From contig JABLXJ010000005.1 of assembly GCA_013178125.1 (NCBI GenBank), forward strand, positions 145,952-209,951: a stretch of DNA of 64,000 nucleotides. The letters are read 5' to 3'. The notes under the pieces were generated by a model. That model had not been told where the DNA came from, searched no databases, and saw only the letters and a list, made by a program, of their open reading frames with translations. Positions 1 through 64,000 of the stretch are shown here, piece after piece. Origin of the DNA: Bacillota bacterium. GTDB taxonomy: Bacteria; Bacillota; SHA-98; Ch115; JABLXJ01. The position numbers and the translations under genes are program-made. Position 1 is the first letter of the stretch. Each line of letters starts with the position of its first letter.

Positions 1-1
1 G

Positions 2-586
2 GGCCTTGGGGTTGCGATCATGGGCCCGGTTGGCGGGGGAAGGCTGGCGGCACCCTCCGAGGCGATCCAGCGCATGATCCCGGGGGGCACGAAAAGCAGT
101 GCCGAGATGGCGCTCAGGTTCGTCCTGGCGAATCCGGCCGTTTCCGTCGCGCTATCGGGAATGGGCACGCCCCAGATGCTCACGGAAAACGTCGCAACGG
201 CGTCACGCACCGAGCCGCTGAATGCAGAGGAGATCAAGCGAGTGCAGGATATACTCGATGAGAAGAAACGCCTCGCCGAGCTCTACTGCACCGGCTGCAA
301 ATATTGCATGCCGTGCCCCAATGATATCGACATCCCTGGAAACTTCCTGTATATGAACTATTACAGGGTCTATAGCCTCAAAGATTACGCCCGGGAGCAG
401 TACGCAAAGCTATCGTTCCCCGGCGACACGCGCCAGCAAGGCGACTCAGAGCCCAGAGGCCTCCGCGCGGAGTGCTGCCTCGAGTGCGGCGAATGCGAGC
501 CTAAGTGCCCTCAGCATATCCCGATCATCCAGCAACTCAAGGAGGTTGCACGAAAGCTTGGGACAGGAGCGGCTCAACAAACATGA
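2..586 (+). CDS. Aldo/keto reductase with C-terminal 4Fe-4S domain (5' partial)
   Basis: The frame is open to the left edge of the window, so this is the C-terminal 194 residues of a longer protein; the ATG at 20 is internal. It shows the end of an aldo/keto reductase barrel (SSAEMALRFVLANP, then the conserved 'sG.gtp' turn), followed by a cysteine-rich tail with CTGCKYCMPC (about nt 289-318) and CCLECGECEPKCP (about nt 475-510). These are ferredoxin-like cluster motifs found in the Firmicutes/archaeal AKR subgroup usually annotated as 'aldo/keto reductase, 4Fe-4S binding'. Substrate is unknown; the family reduces carbonyls with NAD(P)H and the clusters suggest an added electron-transfer role (inference). 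The neighbouring gene is convergent, so no operon partner is visible. Confidence 0.88.
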   Translation, partial: GLGVAIMGPVGGGRLAAPSEAIQRMIPGGTKSSAEMALRFVLANPAVSVALSGMGTPQMLTENVATASRTEPLNAEEIKRVQDILDEKKRLAELYCTGCKYCMPCPNDIDIPGNFLYMNYYRVYSLKDYAREQYAKLSFPGDTRQQGDSEPRGLRAECCLECGECEPKCPQHIPIIQQLKEVARKLGTGAAQQT

Positions 587-620
587 TCCACCCCTGGCAC
601 CAGCACCCCGGGCCCCGGAC

Positions 621-1772
621 CTACCTGGACCCATCGTTGGACCTCTCCTGGAGAGACAGGCTTAGAGACTTGTAGAGTCTGGCAAGGGCGACATTGTAAT
701 CAAATACCGCCTGCAGCCGCGCGGTATCGGCCTGGTAGAGCGCCCTCTGGGCATCAAACAGGTCTATGCTGGTTATGACACCCGCGTCATAACGCGCCTT
801 GGCTATCTTGAGGCTCTCCTGCGCCTGCGCGAAGGCCTTCTCCTGGAGGGCGATCCGCCTCTCGGCATCCTTCATGGACTCATAATTCTGCTTTATCTCG
901 AGCAACACGTTTACCTTCGTGTCCTCTAGTTCCACTTCAGCCTGGGACAGGCCGATCTTGGACCTGGCGAGGTCCAGGGCAGGAGTGAAGTCGTTGTTGT
1001 TGACCTCTACTTCCTTCTTGGCAAGCTCCACCGCATCTTGTGCCTTCAATATCTCGAGCCTGCTCGCAAGGGCACGCTCGGTCTCCTTCTTCATGTCCAG
1101 GGTCACGGGTTTATATCCAAAATCGCTCGCGAGTTCCACGGGAACCTCGAGGTCCCGTCCTATAATCTGATTGAACCTCATATTTGCAAGCGCCAGATTG
1201 GCCTCGGCCTTGCTGAGATCCACCTGGGCTCCCGCGACTTCCGATTCAGCAGTTATTACATCCAGCCTGGCTACCATGCCAAGTTTGAACTTGCTACGGA
1301 TGATCTCGAGCTGCTTATTCGCCCTCTCAACATTCTCTTGAGATATCACGAGGCCCCGCTTCGCCTTCTGGACATCATAATATGCCTGTTCCACCTGGAG
1401 CGCCAGATCGGATTTGGCGATCTCATAATTCTTCTGCGCGGCCTGCCAGGTAGCCTCAGCCTGCAGGTCAGCGAGGATGGAAGCCCTGATAAGCTGGTCG
1501 GCTTTGGCCTGCTGATAAGCGAGTCTTGCAGTGTCAAGGGCGAGAGATGCCAGCTTCATGGCATTGCTATGTTGAAGCGCGAAATCCACCGCCTCTTTGA
1601 GTGTGAGCTTGCCGCTGCTACCCTTGGCCTCTGGCGCCCCCGACGCGGCATCCGGCTTCGTCGTGGCCGCGAGAGTAGATCCTGCGAGGACAGTGGCGGC
1701 CAGGGTAGATATCAAAAGCACAGCACCTATAAACATTACCATCATTCTACGTGACACTGTACAGAGTCTCAC
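621..1772 (-). CDS. TolC-family outer-membrane efflux protein (tolC1)
   Basis: About 383 residues. A GTG start at 1772 is chosen because a G-rich ribosome site sits about 7 bases upstream; the frame stays open to 1883 but the extra residues are not signal-like. A hydrophobic signal segment (MMVMFIGAVLLISTLAATVL) is followed by two long alanine/glutamate-rich helical repeats of the OEP (TolC) type, with the 'LTLKEAVDFALQHS' entry motif and 'ARLDVITAESEV' / 'TSIDLFDAQRAL' in the two halves. TolC proteins form the outer-membrane channel of tripartite pumps. It is the last gene of a minus-strand cluster with a second TolC, a MacA-like adaptor and a MacB-like ABC transporter, which supports an outer membrane in this organism. 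A classical monoderm has no use for it. Confidence 0.88.
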   Translation of the reverse strand: MRLCTVSRRMMVMFIGAVLLISTLAATVLAGSTLAATTKPDAASGAPEAKGSSGKLTLKEAVDFALQHSNAMKLASLALDTARLAYQQAKADQLIRASILADLQAEATWQAAQKNYEIAKSDLALQVEQAYYDVQKAKRGLVISQENVERANKQLEIIRSKFKLGMVARLDVITAESEVAGAQVDLSKAEANLALANMRFNQIIGRDLEVPVELASDFGYKPVTLDMKKETERALASRLEILKAQDAVELAKKEVEVNNNDFTPALDLARSKIGLSQAEVELEDTKVNVLLEIKQNYESMKDAERRIALQEKAFAQAQESLKIAKARYDAGVITSIDLFDAQRALYQADTARLQAVFDYNVALARLYKSLSLSLQERSNDGSR

Positions 1773-1922
1773 CTTAGCGTCCCCCCGTTCGTTTAATCGT
1801 TGGATTCCCTGGATGCCCCTTCTCTTTAATAGAAAACAGGATAGAAAACAGGGAATGAAATTGGCGAACCATAGATGCCCCATAAATATAGCCAGGTCAG
1901 CGGGGCATCAATTATATGCGTT

Positions 1923-3137
1923 TCACTCGTATCTCAGGGCTTCAATAGGATTCAAGCGGCCGGCCCGTTGAGCTGGATATATCCCAAAGAAGAGGCCGAC
2001 TCCAACGGAAACCGCGAGGGCGATGGCCACCGAACGAATGGACACCACCGTGGACCAGCCACCGAGATGCGAGATGCCCCGCGAACCGGCAATACCGAGG
2101 ATAATCCCGACAATCCCTCCCAGAGAGCTAAGCATAGATGCCTCTATGACAAACTGGCCTAGGATATCCAGGGGCTTTGCCCCTATTGCCTTACGTATGC
2201 CTATCTCCCGCGTGCGTTCAGCCACAGACACCAGCATGATGTTCATCACGCCAATCCCGCCAACCAAGAGGGAAATGCCTGTGATGCCTGCGAGAAGTAG
2301 GGTCAGGGTATTCGTCGCGTTCTCAACCGTCTGCAACACATCCTGTTGATTCGTTATGCTAAACTTCTCCGGGTCCCCCAGCCTGCGCATGAAGAACCTC
2401 TCAAGCCCGGCCGCCACAAGACCGGTATCCTGAGGTGTCAATGCCTGGACCCCAATGCTTTGAATATATCTACTCCCACTCAAGCGCTTTTGGGCCGTCG
2501 TCAACGGCACAAAGACCTGATCACCGAGATCCCTCCATCCCTGCCGCTTTTCCTCCATAAGGCCCACAATCGTGAAATTTACATCCCCTAACCGGATGGT
2601 TGCACCAAGTGAGACATTCTCTGCGCTCCCGAAGAGGTCTGCGGCGACCGTCCGGCCGAGGACCACGACCCTCGTCATATTATTGAGGTCATAATCGCTT
2701 ATAAATCGCCCACGTTCTACCTTGAAATTATTTATCTCGCAGTATTCTGGGGTTGTGCCCACCACCGTAGTCGTGGCATTATTCTTACCGTGCCTCGCCA
2801 CCTTACGCACACTAGACTGGGCTGTTATGCTCGCCACACCGGGGAGCCTCTCCTCTTTCAACTCGAGATAGTGAGAATAGGTCAAAATATCTGGGCTACC
2901 CCTCGCACCAAAGGCCATACCTGGTAATGCCCGGACCCGCCCGGGCATTACCGTTACGAGGTTCGATCCCAGGCTCCCTATGCTGGACGTGACCCGATGT
3001 CTCGCCCCCTCGCCGATGGAGACCATGGCCACCACCGACCCTACTCCTATGATAATGCCCAGCATCGTCAAAAAAGAACGGAGTTTGTTGGCGGCGAGGC
3101 AGGAAACCGCTGTACGAAGGCTTTCCAGAAAGCTCAT
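1923..3137 (-). CDS. MacB-like ABC transporter permease (FtsX fold)
   Basis: 404 residues. A first membrane helix (about residues 19-42, [20 protein letters not shown]) is followed by a MacB periplasmic core domain and three C-terminal membrane helices, including the family signature '[16 protein letters not shown]' and a terminal 'NPIEALRYE'. This is the permease half of a MacB-type mechanotransmission exporter whose ATPase is encoded separately. Its start overlaps the stop of the ATPase gene by 4 bases (ATGA), so the two are translationally coupled. Together with the adaptor and TolC proteins it should export a peptide, lipid, siderophore or drug across the envelope; the substrate cannot be read from sequence. 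Confidence 0.93.
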
Positions 3138-3898
3138 ATCGCCGCCGTCGCCCCCATATCAAGTTCGTGTAGCCTTACCTCGGCATCAATTGGCTCCGGC
3201 ACAATCTCCTCGGCCTCGATCAGGCCATCACGGAACCGGAGGATTCGCCGGGCATGCATGCCGATATCCGGCTCATGGGTAACCAGGATAATGGTCTTAC
3301 CTTCCCTATTGAGACGTTGGAATATCCCCATGATCTCCTCGCCAGCGTTTGTATCCAGATTTCCCGTCGGTTCATCCGCAAGGATTATCGCGGGATTGTT
3401 GACGAGCGCCCTTGCGATCGCCACCCTCTGGGCCTGGCCACCCGAGAGCTGGTTCGGCTTATGATGCATCCTATCCGCCAGCCCGACCTGTTTGAGAGCA
3501 TCCTCGACAGCCGCGCGGCGCTTCAAGCGAGGGATGCCTGCATATATGAGCGGTAGTTCTACATTCTGAAATGCGTTTGATCGCGGCAGGAGGTTAAACG
3601 TCTGAAAGACGAAGCCGATCTTCCGGTTACGTATCTCCGCAAGGCGCCCCTCTGGAAGGTTGGACACCTCTTCCCCCTCGAGCCGGTAGGAGCCACTTGT
3701 GGGACTATCAAGACACCCTATGATATTCATCAAAGATGACTTCCCCGACCCCGAAGGCCCCATGATAGCAACAAATTCCCCCGAGTAGATTTTAAAAGAC
3801 ACTCCCCGCAAGGCTTGAACCCCAACAGAATCCATCCTATATACCCTGGTCAAATCCGCGACCTCAATTAAAGGGCTCCCTCGCTCCATGAATTCCAC
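3134..3898 (-). CDS. MacB-like ABC transporter ATPase
   Basis: 254 residues with a complete ABC nucleotide-binding domain: Walker [10 protein letters not shown] (about residue 50), Q-loop 'FQTFNLLPR', signature LSGGQAQR, Walker B '[12 protein letters not shown]' and the switch histidine in 'ILVTHEPD'. The 'PTGNLD' signature places it in the LolD/MacB/FtsE group. It pairs with the overlapping FtsX-fold permease immediately downstream and with the membrane-fusion protein upstream (25-base gap). ATP hydrolysis in the cytoplasm would drive periplasmic conformational changes rather than classic transmembrane transport, as known for MacB. Confidence 0.95.
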
Positions 3899-3923
3899 CC
3901 CCTCTACCTTCTTAGGAACAAAG

Positions 3924-5264
3924 CTAGAGCCCGGGCATCATCCTGATCATTGGAGCCCCGGTCCGACGATTGCTCTGGACTGCATCCTGGCCCCGGCCGG
4001 ATGAACCGTAATTGCCTGAAGATGGCCTGCCTTCCAGCGGAAGAACTACATTGTCCCCCGGGGCCAGACCATCAACGATCTCGACCATGGTATCAGTCCG
4101 CAAGCCGGTAGTCACCTGTCTGGATATGGGCCCCTTCTCCCCGGATATCATGACTATTGTTCTCCCACCTCGGTCTATAAGTGCATCTACAGGAATGATA
4201 AGCGTGTTCCGTTTGGATCGCAGGACGATATTTACGTCCACCGTCATCCCGGGCCTCAACCTGCCATCGGGATTCGGGACGTCAGCTGTAACCTCATAAG
4301 TCACGATGTTATCACGCACCATACCCTCGTAGCCGATCTCTGTGACCTTCCCAGAGAAACGCTCATTGGGTAGGGCATCTACCCTAATGAGGGCTTCCTG
4401 GCCATGCCGTAGCTTTGGAACGTCGATCTCATTCACAGGAATCACTGCCTTCATGTGTGCAAGATCAGCAACTACTGCAAGGGTGGCGCCGGCATTGACC
4501 ATATCGCCTTCCTGCACGGGGATATCAATGACCGTCCCGCCAATCGGGGCCCGGATGCTCGCAGACTCAAGATCCCTGCGTGCAGCTGCAAGATCTGCCT
4601 CGCCCTGGGAGACCCGGGCACGCGCCGCATCTACATCCTCCTTCCTGGGGCCGGCTTGGAGATCGTCAAGTTTTTTCTTGGTGGCTAGAAGTTGCTGTTC
4701 GCACGTTTTTAATTTGGTGCTGCTGTCCTCCCACTGTTGCTTCGACAGCGCCCCTTTATCATACAGGGCCTTATCCCTGGCGACCTGATCCTTGGCTGAT
4801 TGTAACGCAAGGCGCGCCTGCTCATATGCGCTACTAGCCTGAGCGAGATCGGCCTCGCTCGGGCCCGCAAGGAGCTTGTTGAGGTCGGCCCTGGCGGAAA
4901 GGTAATTAGCCTCCGCTTGTTTGAGTTTAACCTCTAGGTCTCTCGTATCGAGTTCTGCGATAACCTGATTCTTCTTGACAATGTCCCCTTCGGCAACGAG
5001 AATCCCCCGTATCCTCCCAGCAAGCTCCGCCTTTAACTCGACGCGCGTCGCCGGCTCCAGTGTGCCGAGCGCCGAAACGGTTTCGGAAATGTCGCCGATC
5101 CTCGCGGGGATCGTCTGCACCCGGATCTGATCAGCCGCCGTCTTACGAGTGGCTGACCTAGTAATCCCAAGGGTGATCGCGACTATGGCTATCGAAATCA
5201 AGATGACGGCGAAGAGAATGTGAAGTCTCCTCTTGACGAAACCGAGAATACGGCTTTGATTCAC
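3924..5264 (-). CDS. MacA-like periplasmic adaptor (HlyD/RND membrane-fusion protein)
   Basis: 446 residues. An N-terminal membrane anchor (about 12-33, [20 protein letters not shown]) is followed by a lipoyl half, a long alpha-helical hairpin (roughly residues 110-230, rich in A, E, K and Q), the second lipoyl half ('[20 protein letters not shown]'), a beta-barrel and a membrane-proximal domain. This order is that of MacA and related adaptors that bridge an inner-membrane pump to TolC. It lies between the two TolC genes and directly upstream of the MacB pair, in one minus-strand cluster. The length of the hairpin suggests it reaches a TolC tip, which again argues for a diderm envelope. Confidence 0.93.
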
Positions 5265-5360
5265 TTTATCGCCCCCTCACAGGGGATCCTGTCCGCAGGA
5301 TCAACCACTCCAAGCTGGTCGATTGTATGATTTAGTCTATGATCCATATCTGCCCCCACC

Positions 5361-6959
5361 TTATCTGCTCGTACCTTGACCTGAATCCGAATATCCCTGG
5401 ATCTCGATGGGTTTCCCGGCAGAACGCTCGAGGGCAGCTTTTGCGAGTATATAGTCATAAACGGCGAAGGCATGGTCGGCCTGGGCCTGAAGCAATGCCA
5501 GCTCGCTCGCTGCCAAGTCCCTCCCGGTTGCGAGCCCGGCTTCATACCTCAACCGTGTGACCCTGAGCGCTTCCTGGGCCTGGCTCACCCCGAGGTCGGC
5601 GCCTGCGACCGCTTCCTCCGCGGCCTGAAACGCATAATATGCCTCGCGCACGGCAAGGGTTACCGAGGTCTCCTGGATCGATACGGCCCTTTCAAGCTGT
5701 CTGAGGTTGATCTCGGCCTGGAGCCTCTTCTCGCGACTCACGCCCCCGTCAAAGGGCGACCAGCTCAAGCCGACTCCGGCATACCAGCCTTTCAACTTCC
5801 TGTCCCCAATGGGGGAACCCATCGACCCTCCCGCCCCGCCTAGGGCGGTCTGCCCTGTGGTGCCTTCCTCGTGGATCCCTGTTATCTGCCACGCCAAGTT
5901 CCAGTCTGGACTCGCAAAATCAAGCCCTGCCGACCAGGTATCATCCGCATAGCCTCCCTCAATGGTAACAACCGGCTTGCCTGCTTCGATCGTCTTCTCC
6001 AGCGTGAGCCGGCCCCTTGTGAGGTCGTCGCGGGCGCGCTGGACCTCGACCCTGTGTTCGAGGGCGTGCGCCACCAGTTCATCGAGGTTCTCCTGGACAG
6101 GCTCATACTGGAGATCGCCTGCAAGGCGCACAGACATATCAAGATCCCGGCCCAGGGCCTGGTTGAACCGGGAGTATGCCGTTTTCAGCCTGGATTCGGC
6201 CCCCGACACGCCTGCTTCAGCCTTCCGGACCGACCGGCGGGCATCAAGGACATCGGCCTCGATAGCGTTACCCGCCTGTTTTTTGGCCTCAGTATCTGTA
6301 AGCGCTACCCTGGCCTGCTCGAGCGAACGCTCCGCGAGGTCGAGCGACCTTTCCGCCTTGAGGACCTCTACATAGGCTGAAAGCACCGTGTATTTAACGC
6401 CTTCCCGGGCATCGGCCAGCATACGTTCAGCATCACTGACCCCCAACCGGGCATTCTGGACCTCGAAAGATGACCTCCCTATATACTTCCCCGTCGGGAG
6501 CACATCTCTCAACGAGATAGTCAACTGGCCCCCGGAATTCGTGACGCCGCTCCCGAGCTCCGAGGTGGATGCGTTAAATCCGGCCTCGAGGCTCATATTC
6601 GGCTCAAACGCCCCTTCAGCCTCGCGCTCCTTCGAGCCAGCCAGCCCCAGGGCATCTCTCGCCTGAATAACCTCCGGATTGTTTTCGAGGGCGATCTCAA
6701 CGCTCCGGGCCAGGGTCAGGACCTCGCCGGTTGTCTGGGCAGCAAGGGCTACGTCGCCTCCTGCGTGCCCCCGCCCCAGACTGAGCCACATATACCCCGC
6801 ATATAACAGCAGCAAGAGTAGCAGGATCGTTGAGACCCCGAACCTCCCGGTATCAAACCTCAATATTCTAGCTGGGGCTCGCAGCGCTCGCAGCAGCGCA
6901 CGCGCCCCACGGCAGCAACACCCTCGTGCAGGCACAAGCCAGTCAACCATATCCTGCAA
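5361..6959 (-). CDS. TolC-family outer-membrane efflux protein (tolC2)
   Basis: 532 residues. The first codon is TTG at 6959, 3-5 bases after a strong GGAGGT; an ATG four codons in (6950) is an alternative start. After a cysteine- and arginine-rich N-terminus comes a strong membrane/signal helix (ILLLLLLLYAGYMWLSLG, about 45-62), then two OEP repeats with 'LTLARSVEIALENNPEVIQA' and 'YEAGLATGRDLAASELALL'. A glycine-rich stretch (GGAGGSMGS, about residue 360) lies between them. It is longer than its paralogue at 621-1772 and is the first gene of the efflux cluster. Having two TolC genes flanking one MacAB set is unusual; they may form hetero-oligomers or serve different pumps (inference). Confidence 0.88.
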   Translation of the reverse strand: MQDMVDWLVPARGCCCRGARALLRALRAPARILRFDTGRFGVSTILLLLLLLYAGYMWLSLGRGHAGGDVALAAQTTGEVLTLARSVEIALENNPEVIQARDALGLAGSKEREAEGAFEPNMSLEAGFNASTSELGSGVTNSGGQLTISLRDVLPTGKYIGRSSFEVQNARLGVSDAERMLADAREGVKYTVLSAYVEVLKAERSLDLAERSLEQARVALTDTEAKKQAGNAIEADVLDARRSVRKAEAGVSGAESRLKTAYSRFNQALGRDLDMSVRLAGDLQYEPVQENLDELVAHALEHRVEVQRARDDLTRGRLTLEKTIEAGKPVVTIEGGYADDTWSAGLDFASPDWNLAWQITGIHEEGTTGQTALGGAGGSMGSPIGDRKLKGWYAGVGLSWSPFDGGVSREKRLQAEINLRQLERAVSIQETSVTLAVREAYYAFQAAEEAVAGADLGVSQAQEALRVTRLRYEAGLATGRDLAASELALLQAQADHAFAVYDYILAKAALERSAGKPIEIQGYSDSGQGTSR

Positions 6960-7773
6960 TCTACCTCCATGTTACCATGATGCTAGGGCCCACCCTCATG
7001 ATCCTATCCAGAACGAACAATAAAGATAAACAATATCCAGGCAATATAAATAACGCTATATCCTACTAAAAGTTCCCGGTTGTGGCAATTAAATATGAGC
7101 ACTTGATCTATAATTCCGCAGCCGCGGACTGCCCAAATCCATAATTGTCAATCGATACTTAACCGACATGCTATCACCCATAGCCCAGAGGCAAGTTAAG
7201 TATACCGCAGGTCAAGTCTCGCGTAAATCACCCGAAAGTATGAAAAATCTGAGGGGGATTGCCAATCAGCCCTCCGGGAGTATTGAGACCGTGGATTATT
7301 ACCACCAATCATTACCACCAACTGACGTAGCACATTGTAGATATACATTTATAGATATAACGAAGCCATACGGATTTGAAGGCATCGGGCCTCACCATTA
7401 TATGGATGATTTGGGCAACGGCTGGAGAAAATCGACGGTCTCAGCACTAACATGCACATAACATACGATCCCCGATTATATTATACCTGGAATCGTTTCT
7501 CGAAACGATCCGTCCTGCCTGCCCTGCATGTCCTGGCCTGCGGCCAGGGGCCGGACCCCCCTAGGGCGAGATAAAATAAATAAGGATATACGCGAGACGC
7601 GCGCGGGACATGTGCGGCGGGACACGCGGCAAAACGCGCGGCGGGATACGAACATCGGAATGCGCGCGTCGGAATGCGCGCTACACGCGAGAAGGGGGCG
7701 AAATCATGAGCAGCGATATCGTGGACGATGCTGTAGACGATAACGATGCTATGATGCTATAGACGATGACGCT
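6960..7773. other. Long intergenic region between tolC2 and the methyltransferase gene
   Basis: About 800 bases without a convincing gene. A 97-codon frame at 7168-7461 (+) has no ribosome site and no recognisable motif. At 7492-7509 there is an 8-bp perfect inverted repeat (ATCGTTTC-TC-GAAACGAT), operator- or hairpin-like. From about 7590 to 7690 the sequence becomes CG-rich and internally repetitive, including two copies of TCGGAATGCGCGC spaced 14 bases apart (7655-7667 and 7669-7681). The left 500 bases are AT-richer than the coding neighbours and should contain the tolC2 promoter on the minus strand. Confidence 0.5.
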
Positions 7774-8670
7774 GTGAACAATAATACCAGGGACCTCACG
7801 GAAATGGGGCCGGAGGGCTTGGACTGCCCAGATGGCTCGGAGGACTTTCTTGTGGCGCCCCGCGACATCTGTGACCTTTGCCAGGGGAACAGTGCCGCCC
7901 CTGTTCTGGAGCTTCCACCGCATAGGCTCGTCAGGTGCCAGCGGTGCGGGTTGATCTATGTTATCCCGCGCCCGCCCCTTGACGACATAATAAAGATCTA
8001 CGACGAGGCCTACTTTACAGGGCAAGGCCCCGCCGGCTACAAGCCGGATGAGAATTACCTGGGCGACGACTCCAGGCTCGACCTTTTCATCGAGCGAATG
8101 CTCTCAATAGAACACTACCGGAAGCCTCCTGGTTCTATGGTCGACGTTGGATGCGCGAGCGGTTTCTCACTCCGTGCGGCACGGGAGCGTGGCTGGGACT
8201 GCCTTGGTGTGGATGTATCAGACTTTGCGGTCAACTTCGCAAGGGAGCAGTATAACCTCAACGTAATCAGAGGAACCCTCCGCGACGCGACCCTGCCCGA
8301 TGAAAGCATGGACGCCGTGACGATGTGGGACCTGATAGAGCATGTCCCCAGCCCCCTCCAGAAGTGCCTAGAGGCGAGCCGCATATTGAAACCCGGGGGA
8401 GCCCTGGGGCTCGCCACCCCTGACGCGGACGCCCCCGACCCCGATCCAGAGAACCGGGATCCTGCCAAAACGGCCTTCTGGCAGGCGGATCCCGGTGAAC
8501 ACCTTCAATACTTCTCCCCGGCCACGATCTGCCGGCTCCTCCATGAAACAGGGTTTCACGTGGTGAGCCTCACTTCATTCGGCATCGGGGATCGCCGCCT
8601 GGGGTCAATGGAGGTGTATGCAATAAAGACGCGCCGGATTCCAACCCCGGTCCAGCGCGCCGAATCCTAA
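7774..8670 (+). CDS. SAM-dependent methyltransferase with N-terminal zinc-finger-like motif
   Basis: 298 residues from a GTG. An N-terminal CDLC...CQRC pair (about residues 33-53) looks like the zinc ribbon seen in sugar or polyketide C-methyltransferases. It is followed by a class I methyltransferase: motif I VDVGCASGFSLRAA, acidic loop 'GVDVSDFA', motif 'MWDLIEHVPSP' and 'RILKPGGALGLATPD'. Substrate unknown. The start is problematic: no ribosome site precedes the GTG, while a good one (GAAGGGGGCG) precedes an ATG at 7706 in another frame that ends at 7759. The two frames encode similar Asp-rich repeats, so the real start may be 7706 with a one-base slip in the repeats. It is monocistronic. 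Confidence 0.8.
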   Translation: MNNNTRDLTEMGPEGLDCPDGSEDFLVAPRDICDLCQGNSAAPVLELPPHRLVRCQRCGLIYVIPRPPLDDIIKIYDEAYFTGQGPAGYKPDENYLGDDSRLDLFIERMLSIEHYRKPPGSMVDVGCASGFSLRAARERGWDCLGVDVSDFAVNFAREQYNLNVIRGTLRDATLPDESMDAVTMWDLIEHVPSPLQKCLEASRILKPGGALGLATPDADAPDPDPENRDPAKTAFWQADPGEHLQYFSPATICRLLHETGFHVVSLTSFGIGDRRLGSMEVYAIKTRRIPTPVQRAES

Positions 8671-8684
8671 ATTTCGACTCCATT

Positions 8685-9065
8685 CTAACCCCGATCCATG
8701 TCAAGCCTCTTGTTTAGGCCTGCGTGATCGTTGATGGGAAAGATCGAGCTCACCCGCGGGATCCTCGCGGCCTCCGAGGAAGCCGGGGCGACACGCCTCG
8801 CGTCACCCGCCCCAGGTGCCCTCGATACCAGCTCCCCGGCCAGGAAGGCCAGCCTGATCCCCTCCAGCGCCCAGCCCTGGTTGATTTTTTCCCTGATTTT
8901 CAAGAGAATCTCTATATCTCTCTGAGAGAACATCCTATGGTTGCCTCTGGAACGTGCAGGTGAAATCAGGCCGTAGGATTCGTAATAGCGAATCTGCCTC
9001 GCGGATAATGCGGTGAGTTTTTGCACTACGCCTATGGGGTAGACTGCTTCAGATAATGCGATCAT
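8685..9065 (-). CDS. glnR: MerR-family nitrogen regulator, GlnR type
   Basis: 126 residues. The N-terminal winged helix reads YPIGVVQKLTALSARQIRYY then 'GLISPARSRGNHRMFS', matching GlnR/TnrA of Bacillus almost residue by residue and differing from generic MerR. In Bacillus, GlnR represses glutamine-synthetase and ammonium-uptake genes through feedback-inhibited glutamine synthetase. Here it is divergent from amt-glnK with a GlnR box in between, so it probably controls that pair and itself. The C-terminal tail (about residues 80-126), where Bacillus GlnR has its glutamine-synthetase-interacting region, is short and not obviously conserved. No glnA is visible in the window. The GGAGGT is very close to the ATG, so the exact start is uncertain. 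Confidence 0.82.
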   Translation of the reverse strand: MIALSEAVYPIGVVQKLTALSARQIRYYESYGLISPARSRGNHRMFSQRDIEILLKIREKINQGWALEGIRLAFLAGELVSRAPGAGDARRVAPASSEAARIPRVSSIFPINDHAGLNKRLDMDRG

Positions 9066-9164
9066 GACCTCCCGCCTCCTGAGCTTGTTGATTCTGGCAG
9101 CCTTGCCCGCCTGACACTATCTTCCCACACCCGGGCCTAGATGTCAAACTCTATGTTAGGTTTA

Positions 9165-9181
9165 TGTTATATAACATTACA
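9165..9181. promoter_or_regulatory. GlnR/TnrA box upstream of amt-glnK
   Basis: TGTTATATAACATTACA fits the known GlnR/TnrA consensus TGTNA-N7-TNACA at every fixed position. It contains a 14-bp perfect palindrome (9164-9177) and is preceded by another ATGTTA half-site at 9153-9158, 11 bp away. It lies 17 bases upstream of the amt -35 element and about 100 bases from the divergent glnR start. Confidence 0.75.
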
Positions 9182-9198
9182 AAAGCATGACGGTTTAA

Positions 9199-9228
9199 TT
9201 GACTCCCTCATCACACCGGCGTTAGAAT
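9199..9228 (+). promoter_or_regulatory. Sigma-A promoter of amt-glnK
   Basis: TTGACT (9199-9204), 18-base spacer, TAGAAT (9223-9228). It is followed by an 80-base AT-rich leader and the amt ribosome site. Confidence 0.7.
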
Positions 9229-9306
9229 CTACCCAATAAGATTCCTCATAAAACAAATCCATAAATCAATCCACCAATTCACAAATTCATGAAAGGGGTG
9301 TCCCGT

Positions 9307-11392
<2,086 letters not shown>

Positions 11393-11496
11393 GCTATATG
11401 AATTCAAATCAATTCACCTCAATTCGTTGGGTTAATTCAAATCCCTCACCTCCGCCCCGCAATCCCGGCCAGGCGGGCAAGCCCCGTGCTGCTCGC

Positions 11497-11545
11497 CCGG
11501 CCGGTTCAACGGAAACCGGCCGATCCCAATCCCAACTGAACCGGC
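11497..11545 (+). repeat. GC-rich inverted repeats after glnK
   Basis: CGGCCGGTT (11498-11506) pairs perfectly with AACCGGCCG (11514-11522); a third copy, AACCGGCCGG, follows about 15 bases later. There is no T-run, so this could be a Rho-independent-like stop without a U-tract, a transcript-end stabiliser, or simply repetitive spacer. The preceding 60 bases repeat AATTCAAATC twice. Confidence 0.45.
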
Positions 11546-11615
11546 CGGCGGCCCTGGCTGCATGATTCCTTTCGTGCAGTCCAGGAAATTCATCGTATCA
11601 ACTAGGCCGAGAGCC

Positions 11616-12524
11616 CTAAACATGAGGAAGACGGGCACCAGGATGGTGACAGACGGAGATATCCTTTACGGATTCCAGAACCACGTCAGCCAGCGGCTCG
11701 AGGGCCTCCCGGGTCCCGGCGCCCGTCAGAACCCCGACCCTGCAGGCCACGCTTGCGTTGTGGCCCGTCCGCATATCCGTTATGGTATCGCCGACATATA
11801 CTGCCTCCCTGCAGCTCACCCCGAGTTCCTTACACACCCGGAATATGGCATCCGGGTGGGGCTTGCCCCGCTCGACATCGTCCACACCAACAATTATATT
11901 TATGACATCCTCTAAACCGGCTGTCCTCAGGGTCGCCTCGGCCCGAGCGTGCGTATCGGTTGTCGCCACAGCCGTGGCCACGCCGACGGCTATGAGATCC
12001 CTTAGAATATCATAGGCGCCCTCTACCGGAATGCTGATAGCCTCGAGGCTGAGGCTGCGCTCAGCCTCGCTATACGCATTTTCCGCAATTATAAGGGCAT
12101 CATCCCACCTGAAACCATGCTGGTAGAGGGTCGTAGCGGTCATGACAACCTCATCGCGGCATGATGCCAGGACAAGCGGGCCCCGCCGGTCTATGGCCCC
12201 ATCATCGCCGATGCCCAGCGTTGCCCTGTAGCTCGCGATGATCTCAGCGATGGCCCCCTCGATGCCCTCGATATCCCCGACCTCCAGCCCCCGGCCTCCT
12301 TCTTGAGCCCGATCCTTCACCTGATACTGCCTCCGGCACTGCCTCTGATGCTGTTTCTGATACTGCTCCTGATACTGCTCCTCCAGTTGTTCCTTCAATA
12401 TCCTCGTCCTGAGCCCTGCCAGCTCTTCCCAGAGCCTGTAACCATCCAGTAGGGTCCCATCCTTGTCGAATATAACCGCAGAACAGGCCACCACCCTGGA
12501 GCCAAACCTGACCTCCACAGGCAC
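11616..12524 (-). CDS. HAD-superfamily phosphatase with Gln-rich insert
   Basis: About 302 residues from a GTG at 12524 placed 9 bases after GGGGGAGGA. The frame is open to 12662, but that part is a purine tract coding for Lys/Arg/Glu repeats and is probably leader. HAD motifs are complete: FDKDGTLLDG (nucleophile Asp and acid/base Asp), 'VATTDTHAR', the lysine in 'RGKPHPDAIF' and 'VYVGDTITDM'. This is the phosphoglycolate-phosphatase/beta-phosphoglucomutase type; the substrate is unknown. The cap region carries an unusual Gln-rich repeat (EQYQEQYQKQHQRQ, about residues 55-70) encoded by imperfect 12-base tandem repeats at about 12321-12390. No operon partner. Confidence 0.85.
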   Translation of the reverse strand: MPVEVRFGSRVVACSAVIFDKDGTLLDGYRLWEELAGLRTRILKEQLEEQYQEQYQKQHQRQCRRQYQVKDRAQEGGRGLEVGDIEGIEGAIAEIIASYRATLGIGDDGAIDRRGPLVLASCRDEVVMTATTLYQHGFRWDDALIIAENAYSEAERSLSLEAISIPVEGAYDILRDLIAVGVATAVATTDTHARAEATLRTAGLEDVINIIVGVDDVERGKPHPDAIFRVCKELGVSCREAVYVGDTITDMRTGHNASVACRVGVLTGAGTREALEPLADVVLESVKDISVCHHPGARLPHV

Positions 12525-12539
12525 CTCGATCCGTCCTCC

Positions 12540-12650
12540 CCCAAACGCCTTCTCTCTGTTTCTTCGCTCTTTGTCTCTCGTCTCTTGTCTCTTTAATCTC
12601 TTTTTTGTCTCTTTGCCCCTTTGTTTCTTTCTTTCCTTAATTTCTTTGTT
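12540..12650. repeat. Polypyrimidine tract (plus strand)
   Basis: About 110 bases made almost wholly of C and T on the plus strand, with repeated TCTCTTTGTCTC-like units. On the minus strand it is a purine leader upstream of the HAD gene. Such tracts can form triplex DNA or act as a G/A-rich unstructured 5' leader; here it may simply be slippage-expanded sequence. Confidence 0.6.
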
Positions 12651-12786
12651 GACCCGACCCACCTGTTCCTCAGCTGGCCCGCCCGTACGGCCAGCCCGCT
12701 TATTCCTATTCCTGCTCGCTTATTCCGTATGGCCACAACCCGATCAATTTTATTCCATATTATCATATCGAGCCTGAATGATCTAG

Positions 12787-12806
12787 AGGGCGGCGCGCCC
12801 TTTATT
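12787..12806 (+). terminator. Weak hairpin terminator before phoP
   Basis: AGGGCG-GCG-CGCCCT (12787-12801) followed by TTATT. A short stem with a weak U-tract in the gap between the HAD gene and phoP; direction could be either. Confidence 0.3.
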
Positions 12807-12943
12807 CCGTCCGATGGGCACTGCCGGAGGGGCGGGTAGCAAGCGGAAGAAATCCCATTTGCCCGTTTGCAGCGCGGTAGCGCAATGAATCCACAGTATG
12901 ATATAATTTCGATAGAAAACGCAAAAAGGGGCGAGGACCTGCT

Positions 12944-13639
12944 ATGGCAGCCAGGGTGCTCATAGTCGATGACGAGCCCTCGATAGTCGAGCTTGTGAAG
13001 TTCAACCTCGAAAAAGAGGGATTTACATGCACGGGCACGTATGACGGCGAGAGCGCGCTCGAGGCCGTCCGCCGCGATAAGCCCGATCTCGTCATACTGG
13101 ATGTAATGCTCCCGAAAAAGGACGGCTTCGAGATATGCAAGATACTCCGGCAGGAGACCAAGATACCCATAATAATGCTTACGGCCAAGGATACCGAGGT
13201 GGACAAGATACTCGGGCTCGAGCTGGGGGCTGATGACTATATAACGAAGCCCTTCAGCCCACGGGAGCTAGTTGCAAGGGTGAGGGCGATCCTGAGACGC
13301 CTCGGAAAGGGAACCGGTGATAGTGGTTACGGCGGCTACCTCCAGGTGGGCGACCTCGTCCTGGATGAAGCGCGCCACGAGGCCTCCGTAGGCGGCCGGA
13401 AGCTGGATCTCACTCCCAAGGAGTTCGAGCTCCTCAGGCTGCTCATGAGCAACCGTGGTCGCGTTATGACCCGCGATTTTCTCCTGGAAACCCTCTGGGG
13501 TTATGAATACTATGGTGATACGCGCACGGTCGACGTCCATATCAGGCGCCTCCGGCAGAAGCTGGGTGATGACCCTGCCACGCCCAGGTATATCGAAACA
13601 GTCCACGGCGTCGGCTACAAAATCAAGGAGGCAACCTGA
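12944..13639 (+). CDS. phoP: Phosphate-type response regulator (PhoP/PhoB, OmpR family)
   Basis: 231 residues. Receiver domain with acidic pocket D9/D10, phospho-acceptor D53 (VILDVML), T in 'IIMLTAKD' and K in 'DDYITKPFSPREL'; then an OmpR-type winged helix ('LTPKEFELLRLLMSNRGRV', 'DVHIRRLRQKLGDD'). A -10-like TATAAT lies at 12902-12907. The gene overlaps phoR by one base-sharing ATGA, and pstB follows behind a Pho box, so this is best read as the phosphate-starvation regulator. The closely related WalR cannot be excluded from the protein alone; the context favours PhoP. Confidence 0.88.
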   Translation: MAARVLIVDDEPSIVELVKFNLEKEGFTCTGTYDGESALEAVRRDKPDLVILDVMLPKKDGFEICKILRQETKIPIIMLTAKDTEVDKILGLELGADDYITKPFSPRELVARVRAILRRLGKGTGDSGYGGYLQVGDLVLDEARHEASVGGRKLDLTPKEFELLRLLMSNRGRVMTRDFLLETLWGYEYYGDTRTVDVHIRRLRQKLGDDPATPRYIETVHGVGYKIKEAT

Positions 13640-15456
13640 TGATGATAAGGAACTGGAGCATCCTCGCAAGGCTCACCCTCGCATTCTTTCTTCTGATCCT
13701 GCTCGCCACGATCCTGACGACGGTGAACTTGAATGGTGCGATTGGGCAATACTATCTCGATAAGATGGACTCATCTCTTTCATCCAGCACGGCGCTCATC
13801 GCCGACATGCTCCAGGCTTACACCCTTTCAGAGTCAAACCGCGCCGTGCTCCAGCCCCTGGCGCAGGACCTCGCGCGCAAATCTCAGGCCCGAGTCACGA
13901 TAATCGGCAAGGATGGGATTGTCCTCGCCGATTCGCAGGAAAACCCCATGAGAATGGATAATCACAGGTATAAGCCCGAGATCCAGAGCGCCTTCTCCGG
14001 GAAGATCGGCAGGGAAATGCGCCATGATTCTGCAGGCGGAGCCGCCATAAAATATGTGGCCCTCCCCATCATGAAGGATGGGCAACTGGCGGGCGCGGTC
14101 AGGCTATCCATGCCTCTCACGGAGATTCATAGGGTTATCGCGGGCATCCGGGGCATGCTCATCAGGATGTCTCTGATATCGATCCTTCTCTCGCTTGCGC
14201 TCGCCTACCTCATCGCGCGAACCTTCACCGACCCCCTCCGGGAGATGCTGGAAGCGGCACTCGCGGTCGCCAACGGCGATTTCGGGCGAAGGCTTCACGT
14301 CACCTACGGTGGGGAACTGGGCAGGCTCGCCTCAGCGCTGAACGAGATGTCCCGGCGGCTCAAAGAGACTATACGCAGCATGGCCGATGATAAGAACAAG
14401 GTCCAGGCGATCCTCGCCAGCATGGTGGATGGGGTGATCGCCGTCGATAACGAGAGCCGGGTCATGCTCTTGAACCCCGCGGCCTGCAGGCTGTTTGGGG
14501 TGAGCGAGGAGGCGGCGCTGGGCCGGAAGATACTCGAGGTCATACGCAACTCCGAGCTCGCGGACGCCTTTACGGCTTCAACCCGGCAACAAGATGCCGG
14601 GGATGAAGTCAGCGTAAAAGAGTTCCGGGTCTTTTCCCCCGAGGAGATGACGCTCCGAGTTCACGTTACCGGAATCAGGGGCGAAAACGGGAGCGCCCTG
14701 CCCGTAGGCGCAGTGGCCGTGATTCAGGATGTAACCGAGCTCAGGCGGCTCGAGCAGGTCCGGACGGAGTTTGTCGGGAATGTATCCCACGAGCTCAGAA
14801 CCCCCCTGACCTCCATAAAGGGATTCGTCGAGACCCTCCTGGATGGCGCCGTGGAGGAACCCCAGATGGGAAGGAAATTCCTGAAGATAATCCAAAAGGA
14901 AGCCAATCGCCTCGAAGCGCTGATAAGCGACCTGCTCGACCTTTCGAGGATCGAATCGAAAAATTTCGAGCTGCGGAAACGCCCTGCACGACTCCGGAAG
15001 ATCGCCGAAAACGCCATAGCCACACTCGAGTTCAAGGCTAAGGAGAAGAATCTTCAGGTAGAGGTGTTGATTCCGCAGAATATGGGGAGTGTGCCCGTGG
15101 ATAGGGACCTCCTTCTCCAGGTCTTCGTAAATCTCGTTGATAATTCGATTAAATATACCCCTGAAAACGGAATTATAACGATAAGTGCGGTGGAGGACTC
15201 CGACTGGGTCACCGTGAGCGTCAGCGATACGGGCATCGGCATCCCAAGGCAGCACCTGTCGAGACTCTTCGAGAGGTTCTACCGGGTCGACAAGGCCAGG
15301 TCGAGGGATGTGGGCGGGACGGGGCTCGGTCTGGCCATCGTGAAGCACATCGTCGAACGCCACGGCGGCAGGGTAAGCGTCGAGAGCGAGGTCGGCAGGG
15401 GCACGAGCGTGAGCTTTACGCTCCCCAGGCGGAATCAACCCCCCTCCTTAACATGA
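13639..15456 (+). CDS. phoR: Phosphate-sensing histidine kinase (PhoR type)
   Basis: 605 residues. First membrane helix at about 10-32, an extracytoplasmic domain of about 130 residues (sCache/PhoR-like), second helix at about 170-192 (SLISILLSLALAYLIARTF), HAMP, a PAS domain ('ILASMVDGVIAVDNESRV'), then HisKA with the phospho-His in FVGNVSHELRTPLTSIKG (about residue 383) and a HATPase domain with N-box 'NLVDNSIKYTP', 'DTGIGIP' and 'GGTGLGLAIVK'. This is the full PhoR architecture. It is translationally coupled to the response regulator (ATGA overlap). The stop codon lies inside the downstream Pho box. Confidence 0.92.
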   Translation: MMIRNWSILARLTLAFFLLILLATILTTVNLNGAIGQYYLDKMDSSLSSSTALIADMLQAYTLSESNRAVLQPLAQDLARKSQARVTIIGKDGIVLADSQENPMRMDNHRYKPEIQSAFSGKIGREMRHDSAGGAAIKYVALPIMKDGQLAGAVRLSMPLTEIHRVIAGIRGMLIRMSLISILLSLALAYLIARTFTDPLREMLEAALAVANGDFGRRLHVTYGGELGRLASALNEMSRRLKETIRSMADDKNKVQAILASMVDGVIAVDNESRVMLLNPAACRLFGVSEEAALGRKILEVIRNSELADAFTASTRQQDAGDEVSVKEFRVFSPEEMTLRVHVTGIRGENGSALPVGAVAVIQDVTELRRLEQVRTEFVGNVSHELRTPLTSIKGFVETLLDGAVEEPQMGRKFLKIIQKEANRLEALISDLLDLSRIESKNFELRKRPARLRKIAENAIATLEFKAKEKNLQVEVLIPQNMGSVPVDRDLLLQVFVNLVDNSIKYTPENGIITISAVEDSDWVTVSVSDTGIGIPRQHLSRLFERFYRVDKARSRDVGGTGLGLAIVKHIVERHGGRVSVESEVGRGTSVSFTLPRRNQPPSLT

Positions 15457-15501
15457 TGTTAACATTCCGGAAACGTGGGGTTTACCGCCATTTTGTAGAA
15501 T
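15448..15501 (+). promoter_or_regulatory. Pho box and pstB promoter
   Basis: Two direct copies of TTAACA (15448-15453 and 15459-15464) separated by 5 bases, the exact spacing of the Bacillus PhoP box. A TAGAAT -10 lies at 15496-15501 with no good -35, as expected of an activator-dependent promoter. The box overlaps the phoR stop codon. Confidence 0.65.
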
Positions 15502-15540
15502 TTAATTTGTCCCCGTTTGATAAGCTGGGAGGAAAGTGCG

Positions 15541-16308
15541 ATGGACCCAAGGCTCGCTTATAAAATCGTTACCCGTGACCTCTCGGTCTACTATGGCGAC
15601 GCGCCAGCCTTGAAGGATGTGAACCTATCGATACCCGTGAAAAGCGTCACCGCCTTGATCGGGCCGTCGGGTTGCGGGAAATCAACCTTCTTGAGAACCC
15701 TGAACCGGATGAACGACCTCGTCGATAATGCTAGGATCCACGGCGAGGTTCTCCTGGATAACCAGAACATCTACAACCCTGAAACGGACATTATCAGCCT
15801 GAGGAAGCGCCTGGGCATGGTTTTCCAGAAGCCAAACCCGTTCCCGATGACGATCTTCGACAATATCGCCTACGGGCCGAGGGTGCACGGCCTGAGGGAC
15901 CGGCAGAGGCTAGCTGAGATCGTCGAAAAAAGTCTTATAGCGGCGGCCCTCTGGGACGAGGTCAAAGACCGGCTCAGAGATTCCGCCTTGAGCCTTTCAG
16001 GCGGCCAGCAGCAGAGGCTTTGTATCGCACGGCTCCTCGCAGTCGAGCCTGAGGTGCTTCTGATGGATGAGCCATGCTCGGCGCTGGACCCCATATCCAC
16101 CTCGAGGATCGAGGACCTGATCCAGGAGTTGAAGCGGGAGTATACGATCGTGATCGTGACCCATAATATGCAGCAGGCCGGCAGGGTTTCGGATTATACA
16201 GGATTCTTCCTCACAGGCGAACTGGTGGAATTTGGACGCACCAGCGCGCTTTTTGAAAACCCGGCCGACCGCCGCACAGAGGATTACATAACGGGCAGGT
16301 TTGGTTGA
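15541..16308 (+). CDS. pstB: Phosphate ABC transporter ATP-binding protein
   Basis: About 255 residues from an ATG at 15541, which sits 7 bases after GGGAGGA; a TTG frame start at 15517 would include the ribosome site. Walker [11 protein letters not shown], '[20 protein letters not shown]' (the PstB signature Q-loop), LSGGQQQRL, Walker B '[15 protein letters not shown]' and switch 'IVTHNMQQA'. PstB energises high-affinity phosphate uptake with PstS, PstC and PstA. None of those, nor phoU, lies beside it here, so the gene stands alone after phoPR. Its permease is presumably elsewhere. Confidence 0.95.
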
Positions 16309-16423
16309 TCGGCCTGCCGCCCCCGTTAGACCGGCTGATAGGCCTGCAACCCGGTGGGGTTGTGAAGCAACTGGGGGTCTTGAAGTAAGCGGGAGCGTAT
16401 GATATATTGGATTCATAGACCCG

Positions 16424-16463
16424 CCCTTTCGTCTCGACGCATAGCCTGACGAAGGGGTTTTTT
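16424..16463 (+). terminator. Intrinsic terminator in the pstB-proS gap
   Basis: CCCTTTCGTC (16424-16433) pairs with GACGAAGGGG (16448-16457) with one G-U pair, then six Ts (16458-16463). It ends pstB transcription or acts as an attenuator 65 bases before proS. No T-box sequence was found in the 220-base gap. Confidence 0.72.
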
Positions 16464-16528
16464 GTCGAGCCGGTCTTTGCCGACCTTTCTTTCACATTAT
16501 CTATCTTCTTCAGAAGGGAGCCAGGTGC

Positions 16529-18007
16529 ATGGCAGATAAAAAAACGGATAAGGCAGGTAAACAGGAAGGGTTCGTCGAGCATATAACCCCGAGATCCGTG
16601 GACTTCTCACAATGGTATACCGATGTCGTCCTCAAGGCAGAGCTTGCTGACTACGCCCCTGTCAGGGGGTGCATGGTCATTCGACCGTACGGTTACGCAA
16701 TTTGGGAAAATATGCAGGCCGGCCTGGATCGCCGGATTAAGGAAACCGGTCATAAAAATGCCTACTTCCCCCTCTTCGTCCCCGAGAGCCTCCTCCGGAA
16801 GGAGACCCAGCATGTAGAGGGTTTCGCTCCAGAGGTTGCGTGGGTCACCCATGGAGGGAGCGAGGAGCTGGCCGAGCGCCTCATCGTGCGACCGACTTCC
16901 GAGACGATCATCTGCAGCATGTATGCGAAGTGGATAAAATCCTGGCGCGACCTTCCCGTGCTCATCAACCAGTGGGCAAATGTCGTCAGGTGGGAGAAGA
17001 CCACCAGGCCATTCCTGCGGACCGCTGAATTCCTGTGGCAGGAAGGCCATACAGCTCACCGCACCCTCGAGGAGGCCACCGAGGAGACCCTCAAGATGCT
17101 CAACGTCTACATCGATTTTGTTGAAAACGACCTCGCCATACCGGTCGTAGCCGGCAGGAAAACCGAGAGCGAGAAATTTGCAGGGGCCGTCGACACTTAC
17201 TCCTTAGAAGCCCTCATGGCCGATGGGAGGGCTCTCCAGGCCGGGACTTCACACAATCTGGGACAGAATTTCGCGAAGGTGTTCGACATTACGTTCCTCG
17301 ACGAAGACAACCAGCTCAAACACGTCTGGCAGACCTCCTGGGGCGTGAGCACAAGGCTGATAGGCGCGATAATCATGGTCCATGGGGACGAGAGGGGATT
17401 GGCCTTGCCCCCAGCCATAGCCCCTGTGCAGGCGATCATAGTGCCGATAATGACACCCGGTCACAGAGATGAGGTCCTGGCGAAGGCCCGGGAGCTCAAG
17501 GAGGGGTTCAAGCGTGACTATCGCATCGACATCGACGCGCGTGAGGAATATTCTCCCGGTTGGAAGTTCAATGAATGGGAGCTCCGTGGCGTCCCGGTAA
17601 GGCTTGAGGTTGGCCCGCGGGATATCAAGGCAGGCCAGGTCGTGCTGGTCCGCAGGGATACGGGCGAAAAGCTGACTGTCAGGGAGGAGGCCCTCGCGGC
17701 CACCTTGAAGGATGTCCTCAACCAGGTTCACCGGGGTCTCTATAACCGAGCCAGGAAATTCATGGATGACAACACACACGAGGTTAGCAGCTACCAGGAG
17801 CTGAAGGAGCTCATGGAAACCCGGCGAGGCTTCGCCATCGGTCCCTGGTGCGGGGATGCGGCATGCGAGGCCTCAGTGAAGGCAGAGACGGGCGCCACCA
17901 TCAGGTGCATCCCGCTCGAGCAGCCCAGGAAGCTTACTAAGGAAGACAGGTGCATATTCTGCAACGGTCCTGCGGAGACGCTGGTTTACTTCGCCAAGGC
18001 CTATTGA
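16529..18007 (+). CDS. proS: Prolyl-tRNA synthetase, archaeal/eukaryotic type
   Basis: 492 residues, the short ProRS form without the bacterial editing insertion. It begins 'EHITPRSVDFSQWYTDVVLK', has class II motif 1 'RGCMVIRPYGYAIWENMQ', motif 2 'RWEKTTRPFLRTAEFLWQEG', the proline-site 'TSWGVSTRLIGAIIMVHGD', an anticodon-binding domain and a C-terminal Cys-containing domain (WCGDAACE, CIFCNGP) that ends in the conserved tyrosine. It charges tRNA-Pro. This type is common in Clostridia, Thermus and Deinococcus lineages. The ATG follows GGGAGCCAGGTGC. It stands alone and its leader contains a terminator-like hairpin. Confidence 0.96.
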   Translation: MADKKTDKAGKQEGFVEHITPRSVDFSQWYTDVVLKAELADYAPVRGCMVIRPYGYAIWENMQAGLDRRIKETGHKNAYFPLFVPESLLRKETQHVEGFAPEVAWVTHGGSEELAERLIVRPTSETIICSMYAKWIKSWRDLPVLINQWANVVRWEKTTRPFLRTAEFLWQEGHTAHRTLEEATEETLKMLNVYIDFVENDLAIPVVAGRKTESEKFAGAVDTYSLEALMADGRALQAGTSHNLGQNFAKVFDITFLDEDNQLKHVWQTSWGVSTRLIGAIIMVHGDERGLALPPAIAPVQAIIVPIMTPGHRDEVLAKARELKEGFKRDYRIDIDAREEYSPGWKFNEWELRGVPVRLEVGPRDIKAGQVVLVRRDTGEKLTVREEALAATLKDVLNQVHRGLYNRARKFMDDNTHEVSSYQELKELMETRRGFAIGPWCGDAACEASVKAETGATIRCIPLEQPRKLTKEDRCIFCNGPAETLVYFAKAY

Positions 18008-18128
18008 GCTAGAGTCTGCTGGGCCAGGGCCTGGCTGGCCTGCCAGGTCCTGTTGACATGCAGGGCCAAATTCTACTAACGGAGCTTGCTAGCAGCGCAG
18101 CCGGGGGTCCGGGCCCCGGAGCTCCTCG

Positions 18129-19196
18129 CTAGAGGTCGCGATTCGCGAGTCTCTTGATCGCGATTTTCCTAATGATATCAAGGGTTTCGAGGATGTTTTC
18201 CCGGGAAATATGCCTGTGCGTAACCATCCGCACATGGTATGGAGGTCTGCCCGAGGCCCTCACACCGTGCCTGGCGAGCTCGCGGATGAAGCCATCCGTA
18301 TCGAAGCCAAGGTCTGAAACGTCGACATACACCATATTGGTCTGGACGCTCTCCAGGTCCACCCGCAGGCCATCTATGGTGGAAAGGCCCTCGGCGAGGA
18401 GCCGCGCGTTTTCATGATCTACACGCAATCTATCTACCATCTTCTCGAGCGCAACGATGCCGGCCGCGGCGATGACGCCAGCCTGCCTCATCCCGCCGCC
18501 GAGCATCTTTCTATTTTTGCGAGCCCGTGCAATGAACTCACGGGAGCCGCAGATGAGCGAGCCGACAGGGGCGCTCAGGCCCTTGGAAAGGCAGAACATA
18601 ACCGAGTCGAACGGCCCTGCTATCTCCCGGGGGTCCACCGAAAGGGCTATAGCCGCGTTGAAAATCCTGGCCCCATCCAGGTGCGTGGCGAGGCTGTGGT
18701 CCCTGGCGATCCGGCAGATCTCCTCCATCACGGGAACAGGGGTCACGGTGCCGCCTCCCCGGTTGTGGGTGTTTTCCATGCAGATCAGCCTGGTCCTGGG
18801 GTAATGAATGTTGGGCTCGCGAATGGCCCGCATGACATCATCAGGGTCCATGATGCCCCTGCGCCCGGGCACAAGGCGGGGAGTGACGCCGGCGATGGCG
18901 GAGACGCCCCCGACTTCATAATAGTAGGTATGGGATTCAGCCTCTAGGATGGCCTCATCCCCGCGGTCGCAGTGGGTCATGACGGCGACGAGATTTCCCA
19001 TCGTCCCGCTCGCTACAAAAAGCGCCGCCTCCTTGCCCATCCTGGCTGCGGCCATTTCTTCGAGCCGATTTACGGTCGGGTCCTCCCCCGCAACATCATC
19101 GCCGCAGATTGCGTTCTTCATGGCCTCCCGCATCTCGTCTGTCGGCAGGGTCACGGTATCGCTGAACAAGTTGATCTCTTTTTGACTTGGCTGCAT
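18129..19196 (-). CDS. ltaE: Low-specificity L-threonine aldolase
   Basis: 355 residues of the fold-type I PLP family. It has 'LFSDTVTLPTDEMREAM', 'GKEAALFVASGTMGNLVAV', the aspartate/His region 'ATHLDGARIFNAAIAL' and the PLP lysine in 'FCLSKGLSAPVGS' (about residue 205). It cleaves threonine and allo-threonine to glycine and acetaldehyde. A strong GAGGAGGAG is placed 10 bases before the ATG. It is last in a minus-strand series after thymidylate kinase and the ATP synthase genes. A near-match Noc site lies in its 3' part. Confidence 0.93.
   Translation of the reverse strand: MQPSQKEINLFSDTVTLPTDEMREAMKNAICGDDVAGEDPTVNRLEEMAAARMGKEAALFVASGTMGNLVAVMTHCDRGDEAILEAESHTYYYEVGGVSAIAGVTPRLVPGRRGIMDPDDVMRAIREPNIHYPRTRLICMENTHNRGGGTVTPVPVMEEICRIARDHSLATHLDGARIFNAAIALSVDPREIAGPFDSVMFCLSKGLSAPVGSLICGSREFIARARKNRKMLGGGMRQAGVIAAAGIVALEKMVDRLRVDHENARLLAEGLSTIDGLRVDLESVQTNMVYVDVSDLGFDTDGFIRELARHGVRASGRPPYHVRMVTHRHISRENILETLDIIRKIAIKRLANRDL
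18196..18209. promoter_or_regulatory. Noc-binding site (one mismatch)
   Basis: TTTTCCCGGGAAAT differs from the Bacillus Noc consensus ATTTCCCGGGAAAT only at the first base. It lies within ltaE, about 24 kb from the exact site in noc. Confidence 0.5.
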
Positions 19197-19315
19197 TTAC
19201 AATAGACTCCTCCTCGCGAAGGGTGATGAAGATGATAGAGGTGATAGGGGGCATATATGGTGACCATGACCATATATGGCGGCCTGGCTGAAGACCTGGA
19301 TCCGAAGACGCGGGC

Positions 19316-20047
19316 TTAGATATCGAGCGGCAAGCCCTGTAGTTCGCCAGCACCGTCATCCACCTTTGCCCTGCCCTTCCTTGCCCTGGCACCCGCACCC
19401 CCGGACGGCGCGAGCACGCTCCTGACTATTTTAGTCACATCCCTATGCACCTCGGCCAGCGGCCTGTTGCCATCCACTATCTCTATTCTCTCGCCCGCCT
19501 TCCTCAGGTCCCCGATTATATTCAGGTAATTCTCCCTGACCCGCTCGAGCTTAGGCGTCTCTTCATAGAGCTCCACATGCCACCTGTCCCGGTTCCGCCT
19601 TTTCTCGGCCACGAGCGGTGGCACATCAAGCATGATGGTGAGGTCAGGCCTCCGGCATTCCCTGTTGATTTCCTCGAGCCACGCGAGGTGGACATTCAAA
19701 GACTGATAGGCGTATGACGACAGGTAATACCGGTCGCATATGACCACGATCCCGCTCTCGAGCTTCGGCAGGATGTCCACCTCCAGGTGGTCTATGCGGT
19801 CTGCGGCGAAGAGAAGGGCGAGGCTCCGGGGATCGATGCTTTCGAGCCGGCCATCGCGCGTGGGGACCCCGACTCGTTTCGCGAGGATGGTTCTTATCAG
19901 GCCCCCGACAGGCCCGTCAGTTGGCTCCTTCGTCAGGTGAACAGGGAGCTGCAGTTTGGACGATACATATTCCTTCAATCTATGCGCCTGGGTAGTTACC
20001 CCGGACCCGTCTATCCCTTCGAAGACTATCAGCTTTCCCTTTTGCAT
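19316..20047 (-). CDS. tmk: Thymidylate kinase-like protein with altered P-loop
   Basis: 243 residues. The fold matches dTMP kinase: start 'KLIVFEGIDGSGVTTQ', 'TKEPTDGPVGGLIR', the DR(Y) motif 'VVICDRYYLSSYAYQS' and 'LDVPPLVAEKRRNRDR'. It would convert dTMP to dTDP. The P-loop lysine is replaced by valine (residue 17; codon GTA). Lysine-free P-loops occur in some Tmk homologues, so loss of activity cannot be assumed, but the nucleotide may be held differently or the substrate may differ. The basic C-terminus (RARKGRAKVDDGAG) is an extension. It follows atpC on the minus strand with a 195-base gap. Confidence 0.82.
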   Translation of the reverse strand: MQKGKLIVFEGIDGSGVTTQAHRLKEYVSSKLQLPVHLTKEPTDGPVGGLIRTILAKRVGVPTRDGRLESIDPRSLALLFAADRIDHLEVDILPKLESGIVVICDRYYLSSYAYQSLNVHLAWLEEINRECRRPDLTIMLDVPPLVAEKRRNRDRWHVELYEETPKLERVRENYLNIIGDLRKAGERIEIVDGNRPLAEVHRDVTKIVRSVLAPSGGAGARARKGRAKVDDGAGELQGLPLDI

Positions 20048-20241
20048 CCTGTAATTCCCCCATATCCCCGTCTATGCCCCGCAATATCCGCTCTGTAGCA
20101 GCTGGCAACATGCAGGTCTAGAATGTATATGTTTTACGTTTTGCAACATACATGTCTCGCAACATACATACTGCTGCTATATATTCTCTGTATATCCCCT
20201 GGAATCCCGAGCAGCAACCGCCAGCATCCGGTCGCACAGGT

Positions 20242-20715
20242 TCAATCGCGCGGCTCGTGCAGTGGGGACCCGCTTTCATCCTTCGGGCCCTTCTGCTTCG
20301 CCACCTTTAAGCGATTAAGGGCACGCTCGAGCGCGGCACGCGTGGCGATGTAGTCCATATGCTCGGTGCTCTTCGATAGAAGCTCCTCCGCGCGGCGCTT
20401 GGCCTCGAGGGCTCTCTCGACGTCGATCTCCTCTGCCATCTCTACGGCCTCGGCCAGCACTACAACCTTACCGGGCGTGACCTCCATATAACCCTCGCTG
20501 ACGGCGAAATCTATCGTGCCGCGCCCATTCTTAACCGTGAGGACCCCCGTGCGAAGCATGGTTATCAAGGGCACATGGCCCGGCAGCACCCCGAGGTAGC
20601 CATCGTAGGCCGGCGCTATGATGCTCTCCACGTCCTCATCGAATTCAATCTTGGTCGGCGTGGCCACTACCAACCGCATCCTCCGCCTCGTCTCTGCGCC
20701 CCCCACACCTGCCAT
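20242..20715 (-). CDS. atpC: ATP synthase F1 epsilon subunit
   Basis: 157 residues. After a 12-residue leader comes the beta-sandwich 'MRLVVATPTKIEFDEDVESI', 'YDGYLGVLPGHVPLITMLRTG' and then the two-helix C-terminal domain (DVERALEAKRRAEELL...RAALERALNRL). Epsilon links gamma to the c-ring and can inhibit ATP hydrolysis. It starts 9 bases after the atpD stop. ATG 20715 is used; ATG 20679 is the alternative nearer the conserved start. Confidence 0.95.
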   Translation of the reverse strand: MAGVGGAETRRRMRLVVATPTKIEFDEDVESIIAPAYDGYLGVLPGHVPLITMLRTGVLTVKNGRGTIDFAVSEGYMEVTPGKVVVLAEAVEMAEEIDVERALEAKRRAEELLSKSTEHMDYIATRAALERALNRLKVAKQKGPKDESGSPLHEPRD

Positions 20716-20724
20716 AGCATCGCA

Positions 20725-23244
<2,520 letters not shown>

Positions 23245-23266
<22 letters not shown>

Positions 23267-25077
23267 GGTTGCTCACCCACTAGGAAATCCCTCTTGAACT
23301 GTTCAAGGGCAGCCATGAGGCTTCCCCTATAATCATCCGGGAGCGTCCCCGCCTCGCGGATCTTGCGCAGGACCGCAGGGAAATGCTCCCTCATGAACGA
23401 GATGAACTCCCTCTCGAACCAGGCGATCCCATCCACCGGCACATCATCCAGGCCGTGATTTGCAATGGCGTGGAGCAGGACCACCTGATCTTCCACCCTC
23501 ATTGGCGAGTGCTGTTTCTGCTTCAGGAGCGCAACAATCCGCTCGCCCTGGGCAAGCTGCGCCCTGGCCGTGCTGTCGAGCTCGGCTCCAAACTGGGCAA
23601 ACGCCGCCAATTCCCTGTACTGGGCAAGCTCGAGCCTGAGCCTCGTGCCGACCTCCTTCATGGCGGGTATCTGGGCATCCCCGCCGACCCTGGAGACGGA
23701 CAGCCCGGGGTTTACAGCAGGCCGCACACCCGCAAAGAAGAGATCGCTCTCGAGGAATATCTGCCCATCCGTTATCGAGATGATGTTCGTCGGTATATAT
23801 GCTGAGACGTCCCCGGCGAGGGTCTCCACTATGGGGAGGGCGGTCATCGAGCCACCCCCCGACCTCTCCGCCAGTTTTGCCGCGCGCTCGAGGAGGCGCC
23901 CATGAAGGTAGAAAATATCCCCGGGATATGCCTCCCTGCCGGGTGGCCGCCGCAGGAGGAGAGACATCTCCCGGTAGGCCACGGCATGCTTCGAGAGATC
24001 ATCGTAGACGACCAAAACATCCTCGCCGGAATACATGAATTCCTCGGCCATGGCACACCCCGCATAGGGGGCTACGTACTGCAATGGCGTAGGATCACTC
24101 GACGTCGCAACGACCACGATTGTATAGGGCATGGCCCCGTGCTGTTCCAGCGTATTCACGACCTGTGCCACTGTCGAGGCCTTCTGGCCTATGGCAATAT
24201 ATATGCATATAACGCCGCTATCTTTTTGGTTTAGAATGGTATCCACCGCTATAGTGGTCTTCCCGGTCTGCCTGTCGCCGATGATCAATTCGCGCTGTCC
24301 CCGGCCGATCGGGACGAGGGCGTCGATCACCTTCAGGCCTGTATAGAGAGGCCTCCGCACCGGCTCCCTGTCGGCCACTCCGGGTGCGGGTGATTCGACC
24401 GGCCGACTCCTGGTCGCGAGGACGGGCCCCCTGCCATCCAGGGGCCGCCCGAGGGCATCAACAACCCTGCCGAGAAGCTCGCGCCCGACGGGCACCTCGA
24501 CGACCCTTCCCAAGGCCCTGACGGTATCGCCTTCACCCACCATCTCGCCGGGTCCGAGCAGGATGCACCCGATAGAATCTTCATCCAGGTCGAGGGCGAT
24601 GCCGGGCACCCCGCTCTCGAACTCCACGAGCTCGCCGGACATTGTATCCTCCAGATCCGTCACCCTGGCGACGCCATCGCCTACCGAGATGACTTCTCCG
24701 ACGCTGTCAAGCCCCACATCCGGCTGGTAATCCTCCAGGGCCGCCCTCATTACGTTCATCATCTCTGATGGCGAGAGCTCGCGGCCAGCCATCGCCATCT
24801 CCATCCTCCTGGCAAGGGTGGACTGGAGAGCGGCAAACCGGCGCCTGATGCTCCCGTCGACAATCCTGTTTCCTGCATGTATTATCATGCCGCCAATGAT
24901 CCCGGGGTCCACCTTGAACGAAACGTTGAGGGACGGACTCCGGGCCGTGGATCTCAATTTATTGATTATATCCTGCCGGAGCCCTGGGCCAGGAGGCACA
25001 GCAAGGGTCACCGTGACTCGCCTGGGCCGGGCCTGGCGCTTGAAAGCCTCTTCAAATAGTTTTGTTTTCTCGATCAC
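23245..25077 (-). CDS. atpA: ATP synthase delta(C-terminal)-alpha fusion subunit
   Basis: 610 residues. Residues about 20-90 are the C-terminal domain of the delta (AtpH/OSCP) subunit: '[19 protein letters not shown]', then '[20 protein letters not shown]' and '[16 protein letters not shown]'. From about residue 101 a complete alpha subunit follows: '[19 protein letters not shown]', '[20 protein letters not shown]', Walker [12 protein letters not shown] and '[20 protein letters not shown]'. The GTG start is firm: a ribosome site (AGGTGA) lies just upstream and an in-frame TGA is 9 bases before. No gene for the delta N-terminal domain exists between atpF and this gene, where atpH is expected. 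The fusion would put three delta C-terminal domains on each F1 unless processed. Confidence 0.93.
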
Positions 25078-25080
25078 AGT

Positions 25081-25131
25081 AAATCACCTGTTGATCATGG
25101 TAAATCGCCTGATCGCGCAAATCGCCTGATC
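25081..25131 (-). repeat. Triplicated ribosome-site-like repeat before atpA
   Basis: On the plus strand AAATCACCTGTTGATC (25081-25096) and two copies of AAATCGCCTGATC (25102-25114, 25119-25131). Read on the minus strand these are three tandem copies of GATCAGGCGATTT-like sequence, the last forming the atpA ribosome site. Confidence 0.6.
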
Positions 25132-25147
25132 ACTCATTATAGCCAGA

Positions 25148-25648
25148 TTATAGGGAATCACCAATCCTAGAGAAAACAGGATCATTCAATAGATCCCTGA
25201 TAATTTTCTCCTGAGAATCCCGGTCAACCGATACCGATGCAACCTTCGACGCCGCGAGGACCGAGAAGGCGATGAGCTGGTCACGGAGCTCTCCCCAGGC
25301 TCTAGCCTCCTTCATGCGAGCCTCTCTCTCCGCCTTTTCCACGATCCGCTTCGCCTCGCTGCGCGCACTCTCGATGATCTCATCCCGGGCATGCTCGCCT
25401 TCCCGGACCGCATTCTCGATGATATTTTGAACTTCCTTGCGCGCCTGGGCTATATGCATCTCATATTCCTCTTTGAGTCTCGCAGCTTCCTTGCGGGCCG
25501 CCTCGGCCTCGGCTATATTCCTGGATATAAGTTGTTCGCGCTCCTTGAGAAATCTTTTCATCGGCTTGTAAAGGAAGGCGCCGAGCAACGCCACGAGTAG
25601 AATGAAATTGATTATACTTGCAACGAAGGTCATGTCGATCTGAACCAA
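25148..25648 (-). CDS. atpF: ATP synthase F0 b subunit
   Basis: About 166 residues from a TTG at 25648, placed 6 bases after GGAGGTGA; the frame is open to 25753 but the upstream part is Pro/Arg-rich and not conserved. One membrane helix (FVASIINFILLVALLGAFLY) is followed by 'KPMKRFLKEREQLI' and a long charged coiled coil (about residues 40-150). The b dimer is the peripheral stalk, which normally binds delta. It precedes the delta-alpha fusion gene, with only a 70-base gap where atpH is normally found. Confidence 0.93.
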   Translation of the reverse strand: MVQIDMTFVASIINFILLVALLGAFLYKPMKRFLKEREQLISRNIAEAEAARKEAARLKEEYEMHIAQARKEVQNIIENAVREGEHARDEIIESARSEAKRIVEKAEREARMKEARAWGELRDQLIAFSVLAASKVASVSVDRDSQEKIIRDLLNDPVFSRIGDSL

Positions 25649-25848
25649 ATCCCTCACCTCCGACCCGGGCAAACCCAACCCCGGACGAGCCCCGATGCCC
25701 ACGTCCGCCCTGATAGGGGTACGTATAGGGCAGGGCGCTGACGGGGGTGCCATACTCCATTTAGAAATATAGAAATGCCCCTGCGACTATGGCATCATGG
25801 AGTTCTGCGCTAGGAAATCCTTAAATAACCCGGATAAATAATCATTCT

Positions 25849-26100
25849 TTATAGAAATGGATTCGCATAAAGAAGAATCAAGGCCACAACCAGCGCTATA
25901 ATCGGTGTCGCCTCCACCAGGCCGATCCCTATCAACATCGTCGAAAAGATCGAGGCCTTGGCCTCGGGTTGCCTCGCGATCCCCTCAACCGCACGGCTCG
26001 CCACCTGGGCATCGCCCAGACCGGCTATTGCAGCAGCTACACAGACTATAACGCAGATGGCGGCTATAGATGCCAGTTTGATCAATACTACCTCTGCCAA
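25849..26100 (-). CDS. atpE: ATP synthase F0 c subunit
   Basis: 83 residues, two-helix hairpin. The polar loop is 'EGIARQPEA' and the ion-binding glutamate is E63 in '[17 protein letters not shown]'. The neighbourhood is mixed: T65 and the C-terminal 'LILLYANPF' resemble Na+ rings, but the Na+ ligand serine after the glutamate is alanine (A64) and the helix-1 glutamine is aspartate (D30). Proton coupling seems more likely; this is an inference. It forms the rotor ring. Confidence 0.96.
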
Positions 26101-26155
26101 CTTAAGATTCCTCCTTCAACGCTCTAAAGCTCCCGCTTCCTCGTTATTGCCCCTC

Positions 26156-26821
26156 TTACTCCTCCGTCGCGACCGATACATATGCAACGGATAGCATCAT
26201 GAATAGATACGCCTGCAGGACCCCCACAAACACGTGAAATGCCTGGGCCAGCGTGGGAACTGCATACGCAACTAAATTCCCGAGGATGATTACGAGCACG
26301 TCGCCTGCAAACATGTTTCCAAAAAGACGAAATGCAAGCGTCAGGGTGCGCGTAAATATCTCTATGAGATTCAAAGGGAGAAAGAGCGGGTTCGGCTTGA
26401 TGAAACCTATCAAGTAATTTTTAAGGCCCTTGCTCCTGGCTCCCGCGTAGATGGTTAACCCCATGACCACCGCGGCCAGCGCCAGGGTGACATTCAGGTC
26501 GGCCGTCGGGGATTCAAACCCCGGGACCACACCAAGCAGGTTTGAAAAGAGTATAAACAAGAAAAGCGACGCGATGATGGGCGTACACGGGCGCGCAGCC
26601 GGAGAGATGTTGGCGCCGATCGTGCCATCTAACCATTCTATGGCAAATTCGATCACATTCTGAATTCCTCGGGGCACTAGCCTCATCTGGTGCGTCGCGA
26701 GCCAGGAGAGGACCACCAGCAGCGCGATGACGACCCACGTCATAATCACGGTATCGAGGTGAAGCGTGCTACCGGCGATATGAATTATGTGGTGAGCCCC
26801 TATGTGTTCCGTCCCGCTCAT
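26156..26821 (-). CDS. atpB: ATP synthase F0 a subunit
   Basis: About 221 residues from an ATG at 26821 with GGGGGCAGGA before it. Five to six membrane helices; the essential arginine is in 'IFTRTLTLAFRLFGNMFAGD', with 'NLLGVVPGFESPTADLNVT' and the C-terminal 'FHVFVGVLQAYLFMMLSVAYV'. The a subunit carries the ion half-channels against the c-ring. First of the core F0 genes, 55 bases ahead of atpE. The 230-base gap upstream to atpI holds no gene. Confidence 0.96.
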   Translation of the reverse strand: MSGTEHIGAHHIIHIAGSTLHLDTVIMTWVVIALLVVLSWLATHQMRLVPRGIQNVIEFAIEWLDGTIGANISPAARPCTPIIASLFLFILFSNLLGVVPGFESPTADLNVTLALAAVVMGLTIYAGARSKGLKNYLIGFIKPNPLFLPLNLIEIFTRTLTLAFRLFGNMFAGDVLVIILGNLVAYAVPTLAQAFHVFVGVLQAYLFMMLSVAYVSVATEE

Positions 26822-27054
26822 AAGATCCTGCCCCCTGCTCCTATTCCCGTATCCATCCCAGACCACGCGTCCGGCATCCCAGATGGCCTATTCCGGCCCA
26901 CCCAGGCGACCATTATCCGGTGACTGCCCAATACCGTATCACTTGCTCATCAATTACCATTCTATAATTAATCCTGTATTAATCCTGGAAAGCCCGGAGA
27001 GCTCTTGCTCCCCGGAGGGTTTAGGGCCAACCTTCTATCGCATCGCTCTTTCTA

Positions 27055-27342
27055 TCATATTGGTCCCCTGCGGGCGTTTTTGGCGCTAACTATGAGCATT
27101 ATACTCCTCATAACGATAAAAGCAACGACCATCAACATGAATGCCACACCGCCGAGAACCATTACGCCCACGAAAAGCGCAATAAACGTCCCCAGAAGTC
27201 TCGCAGCCGCGCTCAGGCGAATTAAGGCGATGGCCTGCTCGCGCTCCTTCTTGAGGGCCTTCTGTGTCGTGAGCACCAGGATCCGGGAGTCGGCAATTCC
27301 AAGTAAAACCCCCGCCAGTATACCAAGGGCTGGCAAAATCAT
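27055..27342 (-). CDS. atpI: AtpI-like small membrane protein (ATP synthase subunit I family)
   Basis: 95 residues with three to four hydrophobic helices (ILPALGILAGVLLGI, LLGTFIALFVGVMVLGGVAF, MLMVVAFIVMRSIMLIV). Position between atpZ and atpB, and the overall pattern, fit the poorly conserved subunit I family that helps c-ring assembly or Mg2+ supply. The start overlaps the atpZ stop by 4 bases. Sequence alone gives only modest support for the family. Confidence 0.65.
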   Translation of the reverse strand: MILPALGILAGVLLGIADSRILVLTTQKALKKEREQAIALIRLSAAARLLGTFIALFVGVMVLGGVAFMLMVVAFIVMRSIMLIVSAKNARRGPI

Positions 27343-27605
27343 CCCTGCCCGCGCCCCCTGTCCTTTTTCTTCTCCTTCTTATCATCGAATTCGGACATTA
27401 TGAACTTATAGGTACCCCAGAACCCGGAGAACGCGCCCAGAAGGAACCCTGCCAGGGAGAACCACGGGTGCGTGCCAGCGCGCTGGTCCAGAAGACGCCC
27501 CAGGTAGAAGCCTGCTATCATGGAGCCTGCTATGTTGAACCCGATGGTCCCGAAGAATTTCAGGGCCCTGATCAGCTCGGGGTCAAACCACCCGCTGCCA
27601 TTCAC
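27339..27605 (-). CDS. atpZ: AtpZ-like ATP synthase accessory protein
   Basis: 88 residues. Two membrane helices typical of the AtpZ/AtpQ family ('TIGFNIAGSMIAGFYLGRLLD' and 'PWFSLAGFLLGAFSGFWGTYKFI') and a charged C-terminus (DDKKEKKKDRGRGQG). AtpZ and AtpI form a complex that assists F0 assembly in other bacteria. It is the first gene of the atp operon and follows the promoter at about 27783-27811. Confidence 0.82.
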   Translation of the reverse strand: MNGSGWFDPELIRALKFFGTIGFNIAGSMIAGFYLGRLLDQRAGTHPWFSLAGFLLGAFSGFWGTYKFIMSEFDDKKEKKKDRGRGQG

Positions 27606-27782
27606 CCACGACTCCCCCTGCCGGGGCGGAACCGCGGTTCTCCGCGGCCGCTAGTTATCAAGCTATAAAGGCCCGCTCAAGGACGTATTACCGCTACCGC
27701 CGGGCCATAGCCACGCCAGACTACCAAACTGCGTCGAGATGTCCATGCATGAAGGCTTCCCGGGGAACCCGCCGACAAAGTT

Positions 27783-27811
27783 AGTCTAGCATAAAAGGCC
27801 TCGCACGTCAA
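27783..27811 (-). promoter_or_regulatory. Sigma-A promoter of the atp operon
   Basis: On the minus strand TTGACG (27811-27806), 17-base spacer, TAGACT (27788-27783), about 180 bases before atpZ. The remainder of the 27606-27902 gap is GC-rich and holds no gene that I can see. Confidence 0.65.
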
Positions 27812-27902
27812 CGCGCCCAAGCGCGGCGAGCGCGGCCACCCAAGCGACCCAAGCGCAGCAAGAAACGCGGCCGCCCGGCGTCCTGGCTGGCACAGCCGGT
27901 AG

Positions 27903-29180
27903 TTAGCGTATGCCTCTCAAGGAGCTCTCGTAAGGTTCGAAGAGGATATTATATAAATCCATAGCATGCCGGTCCGTCATGCCCGAGATATAATCAGCAA
28001 TCACCCTATGGACATCCTGACCCCGCTCTATCCTTTCCTGCGTTATCCGGGGGAGCATACCCGGGTTTTCCAGAAAAACGTTGAACAGCTCCCTCACAAT
28101 CATTCTCGCCTTATTGCTCATCCTGAGCGTTCTCGGATCATTATAAACCCTGTCTGAAAGGTATGTCTTCAAGGAGCCCAGCCACGGGTAGGTAGGCTCA
28201 CTGAAGAACACCATGGGCTCGTCCGCGATTCGCACATCGTCAGGGTGCCTTATGCTGTGTCGCTCCAGGCGTCTCATAGTCTCCGCCGCCGCATCCCGGA
28301 TAAGATAATCTATAAGGTTGCGGATCGCAAAACGACGCGCCGCATCCCTCTGGAGCTCGGGGGCGCCCTTCAGCCGCCCCCATATCGCCTCCTCACCGCC
28401 GCCAGGAGCGTTCCCCCCGCCACGGTCGCGGTAGCCCCTCCGGCCGGCTATCTCCCTCCAGAGCTCGATTTCGGAGCGCAGCTCCTCCTCGGTCACGAAG
28501 CCAATATAGAGGGCATCCTCCAGGTCGTGTGTGGAATATGCTATCATATCAGATACGCTCGAGATCTGGGCCTCGAAGCCGGGGTGTGGAAAGCTCGAGA
28601 ATTCGGAAACGACTCGGGGAGCGTCAAAGAAGGTTTCATGCCTGGCTATCCCCTCCCGGGTTTCCCATGTAAGGTTGAGGCCAGGGCACTCTGGATAGCG
28701 CTCCTCCAGTTCATCAACTATCCTTAGCGCCTGCAGGTTGTGTTCGAACCCGCCGTGCTCTGCCATTAAGTCCGATAAAGCCTCCTCGCCTGCATGTCCA
28801 AAAGGCGGGTGGCCGACATCGTGTGCAAGCGATATAGCTACCACGAGGTCCTCGTTGGCACCGAGCATGCGAGCCAGCGTCCGTCCGATCTGAGCAACCT
28901 CGAGGGAATGCGTAAGCCTGGTCCTATAAAAGTCCCCTTCATGAAATACAAAAACCTGGGTTTTGTACTGTAATCTCCGGAACGCCGTTGAATGCAGGAT
29001 CCTGTCAGTATCCCGCTGGAATGCGAGGCGCGGGTCGTCGCCATCCTGGGCGCACAAGCGCCCCCGCGTCGCTGCAGACCGTGCCGCATACGGAGGAAGC
29101 AGCTCCTCTCGCCTGGCCAGGTCCTCCTGGTATAGAATCCGGTAGCCGTAGCTGCCGTAGCTAGAATATTCCCGCTCCAC
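27903..29180 (-). CDS. dgt: dGTP triphosphohydrolase-like HD-domain protein
   Basis: 425 residues. HD-domain metal ligands are in 'TRLTHSLEVAQIGRTLAR', 'ISLAHDVGHPPFGHAGEEAL' and 'DMIAYSTHDLEDAL', with 'DPRLAFQRDTDRILHSTAFR' at the N-terminus, all typical of the Dgt/dNTPase family. It hydrolyses dNTPs to nucleosides and triphosphate and helps control dNTP pools. Start is a GTG with GGTGAT upstream. It is in the same direction as the VanW gene upstream and the atp operon downstream, the latter with its own promoter. Confidence 0.93.
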   Translation of the reverse strand: MEREYSSYGSYGYRILYQEDLARREELLPPYAARSAATRGRLCAQDGDDPRLAFQRDTDRILHSTAFRRLQYKTQVFVFHEGDFYRTRLTHSLEVAQIGRTLARMLGANEDLVVAISLAHDVGHPPFGHAGEEALSDLMAEHGGFEHNLQALRIVDELEERYPECPGLNLTWETREGIARHETFFDAPRVVSEFSSFPHPGFEAQISSVSDMIAYSTHDLEDALYIGFVTEEELRSEIELWREIAGRRGYRDRGGGNAPGGGEEAIWGRLKGAPELQRDAARRFAIRNLIDYLIRDAAAETMRRLERHSIRHPDDVRIADEPMVFFSEPTYPWLGSLKTYLSDRVYNDPRTLRMSNKARMIVRELFNVFLENPGMLPRITQERIERGQDVHRVIADYISGMTDRHAMDLYNILFEPYESSLRGIR

Positions 29181-29234
29181 AGCACATCACCAGCCTTGCG
29201 TATCTTGCAGATTGACGCTCAGACTCCATAAGCC

Positions 29235-30632
29235 TTATAAGTAGTTGTCTGCCGGTTCCCGGCCCCCGACACCGATTCTTACAATAGTCGGCCGGGGGTC
29301 ATACTGGTCCACCGATACCAGGTCCCTCCTGAGTTCCAGGCCATTTCTGGATATAACCCTCCAGACCTTTACCACATAGCCCGGGGCGCCTTTCTTCTCA
29401 ACCTTCTTCTCGCCGGGCTTCAACGTCCGGTCCTCCTTTTCGATGATCCCAGGCTCTATCCTGTCGATTATCTCTGTCTCAATGGAAACAATATCTAGAT
29501 CATCTGTAGGCGTTCCAAATAGCCTCACTTTAAGCACGTTACCCTCAACGGCAGTTGTAACCAGGATGTGACTGCCCGTGGTGTTTTTGAACTTGAAATC
29601 AAGGTAATCGTAGGCCACGGTGGCATCGCGGCCGGGCGGGACGTAAGCCGGCGCCAATGAATGGTTGCTCCGGGCCACAACCTCCAGGCCCGCCAAGAGC
29701 ACGGCATTATATAGCGTCGTTGATACCTGGCAGATGCCGCCCCCTATATCTGGAACAAGCTCCTGATTCAGCACGACAGGCGCGCGCCTATAGCCCATCT
29801 TCTCGCTGCGTGGCCCTACCACCTTGTTAAAGGAGAAGATCCCGCTGGGCGGGATTATATAACCATTGAGGGCGGCGGCCCCGGTGGCTATATTGTGTAC
29901 CCGATCAGCATCCCCGGGGTCGAATACAGTCTGGTAAGACCCTAGGAGCCGCCTGATTCCCATGGCCCGGGCTTCACCCGTCGTCAGGCCTGGCCTTATC
30001 TCCCTTACCGTTAGGGGCAAGGTCCTGTCGTAAGACCTGGTTATCGCAGCCTGGATCCTTGGTGGGAGATCCGAGGCGTCAAGGCGGGCGCCAGGGCTGC
30101 TCTCTTCTATCTCGACCGTCCCGTCCTCCTGTGGGACGAATACCGCATCCCTGGGCGCCTGGTCGATCTCAGCCCGCAGGTTAGCGATGAAAGCCCTGAA
30201 GCGCCCCTCATCGACCGTGAATCGCAGGGGGACCTCAATCCCCAGGGTGCGGGCCTCGCGCCTTTCCCTCATCCGGCGGAACAACCCGCCCGTGCGGCCA
30301 GTGGCGAGGGCCCTCGCCACCGCCCCTCCGATATCCGGCGAGATGCCCATCTTGCCCGGGGCCAGGTGCCATCTCTGCTCCTGGTGCTCGAGGATAATAG
30401 GCCGCTCCAGCCAGGCTGTAGCTCGCTCACCCAGCATCTCCCGGGCCTCCGCGGCGGTGCGGCCGCCCACGTCGACCCCTGCGATGCTCACCCCGGGGAT
30501 TATCCTGCCAGGCGAGGTGCGCCGCCCAAAGCCAGCACCAGACATGATAGCCGCTATACCAAGCAATGCCAACAAGATTAGCCATTTTTCGAGATTCGAT
30601 TTCGATCGCCCTGCGGATACCTTTCTGCTCAT
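29235..30632 (-). CDS. VanW-family protein with peptidoglycan-binding and G5 domains
   Basis: About 465 residues from the ATG at 30632 (AGGTGAAGAA upstream). A membrane anchor (about 17-36, LILLALLGIAAIMSGAGFG) is followed by two PG-binding-4 (YoaR-type) segments, a VanW domain ('NGYIIPPSGIFSFNKVVGPR', 'LVPDIGGGICQVSTTLYNAV', 'RSNHSLAPAYVPPGRDATV') and a C-terminal G5 domain ('DRTLKPGEKKVEKKGAPGY'). These exported proteins bind cell-wall polymers; several clostridial ones are linked to sporulation or germination. Exact function unknown. It precedes dgt by 55 bases. Confidence 0.88.
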   Translation of the reverse strand: MSRKVSAGRSKSNLEKWLILLALLGIAAIMSGAGFGRRTSPGRIIPGVSIAGVDVGGRTAAEAREMLGERATAWLERPIILEHQEQRWHLAPGKMGISPDIGGAVARALATGRTGGLFRRMRERREARTLGIEVPLRFTVDEGRFRAFIANLRAEIDQAPRDAVFVPQEDGTVEIEESSPGARLDASDLPPRIQAAITRSYDRTLPLTVREIRPGLTTGEARAMGIRRLLGSYQTVFDPGDADRVHNIATGAAALNGYIIPPSGIFSFNKVVGPRSEKMGYRRAPVVLNQELVPDIGGGICQVSTTLYNAVLLAGLEVVARSNHSLAPAYVPPGRDATVAYDYLDFKFKNTTGSHILVTTAVEGNVLKVRLFGTPTDDLDIVSIETEIIDRIEPGIIEKEDRTLKPGEKKVEKKGAPGYVVKVWRVISRNGLELRRDLVSVDQYDPRPTIVRIGVGGREPADNYL

Positions 30633-30902
30633 TTCTTCACCTGGTCTGCCGTTCACCCCTGTTCATACCCACAAGCCGGGGGCACCCACAGGCCTGAGGA
30701 GGCCTGAGTATCCACTTCTTGTAAACGATGATTCAGCAGTTGTATCATACTTCGACTCCCCCGCAGCATTTCCTGCAAATCCAACCGCAGCCTTGCAACT
30801 GGAGCCTCGCAACCCACCAGCCGAGCCGTGAACTTCTATAAAATATGACATAATATTTATATGGCATGATACTATTGCGGTCCATCTCGTCTTTCTACCC
30901 TT

Positions 30903-31979
30903 CTATCTGGCGCGCAGCGCAGCCAGGGCCAGGAATACCATACACGCCAGGCCCACGTAACCAAACAAAGGGTAGATTGTCCCGACCAGCCTCGAAAAAC
31001 CAAGCATAGCGGGGCCCACGGCTCCTAGCGCGATGAGGGCCCCTGCGCCGCTGGGGCCCAGGTACGGGCACCCGTTCCCGGCGATACGCTTCCCGAGCGT
31101 AAAGGCACACGCCACAGCCGTGGTGATCATTGCAAACCAGATGGCAAGGGCGTATCCAAGGGCAAACACCCTGCCCAACCCCTGCGCGATATAGAGCATC
31201 GGGATCTCGATCTCCGTCAATATATCCCTGTAGGGGCTTATTGTGGCCACGATAACCACGGCCAGAACCGTCAGGCAAAGCCCACCCAGGCTGCCGCCCC
31301 ATATAGCGGCCCTGATCGAGGGGATGCTACGCCCCATGGAGGCGAGAACCCCTATCCCCAGGAGTATGTTGTAGGAAACGTATATCACCGCCGCGACCTG
31401 CCATGTCGGAAGCACGTTAAGCCCCCATGCCAGCACGGGGAAGCCGGCACCCGGCTGTGGCTCAAACCACGACCGTACCCCCACAATCACTGCAGCTATT
31501 ATCATCCATGGGACCATGATCACATTGGCCCGGGTGACCCCCTCTATTCCTGCCAGGACCGCGATTCCGGTAAGCGCGGCTGTAATAAATACTCCAATCT
31601 CCGGCCTGATCCCGAGCTGTTGCTGGAACAGGGCACCGCCCCCTGCAAGCATTACACATAGGGAAGACAGGGAGAAAGCCATCAATATGATATCAAATGC
31701 CCGCCCGGCGGGCCGCCCGAAGATGTATTCCAGGAACTCTCCTGTATGCGCCGGTGCAACTCTATAAGCCAGGCCCATGATGGTTACCCCATAGCCAATG
31801 AAGAGAAGACCGGAGATGAGAATGGCGGCACTCCATCGCTGGCCAAAGGAAGCAAAAAACTGCAGGCCTTCCTGGCCTGATGCAAACCCCGCACCCACCA
31901 CCGACCCGATATATGTCGCTGCCAGCTTTACTGTGGCGATAACATCTGTTTTCAAGGCTACGCTGCTGGTGGTGCGCAT
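30903..31979 (-). CDS. YkvI-family membrane protein (APC-like transporter)
   Basis: About 358 residues from the ATG at 31979 (GTGGAGGGCG upstream). Around ten hydrophobic helices; the first, 'LAATYIGSVVGAGFASGQEG', is the broken-helix signature of LeuT-fold carriers and characteristic of YkvI. Others include 'FDIILMAFSLSSLCVMLAGG' and 'GALIALGAVGPAMLGFSRLVG'. Substrate unknown; the family is related to GerAB-type spore germination carriers and amino-acid permeases. It is transcribed alone from the 500-base divergent gap shared with yyaC. Confidence 0.8.
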   Translation of the reverse strand: MRTTSSVALKTDVIATVKLAATYIGSVVGAGFASGQEGLQFFASFGQRWSAAILISGLLFIGYGVTIMGLAYRVAPAHTGEFLEYIFGRPAGRAFDIILMAFSLSSLCVMLAGGGALFQQQLGIRPEIGVFITAALTGIAVLAGIEGVTRANVIMVPWMIIAAVIVGVRSWFEPQPGAGFPVLAWGLNVLPTWQVAAVIYVSYNILLGIGVLASMGRSIPSIRAAIWGGSLGGLCLTVLAVVIVATISPYRDILTEIEIPMLYIAQGLGRVFALGYALAIWFAMITTAVACAFTLGKRIAGNGCPYLGPSGAGALIALGAVGPAMLGFSRLVGTIYPLFGYVGLACMVFLALAALRAR

Positions 31980-32514
31980 AACAATCGCCCTCCACATTTA
32001 CACGCACAGCTACGTTCAGAGTTGGCTGGTTCTCATTAATCTATATGCCAGCCGGGCGGCGCGCTTCACTCCTCTTTTCAGGCGTCCCGCACCAGCCTGA
32101 CCCATCTTCCCGCCCTCGCACGAGAATCCGGCTACCTGCTCCCCTTCCCGCACCCAGTTTCCTAGAATACCACCGGGAATATCGCCCGGAATACTATCAG
32201 GTTCCTGACACATACCATACGGACTACCCCACTATCGCAACGCCGGCTATCCCAGTATAAACGCAGCGTGGATGCATAGAAAGCCTCTCCCCTTCATATA
32301 ATGGCAATATCTAGGCACCGGGCAAAATAACAACGCCAGGGCGTTTAGCAGGAGCCTCCAGGCCGGAATAGAGGCGACCCACCCGGTGTGTTGTAGCCAT
32401 TCAATTACTATCTAAACCGCTACCCAAGGTAGCCCTGTAAACTTCTGCATATAACTCAGGAGTAACTTAGGAGGGCGGCGGCAGAAGGCTGAAACTCCCT
32501 TCGAGGTGAACGCG
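31980..32514. other. Divergent intergenic region ykvI-yyaC
   Basis: About 535 bases with no convincing gene; short frames have no ribosome sites. It must contain both divergent promoters, but no clear sigma-A pair was found. A forespore or mother-cell sigma promoter for yyaC is possible but was not recognised. Confidence 0.4.
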
Positions 32515-33162
32515 ATGTTCAATCTGATCTCCCGTTGCCGAGGCGCCATGCCGGTTCCCGAGAAGGTCCATATTGAAAACCCTGAAGCCCCGATTCTCCT
32601 GGCATCGGCGCTGGCCCGACATATAGAAACAGATTTCGCGGGTTCCGGGCGGTCGCAGGACATCGTGCTGCTCTGCATCGGGACGGATAGGTCGACAGGG
32701 GATTCCCTCGGGCCTCTTGTCGGGACCAAGATGGCGCGCCTGTGCATGCCCGGACTCTCCATTTACGGCACCCTCGACGAGCCCGTGCACGCGGCAAACC
32801 TCGAATCGGCGATCCAAAAGATCAACTCCATGTCACGGAACCCCTATATCATTGCGACTGACGCCTGCCTTGGTCGTCTCGAAAGCATAGGCATGATCAC
32901 GGTAAACAGGGGGCCGCTCAAGCCAGGGACCGGGGTAAATAAATCTCTCCCGCCTGTAGGGAACCTCCATATTACTGGCGTGGTGAACGTCGGGGGCTAT
33001 ATGGAGTACCTCGTGCTCCAGAATACGCGCCTGAGCCTGGTTATGCGGATGGCCGATATAATCGCCGAGGCCCTCGCCGGGGGGCTCGAGGGGGCGATGC
33101 GGGGTATCGCAGCCGCAACCGGGGGGATGGCCCCCAGTGCTGATTCCAGGCGAGAGAGATAG
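32515..33162 (+). CDS. yyaC: YyaC-family sporulation protein
   Basis: 215 residues from the ATG at 32515 (GAGGTG 6 bases upstream). It matches YyaC/DUF1256: 'LLCIGTDRSTGDSLGPLVGT', 'YGTLDEPVHAANLESAIQ' and 'IATDACLGRLESIG'. The family is restricted to endospore formers and resembles the germination protease GPR fold; its role is unknown but expression in Bacillus is sporulation-specific. It also sits near spo0J in Bacillus. It is the only plus-strand gene in this otherwise minus-strand 18-49 kb block, which fits a separately controlled sporulation gene. Confidence 0.9.
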   Translation: MFNLISRCRGAMPVPEKVHIENPEAPILLASALARHIETDFAGSGRSQDIVLLCIGTDRSTGDSLGPLVGTKMARLCMPGLSIYGTLDEPVHAANLESAIQKINSMSRNPYIIATDACLGRLESIGMITVNRGPLKPGTGVNKSLPPVGNLHITGVVNVGGYMEYLVLQNTRLSLVMRMADIIAEALAGGLEGAMRGIAAATGGMAPSADSRRER

Positions 33163-33204
33163 CGGGCCCGAGATTATGGAACGGCCCGCTCCCCCCGGGT
33201 GGCC

Positions 33205-33456
33205 TTAATCTCGGCGCATCCGTGCCTCAACCTCGGCGAGCACGTCCTCAGCTGATTTGCCGGTTGCATCGAGGACCGGAACCTCTGTGGAGATAGCCTG
33301 GACGCCCGACATATCGGTATCAATGCCGCTTATAACTACGGCATCGGCCCGCCCCCTGGCTTCCTCGATATCCACAACATCATAACCCGCATCCTTGAAG
33401 GCTGCCCGGACATTGCCAAGGCTGGCAGATACAGCTATGACCCCTTTGCTATTCAT
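33205..33456 (-). CDS. YkuS-family (UPF0180) small protein
   Basis: 83 residues from the ATG at 33456, with AGGTG 6 bases before it. 'GVIAVSASLGNVRAAFKDAG' and 'DAVVISGIDTDMSGVQ' match the UPF0180/YkuS family, a small Rossmann-like protein of unknown function in Firmicutes; the C-terminus ends in 'SAEDVLAEVEARMRR'. Convergent with yyaC. Confidence 0.82.
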   Translation of the reverse strand: MNSKGVIAVSASLGNVRAAFKDAGYDVVDIEEARGRADAVVISGIDTDMSGVQAISTEVPVLDATGKSAEDVLAEVEARMRRD

Positions 33457-33568
33457 CTTCAACACCTGCTACACACCTCCATCGGCTGGGGCCTCCGCGA
33501 CCGGAGCCTCCAATCCGAGTATCATAACACCGATATTACACCGATATTATGACATGGATCGATGCAGA

Positions 33569-34219
33569 TTATGAATCGCCGCGCTTCCATCCAAGAAGCT
33601 CCTGGACCTCATCGTCGGTGGTGGGGTCAAAATTCCAGTAAAATTGCCCCACCGCATAGAACGGCTCGGGGGTGGCCAATATAACGGCCTCATCAACCTC
33701 TCGCGAAAGCCTCTGTGCCGTATCCGGCGGCGCTACAGGCACGGCCATGACGACCCTGGCCGGCGAGCCCTTCCTTATCGCCCTAAGGGCCGCAAGCATT
33801 GTGTACCCTGTTGCGAGCCCATCGTCCACGACGATCACGGTTTTCCCCTTGAAGCACGGGAAAGGGCGCCCGCCACGGTACCGCTCCATCCGGCGTTCTG
33901 CCTCCCTGTGCTCGCGTTGCGCCCCTTCATCAATATACCCAGCATCAACACCAAGCATCCTCACAAGCTCCTCATTTAATACAAGCGTCCCATCGTGCGC
34001 CACAGCCCCTATAGCGAGCTCGGGGTTATCCGGCGCACCGATCTTTCTGGGCGCTATGATATCGAGATCAGACTCGAGCGCTCCTGCAATCTCGGCGGCA
34101 ACCGGGACCCCGCCCCGCGGGAGGGCTATGACTATGCATGGAGATCCCTTATAGTGTTTAAGTCGCTCCGCAAGCATCCTGCCCGCCTCATGCCGGTCGC
34201 TAAACGCTATCGCGGCCAT
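33569..34219 (-). CDS. Phosphoribosyltransferase-domain protein
   Basis: About 216 residues from the ATG at 34219 preceded by GGAGGAGGCGG. It has the PRTase PRPP loop 'TVIVVDDGLATGYTMLAA', 'ALPRGGVPVAAEIAGALE' and 'RKIGAPDNPELAIGAVA'. It belongs to the group of stand-alone PRTases often fused to dienelactone hydrolase and annotated as 'phosphoribosyltransferase (Rv0571c-like)'. Substrate unknown. It has no obvious functional link with neighbours. Confidence 0.85.
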   Translation of the reverse strand: MAAIAFSDRHEAGRMLAERLKHYKGSPCIVIALPRGGVPVAAEIAGALESDLDIIAPRKIGAPDNPELAIGAVAHDGTLVLNEELVRMLGVDAGYIDEGAQREHREAERRMERYRGGRPFPCFKGKTVIVVDDGLATGYTMLAALRAIRKGSPARVVMAVPVAPPDTAQRLSREVDEAVILATPEPFYAVGQFYWNFDPTTDDEVQELLGWKRGDS

Positions 34220-34495
34220 ATCCCGCCGCCTCCTCCTCACCGGATTAGTGGAGCTCGCCAGGCCGCCTGCAATGGGCACCGGCAACTCCTTTTATGAATC
34301 CCGGTCTATACTATAAGCCTCCGGCCCATTTCGACCAGCTCAATCTTAAACCTCACGACATAGTCTGCCCAGGCCGGGACTTTACCTAACCGGTCCAGTA
34401 CGAAATCCAGCCTCTCATATGCGTCTCCACTGCATCCCCACGTGACCCCCAGGGCGAGCGGGCGGGGTGTCTCCATCCCGCTCTAAAATGCATTC
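34220..34495. other. Spacer between the phosphoribosyltransferase and bactofilin genes
   Basis: Together with the terminator that follows, about 370 bases lie between the two genes. No gene is supported; the sequence downstream of the bactofilin stop contains the minus-strand terminator. Confidence 0.4.
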
Positions 34496-34520
34496 AAAAA
34501 GGCACCCGCCGGCGGGCGCC
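34496..34520 (-). terminator. Intrinsic terminator after the bactofilin gene
   Basis: On the minus strand a 10-bp stem (GGCGCCCGCC / GGCGGGTGCC with one G-U pair, 34520-34501) is followed by TTTTT (34500-34496). It ends the M23-bactofilin transcript. Confidence 0.7.
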
Positions 34521-34590
34521 AGCAACGTGCCTCCTAACCTTCGATGTTCGGTAACCTTCCGCCGTTCCCCTTGTTCCCTGGCCGACCCGT

Positions 34591-35019
34591 CTAGGAACTC
34601 CCTGGCGCTTCATGATCAACCCCTTCATCCTCCACTCGCCCCGGGAGAAGCTTAGGCTCGCCGGAATCAGGGCGCGTCATCTCGCAGGCGCCCCTGAAAA
34701 TGGCGCCGTCCTCGATCACGAGCGTAGCCACCTTCACGTCTCCATAGAGCCTCCCTGACGGCACTATCTCCAGCCGCCCATCAGCCACGACATTCCCCTC
34801 GACGTGACCGGCGATCACCACGTTCTTCGCCCGCACCGCTGCGGCAACCATACCGCCCTCGCCGATTATGAGATCACCAGTTGTATCTATTTCCCCGCGG
34901 AGGCGCCCATCGATACGCACCGCGCCACTTGCAACCAGCTTTCCCTCGAACTCTGTATCCTTCCCCACCACCGTATCGACGCCCTTCACGAGCTGGGATT
35001 CCTGCCGTCTGGTAAACAT
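34591..35019 (-). CDS. Bactofilin (polymer-forming cytoskeletal protein)
   Basis: 142 residues from the ATG at 35019 (GGGAGGGAG upstream). The central beta-helix repeats 'GKLVASGAVRIDGRLRGEI', 'GDLIIGEGGMVAAAVRAKNV', 'GHVEGNVVADGRLEIVPSGR' define the bactofilin (DUF583) family; the C-terminal tail is acidic. Bactofilins form nucleotide-free filaments and often scaffold a peptidoglycan hydrolase. Here the upstream gene is exactly such an M23 peptidase, so the pair probably shapes or remodels the wall. Confidence 0.93.
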   Translation of the reverse strand: MFTRRQESQLVKGVDTVVGKDTEFEGKLVASGAVRIDGRLRGEIDTTGDLIIGEGGMVAAAVRAKNVVIAGHVEGNVVADGRLEIVPSGRLYGDVKVATLVIEDGAIFRGACEMTRPDSGEPKLLPGRVEDEGVDHEAPGSS

Positions 35020-35169
35020 ACATCGCTCCCTCCCATCCCCCGCGTGGAGACGATACAATAGTCTGCAGTCCACGACCCCGGCGGGCGCAACTGGCAGGCG
35101 AGCCGGGACCGATATCGGGGAACCCGGCGGATCCCTACAACAGCGCCTAAATGACTACGGGGCGCTGGC

Positions 35170-36216
35170 TCAGCGCATATAGCGCCGTGGGTCTACGGGC
35201 CTCCCGTGGAGACGAACCTCATAATGCACATGGGGCCCCGTGCTTGTCCCTGTGCTGCCTGAGTAGGCGATCACCTGCCCCTTTCCGACTCTCTGACCCC
35301 CGCGCACCACCAGGCGAGAGTTGTGACCATAGACTGTGGTGACCCCTCCCCCATGGTTTATGATTACGACGAGGCCGTAGCCACCCTGCCAGCCTGCATA
35401 TGAAATAGTACCCGCTGCTGTAGCCCGCACGGGCGTTCCCGTCCTAGTTGCGATGTCGATTCCTGTATGATGATGGTAGGTCCCGGTAATTGGGTGACGC
35501 CGGCTCCCAAAGCTCGAGGATATACGCCCACGGACAGGCCAAAGGCTCGGCTTACGGTCATTCAAGTCCTGGTAGACCTGTGCCGTGTGCCTCAGAGCCT
35601 GAAGTTCGCGCTCCTCGCGGCCAAAAGCCTCCTCCAGGGCACCAAGGGTTTCCCCCAGCGCCTCGAGAGCAAAGCCGTTTTCACCCGGAGAGGAGGCATC
35701 CGGCTCCCCACCCCCCACGGCGGGCCCGGAGGCGCCGCCATCCGAGGTCATCCCTGGTAATCCCCGGCCAATCCTGATGTCTTCGCCGCCCCTGCTGGCA
35801 ACCCTGCTAACGCGCGTTACGCCAGCCTGTTTGATTATTGCGTTTATATCCCTGCCCAGGGCGTCCAGCTTCCGAAATCTTTCCTCAAGGCTCCTGGCCT
35901 TCCCGGCCAGCTTTTCGATCTCCTTGGCCTGCTCCTCATGGAGTTGCTTTAGTCTGGTATTCTCGAGCGTAAGCGCGCGAATCCTCGCCTCACTGGCTGC
36001 CTTGGCGGAGCGAAGCTGGGCCGTCGTCACGCCCATCCCCAGGTATGACCACACGAGGAACGCCAGGGTTAATATCGCAACAAAGCAAGCTGCATAAAAG
36101 GCCAGCAAGGGAACTTTAAAGCAGTGTACTGAGCCCTCAGTTGATGGTATTGTCATTACTGTGACGGTGGCCCGCCTGTGCCGCAATAGCCTGCGTCTCA
36201 GGGCCTTTCGCCACAT
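35170..36216 (-). CDS. M23-family peptidoglycan endopeptidase (LytM), membrane anchored
   Basis: About 348 residues from the ATG at 36216 (AGGGGAGAGG upstream). Basic N-terminus, one membrane helix (about 37-57, LLAFYAACFVAILTLAFLVW), a coiled coil (about 70-120), a low-complexity Gly/Asp linker, then a LytM domain with zinc ligands H and D in 'HHHTGIDIATRTGTPV' and HxH in 'TGPHVHYEVRLHG'. It cleaves peptide cross-links. The Zn site is complete, so it should be active rather than a degenerate activator. Followed 150 bases later by the bactofilin gene. Confidence 0.93.
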   Translation of the reverse strand: MWRKALRRRLLRHRRATVTVMTIPSTEGSVHCFKVPLLAFYAACFVAILTLAFLVWSYLGMGVTTAQLRSAKAASEARIRALTLENTRLKQLHEEQAKEIEKLAGKARSLEERFRKLDALGRDINAIIKQAGVTRVSRVASRGGEDIRIGRGLPGMTSDGGASGPAVGGGEPDASSPGENGFALEALGETLGALEEAFGREERELQALRHTAQVYQDLNDRKPSLWPVRGRISSSFGSRRHPITGTYHHHTGIDIATRTGTPVRATAAGTISYAGWQGGYGLVVIINHGGGVTTVYGHNSRLVVRGGQRVGKGQVIAYSGSTGTSTGPHVHYEVRLHGRPVDPRRYMR

Positions 36217-36936
36217 GGGCCTCTCCCCTTTCTGGAGGTGATAATCGATACCCGCTCCGTGGGTATAGATCAGGGACCGCCTGAAATGTTGGCGCAACGC
36301 CAGAATGCCCCTTCTGCCATGTTATCCAATTTGATGGGTAAAAATACAGACAAAGATATGTTCCCGCATTCCAGGGCTGATCTTTCCACCATGCGATGCG
36401 TGGCCCCTGCCACCATATTGTCGCACATCTGATGGAACTAATCTAATAGAATCGACAAACTGATAAAGCCGATTTGCCAACGTTTACAGGCAAACCTTCG
36501 TCTGTCCTCGCACGTGTTCACGAAACCCGGCGCAGCTCGGATACCTTTTGAAATACTCCTACCGGTGTGAGCGCTCCCAGAACGAAAAGACAAACCCTGA
36601 GCCAAACCAAAATAGACCCTCCGGCAAAGGCGCTCTGAAACGCTACGCCCTATGAGCCGCTACCCAAGGGTCTGGGTATCAGGTCTATATCCGGCCTACC
36701 CAGACAAAATAGATTCAGGTAGTTGAGCTATAAAGGGAACATGCTCCATTTATGGAAGTCTGCTATTAGGGAATTTCGCCACTACCCTTCAGAATCCTGC
36801 CTGAGAAAATAGATTTGTGGTTGGATTATTGCCCCTCAGGCGACATGATCCCGATTATCATCATCTACAGGTCCGCCAGGCCCCTTCAGGTCGTTGCTCA
36901 GATGGCTCCTGCGTAGCTATTGCGTCGATGATTTAG
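36217..36936. other. Gene-free region between the M23 gene and the DUF4446 gene
   Basis: About 720 bases. No frame has both a ribosome site and recognisable protein features on either strand. It is somewhat AT-richer and includes three loose copies of AAATAGA(T/C) (about 36610, 36708, 36808). It presumably contains the M23 promoter on the minus strand. Confidence 0.45.
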
Positions 36937-37497
36937 CTAATGATCAGTCCAATCTTTGCGAACAGCCCTGACAACCGCAGCGCGTTCCTCATCAGATAAA
37001 GGGTAAGAAGACGACCCTGATTGCAGGGGTTTGGCGTAGACGCAGCTTTCCTCGCGACCATGAAGCGCTGTGATAACAACTCCATCACCGTTGCCATCAA
37101 CGAGTGCCAGGGAGAAGCTTTGCTCGCCCCCCACATCATGAAAGGCATTGAACCTCACAATGCCTATTCCCTGTATGCAGCCCGGGCATTGACGCTCCCG
37201 CTGCGTGCGAAACTCCTCGAGGTCCGAGAGTTTCCGGGAAAGCGCGGCAATGCCATCGCGGAGCTGGTGGATAACATCCTCGAGCTCCCCTGCGTTATCC
37301 ACCGGCTCGTTAGGGAGGTGGCGTTCAACCCGGGTTACGCGTTTCACCAAATATAGATTAACGAAAAAAAGGACGATCCCTGTTATGGTAGCCAGAGAAG
37401 CTATCATGGTCGAATAGGGGCGGGTAATCAAATGAAAATGATAGAGATAATATGAAAGCATCAAACGAAGTTGCTCGAGGATATTATCAAGGCTCAT
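36937..37497 (-). CDS. DUF4446 family membrane-anchored protein
   Basis: 186 residues. One membrane helix at about 31-50 (MIASLATITGIVLFFVNLYL), a short coiled coil, then the DUF4446 core 'GIGIVRFNAFHDVGGEQSFS', 'DGNGDGVVITALHGREES' and 'VYAKPLQSGSSSYPLSDEER'. Its function is unknown, but it is commonly encoded directly after parB in Clostridia, as here. The last residues (VVRAVRKDW) are typical. Confidence 0.88.
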   Translation of the reverse strand: MSLDNILEQLRLMLSYYLYHFHLITRPYSTMIASLATITGIVLFFVNLYLVKRVTRVERHLPNEPVDNAGELEDVIHQLRDGIAALSRKLSDLEEFRTQRERQCPGCIQGIGIVRFNAFHDVGGEQSFSLALVDGNGDGVVITALHGREESCVYAKPLQSGSSSYPLSDEERAAVVRAVRKDWTDH

Positions 37498-37701
37498 AGT
37501 AAGCAGCTGTAAACCCCACCTAAATAATAGAGTCTACGTTTCACATCCTCGTTTCATATCCTCTACCCCGAGGTGGGCCGCAGCTAATCTCCTTTCCGCA
37601 CAACCTGGTAACACAATATCATCACATTATCGTACTGCCGGGCAAGACATTCATTAATACCAGTATATGCAACTATAACAACATTGCAGTAGCCCGTCTA
37701 G

Positions 37702-38559
37702 CTAGAGCACCAGTGCTAGTATCCTTTCAAGATCCTCACTACTGTAGAATTCGATTTCGATCTTTCCCTTCTTCTTTCCGGGAAGGATGCGCACCTGCGT
37801 CCCCAGGGCGTGTTTGAGCCTATCCTCGATATCCAGCAGATTTGGATCAATACGCCTGACCCTTACCGGTGTTTCACGTGAAACATTACCTGGCCCCGCC
37901 CCGGATATGAGCCTCTTCACGAGCTCTTCTGTTTCTCGGACGGAGAGCTCCTCGCGGATTACCCTTTCACACACCGAACGCTGCAAGGCCTCATCCGCGA
38001 GCGCAAGCAGGGCACGAGCATGACCAACAGAAATTGTTTCACGTGAAACACTCTCTTGAATATCGGCAGGCAGGCTCAATAGCCGCAATGCATTAGCAAT
38101 AACAGGCCGGCTACGTCCCAACATTGCGGCAAGCTGTTCCTGCGTAAAGGAAAACTCGACGATGAGCCGCCGGTAGGCCTCGGCCTCCTCTATTGGGTTC
38201 AGGTCCTGGCGCTGGAGGTTCTCCACCAGCGCTATCTGGATCATCGCCTTGTCGTCCAAATCGCGGAGGATCACAGGAACCTTCTTCAAACCAGCCTGCC
38301 TTGCCGCCCGCCACCTCCGCTCGCCGACAACAATCTGATACCCTTCTCCAACTCGCCTTACGATGAGGGGCTGCACAATCCCATGCAACCGAATAGACTC
38401 GCTCAGCTCGCGGAGCTTCTCCGGGTCGAAATCCCTCCGCGGTTGGTAAGGATTCGGGGCCAAGAGATCGATCCCGACCTCCACCACGCCCTCTTCGCCT
38501 TCCGGGTTAGCGTCAGGAATCAGCGCCCTTAACCCCTTCCCAAGTCCTCCCTTAGCCAC
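37702..38559 (-). CDS. parB: Chromosome-partitioning protein ParB (Spo0J)
   Basis: 285 residues. ParB N-terminal CTPase domain ('LLAPNPYQPRRDFDPEKLRE', 'IVVGERRWRAARQAGL', 'ALVENLQRQDLNPIEEAEAY'), the central helix-turn-helix ('FTQEQLAAMLGRSRPVIANA') and a C-terminal dimerisation domain. It loads at parS as a CTP-dependent sliding clamp and recruits SMC. Two perfect parS sites lie inside the gene. It is downstream of parA (5 bases) and follows noc in one minus-strand cluster. Confidence 0.97.
   Translation of the reverse strand: MAKGGLGKGLRALIPDANPEGEEGVVEVGIDLLAPNPYQPRRDFDPEKLRELSESIRLHGIVQPLIVRRVGEGYQIVVGERRWRAARQAGLKKVPVILRDLDDKAMIQIALVENLQRQDLNPIEEAEAYRRLIVEFSFTQEQLAAMLGRSRPVIANALRLLSLPADIQESVSRETISVGHARALLALADEALQRSVCERVIREELSVRETEELVKRLISGAGPGNVSRETPVRVRRIDPNLLDIEDRLKHALGTQVRILPGKKKGKIEIEFYSSEDLERILALVL
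37870..37885. promoter_or_regulatory. parS site 1
   Basis: TGTTTCACGTGAAACA, a perfect palindromic parS within parB. It lies about 12 kb from the oriC region, as typical for origin-proximal parS. Confidence 0.95.
38035..38050. promoter_or_regulatory. parS site 2
   Basis: A second perfect TGTTTCACGTGAAACA, 165 bases from the first, also inside parB. Confidence 0.95.
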
Positions 38560-38563
38560 CTAA

Positions 38564-39319
38564 TCAACCCTGCCCTTCCGCTTGCTGAAAATCGCCGTGC
38601 CCCTCGCCCGCGCCAGCCATCTCGACCGCAAGCGCCCTGTAAGCCTCTGCACCTTTCGATTTGTCATCATAGAGTATGATGGGCTTTCCATAGCTCGGCG
38701 CCTCACTCAATTTAACATTACGCGGTATCACCGTATTATAAACCTTCTCCTTGAAAAATTGCCTGACCTCCTCACTGACCTGCTGCGAAAGGTTCGTACG
38801 TGAATCGTACATCGTCAAAAGGACACCCTCGATATGAAGCCCGGGGTTGAGATGCTTCTGCACCAGGCTGACAGTATTCAAGAGCTGGCTCAACCCTTCA
38901 AGGGCATAGTACTCACACTGAATCGGAACCAGCACGCTGTCTGCGGCTGTCAGGGCATTCAGCGTCAGGAGGCCCAGGGATGGGGGACAGTCGATCAGAA
39001 CGTAATCATATCGCCCACGAACCTCCTCCAGCGCCCTGCGGAGGCGAACCTCCCTCGACATAACAGGGACGAGCTCAATCTCCGCCCCCGCGAGCCGTAT
39101 GGTTGCAGGCACGAGATCGAGGCCGCCGACCTCGGTTTTCACGGTCAAAGCCGACACCGGGCGCTCGCTTATAATCGCATCATATATACAGGCTTTTATC
39201 TGACCCTTATCGACGCCCGCCCCGCTTGTAGCGTTCCCCTGCGGGTCTACATCAACCAGGAGCACCCGCCGGCCCAGCACAGCCAGGCAGGCTCCAAGAT
39301 TTACCGCTGTTGTACTCTT
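38564..39319 (-). CDS. parA: Chromosome-partitioning ATPase ParA (Soj), exon 2
   Basis: The main part of parA: 251 residues beginning KSTTAVNLGACLAVLG, followed by 'LLVDVDPQGNATSG', the Walker B-like 'YDYVLIDCPPSLGLLTLNAL' and 'VIPRNVKLSEAPSYGKPI'. It has no start or Walker A glycine loop of its own; these are supplied by exon 1 (41501-41545) once the group II intron is removed. The joined protein is 266 residues and reads through an intact KGGVGKSTT deviant Walker A. A frame reading upstream of 39319 into the intron gives nonsense (LCALCLLY). ParA works with ParB in origin segregation and in controlling DnaA and sporulation. Confidence 0.95.
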   Translation of the reverse strand, partial: KSTTAVNLGACLAVLGRRVLLVDVDPQGNATSGAGVDKGQIKACIYDAIISERPVSALTVKTEVGGLDLVPATIRLAGAEIELVPVMSREVRLRRALEEVRGRYDYVLIDCPPSLGLLTLNALTAADSVLVPIQCEYYALEGLSQLLNTVSLVQKHLNPGLHIEGVLLTMYDSRTNLSQQVSEEVRQFFKEKVYNTVIPRNVKLSEAPSYGKPIILYDDKSKGAEAYRALAVEMAGAGEGHGDFQQAEGQG

Positions 39320-39394
39320 GTAGAGTAGGCACAGAGCGCACAGCGTCACCCGGCCCCATAGGCCGTGTGACCGTGTCTCCCCATGCCCCTCTCC

Positions 39395-39428
39395 GAACCG
39401 GACGTGCGCCTTTCGACGCATCCGGCTC
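39395..39428 (-). ncRNA. Group II intron domain V
   Basis: 34 nt on the minus strand: GAGCCGGATGCG, a GTCGAAAGGC-type tetraloop, and GCACGTCCGGTTC closing the stem. It has the catalytic AGC triad near the 5' side, the two-base bulge region and a GAAA tetraloop, all canonical. Domain VI, with the 3' splice site, follows over about 74 nt and is longer than usual. Confidence 0.92.
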
Positions 39429-39491
39429 TCCGGAACTGCGCTCGCCTCTCCGCCGTCATCGATGATCTGCCCGCCTCTTGCCGTGCATGCG

Positions 39492-40835
39492 CTAGCACCC
39501 GGAGGACGCCCGGCGGTGAACCAGCCTATCAAGCAAGACAGGTCCCCTGTGCCCCTCCACAATTATACCTTGCCTCGAACAGGATCTCCTGAAAACAGTC
39601 CCTCTGGGGATTCCAGGGTGCCGCTTACACAGTAACGCGAATACCTTCCGGCGCGTCCAGCTATCAAGATAAGAAAACGTCCTCCTGCTGCTGGCAGCCC
39701 CGAAACAAACCCTCCACTCCTCGATAAGCTCATTGATCGCCGTGATAACCTCACCCAGATCCTTGAGTGGAGAACCCTTCAGGCTGGTGAGCCTCCTGAC
39801 CCGGGACTTGTAGTAGCTTATCGCCGACTTCCCGGGGTAGACCGTGAATCCCACCCCGTTTCTCCCTCCCCGGCGCCTGAAGCAGAATCCGAGAAATTCC
39901 AACTCCGGCTCGCGGGGCACGATATCCAGCACAACCTTCTCCGGGCTCAGTCCAAGCTCGGATACTAGATATTCGCGAGCCTGGGTTACGACGGCCTCAA
40001 GCTCATCACGAGTTCCCGGGACCAGGAGCATGAGGAAACCACCATAATGAAACGACCGGGCAGGATAATACCGTGACATCTTCCCGAGCCACTCTTCGAA
40101 TATGCTGAGGAGAATCCCAGCCAACAAGGCATGTAGACCCTCACCGGCCACAGATACGGGGCTAGCAACACCCAGGCAATCACCCCGCCAGGCAGCTCCC
40201 CGGGTCTTTAGGACACCAGTCAGGACCTCAATAAATCTCCTATCCTTTACACGTGACTTCAGCGCCCTAATCACTGACTTGCGCGCAGCACCTGATGCCC
40301 AGCCGCCGAGCCCCCCCTGGATGACCCACTCGCACGAGGCCCAGGGGCCGGCCTCAAAGCTCGCTCTGATCTCCTTCGCAATATTCCGCACCCTCCAGGC
40401 CCTCCGCAATCTCCCGGGCATATCCCACAACTCCGGGGGCCCAGCCCATAACACCGGGGACCTGGCCGCAGCGCCCGCATATAAAGGCTCGAGCACCATG
40501 CAGAGGGCTTCTTCCAGGACGCACCAGTGAATATCATCGAAACCCCATTCCAGCGCACCACTGCCGGTGCCACCCACGGGGTCCTCTTCCTCGCGCGCCC
40601 TAGCCACGGCGGCCAGAACCCGCCCAACAACCCCATCCACATATCTCAAACCCGGCCCATCCCCGAGAACGGCCCGGGCCGCCCGCTCAATCCAGGGCCG
40701 CCATTTCAATATTCCGTAAAGATCGGTAAACCTCTCCCCCTCCGGCATACAAAGAGACGCACGGTAGAGACTCCTCTGCTTTCGAGTTACGGGGTCATCC
40801 ACCTCAACGGTGACACCTCTTGCCGATGCATGCAC
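39492..40835 (-). CDS. Group II intron-encoded maturase with inactivated reverse transcriptase
   Basis: 447 residues. Intron-protein landmarks are in order: RT0 'RFTDLYGILKWRPWIERAAR', RT2-like 'EEALCMVLEPLY' (109-119), RT3-like 'CEWVIQGGLGGW' and 'SRVKDRRFIEVLTG', RT4-like 'GEGLHALLAGILL', RT5 'FHYGGFLML', RT7 'LEFLGFCFRRRG' and the thumb/X domain (342-400, 'YYKSRVRRLTSLKG', 'TFSYLDSWTRRKVFALLCKR'). The catalytic residues are gone: the GD of RT3 is GG (175) and YADD is YGGF (264-267); the RT4 PQGG is also missing. No HNH endonuclease follows. The frame is nevertheless open. Expected role: assisting splicing of its own intron only (inference). Confidence 0.85.
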   Translation of the reverse strand: MHASARGVTVEVDDPVTRKQRSLYRASLCMPEGERFTDLYGILKWRPWIERAARAVLGDGPGLRYVDGVVGRVLAAVARAREEEDPVGGTGSGALEWGFDDIHWCVLEEALCMVLEPLYAGAAARSPVLWAGPPELWDMPGRLRRAWRVRNIAKEIRASFEAGPWASCEWVIQGGLGGWASGAARKSVIRALKSRVKDRRFIEVLTGVLKTRGAAWRGDCLGVASPVSVAGEGLHALLAGILLSIFEEWLGKMSRYYPARSFHYGGFLMLLVPGTRDELEAVVTQAREYLVSELGLSPEKVVLDIVPREPELEFLGFCFRRRGGRNGVGFTVYPGKSAISYYKSRVRRLTSLKGSPLKDLGEVITAINELIEEWRVCFGAASSRRTFSYLDSWTRRKVFALLCKRHPGIPRGTVFRRSCSRQGIIVEGHRGPVLLDRLVHRRASSGC

Positions 40836-41500
40836 GGCTCAACGTCCCTCTACTTCCATGGAGTTTTCGCAGTTCCTGGGGTCCTTCGCCATGTGCCCCG
40901 CTTTCCAGGGCTCCGACTACTACGACCCCTCCGCCCCCACCTGGTGACCCTGTCACCACTATTCCCAGCGAGCCCATCCACGATGATATCGCCCGGCCGG
41001 GCTTCCATCAGGTCTCCCAGGCAGGTTCCCAGGTTCCATGCAGGACCCCTTCACACCAGACCTTAGGCCGCCCCTATGCCCATGCCGCCACAGGGAAACG
41101 GGCCCATCGTCCAACCTGTCCATCGTCCATATCCCCACCCCGGAGCTCCGCAGGCACGTAGGCCAAGCCCGCGCAGCTAACGGCGGCTCACCCGCATTCA
41201 CACGCCTCACGTGGCTCTTCATGCCCCGGGAGGACAAATGCGAAATGCGGGGCAAGGCGCTAAATGGGCTTTACACGGGGCTTCCTCGCGTAGCCATAGC
41301 CTGGATTCAGGCTCGCCCTCAGCTCACCATCCTGCCACCGGGATCGTGAGGTTCAGGCTTGTTCGATGGGCTCCGGAACGGGGCTCCTCTCGGAAACCCG
41401 CCCCGCCATCTCAGCCTTACCGGCGGAAACTCGCAACCCGCCGAAACCCGCCGGCATCCGGAATCCTACCGGCATGGCCCTACATAGCTTCCTGGCGCAC

Positions 41501-41545
41501 GCCCACGCCGCCTTTTTGATTGACAATGGCAATAACCTTGCTCAT
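41501..41545 (-). CDS. parA: ParA (Soj), exon 1
   Basis: Fifteen codons, MSKVIAIVNQKGGVG, starting at the ATG at 41545 with AAAGGTAACGG before it and only 10 bases after the noc stop. It ends exactly at the intron. It is too short to be found as a gene on its own and supplies the ParA N-terminal strand and the glycine-rich half of Walker A. Confidence 0.93.
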
Positions 41546-41555
41546 CCGTTACCTT

Positions 41556-42527
41556 TTAACTCCCTTCCTTTGACTCAGTCTTCTGCGGCTCCGCCTCAGA
41601 TCCCGCAGCTATCCTCGCCTTTACCCTCGCACCCGCCTCATGCGCAACCTGTGCCGCCATGGTGCTCAGGCTCTTCTTCGAGATGCGGATGCGCACCTCG
41701 AACCAGTCTTCGCGATCATCCTCGTCAACGGACACCCGGATACCTGTCGCCCTCAACTGCCTTACAACATCGCGAATTGAATTGAGGAATAGCCGGATAT
41801 CCTTAAAAGCCCTGACGACCACCCGCCCCTCCGGCGAGCCCTGCCGCCTGCCACTGGTTTTGAGCCTCTCCAACCTCCTTTCGATCAAGCGCTCCGTCTC
41901 GGCGACAGTCAAGTTATCCTTCAATACCCTATCCAGCATCTCCAGCTGGTCCTTCTCGCTGTCAAGCTTGAGAAGGGCGCGGGCGTGGCGTTCCGTGATT
42001 ATTTCCCGGGAAATACTCTCAATCACCCTGGGCGGGAGCTTCAAGAGCCGCAATTTGTTCGCGATTGTCGACTGCCCCTTTCCAAGCCTCCTGGCAAGGT
42101 CCTGCTGCGTCATGGCGAACTCCGTCATCAGGCGGTGGTATCCAGCCGCCTCTTCCAGGAAGTCCAGGTCGCGCCGCTGGAGATTTTCAATAAGGCAAAT
42201 CTCGGCGGCTTCCTGTGGGGCAATATCCTTGACAATGGCAGGTATCGTCTTCAAGCCTGCCAGCTTGCAGGCCCTCAGGCGGCGTTCTCCCACGATTAGC
42301 TCATATCTATCATCCTCGCCGTCGATCCGCTTCACCAGGACCGGCTGGATGACACCGTGCTCCAGGATGGACTGCGAAAGCTCCCTGAGGTCCTCCTCGC
42401 TGAATCTCACCCTGGGTTGGTAAGGGTTCGGCACAATCGAATCAACCGGGAGATCCTTGATAACGTCCCCCCCAACCTCGCCCTTCCCTTTTCGCAACCC
42501 AATGAATTGCGCAAAACCCCGTTTCAT
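41556..42527 (-). CDS. noc: Nucleoid occlusion protein Noc (ParB family)
   Basis: About 323 residues from the ATG at 42527. The frame is open to 42692, but 'MKRGFAQFIGLRKG' resembles the amphipathic membrane-targeting start of Bacillus Noc (MKHSFSRFFGL). A weakness is that the ribosome site there abuts the ATG; a GTG near 42578 with a strong G-rich site is an alternative. ParB/CTPase motifs 'IVPNPYQPRVRFSEEDLREL' and 'LIVGERRLRACKLAGL' and a helix-turn-helix ('MTQQDLARRLGKGQSTIANK') are present. An exact Noc-binding site within the gene supports Noc over a second ParB. Noc blocks division over the nucleoid. Confidence 0.88.
   Translation of the reverse strand: MKRGFAQFIGLRKGKGEVGGDVIKDLPVDSIVPNPYQPRVRFSEEDLRELSQSILEHGVIQPVLVKRIDGEDDRYELIVGERRLRACKLAGLKTIPAIVKDIAPQEAAEICLIENLQRRDLDFLEEAAGYHRLMTEFAMTQQDLARRLGKGQSTIANKLRLLKLPPRVIESISREIITERHARALLKLDSEKDQLEMLDRVLKDNLTVAETERLIERRLERLKTSGRRQGSPEGRVVVRAFKDIRLFLNSIRDVVRQLRATGIRVSVDEDDREDWFEVRIRISKKSLSTMAAQVAHEAGARVKARIAAGSEAEPQKTESKEGS
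42001..42014. promoter_or_regulatory. Noc-binding site (exact)
   Basis: ATTTCCCGGGAAAT, identical to the Bacillus Noc consensus, flanked by T and A to make a 16-bp palindrome. It is within noc. Confidence 0.85.
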
Positions 42528-42715
42528 CCCCTCGCGTGGCGCAAAACCCAGCCCCTGGCATCCCGCAGAAAGCGCCACTCCCCCCTCCCCTCCCGCCTGG
42601 AACCCACATGCAGCGCATGCCAACAGCGGGCATGTGAATCCGCCGAGGGAAGCCTTCTTAGTCCAAATGGAATCCGACCCAACTTGGTCCAAACAAGAAG
42701 TTCGTCAAAGATTCT

Positions 42716-43513
42716 CTAATTCCTTCCGCGTGGACACCTAATCGGCCTTTTCTCTGGGATACCTGTCCTCCTTGGAAATTCCCCGGGCGAGGGCCGGATC
42801 TTCTCAATCAGGACCAGGCTTCTCTCTCCGTAGCCCCTGGGTAGGCTCGCATGCACGACCTCCCGAACCCGCCCTCCGAGCTGCTCCACTGAATATTCGG
42901 CCTCCGAAACCTCGGACCTGGCTAAAGGCCCCTTAAAGGCGATAAATATCCCCCCGCACCTGATAAAGGGAAGGCAGTATTCAACCAAGACAGGGAGCCT
43001 AGCTACCGCCCTCGCCACCACCCTGTCAAAGCTCTCCCTGTGGGGACTGCCCCGCGCGGCATAATCCTCGGCCCGCCCCCATATGACATCCACACCGCTG
43101 AGGCCGAGCATGGCAAATATATGCCGCAGAAAGTCAACCTTCTTACGCGTCGCCTCAAGCGCAACAAGTTCGATATCCGGGAACATAATCTTAAGCGGGA
43201 CCCCCGGGAAACCAGCACCGGCCCCCACATCCAGCAGCTTGACTCCCCGGTCGAACCCTCCAAGCCGCCAACATGAAAGCGAGTCGATGAAATGTCTAAA
43301 CACTATATCCTCGGGGTTGGCAGAGCCTACAAGATTGACCCGGCTATTCCACTTCGCAAGCTCTTGATAGTATCTGGCGAATATCCCTATCTTCCTTTCG
43401 TCAAGCGGAATCCCGGCCTCCCGGATCCCTTCCCTCATCAGACAGCTGATTCTTTCGAGTCCGTCCTTATCATCCGGGTTGACCGGGGGGCCCTTCTTAT
43501 CAAGACTTTCCAT
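42716..43513 (-). CDS. rsmG: 16S rRNA (guanine-N7)-methyltransferase RsmG
   Basis: 265 residues. SAM-binding 'VKLLDVGAGAGFPGVPLKIM', 'ELVALEATRKKVDFLRHI' and 'VVARAVARLPVLVEYCLPF' are typical of RsmG/GidB, which methylates G527 of 16S rRNA. It begins after GGAGGATTTAG and lies 20 bases after mnmG, upstream of noc: the conserved Firmicutes order. The C-terminal 25 residues are Arg/Pro-rich and beyond the usual end. Confidence 0.96.
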   Translation of the reverse strand: MESLDKKGPPVNPDDKDGLERISCLMREGIREAGIPLDERKIGIFARYYQELAKWNSRVNLVGSANPEDIVFRHFIDSLSCWRLGGFDRGVKLLDVGAGAGFPGVPLKIMFPDIELVALEATRKKVDFLRHIFAMLGLSGVDVIWGRAEDYAARGSPHRESFDRVVARAVARLPVLVEYCLPFIRCGGIFIAFKGPLARSEVSEAEYSVEQLGGRVREVVHASLPRGYGERSLVLIEKIRPSPGEFPRRTGIPEKRPIRCPRGRN

Positions 43514-43533
43514 CTAAATCCTCCATCTTATTA

Positions 43534-45378
43534 TTAAAGTCCCCCATCCGCGCGCCGCTCTGCCCCCCTTCTCATGCTTTCCAAGTGTATCATCAGGACT
43601 GAGACGTCCGAGGGCGATACACCCGATATTCGTGACGCCTGTCCGAGCGAAAGCGGGCGTATCCTGCTGAGCTTCTCCCTGGCCTCCGCCGACAGACCGG
43701 ACAGCGCCGAATAATCCAGCCCCTCTGGAATCTTCTTCCCCTCCAGACGGTGGAACCTCTCGACCTGCTCCTGCTCTTTCTTAATATAGCCGGCATACTT
43801 CAGCTCGATCTCGACCTCTGCGATAACGTCAGCCGGGAGCCGCGATGATCGTCTCTTATCAATTGGCTCGAGATCCGTATATGTGAAGCCCGGCCTCTTT
43901 AATAGATCAGCCAGCGTCATCCCGGCGACCGGGCCGCTTGTGCTCTCCAGCCTGCGGATCTCATCCCGGATCGCATCCCTGCGCCTGCAGAACCTGTCAT
44001 AGCGCTCCTGGGAAATGAGCCCCAGCCTGTAGCCTCGTTCCGTGAGCCTCAGGTCAGCATTATTCTGCCTGAGAAGCAGCCTGTACTCAGCCCTGGATGT
44101 CATCATCCTGTATGGCTCCGCGGTCCCTTTCGTTACAAGATCGTCAATGAGCACGCCTATATATGCCTCCGACCTGTCGAGAATCACTGGCTCCAACCCC
44201 TTCACTAATAGGGCGGCATTTATCCCAGCAATCAACCCCTGGGCGGCCGCCTCCTCGTAGCCCGAAGTCCCGTTGATCTGGCCGGCGCAAAAAAGCCCGT
44301 CCATGCCCCTGACCTCGAGCGAGGGCTCCAGCTGGGTCGGGGCAATGCAATCATATTCGATGGCATAGCCGGGTCGCGCCATCCTCGCATTCTCGAGCCC
44401 GGGGACGCTATGCAGCATTTCAACCTGGACATCCTCCGGCAGGCTGGTCGACATCCCGCTAACATACATCTCCTCAGTTTCCAGCCCCTCAGGCTCCAGG
44501 AAAACCTGGTGGCGCTCCTTCTCCGGGAATTCCACAACCTTGCTCTCTATCGACGGACAGTACCTGGGCCCCCTGCCCTTGATCGCGCCCGTGTACAGGG
44601 GCGCCCTGTCCAGGTTATCCATGATGATCTCATGGGTCCTCCCGGTCGTATACGTCAGCCAGCAGGGAACCTGGTCAGCACGGGTCCTCTCCGTCTCATG
44701 GGAAAATCCCATATTGAGTATCTCGCCTGGCTGGATCAGCATCCTGGAAAAATCCACAGACCTCTTAAAAACCCGCGGGGGCGTCCCCGTCTTGAAACGC
44801 ATAACCTCAAAGCCCGTGCTTCTTAACCATTCCGAGAGCTTCAAGGCCGGGTGCTGGCCCTGAGGCCCGGATGGGTAGTTGATCATCCCAATATGCACCC
44901 TGCCCCCTAGGTATGTGCCTGTCGTCAGGATGACAGCCTTCGCTCCATATTCGATGCCCGTGCTGGTCCTCACCCCGATGACGCGGGATCCCCTCAACAA
45001 GATCTCGTCAACGACCCCCTGGCGGAGGTCGAGACCCTCTTGGCGCTCGAGGACCTGTTTTAAAGCCGCCTGGTAACGCTTCTTATCGGCCTGAGCCCGC
45101 AATGAATGCACCGCCGGGCCTTTTTTTGTGTTAAGCATCCGAATCTGGAGGTATGTCTTATCAATATTCCTGCCCATCTCCCCGCCGAGCGCGTCTATCT
45201 CCCGCACGAGCTGGGCCTTTGCGGGGCCCCCGATGCTCGGATTGCAGGCCATCAAACCTGTATTATCTATATTCAAGCTGAGCGCCAGCGTCCTGCAACC
45301 CATCCGCGCGGCTGCAAGCGCCGCCTCAGCGCCAGCATGCCCTGTTCCGATAACTATGACATCGTAGTTTTCCATCAT
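43534..45378 (-). CDS. mnmG: tRNA uridine-5-carboxymethylaminomethyl modification enzyme MnmG
   Basis: About 614 residues. FAD-binding '[20 protein letters not shown]', '[20 protein letters not shown]', '[17 protein letters not shown]' and '[20 protein letters not shown]' are all MnmG (GidA) signatures, followed by the C-terminal helical domain. With MnmE it modifies U34 of several tRNAs. Start is ATG 45378 (a GTG one codon earlier is possible). It precedes rsmG; the 398-base gap to mnmE holds a large hairpin. Confidence 0.97.
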
Positions 45379-45497
45379 CACATCCCTTCACTCCTTCTAC
45401 GCCCCTTCGACCTCGACCGCTATCCCGCCCGACGCAAAGGGTGCATGCATCTGTTCAGAGTATCCTAAGCGTGAGTTCGAAGATTACCGCCGCTTTC

Positions 45498-45608
45498 CCA
45501 GGGGTTGCCGGTGTTGCGCTCCGGGGACGGCGCGCCTCCGTTGAAATTTGGCGTTAGGGCCTTGCCAAATTTCAAAGGCCCCGTCGCGCAAACACCGGCA
45601 ACCCCTGG
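45498..45608. repeat. 111-base compound inverted repeat between mnmE and mnmG
   Basis: Outer arms of 18 bp pair perfectly (45498-45515 with 45591-45608). After a GC-rich middle, inner arms of 12 bp also pair perfectly (45541-45552 with 45564-45575) around an 11-base loop. No T-run follows, so it is not an ordinary terminator. It may be a small non-autonomous (MITE-like) element or a structured RNA. The remaining 300 bases of the 45379-45776 gap hold no convincing gene. Confidence 0.85.
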
Positions 45609-45776
45609 AACGTGCTGGTAAATTGGCACAAATTAAGGAACCTGCACTTAGATGGGGAGGAAGAGCAAGCAAGTCTGCAAGCGAATTGACCACTGAGCGA
45701 GCAGGCTACTGCTCACCCTCCCTACATGGTACCTACTACGCAGGGGTCACGTAAGGGCGGGCAGAGCACGGCCTAC

Positions 45777-47156
45777 CTATTTGCCGATGCAGAAATCGGC
45801 GAATATCCGCTCTATAACATCCGCGCTGGCGGTCTCCCCCGTTATCTCCCCCAGGGCCTCAATAGCTTCCCGCACGTCAACTGCGACTAAGTCAAGGGGG
45901 GTTCCGGCCCTCAGCGATGCCTGGGCATCCGCCAGCGCATCTAGTGACCTCTCGAGGGCCTGTTTATGACGAACGTTCGCGACAACACAGCTCTCCCGAG
46001 GGGGTACCCTCCCCCGGAGCACAGCGCCTGCGATGGCATCCTCGAGATCGCCAAGCCCCATGCCCGTCTCAGCCGAAACCATCACCAAAGGCACACCGGG
46101 CGCCAGCGCCTGGATCTCTTCCTCAGCTATTTTATGTTCGAGGTCGGATTTATTCAATGCAATGATCCAGGGCCTACCCGGCTTCATATGATCAACGATC
46201 TGCCTATCCCCATCCCTTATGCCCTCGCTAGCATCAAGCACCACGAGCGCAAGGTCAGCCGCTTCTAGTTCTTGCCTCGCACGTTCCACGCCCAAACGCT
46301 CCACAAGATCCAGGGATTCACGCAACCCCGCGGTATCTATAAGCCTCACGGGTATCTGGTGTATATCCACAAACTCCTCGATAATATCACGGGTTGTCCC
46401 AGGGATATCCGTGACGATGGCCCTGGATTTCCTGGCCAGCGCATTGAGCAGGCTGGATTTACCTACGTTGGGCCTCCCGGCTATCACCACGCTGATGCCT
46501 TCGCGGTAAATACGACCACTGTCGGCCGTGCTGAGGAGCTTCCTGATGCGATCCGCCAGATCTACAATAACATCGTATATTCGCCCGGTCTCCTGCTCAC
46601 CTACATCATCTGGGAAGTCGATGGATGCCTCAATGGTGGCGAGAACTCCCAGAACATCGTGGCGTATCGCCCCAACCTCTTTTGATAGGCTGCCGGCCAG
46701 TTGAGCCATGGCGACCCTGCGACTGGCATCAGTTCTTGCGCGGATAACATCAATCACCGCCTCAGCCTGCGCCAGGTCTATTCTACCGTTCATGAAGGCC
46801 AGCCTGGTGAATTCCCCGGGCTCGGCAAGACGCGCTCCGCACTTAAGCACAGCCTCCAACACGGCCTGGAGGGAAACCACACCGCCATGGCAGCTGATCT
46901 CAACGATATCCTGACGGGTGTAGCTCCTGGGGCCCGGCATAAACCATAGCAGCACCTCATCGAGGCTCTCACCGGTCTGCGGGTGAAAAACGAAGCCGTG
47001 AAGAACCCGCCTAGGTTGCAGCCTGTCAACCGGCATGCCATCGGCACGCCGGAAAAGCCTTTTAGCTATTTCATGCGCTTTATTTCCACTTATCCGAATT
47101 ATCCCGATCCCGCCCTCACCGATGGGAGTCGAGATTGCCGCTATGGTTTCCTCCAC
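45777..47156 (-). CDS. mnmE: tRNA modification GTPase MnmE
   Basis: 459 residues. N-terminal formyl-THF-binding domain ('AAISTPIGEGGIGIIRISG'), helical domain with an inserted GTPase: G1 GRPNVGKSS, G2/G3 'AIVTDIPGTTRD' and 'DTAG', G4 NKSD, ending with the MnmE FCIGK C-terminus whose cysteine is catalytic or structural. Partner of MnmG. It starts with GTG and lies between jag and mnmG, the standard order. Confidence 0.97.
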   Translation of the reverse strand: MEETIAAISTPIGEGGIGIIRISGNKAHEIAKRLFRRADGMPVDRLQPRRVLHGFVFHPQTGESLDEVLLWFMPGPRSYTRQDIVEISCHGGVVSLQAVLEAVLKCGARLAEPGEFTRLAFMNGRIDLAQAEAVIDVIRARTDASRRVAMAQLAGSLSKEVGAIRHDVLGVLATIEASIDFPDDVGEQETGRIYDVIVDLADRIRKLLSTADSGRIYREGISVVIAGRPNVGKSSLLNALARKSRAIVTDIPGTTRDIIEEFVDIHQIPVRLIDTAGLRESLDLVERLGVERARQELEAADLALVVLDASEGIRDGDRQIVDHMKPGRPWIIALNKSDLEHKIAEEEIQALAPGVPLVMVSAETGMGLGDLEDAIAGAVLRGRVPPRESCVVANVRHKQALERSLDALADAQASLRAGTPLDLVAVDVREAIEALGEITGETASADVIERIFADFCIGK

Positions 47157-47351
47157 GCAAATTCACCCCGCACCAACTCAACCTGCCTCGATAAAGTTAA
47201 ATCGCCAGATCAAAGGAAAAGCGTGTCCATACGACACGCACTCTCTCAAACCGCTTCTGTTACAATCATGCCCGGGAGTGGTTGACGACTATAATTAATT
47301 ATATTGCCCCCCATTTTACCTGTTACCTGCCATCACGCCCACCATCACGCA

Positions 47352-48017
47352 TCAGACCTCTACCTGGGATCTCTTCCTCGGCACGATCACTATTCTACGG
47401 TAGGGCTCCACACCCTCGCTGTATGAGGTCACATCCCTGTTATCCTGTAAAGCAAGGTGGATTATCCTGCGCTCCAGCGGGCTCATAGGCTCAAGCCTGG
47501 CCTGGCGGCCTTCACGCCGCACACGCTCTGCGACCCTAAAGGCCAAGCTGCGTAGCGCCTGCTCCCGTCTCTCCCGATACCCCTCGGCGTCCACAACGAT
47601 CTGGTAACGGCCATGGTCACCAGCCAGTTCGCCGTCCTTGCGGGCCTCGCGGTTTGCCACTAGATTTACAAGGTACTGTACGGCATCCAGGGTCTGACCG
47701 CGCCTCCCGATCAACGTACCCAGACCCTTACCCATGATATTAAAGCGTATTGGCATCTCCCCCCTATCTACGTTCACAGTGGCGTTGATACCCAAGCCCT
47801 TCAGGATGCCGCCGAGAAAATGCTGAGCCTTATCAATACCATCCTCCTTGACCGTCACCCTGACACGCGCCGGCTTCGACCCCACCAGACCCCAGAAGCC
47901 CTTGTTACCCTCCTCGAGGACCTCGACAACCACCCGCTGCCTGTCCACTTCAAGCTCCCGCAGGGCGCTCTCCACGGCTTCATCGACGGTCTTACCTGTT
48001 CGTTCGACGCCTCTCAT
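47352..48017 (-). CDS. jag: RNA-binding protein Jag/KhpB
   Basis: 221 residues: Jag_N domain ('ERTGKTVDEAVESALRELE'), KH domain ('IMGKGLGTLIGRRGQTLDAV') and C-terminal R3H domain ('PLERRIIHLALQDNRDVTSY'). In Firmicutes it binds RNA and influences cell elongation; in Bacillus it was named for SpoIIIJ association. It overlaps yidC by 26 bases. Confidence 0.95.
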   Translation of the reverse strand: MRGVERTGKTVDEAVESALRELEVDRQRVVVEVLEEGNKGFWGLVGSKPARVRVTVKEDGIDKAQHFLGGILKGLGINATVNVDRGEMPIRFNIMGKGLGTLIGRRGQTLDAVQYLVNLVANREARKDGELAGDHGRYQIVVDAEGYRERREQALRSLAFRVAERVRREGRQARLEPMSPLERRIIHLALQDNRDVTSYSEGVEPYRRIVIVPRKRSQVEV

Positions 48018-48813
48018 GTTTCTTAGCCTCCCCCTTCGCTTTCCCCTTTCTCTGGTTTTCGCGACCGGGATTCTTTACGCTCTCGCTCTTCTTAGTCAGG
48101 GCGCCACCTATTGCTCCCCCTGTCGTGGCTATCGCGACATCTGCACCGGAACCCGGGCCCACGGGCTGGACCTCGGCTGGCGCCTGTCGCGCCAGCTGAC
48201 GCGATATAAGATACTGTTGCCCTATGCTAAACAGGTTGGTAACGACGAAATATAGAGCTATACCGGCCGGGAAGCTTATACTAATCCACGTCATGAAAAC
48301 TGGCATAATCAAGTTCATTACATTCTGAGATGCGTCGGTTTGAACCTGTTTGCTCTGGATATATGTTGTGACGCCCGCCAAAATGGGCAAGATGTAATAC
48401 GGGTCTGGCTTGCTCAAATTTCCAAGCCAGAGAAACTTCTCTGCGGTGAACTGGAAGGTCCGCAGGACGTTGAAAAGGGCATATATGAAAGGAAGTTGTA
48501 GGAGCAGCGGCAGGCACCCACCAAGCGGGTTCACCTTATGCTCCCTGTAAAGCTCCATCAATCTCTTCTGGTATTCCTCGGGCTTCCCCTTATACTTAGC
48601 CTCGAGCTCCTTGACCTTGGGTTGGAGTGCCTTCATCTCCTCCATCGCCTTGGTTTGCTTCCAGGTAAACGGGTAAAGCACGAGTCTAATTAGTATAGTC
48701 AGCAGAATTATCGCTACGCCGTAATTCCGGGTGAGGCCGTACAAGAATTCAAGCGCCCACCGGATCCCTCCACTAAGGCTCAACGCATCCCCCTCCTCCT
48801 TCCTTACCAGCAC
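47992..48813 (-). CDS. yidC: Membrane protein insertase YidC (SpoIIIJ type)
   Basis: 273 residues. Five membrane helices of the YidC/Oxa1 core: 'GVAIILLTILIRLVLYPFTW' with the conserved arginine, 'GGCLPLLLQLPFIYALFNVL', 'MPVFMTWISISFPAGIALYF'. A basic C-terminal tail (KGKAKGEAKKHERRRTNR) may bind ribosomes. It is short and lacks the large periplasmic P1 domain of Proteobacteria and, unusually for Gram-positive YidC, no lipobox is visible at the N-terminus. The GTG at 48813 is used; a TTG near 48783 is possible. Confidence 0.95.
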   Translation of the reverse strand: MLVRKEEGDALSLSGGIRWALEFLYGLTRNYGVAIILLTILIRLVLYPFTWKQTKAMEEMKALQPKVKELEAKYKGKPEEYQKRLMELYREHKVNPLGGCLPLLLQLPFIYALFNVLRTFQFTAEKFLWLGNLSKPDPYYILPILAGVTTYIQSKQVQTDASQNVMNLIMPVFMTWISISFPAGIALYFVVTNLFSIGQQYLISRQLARQAPAEVQPVGPGSGADVAIATTGGAIGGALTKKSESVKNPGRENQRKGKAKGEAKKHERRRTNR

Positions 48814-48829
48814 AACGCCCCCAGGGAGT

Positions 48830-49042
48830 CTATTCTACGGGATCGTAACCGCCAGGGTTAAATGGATGACATCTCGCCAGACGGCGTAACGAAAGCCATA
48901 AACCCCTACCGACTCCATATCTTCTAATCGCCTCTTCGGCATATGCGGAACATGTCGGGTAAAACCTACATGTGGGCCTGAGCTTTAAATTAGAAAGAAA
49001 CACCCGGTAAAGGCGAATCGCGGCCAAAACCAACCCCTGCAC
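48830..49042 (-). CDS. yidD: Membrane protein insertion efficiency factor YidD
   Basis: 70 residues. '[20 protein letters not shown]', '[20 protein letters not shown]' and '[16 protein letters not shown]' are the complete YidD signature with its three cysteines. It helps YidC-dependent insertion. Between rnpA (1 base away) and yidC. Confidence 0.97.
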
Positions 49043-49043
49043 C

Positions 49044-49394
49044 CTATTCCCTCCAGAGTCCCGCCTTTTTCACAAGCGCCTGCAATGCATCCTTTATTTC
49101 TATAAAACCCGAATAGTTCGCGCGCCACCGGGGAAGCACGATCAGGTCAAACCCCTCCTTGACGCGCTCATCAATCGAACGGTAAGCCTCCCGGAGTAAA
49201 CGCTTTAACCTGTTTCGCCGGACCGCGCACCCCAGCCTCTTACTGACCGAAAAGCCAACCCGGCTGGTGGGTAGCCCGCTCTCCAGGGTATATAAAACTA
49301 CAAGATCATGGACATGGCTTTTCCCTGTCTTGAAAACCCTCTGAAACTCGCTGCCTTTCCTCAGGCGGCCCCTCTTGCCCTTTTCCAGAATCAA
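49044..49394 (-). CDS. rnpA: Ribonuclease P protein component
   Basis: 116 residues. The RNR signature is '[15 protein letters not shown]', preceded by '[16 protein letters not shown]' and '[10 protein letters not shown]'. It assists the RNase P RNA in 5' processing of tRNAs. It follows rpmH by 15 bases. Confidence 0.96.
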
Positions 49395-49409
49395 TGCCTC
49401 CCCGCCCAG

Positions 49410-49544
49410 TCAGGCACTGAGCCTCTTGCGTCCCTTCAGGCGCCTTCTTTTCAAGACAAGCCGCCCGGCCCGGGTAGACATCCTTTTCATAAAACCATGA
49501 ACCTTGCTCCGTCGACGAACCTTAGGCTGAAAGGTTCTTTTCAT
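49410..49544 (-). CDS. rpmH: 50S ribosomal protein L34
   Basis: 44 residues, [18 protein letters not shown] to the C-terminal GRKRLSA, the full L34. The open frame extends 20 codons upstream (to 49604), but L34 begins at MKRTFQP, with AAGGGG about 11 bases before it. First gene of the minus-strand half leading away from oriC. Confidence 0.97.
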
Positions 49545-49616
49545 AGTGCATCTAAACCCCTTCCCGTGTGTAACCCCTTTATCTTGCTCGACCTCTTTAT
49601 ACAAACAGAAACCCAG

Positions 49617-49702
49617 AAAAAGAGCCCGGGCATCACCCCGGCCGATATGCCCAACAGCGTCATATCAATGAAATTATAGCCTAATCCATTCCAGCGTGTC
49701 AA
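49617..49702 (-). promoter_or_regulatory. rpmH promoter and leader hairpin
   Basis: On the minus strand TTGACA (49702-49697), 18-base spacer, TATAAT (49678-49673): a near-consensus sigma-A promoter. The leader carries a G/C hairpin (GGCCGGGG...CCCGGGC, about 49644-49622) followed by TCTTTTT, which may be an attenuator. Confidence 0.82.
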
Positions 49703-50057
49703 GCATATCAGCTAGCCGAGCTAGCCGCCCCCGGCCGACCGGCCGGGGGCGGCTCCAGTGGCCTCCAGTGGCCGTAGGAAACCTATCCATGGCCACCCAC
49801 ACTGTGATTCCACGGCTCTTATTCACTCTCTCCGCCTCATCCCTTCTTCTGACTATCTATCTACCGTCAAACTCTTTTCACGTCTTCCCGGCACGCAATA
49901 TCCACAGCAAACTTTCTCCCAACGTTTTCTCCCTTCCTTTCGCTTAGCCAACCCCGGCTTGCCCGCCCCGAAAATATCTGTTATCATTGTATTTACTGAT
50001 CTCCCATACTTTCCACTAAAGGGAACAACAATATATTATTCCCAGATATACACAAGC

Positions 50058-50480
50058 TTATACACAGGCTGTGGATAACATTGTGGATAACCTGTTGATT
50101 CCCCCACACATATTCTCAGCCCCACCAAGCGGGCTTTTTAGAAAGGCCTGTGGATATTAGAACACCCCTGCTAAACAGGGATACAAATGTGAAAAATCCT
50201 GCCCTATGCGGGTAAAGTTATCAACAAGTCCTGTGGATTATCTAGGTGATTCCTTGTGAATAAACCCTGAATTACCCTGGTTTCCTAAGGTTTTTCACAG
50301 CTGTGGAAAACCTTGTGGATAACTTCAGCGCATCCGCCAAGTGGCGTTGTAAACTACCTGGTGATGTATCTCCATGATGCACTGGCGCAGGCGTCCGGAA
50401 TCCTGCCGACGTTGAGCCGGGCTGAAACCGGGTGGAATTCGATAGTTATCCACAAAATCCTGTGCATAGCGTGTGGATAT
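50058..50480. other. oriC: oriC, left DnaA-box cluster
   Basis: Within the 970-base gap between rpmH and the GHKL gene there are many DnaA boxes. Exact TTATCCACA/TGTGGATAA copies lie at 50070-50078, 50082-50090, 50314-50322 and 50446-50454. One-mismatch copies lie at 50058-50066, 50149-50157, 50219-50227, 50232-50240, 50302-50310 and 50472-50480. The region has the long rpmH-side gap typical of Firmicutes origins. The first part (49703-50057) has no features I can name. Confidence 0.9.
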
Positions 50481-50514
50481 TTTCTTCACCTTCTCGGCGG
50501 GAGGAAAGTTGAAA

Positions 50515-51456
50515 ATGGCGAGTTTTCTCCTTCGACTTTTTGGAAAGGGGAAATCAAAAGAGAAAACTTCCCGAACTCTCCCACACTCCCAATCCGGGAA
50601 GCGAAAAAGGTATGGGGTGAGGATAGCCATATATGATTCCATGTCCACCGTTCCAAGGATCATGGATATCGACTCAGAAGATCTTAGCGGGCTCCTTGAT
50701 GAAATTGCCAATAAAACATATTCACTCTCTCACGAAAAGGGTGGAAAGGTCCCATACATCGCTATCAAAGAAATCGTGGAGAATCTCCTCCATGCGGAAT
50801 TCAAGGATGCCGTGATAAGCATCCTCCCGGATGGGAATACTATAAGAGTCTCAGACCAGGGTCCTGGCATATTAGAGAAAGAGAGGGCTTTCCTTCCTGG
50901 ATTCACAACAGCCACCCAGGAAATGCGCACGTATATTCGCGGGGTCGGGAGCGGCCTCCCAATTGTGCGGGACTCTCTGAGAGCCATCGGTGGGATGATG
51001 ACAGTCGAGGATAACCTGCGATCGGGTTGCGTTGTCACACTGACGATACCCGGTCCGGACTCCGGCCCCCGGCCCGAACTTGCTGGGGTTATAACCCAGG
51101 CCAGGACCGATCCAGCAGCCAGCTCAAGGACAGAACCGACTGCGAATTCCTTCGTAGGGGCGGTAGAAAAGCCTGAAAAGCAGGAGAAAGGGGGCAAACC
51201 TGATAGACTCTCGGCCGAGCACGAAAAGCTTAATGAAATCCTTTCACCACGTCAGAAAAAGGTTTTCCTCCTGATCGCGGATATAGGCGAGGCGGGGCCT
51301 TCTACCATTGTGAAAGAGCTCGATATAAGCCTGAGCACGGCATACCGCGATCTCGTTACCCTGGAGGAACATGGCCTCCTCATGCCGGTTGACAACACTG
51401 GCAAGAGAAAACTCACTGAAAAGGGCGTGGCTTACCTTGGTGCCCTTTTCCAGTGA
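50515..51456 (+). CDS. GHKL-ATPase / winged-helix protein in the origin region
   Basis: About 313 residues from the ATG at 50515, which follows GGGAGGAAAG; the frame begins at 50473. A HATPase_c domain (about residues 50-180) shows N-box 'IAIKEIVENLLHAEFKDAV', G1 'VSDQGPGILEKERAFLPGF' and G2 'YIRGVGSGLPIVRDSLRAIG'. After a Glu/Lys linker comes a C-terminal winged helix ('LSPRQKKVFLLIADIGEAGP', 'STAYRDLVTLEEHGLL'). It has no kinase dimerisation domain, so it is not a histidine kinase; it may be an ATP-sensing DNA-binding regulator. Similar genes sit before dnaA in some Clostridia. Function unknown, but its place inside the origin suggests replication or sporulation control (inference). Confidence 0.82.
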   Translation: MASFLLRLFGKGKSKEKTSRTLPHSQSGKRKRYGVRIAIYDSMSTVPRIMDIDSEDLSGLLDEIANKTYSLSHEKGGKVPYIAIKEIVENLLHAEFKDAVISILPDGNTIRVSDQGPGILEKERAFLPGFTTATQEMRTYIRGVGSGLPIVRDSLRAIGGMMTVEDNLRSGCVVTLTIPGPDSGPRPELAGVITQARTDPAASSRTEPTANSFVGAVEKPEKQEKGGKPDRLSAEHEKLNEILSPRQKKVFLLIADIGEAGPSTIVKELDISLSTAYRDLVTLEEHGLLMPVDNTGKRKLTEKGVAYLGALFQ

Positions 51457-51764
51457 AGCGTGCCATGTAGCTGCGGGTTTTCATAATTTCGGGACAGGCC
51501 CCCCATACTGTGGCGCCGCGGTGCAACGCCACAGAGAAAGAGAACGTCTTTGGAAGTAGAGGATGTCTCTGAAACTAACTGGGCCATTCCGAGGGTGACT
51601 ATGTGTATATCGGTCCATGCTGGGTTCGTCAGGATGCCAGGAGAGGGTGTATAAGTGTAGGGGGGGTATACCGGGCGCGGCTAAAACCCTGAATAAAGGC
51701 CGCCTGGAAAGAAAGCTTGGTCGGAAGGGATTTTAGTCGGAGGTAGATTTAGGAGGTAACGCGT
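51457..51764. other. Spacer before dnaA
   Basis: About 308 bases. It holds an 8-bp perfect hairpin (CTGTGGCG 51508-51515 with CGCCACAG 51527-51534) and the dnaA ribosome site (AGGAGGTAACGCGT before the ATG). No DnaA box or clear promoter pair was recognised. Confidence 0.5.
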
Positions 51765-53114
51765 ATGGTGGACCGTGTTTCAAGTCTTTGGGAAAAGGTG
51801 CTCGAGATATTATCAACGGAAATAAGCAAACCGAGCTTCGAAACTTGGCTTAAATCAACACGAGCCAAGGATATGGATGAGAATTTCATAGTTATCGAGG
51901 TGCCTCATGAGCTGGCAAAAAACTGGTTGGAAACCCGTTACATAAGTACCATACGCCGGACTGTACAAGCCCTGACAGAAAAGGACTATAACCTTAAATT
52001 TGTCACGCGTTCCTCCCAGGCGGAAGAGACCAGGCAGGATTTGAACCCCACGACTCCATCGCAGGGTCAGCAGGAGGAGATATACCCTCTCGTCCTGAAT
52101 CCCAAATATACCTTTGAATCGTTCGTCGTGGGCAACAGCAACCGCTTCGCGCACGCGGCTGCCCTCGCGGTCGCGGAGGCGCCGGGCCGGGCCTATAATC
52201 CCCTGTTCATATATGGAGGAGTGGGGCTGGGCAAAACCCATTTAATGCAGGCCATCGGCCATTTCGTCCTTTCCCAGAATGCATCGATGAGGGTCGTTTA
52301 CGTCTCCTCGGAGACATTCACGAATGATCTCATCAATTCCATCCGCGATGACACCACAGGCGAGTTTAGGGAGAAGTACAGGAATGTAGACGTCCTCCTC
52401 ATTGATGACATACAATTCCTGGCTGGCAAGGAGCGAACTCAGGAGGAATTTTTCCATACTTTTAATTCACTCTACGAGTCAAATAAGCAGATCGTAATCT
52501 CAAGCGACAGGCCGCCCAAGGAGATACCTACACTTGAGGACAGGCTGCGCTCTCGTTTTGAGTGGGGCCTGATAACAGATATCCAGGCGCCAGACCTCGA
52601 AACGCGGATAGCTATACTTAAGAAAAAAGCAAGCCTTGAGCGACTAGAGGTATCAAACGACGTCCTCGTCTACATTGCCAATCAGATTCATTCAAATATA
52701 CGCGAGCTAGAGGGAGCCCTAATCAGAGTTGTGGCATATGCCTCCCTAAACAATAGGCCGATTTCCGTGCAACTCGCGATGGACGTATTAAAGGACATCC
52801 TCCCTTCAGCGAAATCTAAGCAAATTTCGATAGAAATGATCCAGCAGACGGTCGCGGATTTCTTCCAAATAGGTTTTGACGAAATGAGAGCAAAGAAACG
52901 CTCACGCAATGTCGCCTTTCCAAGGCAGGTTGCAATGTACCTGGCAAGGGAACTCACCGAGGCATCTCTACCGAAAATAGGAGAGGAATTCGGCGGCAGG
53001 GATCACACTACGGTGATACATGCCTGCGAAAAAATCCAAAGCGACATGAAGGGGAATGCATCCTTGTCATCTACTTTAAAAGAGATAATAGCAAGGCTCC
53101 AGCAAGGGGCATGA
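51765..53114 (+). CDS. dnaA: Chromosomal replication initiator DnaA
   Basis: 449 residues with all four domains: domain I ([20 protein letters not shown]), a short linker, the AAA+ domain with '[20 protein letters not shown]', Walker B '[20 protein letters not shown]' and sensor motifs, and domain IV with the DnaA-box reading signature '[15 protein letters not shown]'. It opens the origin and also acts as a transcription factor. DnaA boxes flank it on both sides. The start has an ideal ribosome site. Confidence 0.98.
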
Positions 53115-53177
53115 ACCCCCTGCTTCATTTGAAATCACAGGTACCATCTAAACAGTTTTTATTTGAAATCGTAGGCC

Positions 53178-53405
53178 TGTGGATAAATCAGGGGATAACC
53201 GGGGGATAAGCTGTGGTAAATCCTGTGGACAACTTTCATGACGTATATAGCTATGGATAATGTGGACAACTTCGAATGGATATCAACAGGATAATCAACA
53301 TTCGACTTGCAGTTTTCATCGATTCTTCACGCATATATCCACATAATCACAGTGCCTATTACTAGTACTCCGTATTTTAATATATAATCACGTTAGTAAA
53401 TAGAA
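53178..53405. other. oriC: oriC, right DnaA-box cluster and AT-rich region
   Basis: Between dnaA and dnaN. Boxes: TGTGGATAA 53178-53186 (exact), and variants TGTGGTAAA 53212-53220, TGTGGACAA 53224-53232, TATGGATAA 53252-53260, TGTGGACAA 53261-53269. They are followed by an AT-rich stretch (about 53350-53405, including TATTTTAATATATAAT) that is the natural candidate for the unwinding element. This bipartite layout matches Bacillus. Confidence 0.85.
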
Positions 53406-53471
53406 AAGGGAACCATCGGGCAATCGAATATTTATTTAATGGTAGAATGAGCAGATTTAGGGGGTCTAAGA

Positions 53472-54578
53472 ATGAGGTTTGAGTGCCGCAGGGATGACCT
53501 TGTATCAGGGGTCCAGACGGTTCAGAAGGCCGTGTCTGCCAGGACGACGCTACCAATACTTTCAGGGATTCTCCTTGAAGGGAGGGACGGCAAACTCAGG
53601 TGCGTGGGGACTGATCTTGAATTGAGCATTGAGACCTACATTACAGCTCAGGTAGGGGAAATGGGAAGCCTTCTTTTACCTGCTCGTTATATTTCGGATA
53701 TATCGCGGAAGCTCCCTGAGGATCATGCGGTAGTAGAAGCTTCAGAAACTTATATCGCAACGGTAAGCTCGGGGAGGGCGGTATTTAAAATTAACGGGAT
53801 GGATCCCTCCGAGTATCCCATATTCCCCGTTATTGATGAAGGGGTGAGGTTCGGCATCAATGGTGGGATTCTCAAAAACCTCATAAGGTACACATCTTTT
53901 GCCGCGGCTCTCGAGGAGACGCGGGCCTTTCTTACAGGTGTTCTTTTTGATGTAGCCCCAAAGGGTATAAACATGGTCGCGACCGATACGTTTAGGCTGG
54001 CGATGAAGCGTGAACAATACAATATGGAGCTCGAGGGGGAGAGAAGAGTTATTGTACCAGCAAGGGCCTTAAATGAGGTTATGCGCTTGATAAGGGAGAA
54101 TGATGAGATTGTAGAGGTCTCGCTGGGTGAAAACCAGATAGCCTTTAAGTTTGGTGAGACTACCATAGTGTCGAGGCTTATAGAAGGACAGTTCCCAAAT
54201 TATGCCCAGGTAATACCGAAGGGTTTCAAGACGAGGCTGCTTGTGGAGACCGACAAACTCCTAGCCGCTGTTGAAAGGGCATCGCTTGTTGGAAAGGACG
54301 AATTTGGAACTGTGAAGCTTGCGGTGAGCAACGATACGCTTATGATAAGGGCGAATTCCCCCGATGTTGGGCAGGCCTTTGAAGAGATAGCTGCGTCGAG
54401 AGAGGGGGAGGATGGAGAGATAGCCCTGCGCTCCAAGTATCTTACTGATGTGCTAAAGGTGATCGACGGAGAGAGAATATATATAGAGCTTACAGGGGCT
54501 ATCAGCCCTGCATGTTTTAGGGAAGAAAAGTCTGATGATTATATATATCTTATAATGCCTGTTACAAATATTGTGTAG
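53472..54578 (+). CDS. dnaN: DNA polymerase III beta clamp
   Basis: 368 residues, the three-domain sliding clamp: 'RTTLPILSGILLEGRDGKLR', 'VATDTFRLAMKREQYN', and the C-terminal 'YIYLIMPV' end typical of DnaN. It tethers replicative polymerase to DNA. GGGGGTC precedes the ATG. The adjacent terminator suggests that it can be expressed separately from the genes downstream. Confidence 0.97.
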   Translation: MRFECRRDDLVSGVQTVQKAVSARTTLPILSGILLEGRDGKLRCVGTDLELSIETYITAQVGEMGSLLLPARYISDISRKLPEDHAVVEASETYIATVSSGRAVFKINGMDPSEYPIFPVIDEGVRFGINGGILKNLIRYTSFAAALEETRAFLTGVLFDVAPKGINMVATDTFRLAMKREQYNMELEGERRVIVPARALNEVMRLIRENDEIVEVSLGENQIAFKFGETTIVSRLIEGQFPNYAQVIPKGFKTRLLVETDKLLAAVERASLVGKDEFGTVKLAVSNDTLMIRANSPDVGQAFEEIAASREGEDGEIALRSKYLTDVLKVIDGERIYIELTGAISPACFREEKSDDYIYLIMPVTNIV

Positions 54579-54613
54579 GGAGCACTGGGTGCTACCCATT
54601 GTTATTGCTTTTT
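54578..54613 (+). terminator. Probable terminator after dnaN
   Basis: GGG-AGCAC-TGG-GTGCT-A-CCC (54578-54597) with one bulged A, then a T-rich run to about 54613. Confidence 0.5.
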
Positions 54614-54673
54614 ACTACTCGGATTGAACCGGGGATGGAGGCTGAAGTGCGTCAACGGTAGATTACATTATGC

Positions 54674-54931
54674 ATGCCAAGCAAGAAGGACTCTATGAAG
54701 AACCCTATGAGGGAAGTTGAGATTCACACTAATAATATAAAGCTCGACCAGTTTCTGAAATGGGCGTGCGTCGCCTTTACAGGCGGGGAGGCCAAGCGCA
54801 TGGTGGCCCGCGGCATCGTAAGGGTAAACGGTGCCATTGAGCAGAGGCGGGGTAGGACACTGGTGCCCGGCGATGTAGTCGACGTAGATGGATTTGGTTC
54901 CTTTCGCCTCGCGGACCGTGCCAGGCCTTGA
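54674..54931 (+). CDS. yaaA: S4-domain RNA-binding protein YaaA
   Basis: 85 residues. 'IKLDQFLKWACVAFTGGEAK' and 'VARGIVRVNGAIEQRRGRTL' form an S4 fold of the small YaaA type found between dnaN and recF in Firmicutes. It binds structured RNA, probably in ribosome assembly. The next gene begins close to or over its stop codon. Confidence 0.9.
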   Translation: MPSKKDSMKNPMREVEIHTNNIKLDQFLKWACVAFTGGEAKRMVARGIVRVNGAIEQRRGRTLVPGDVVDVDGFGSFRLADRARP

Positions 54932-54972
54932 GTAGCGCGGCCGCGTTGCAGTGGCAGTGGGGGTTGGGGATT

Positions 54973-56106
54973 TTGCTTGTCCGTCGCATATTCTTATCCA
55001 ATTTTCGCAACTACCATAAACTGGATATCCAGGTCGATCCTGGTCTAAATATACTCGTGGGAGACAACGCCCAGGGGAAGACCAATCTTATAGAGGCGAT
55101 TCATATAGTCGCCACCGGGAGGTCCCACCGCTCAGCCCGTGACTCCGAGCTTGTGAGATGGGGGAATCAGGGCTACCTCGTCAAGGCCAGGGTAACTAGG
55201 GGGGAAGCCGATTCCATAGTTGAGGTCGAATACAACCTTGCTCGGGGGAAGGAGATAAGAGTTGATGGGCCTGCGCGCCGCCTGGCGGGATCCGGCGGGG
55301 TGGGAACCGTTGTGGTATTTTCCCCCGACGAGCTTCAAATTGTAAAAGGGGGTCCCTTCCTCCGGCGGCGATTTCTCGATCTTTTGATCGTCCAGGTAAG
55401 CAAGGGATACCGTTATGAGCTCGTGCGTTACGCCAGGGTGCTCTCGCAACGCAACGCCGTGTTGCGCAGCTCGCGATTCTCTCGTTCCGCCCTCACCGAG
55501 CTCGACATCTGGGATGAACAGCTTGCGGATGCGGGTGCAAGGGTCGTCGAGAGGCGAAGGTTCGTAGTTGAGAAGCTGGCTCGTGTCGCGGCAGCAGTTC
55601 ACCCTATGATCGGGGGAGCTGGAAAGCTCGACATACTGTACATTCCTTCTGTAGCTTTTACAGCCGGAGCTTGCCTTGATGTCTTAAAGAATGAGTTTGC
55701 CGGGAATCTCAAGAAAATGAGACGCGAGGAGATCGCGAAGGGTGTAAGCCTTGTGGGACCACACAGGGATGATCTCGTTTTCACGATCGAGGGGATGGAT
55801 GCGAGGACCTATGCCTCCCAGGGACAGCAACGTTCAATTGTCTTATGCCTCAAATTTAGCGAACTTGAATTCATCCGGTCGGAAACCGGTGACGCCCCCA
55901 TATTGCTTTTGGATGACGTCATGTCGGAGATCGATAAGGCCCACCAGGAGCTCCTCCTGGGTTACGTCAGCCATAATCTACAAGCTTTTCTTACAGCAAC
56001 GCACCTGGCACAATTAGATATGCGGGGGCTGGATCATAATAAAGCATCAAGGGTAGTATTCACTGTGGAGAATGGGACGTGTAAACCCATGAGTATCGGG
56101 GCCTGA
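54973..56106 (+). CDS. recF: DNA replication and repair protein RecF
   Basis: About 377 residues from a TTG at 54973, chosen because RecF normally begins just before 'RRIFLSNFRNYHKLDIQVDP'; the frame opens at TTG 54928. SMC-like ATPase: Walker A 'GDNAQGKTNLIEAI', 'FSPDELQIVKGGPFLRRRFLD', and C-terminal signature 'YASQGQQRSIVLCLKFSELE' and 'ILLLDDVMSEID'. It loads RecA at gapped DNA with RecO and RecR. Same operon as yaaA. Confidence 0.95.
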   Translation: MLVRRIFLSNFRNYHKLDIQVDPGLNILVGDNAQGKTNLIEAIHIVATGRSHRSARDSELVRWGNQGYLVKARVTRGEADSIVEVEYNLARGKEIRVDGPARRLAGSGGVGTVVVFSPDELQIVKGGPFLRRRFLDLLIVQVSKGYRYELVRYARVLSQRNAVLRSSRFSRSALTELDIWDEQLADAGARVVERRRFVVEKLARVAAAVHPMIGGAGKLDILYIPSVAFTAGACLDVLKNEFAGNLKKMRREEIAKGVSLVGPHRDDLVFTIEGMDARTYASQGQQRSIVLCLKFSELEFIRSETGDAPILLLDDVMSEIDKAHQELLLGYVSHNLQAFLTATHLAQLDMRGLDHNKASRVVFTVENGTCKPMSIGA

Positions 56107-56238
56107 GCTAAAACCAACCAGTTTAGGTGTTCGAGCAAATTTCAAATGCGCGGCACCCGGCGCGAACTGGCGCGAGTCCTGGAAGGGCGTAGATTCATCT
56201 GCCTAAACCACCTCAATTTTGAAGTGCGGGTGTAAAAT

Positions 56239-56787
56239 ATGCTTGTGAAGATCGGCAGCGTCCTGGAGAGGAGCCTCAAGCAGCTCGGGGTATCAAACCG
56301 CGTAAAGGAAAAGCAGGCGGTTCAGGTATGGTTTGATGAGGTTGGTCCGGAGATCGCTAGGGCTGCAAGGCCTGTGGATTCTCGAGAGGGGATACTATTT
56401 GTGGCGGTGAGGACCTCCGCTTGGGCGCAGCAACTTGCATTCCTGAAGGAAGACCTCCTGGTGAAGCTCAACCGGCGCCTCGGCCGCAGGGTAATTAGGG
56501 ATATAAAATTCAGGGTCGGCCCGTGGCCTGAATCGCCGTTTGGTGAGGAATATCTAGAAACCTCCTGTGGCCGGACCTGGCCGGGGTGCGCTGGATCCGG
56601 AGAGATGCTGCTGCCCGGCACCAGTCTTGCTGGAGGGGTGCGATCCGAGCAGCTACGATCCGAAGAAGCGAGCGAGCTTGTGAAGCGGCTCGGTGAAATG
56701 TTTGAGTATATACCCGATGATAAATTAAAGGGGGCCTTCATAAAGGCCGTGGTGGCCTGCAAGATGGCCTGTGAAAGGGGAAAGTAG
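56239..56787 (+). CDS. dciA: DciA-like protein (DUF721)
   Basis: 182 residues. The N-terminal half is a DUF721/DciA domain ('LVKIGSVLERSLKQLGVSNR', 'VWFDEVGPEIARAARPVDSR', 'VRTSAWAQQLAFLKEDLLVK'). A Gly/Pro-rich linker leads to a helical C-terminus. DciA loads the replicative helicase in many bacteria without DnaC/DnaI; the position between recF and gyrB is conserved. The C-terminal part is variable and has no known match. Confidence 0.82.
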   Translation: MLVKIGSVLERSLKQLGVSNRVKEKQAVQVWFDEVGPEIARAARPVDSREGILFVAVRTSAWAQQLAFLKEDLLVKLNRRLGRRVIRDIKFRVGPWPESPFGEEYLETSCGRTWPGCAGSGEMLLPGTSLAGGVRSEQLRSEEASELVKRLGEMFEYIPDDKLKGAFIKAVVACKMACERGK

Positions 56788-56789
56788 AT

Positions 56790-57065
56790 ATGTTTCTGCA
56801 TTTGGGCGGCGATGTGTCAGTCTCTACTAAAGAGCTCATAGCGATCCTGGATATGAACCTCGCCACGAAGTCCGGCGCGACAGGAGAATATCTGAGGGCC
56901 ATAAAGGAAGAGGGATTTGTAAGGGACGTTTCCGGCGGCTCGCCCAAGTCAGTGGTCATAACTGGCGGCCATGTATATTTGTCAGCTATTTCACCCTTAA
57001 CCCTGAAACGCAGGGCTGAGTATGGTGGCTTGGCCACTGAGGGCGCGCCGGATAATGAGGCTTAG
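56790..57065 (+). CDS. remB: RemB-like protein (YaaB, DUF370)
   Basis: 91 residues. 'MFLHLGGDVSVSTKELIAIL' and 'SPKSVVITGGHVYLSAISP' match the RemB/YaaB family, small DNA-binding proteins related to the biofilm matrix regulator RemA. It starts 2 bases after dciA, between recF and gyrB as in Bacillus. Confidence 0.88.
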   Translation: MFLHLGGDVSVSTKELIAILDMNLATKSGATGEYLRAIKEEGFVRDVSGGSPKSVVITGGHVYLSAISPLTLKRRAEYGGLATEGAPDNEA

Positions 57066-57170
57066 CTTGTTTCAAGGGCGGTGCTACATGCGCGGCAGAT
57101 CTGCGCGGCTATAGTGGTGGCTAAGGAATGATTAACATCCAAGTTTTTCCAAGAGAGGCGCCCGGTTTAA

Positions 57171-59168
<1,998 letters not shown>

Positions 59169-59236
59169 GCCGGGCCCCACGCGATGTTTGTGGGGGATGA
59201 CGCGCACTGACTTGGCGAATAGGAGGGGTCAGGAAT

Positions 59237-61672
59237 TTGATCGAATTATCGGATGGAAAGGTAGTTCCGATAAATATAGAACATGAGATGAAGAAGTCCT
59301 ACCTGCTTTATTCGATGAGCGTTATCGTGGGGCGCGCGCTCCCCGATGTCCGCGATGGCTTAAAGCCGATCCACAGGCGGATATTATACGCCATGAACGA
59401 GCTGGGACTCACGCCTGATAAACCATACAGGAAATCGGCCACGATCGTTGGTGAAGTCATGGGCAAATATCATCCTCATGGCGATGCCGCAATATACGAA
59501 ACGCTGGTGAGGATGGCACAGGACTTCTCTTATAGGTACCCGTTAATCGACGGCCACGGGAATTTCGGCTCGGTGGATGGGGATCCCGCCGCCGCGATGC
59601 GTTATACGGAAGCCCGGATGACCAGAATCACCATGGAGCTCCTGGCGGATATCAACAAGGATACCGTGGATTTCGGCCCCAATTTTGATGATTCTCTCAA
59701 GGAGCCAAAGGTCCTCCCATCTCGTTTTCCAAACTTGCTTGTGAATGGCTCCTCCGGCATAGCTGTCGGCATGGCCACCAATATTCCGCCTCACAACCTT
59801 GGCGAGGTCATAGATGCGACCACGATGCTCATCGATAACCCGGAGTGCACTGTGAGGGATTTGATGAAGGCTATTAAGGGGCCGGATTTCCCCACGGCCG
59901 GCCTCATTCTGGGGCGGGAAGGCTTCCGGGAGGCTTATGAAACCGGCAGGGGCACCATAAGGATGCGGGCAAGGGCTCAAATCGAGACCGCGCTGAACGG
60001 GAAATCCAGTATCATTGTCACCGAGATACCATTCCAGGTGAATAAGGCGCGGCTCATCGAGAGCATCGCAGAGCTGGCACGGGAGCGCAAGATCGATGGG
60101 ATCGCCGATCTCAGAGATGAATCTGACCGTTCGGGGATGCGCATAGTCATCGAACTCCGGCGGGACGCGAATCCAAGCGTTGTGCTGAATCAGCTCTACA
60201 AGCATACCCAGATGGAAGCGTCCTTCGGGGTTATAATGCTCGTCCTGGTAAACGGCGAGCCCAAAGTGATAAACCTGAAGGAGACTCTGTATTACTATAT
60301 TGAACACCAGAAAGAGGTTGTAACGCGGCGGACCAGGTTTGATCTCAATAAAGCCGAGGAGAGGGCTCATATCCTCGAGGGTTTGAGGATAGCGCTGGAT
60401 AACCTCGATGCCGTTATCAAGCTTATTCGCCAGTCTCGCACTCCTGATATAGCCAGAGAGGGTTTGATGAGGGAATTTGGGCTCAGCGAGCGCCAGGCCC
60501 AGGCTATCCTCGATATGAGGCTGCAACGCCTCACAGGCCTTGAGCGCGATAAGATCGAAGCGGAATACAAAGAGGTGTCCGAGCTGATCATTAAGCTTAG
60601 GGGCATCCTCGCAGACGAGCGCAAGGTCATGGGCGTGATCAAGGAGGAGCTCCTCGCGATAAAGGAGAGGTTTGGCGACCCGAGGCGAACCCAGATTACA
60701 GACGAGGCGACCAAGCTTGAGATCGAGGACCTGGTTCCAAGCGAGGATATCGTGGTCACCCTGACCCACGACGGCTATATCAAGCGGGTGCCTGTGAACA
60801 CCTACAAGAGCCAGAGGCGGGGGGGTAAGGGTATCACGGGCCTGAATACAAGGGAACAGGATTTCGTAGAGCACCTTTTCGTTACTAACACCCACGATTT
60901 CATACTGCTCTTTACAGACAGGGGACGGATGTACACCATAAGAGGGTACGAGATTCCAGAGGCCGGGAGACAGGCCCGGGGGGTATCTATTGTGAATCTC
61001 GTGTCCATGGCGCCCGGGGAGAAAATCAGGGCCGTTATTCCCATCAAGGAGTTTAACCCGGACCAGTACCTCCTGATGGTGACGAAGCATGGCACAGTCA
61101 AGAAGACGCCTGCCTCGGAATATGATACGGGGCGGAAATCAGGGCTCATAGCTCTCACGCTCGACGAGGGCGATGACCTGATAGCTGTCAAGTTAACCCG
61201 GGGAGACCAGGAGATTATCGTTGTTACCGCGAAAGGGCTTGCTATCCGGTTCCCCGAGGAGGAGATCAGGTCGATGGGCAGGACGGCCCGGGGGGTTAAG
61301 GGCATCCGGCTGCTAGAAGGGGATGAGGTCGTCGCCATGGATACAGTGAAGGACGGCGCAGATTTGCTCATCATCACAGCGAACGGCTATGGCAAGAGAA
61401 CCCCGATCAGCGAGTATAGAGTGCAATCCCGCGGGGGCAAGGGCATCAAGACACTCAATGTTACGCCTAAGAATGGCCCCATAGTTGGCGCCAAGGTCGT
61501 CAGGGAGGAGAATGAGCTCATGGTGATCTCCGCCGGGGGAACCATCATCCGCATGCAGGTGAGCGACGTTCCTGTGCATGGCCGGGGCACGCAGGGTGTG
61601 CGGCTCATGAAGACAGATGATGGAGATTCTGTTGTTGCTCTCGCGCAGGTCGCTGCCAGGAATGGTAGTTAA
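59237..61672 (+). CDS. gyrA: DNA gyrase subunit A
   Basis: 811 residues, starting at TTG after AGGAGGGG. Catalytic tyrosine in '[13 protein letters not shown]', '[20 protein letters not shown]', '[20 protein letters not shown]', and six beta-pinwheel repeats in the C-terminus, the first with the GyrA box QRRGGKG ('[12 protein letters not shown]'), which marks true gyrase rather than topoisomerase IV. Downstream of gyrB by 68 bases. Confidence 0.98.
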
Positions 61673-61684
61673 GGGGATGGTGGC

Positions 61685-62161
61685 ATGGGTGACACAAGCG
61701 GTATGGCGAAAAAGGGTGCTGAAAAAGGCGGGGGCTTTGAGGTTTTCGATCACACTGCCGATATAGGCCTCAGCGTATATGGCTCTTCGCTTGTTGAGAC
61801 TTTTGAGAACGCCGCCCGCGGCATGTTTCATATCATGGCGCCGTCGGCTTCTGTGTTTCCAAGGGAGGTCAAAGAATTCACGCTGCGCGCGGATACGAGA
61901 GAGGAGCTCCTTGTTGCCTGGCTATCCGAATTGATCTACCTGTTCGATGCGGAGTCGTTCATGCCGGGCGTAATCAAGATTACGCAACTCGAGGAGAATT
62001 CCCATGGTCCCGTCTTGAGAGCGAGGGTTTCCGGGGAGCCGCTTGACCAAAAGAGGCATAACCCCGAGACGGAGATAAAGGCCGTGACATATCATCGTTT
62101 GGAATTAATGCAGGATGAACAGAATAACAATTGGACGGCACAAATTATTTTCGACGTATAA
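61685..62161 (+). CDS. Archease
   Basis: 158 residues. Archease fold: 'FEVFDHTADIGLSVYGSSLV', 'EELLVAWLSELIYLFDAESF' and the C-terminal 'EIKAVTYHRLELMQDEQNNN'. The conserved metal-ligand Asp/His (HTADIG) is present. Archease activates RtcB by promoting its guanylylation and turnover. The next gene is rtcB, the natural partner, 92 bases on. It begins 12 bases after gyrA, suggesting read-through from the gyrase transcript. Confidence 0.94.
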   Translation: MGDTSGMAKKGAEKGGGFEVFDHTADIGLSVYGSSLVETFENAARGMFHIMAPSASVFPREVKEFTLRADTREELLVAWLSELIYLFDAESFMPGVIKITQLEENSHGPVLRARVSGEPLDQKRHNPETEIKAVTYHRLELMQDEQNNNWTAQIIFDV

Positions 62162-62253
62162 TGCATAACGAATAACTCGCTTTCATCACTTCAGGGATCG
62201 GGATGCTAAGGGTCGTCGGGATAGCTTCGCCGGGGGGCTATGGGTGATGAGCT

Positions 62254-63720
62254 ATGGGTGATGAATGGAAAGGGCCGCTTGAAAAGATAGATGAGCACAG
62301 GTGGTTGATTCCCAGATCTTATAAGGATGGTATGCGAGTTCCAGGGCTGATATATGCCGATGAACGTCACCTGGACCAGATAAAAGGCGACCAGGCCCCC
62401 GAACAGGTCGCCAACGTGGCTTACCTGCCCGGGATCGTCGGATGCTCGCTGGGGATGCCGGACATTCACTGGGGTTACGGATTTGCCATCGGGGGTGTTG
62501 CTGCAACCAGGGTTGAGGACGGCGTCATATCCCCGGGTGGCGTGGGCTTCGACATCAACTGCGGGGTAAGGATGCTGAGGACCGGCCTGAGTGAGAAAGA
62601 CGTGCGGCCGAGAATCGAGGAGCTTGTTGGGCGGCTTTTTCACGATATTCCTTCGGGGGCCGGCTCATCAGGCGTCATAAAGCTGGGGCGAGATGACGTG
62701 CAGGAGGTGCTCGTCAAGGGGGCGCGGTGGGCCGTTGAGCACGGTTACGGCTCAACGGAGGATCTTGAATGCACCGAGGAGGGCGGGCAGATGGAGGGCG
62801 CCCTGCCGGAGAAGGTGAGCGATAAGGCTATTAAGCGAGGGATGCCGCAGCTTGGCACGCTCGGGTCCGGGAATCACTTTCTCGAGGTTCAAGTCGTCGA
62901 GGAGATCTATAATCCGGAGGTAGCCGGGGTTCTGGGCCTGGATCGAGGGCAGGTCGTGGTAATGATCCATACGGGTTCCAGGGGGTTTGGCCACCAGGTC
63001 TGCACCGATTATCTTGCCATCATGGAGCGGGCTGTCCGGAAATATGGCATCTTTATCCCTGATAAGCAGCTCGCCTGCGCTCCCCTTGATTCTCCGGAGG
63101 GGCAGGATTATCTCGCTGCCATGGCGTGCGCGGCCAATTACGCATGGGCAAACCGCCAGTGCATAACCTACTGGACGAGGGAGGCCTTTGCCAGGGTCTT
63201 CGGGGCGGGGGCAGGGACTGGTGGGGAACTCGGGATGAGTTTGATTTATGATGTCGCGCATAACATAGCCAAAATCGAGATGCATAATGTTGACGGGAAA
63301 AATATACGGGTATGCGTCCACCGCAAGGGCGCGACCCGCGCCTTTCCTGCAGGCCACCCTGATATCCCCGGTGCCTACCGGTCCATTGGGCAGCCCGTGC
63401 TGATCCCGGGGGATATGGGGAGGAACTCATACCTCCTTATCGGCGCGGAGCAGGCGATGAGGGAGACCTTCGGCTCCACTTGCCATGGCGCAGGGAGGAC
63501 GCTGAGCAGGGGGGCCGCACGGCGTGGTTTGAGCCCCGAGGGTGTAAAGGAGATGCTGCGGGCGCGTGGCATTGTTGCGCTTGCAGCGACCAGGGCATCG
63601 CTGGTCGAGGAAGCGCCCGAGGCCTACAAGGATGTCAACGAGGTCGTTCATACCACCCATGAGGCCGGGATATCCTTGAAGGTCGCGAGAATGCGCCCCA
63701 TCGGGGTAATAAAGGGCTAG
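62254..63720 (+). CDS. rtcB: tRNA-splicing/RNA-repair ligase RtcB
   Basis: 488 residues. '[18 protein letters not shown]' (metal cysteine), '[15 protein letters not shown]', '[16 protein letters not shown]', '[16 protein letters not shown]' and the guanylylated histidine motif '[15 protein letters not shown]' are intact. RtcB joins 2',3'-cyclic phosphate or 3'-phosphate RNA ends to 5'-OH ends using GTP and Mn2+. In bacteria it acts in RNA repair. A 14-base duplication at the start (62238-62265) puts an out-of-frame ATG at 62240 behind the better ribosome site; the true start at 62254 uses GGGTGATG. Confidence 0.96.
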
Positions 63721-63757
63721 GGTTCGGAGCGACAAAGGCTCGATATCGTGAGTAATA

Positions 63758-63852
63758 TTGAGGAATATCCTGTATCATGCTAGTTTTTCGGGGCTAAATC
63801 GTCCTGGAGGGGCATAGACGGTGTTGAGATAGCCTTCAGTACGTGGTATAGT
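63758..63852 (+). promoter_or_regulatory. Tandem promoters of a downstream rRNA operon (predicted)
   Basis: P1: TTGAGG (63758-63763), 17 bases, TAGTTT (63781-63786). P2: TTGAGA (63824-63829), 17 bases, TATAGT (63847-63852). A short hairpin (CTCCC/GGGAG, 63861-63874) follows. No protein-coding gene is seen from 63721 to the edge. Confidence 0.55.
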
Positions 63853-63906
63853 TATCATTGCTCCCAACGGGGAGCGGCAAACGGAGGGACGGCAACGTTT
63901 CTCGAA

Positions 63907-63919
63907 TGCTCCTTGAAAA
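63907..63919 (+). promoter_or_regulatory. boxA-like antitermination sequence
   Basis: TGCTCCTTGAAAA resembles the boxA of Firmicutes rRNA leaders (TGCTCTTTGAAAA), one base different. It implies that a 16S rRNA gene begins just beyond the window; no rRNA sequence itself is visible before 64000. Confidence 0.55.
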
Positions 63920-64000
63920 CTAAGCAGTGATGAGGGACTGAGCGAGTGGTTATGATTAGGCTTGTGGTAGCCAGGTCTGCGGTGGTCGTGGAGCTGGTTA

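Follow-up and report, generated by a model that had tools for sequence, protein, structure and literature searches.

A group II intron with a reverse transcriptase-dead protein splits the Walker A motif of parA in Bacillota and is probably kept as a maturase-only element

We describe a group II intron that splits the Walker A motif of the chromosome-partition ATPase gene parA in a 64,000-nucleotide stretch of a Bacillota genome (hereafter the window). As judged from its sequence, the intron would be spliced from the mRNA with its own reverse transcriptase (RT)-dead maturase and is likely immobile, a reading to which we give a probability of about 0.87. The first-pass annotation had already proposed a group II intron at this motif; the Rfam match that ends at the splice site and the junction seen in relatives confirm it. 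The finding is stronger than first noted because the intron appears to be maturase-only and vertically inherited, and because its site is common to three groups of Bacillota.

The minus-strand order of the locus is noc, parA exon 1, intron, parA exon 2, and parB (Table 1). The exons and intron agree with the first-pass annotation: on translation, exon 1 ends in KGGVG and exon 2 begins with KSTTAVN, the 2,181 bases between them read GTGCGCC...CTAC, and the Walker A motif is cut as KGGVG^KST. Removal of the intron gives the 266-residue ParA that had been claimed (15 + 251 residues), which matches AAA_31 at 3e-60 in a Pfam-type domain search and shows the features of a chromosomal ParA (Soj), namely the joined KGGVG + KST motif and the position between noc and parB. 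The described spacing of 10 bases after noc is correct, but the parA stop lies 4 bases (38560-38563), not 5, before the parB start. An intact second parA, a possibility raised in the same annotation, did not appear: no other close parA was found in the assembly (54 contigs, 98.4% complete), which holds five other ParA-like matches with 23-48% identity, in alignments that span from part to most of the query. Because the splice site is inside the P-loop, no ATPase would be made from unspliced parA. Translation of a shorter ParA from a start inside the intron is barely credible; the exon 2 frame does run on without a stop as far as 39562 (332 aa), but the product would be without the first strand and the KGGVG of the P-loop and thus would not bind ATP by the known mechanism, and in G001, the other genome of the genus (a metagenome assembly of about 160 contigs), a stop codon interrupts this frame 31 codons before exon 2.

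Table 1. Features of the split parA locus, in window coordinates
Feature	Position	Strand	Basis or remark
noc, upstream gene	41556..42692	minus	TIGR04285 313.9 bits, just below cut-off 315; ParB domains
parA exon 1, 15 codons, MSKVIAIVNQKGGVG	41501..41545	minus	translation
IBS1 GTGGGC, final six bases of exon 1	41501..41506	minus	predicted from complementarity
Group II intron, 2,181 nt, inside parA	39320..41500	minus	ends, Rfam match, exon junction
Domain I closing helix, 5' strand CCAGG	41491..41495	minus	3' strand taken as CCTGG at 41029-41033
EBS2 candidate CGCCTT	41254..41259	minus	predicted from complementarity to exon 1 AAGGCG (41509-41514)
EBS1 GCCTAC, tip of predicted hairpin	41158..41163	minus	6/6 pairs with IBS1, one G-U
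Domain III	40875..40937	minus	54-56 bases align at 75-78% with four of five ORF-less introns
Intron-encoded protein (IEP), 447 aa, GTG start	39492..40835	minus	predicted RT fold without catalytic aspartates, maturase domain present
Gly175 codon, place of first catalytic Asp in active group II RTs	40311..40313	minus	alignments; Arg in G001
YGGF codons (264-267), place of YADD in active RTs	40035..40046	minus	alignments; YGGS in G001
Maturase-specific domain GIIM (PF08388), residues 343-417	39585..39809	minus	33.4 bits, cut-off 23
Domain V	39394..39430	minus	Rfam match, two-species fold
Predicted branch-point A, 7th base from intron 3' end, unpaired in domain VI	39326	minus	fold
parA exon 2, 251 codons + stop, starts KSTTAVN	38564..39319	minus	translation, profile match
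parB, downstream gene	37702..38559	minus	domain search

To place the exon junction, we compared the locus with relatives in a search of 17 genomes of the class. The ParA match starts at residue 16 in the two genomes with the intron (the window's genome and G001), whereas it aligns from residue 1 with 71-78% identity in 14 others; one genome (81% complete) gave no close ParA match in this search. KGGVGKSTTA is unbroken in all 14 intronless relatives, which provides the empty site that the annotation had suggested looking for and fixes the position of the exon junction in the window. Their matches extend to residue 252-260, and 11 of the 14 have one or two stops within the match.

The ribozyme was recognized at the 3' end of the intron. 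Rfam Intron_gpII (RF00029) matches 39320-39430 on the minus strand (63.8 bits, E 3.2e-10, cut-off 40), as expected from the canonical domain V described in the first pass, and the 3' end of the match coincides exactly with the predicted splice site; nothing else in the 64 kb window passes the Rfam gathering threshold. The intron ends, GTGCG...CTAC, are flush with the exon junction and agree with the group II consensus of 5' GUGYG and 3' AY. In a two-sequence fold, domains V and VI pair in both the window species and G001 and leave the A at position -7 unpaired; an A is found at this position in 9/9 introns examined. The EBS1 motif GCCTAC is present in 8/8 introns and, by complementarity alone, pairs 6/6 in seven and 5/6 in Heliorestis convoluta. 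An earlier EBS1 assignment, GCCTAA in GCGGCCTAAGG, gave way to the hairpin-tip GCCTAC, which pairs 6/6 and is common to the introns of the other groups. CGCCT, the counterpart of the EBS2 candidate, is present in the five ORF-less introns described below, and no counterpart was found in the H. convoluta intron with four spellings. Moreover, the closing helix of domain I reads CCAGG/CCTGG in the window, CCGGG/CCCGG in the class with ORF-less introns (folded), and TCCGT/ACGGA in Heliorestis. This helix would covary on both strands between groups, which is suggestive only because the 3' strands were chosen among 11 exact copies in the window intron and two in Heliorestis; the window copy was picked since, like its counterpart in the ORF-less introns, it is followed by GAAC. 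Parts of domains I, III, V, and VI were identified in the window intron, and the full consensus fold was obtained for the five ORF-less introns only.

In the IEP, alignments show that all three RT aspartates, at positions that we take to be catalytic, are absent in both the window and G001. Neither the 447-aa ORF nor the loss of its RT active site is mentioned in the first-pass annotation. The score against TIGR04416 (group II RT) is 48.3 bits and does not reach the curated cut-off of 300, and the Pfam search gave no RVT_1 and no PF01348 match. A structure model predicts an RT-like fold, although its input alignment included active RTs, which favors such a fold. With RT motifs lost, domain X kept, and the ORF intact, the intron has the composition of a maturase-only element. 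Since the IEP is without RT active-site residues, the intron has likely lost its mobility, and an intact ParA would require splicing. No other maturase gene was found in the window's genome. That the intron is instead an ordinary mobile retroelement, recently landed in parA and still moving, is very unlikely. The predicted RT-like fold would suit such an element, and bacterial group II introns act mainly as mobile DNAs according to a review (PMC4424553). However, the catalytic aspartates are missing in both species, and the intron occupies the identical parA base in 2/2 genomes of the genus despite 23-28% divergence of the intron DNA, which indicates that it is old. In addition, the genome has one further group II match, without a long ORF (150 of 207 candidates scored), and among 5.8 billion proteins searched (7,990 candidates scored), only the window IEP and the G001 IEP were found at E 1e-5, with no close relative beyond these two.

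The distribution of the IEP was followed in several collections. Eleven of 61 genomes have an IEP match at E 0.001 or better, and the sole close relative among them, apart from the window's own genome, is G001 with an E of 7.6e-170 at 63% identity; the match ranked after it has an E of 8.8e-10 and 25% identity. A scan of genome contigs with N-terminal peptide patterns returned one IEP relative, again G001, and a scan of viral contigs with two short patterns of the same kind returned none, both scans being blind to relatives without those N-terminal words. In the plasmid collection, 1,522 records match the intron, none over more than 80% of it, and the 20 matches listed are short pieces that cover 3-4%.

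Selection was estimated from Nei-Gojobori counts between the window and G001, with parts of parB and noc. The dN/dS ratios, which are rough because dS is near 1 and two sequences only were compared, are 0.043 for ParA exon 2, 0.060 for parB, 0.149 for noc, and 0.244 for the IEP. In exon 1, all 15 residues are identical, with five third-position changes and no replacement. These values, together with the retained ribozyme core and exon-pairing elements, argue against a broken parA, with an intron that stays unspliced in a lineage that does without ParA. Bacteria can often dispense with ParA (Soj), so a parA that relies on splicing is not necessarily vital to the cell, but such a loss seems most improbable here. 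For the IEP, pN/pS is 0.382 (bootstrap 0.32-0.45), and dN/dS varies along the protein: 0.107 for residues 1-50, 0.264 for 51-140, 0.172 for 141-205, 0.409 for 206-262, 0.284 for 263-330, 0.111 for the maturase domain (331-417), and 0.443 for the C-terminus. The maturase domain and the N-terminus are thus the best conserved parts. Furthermore, in a simulation with 30% random base change, a mean of 12 stops was expected in the IEP ORF and 0/2000 copies stayed open. Collectively, the substitution pattern shows apparent purifying selection on the IEP in two species. The simplest reading would be that RT loss predates the divergence of the window species and G001 and that the remainder is under selection; on these comparisons, the intron is a vertically kept, maturase-only element. 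Slow decay of the IEP has some room, as selection is weaker than on noc or ParA and residues 206-262 reach 0.41.

We then asked whether the site is occupied elsewhere and surveyed 398 genomes of the phylum with a pattern in which GTGYG comes after the Walker A codons. Ten genomes matched, against 0 on the reversed control. These comprise the window, G001, six new parA genes in which exon 2 starts from residue 16 and a domain V match lies at the junction, and two matches outside parA that were discarded as chance. The count is a lower bound because introns that start differently, or that lie in a P-loop with another spelling, escape the pattern; a repeat survey from another center over nearly the same genomes (9/397 matching) gave no new place. 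In total, the intron lies at one parA base in nine genomes and three families. The first-pass annotation had called group II introns in such conserved motifs rare, which is supported, except that the site is not unique, since three separate groups of Bacillota have an intron there.

In the order of Heliorestis, two of nine genomes have the parA intron, both in this one genus (H. convoluta and H. acidaminivorans). The intron is 1,812 nt long and encodes IEPs of 386 and 383 residues, in which RYADD is replaced by RYEEN and by RYEDQ, the latter (H. acidaminivorans) retaining one Asp of the pair; the first catalytic Asp is replaced by Asn in both. Their maturase domain is of the Intron_maturas2 type, unlike the GIIM domain of the window. 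Between the two species, pN/pS is 0.489 for the IEP and 0.128 for parA exon 2, with pS near 0.7 and close to saturation. In another class, 5/5 genomes examined carry a parA intron of 507-527 nt whose longest frame, stop to stop, is 34-66 codons. These five introns fold as group II, and for 36 of the 162 pairs at least one sequence differs in both partners. Each of the five genomes has one or two RT-less maturase frames elsewhere, with a GIIM maturase in all. Introns of nrdJ and of recA, a gene with 2-4 introns here, contain RT-less maturases, and the recA-intron maturase is 313 aa long. This class is in an organelle-like intron state.

These ORF-less introns bear on whether the window ribozyme splices alone or with host factors while the IEP does something else or slowly decays. 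Their presence at the same parA site would allow it, as would the faster evolution of the IEP relative to host genes. In contrast, the maturase domain, with the N-terminus, is the best conserved part of the IEP, the ORF has stayed open, and all five ORF-less genomes carry a GIIM maturase elsewhere; we therefore regard splicing without the IEP as rather unlikely. Similarly, the three-group distribution and the splice site within the P-loop could point to a regulated switch, in which the amount of ParA for segregation or sporulation is tuned through the efficiency of splicing. However, a selfish intron would also be well protected at a conserved site, since sloppy removal there is costly, and a switch has in our view only a small chance of being correct. 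A settled, constitutively spliced intron is a simpler reading than a control point.

The introns of the three groups align only over short stretches. The difference in maturase type and the existence of relatives without the intron argue for separate arrivals at one parA base, without proving them; one old gain followed by many losses is a less likely history. In the proposed course, a mobile intron would have homed into the highly conserved Walker A DNA of parA, and its RT would then have been lost because splicing was the only selected function left, with a parallel and separate RT loss in Heliorestis. The third group would be further along, the protein being lost and the maturases of the recA and nrdJ introns possibly acting in trans. 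In the window, noc, parA with its intron, and parB would be transcribed together, the RT-dead maturase would bind its own intron RNA, branching would occur at the A in position -7, and exon ligation, joining GGCGTGGGC to AAGAGTACA in the spliced message, would yield the 266-residue ParA, retrohoming having presumably been lost.

On balance, and with some reserve, we favor the wider reading that the parA P-loop is a recurrent refuge where group II introns become fixed in an organelle-like, splicing-only state in three Bacillota groups, the five-genome class using RT-less mini-maturases from recA and nrdJ introns that would serve several introns in trans. The grades would run from an RT-dead cis maturase (the window genus and Heliorestis) to no protein (the five-genome class). 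If this is true, these bacteria are free-living models of the passage from a selfish group II intron to a shared trans-acting splicing machinery, a stage thought to precede the spliceosome. Three questions would become testable in bacteria, among them the cultured genus Heliorestis: by what steps a retroelement turns into a domesticated splicing factor, whether a single maturase can take on several introns, and whether a ribozyme can stand in front of a cell-cycle gene without harm to the cell.

Among known systems, the Prp8 RT-like domain of the spliceosome is one of the closest. Chee and Takami reportedly found, in 2005, a group II intron in recA of Geobacillus kaustophilus, which resembles the window intron in splitting a DNA-maintenance gene and differs in the gene. 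No group II intron in parA or soj appeared in the titles or the opening lines of abstracts among the papers listed, from sources that mostly do not include subscription journals. The review cited above, PMC4424553, is that of Zimmerly and Semper from 2015. Degenerate IEPs are described there as rare in bacteria, with O.i.I2 in radC of Oceanobacillus iheyensis as the only example known in 2015 (PMC4424553). By its published description, O.i.I2 is like the window intron in residing in a chromosomal gene and encoding an ML-class IEP without YADD and other motifs (PMC4424553). In contrast, the window intron is in another gene and site, a second species shows its inheritance and selection, and two further clades have an intron at the same site. 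The chloroplast MatK, encoded in the trnK intron of an essential gene, likewise lost RT motifs and kept domain X, and it binds several introns (PMC4424553). Compared by published description with the plastid-borne MatK, the window IEP has GIIM and no PF01348 match, and it most likely serves its own intron. Bacterial ORF-less group II introns are described as rare and nearly always accompanied by a related IEP in the genome (PMC4424553). C.te.I1 and other introns of this kind are without an ORF like the parA introns of the five-genome class; the C.te.I1 genome is given in the review as having no IEP-related gene (PMC4424553), whereas the five genomes here have RT-less maturase frames.

Comparison of the parA intron with its copy in the second species of the genus, G001, revealed differences upstream of exon 2 and in the intron interior. 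In the window, the reading frame of parA exon 2 remains open in the 5' direction into the intron, across domains VI and V; counted from a TTG codon, it spans 332 aa. A stop 31 codons upstream of the exon ends this frame in G001. Additionally, the G001 intron is approximately 270 bases longer than that of the window between the closing helix of domain I and domain III.

The genome of the window contains another group II intron, downstream of a tRNA gene. This intron lacks a long ORF and is approximately 557 nt in length, provided that its 5' end is correctly read. The maturase encoded by the parA intron could act on this intron in trans. The sole RVT_1 match in the same genome lies in a 321-aa protein with YADD, which adjoins a 328-aa ORF. 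This locus may be retron-like and is possibly a defence system. Two further short group II intron-encoded proteins were observed: P0035 carries RYNTS where YADD is expected, and P0016, from Thermoflavimicrobium dichotomicum, carries RHVDD and matches RVT_1 weakly.

In the Bacillota class with ORF-less parA introns, group II introns also interrupt recA in all five genomes, with two to four per gene. The insertion sites, which by E. coli numbering follow residues ~98, 125, 167, 208, and 218, differ in part among the genomes. Similarly, nrdJ, which encodes a class II ribonucleotide reductase, contains one group II intron in G022 and two in G139. One nrdJ intron encodes a mini-maturase of 258–272 aa with no RT domain match. 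Domain V matches of the same kind as those of the nrdJ introns occur in G068 and G106.

Loci and coordinates of the features described
Feature	Genome	Locus	Coordinates	Strand
Extended exon 2 frame	G000 (window)		38564-39562	minus
parA intron, longer segment	G001	L004	1033-1395	
Second group II intron	G000	L002	C6:95367-95484	
RVT_1 match	G000	L019	C13:63008-63574	
Split recA	G022	L118		
Split recA	G139	L119		
Split recA	G106	L120		
Split recA	G068	L121		
Split recA	G168	L122		
nrdJ intron	G022	L123		
nrdJ introns	G139	L124
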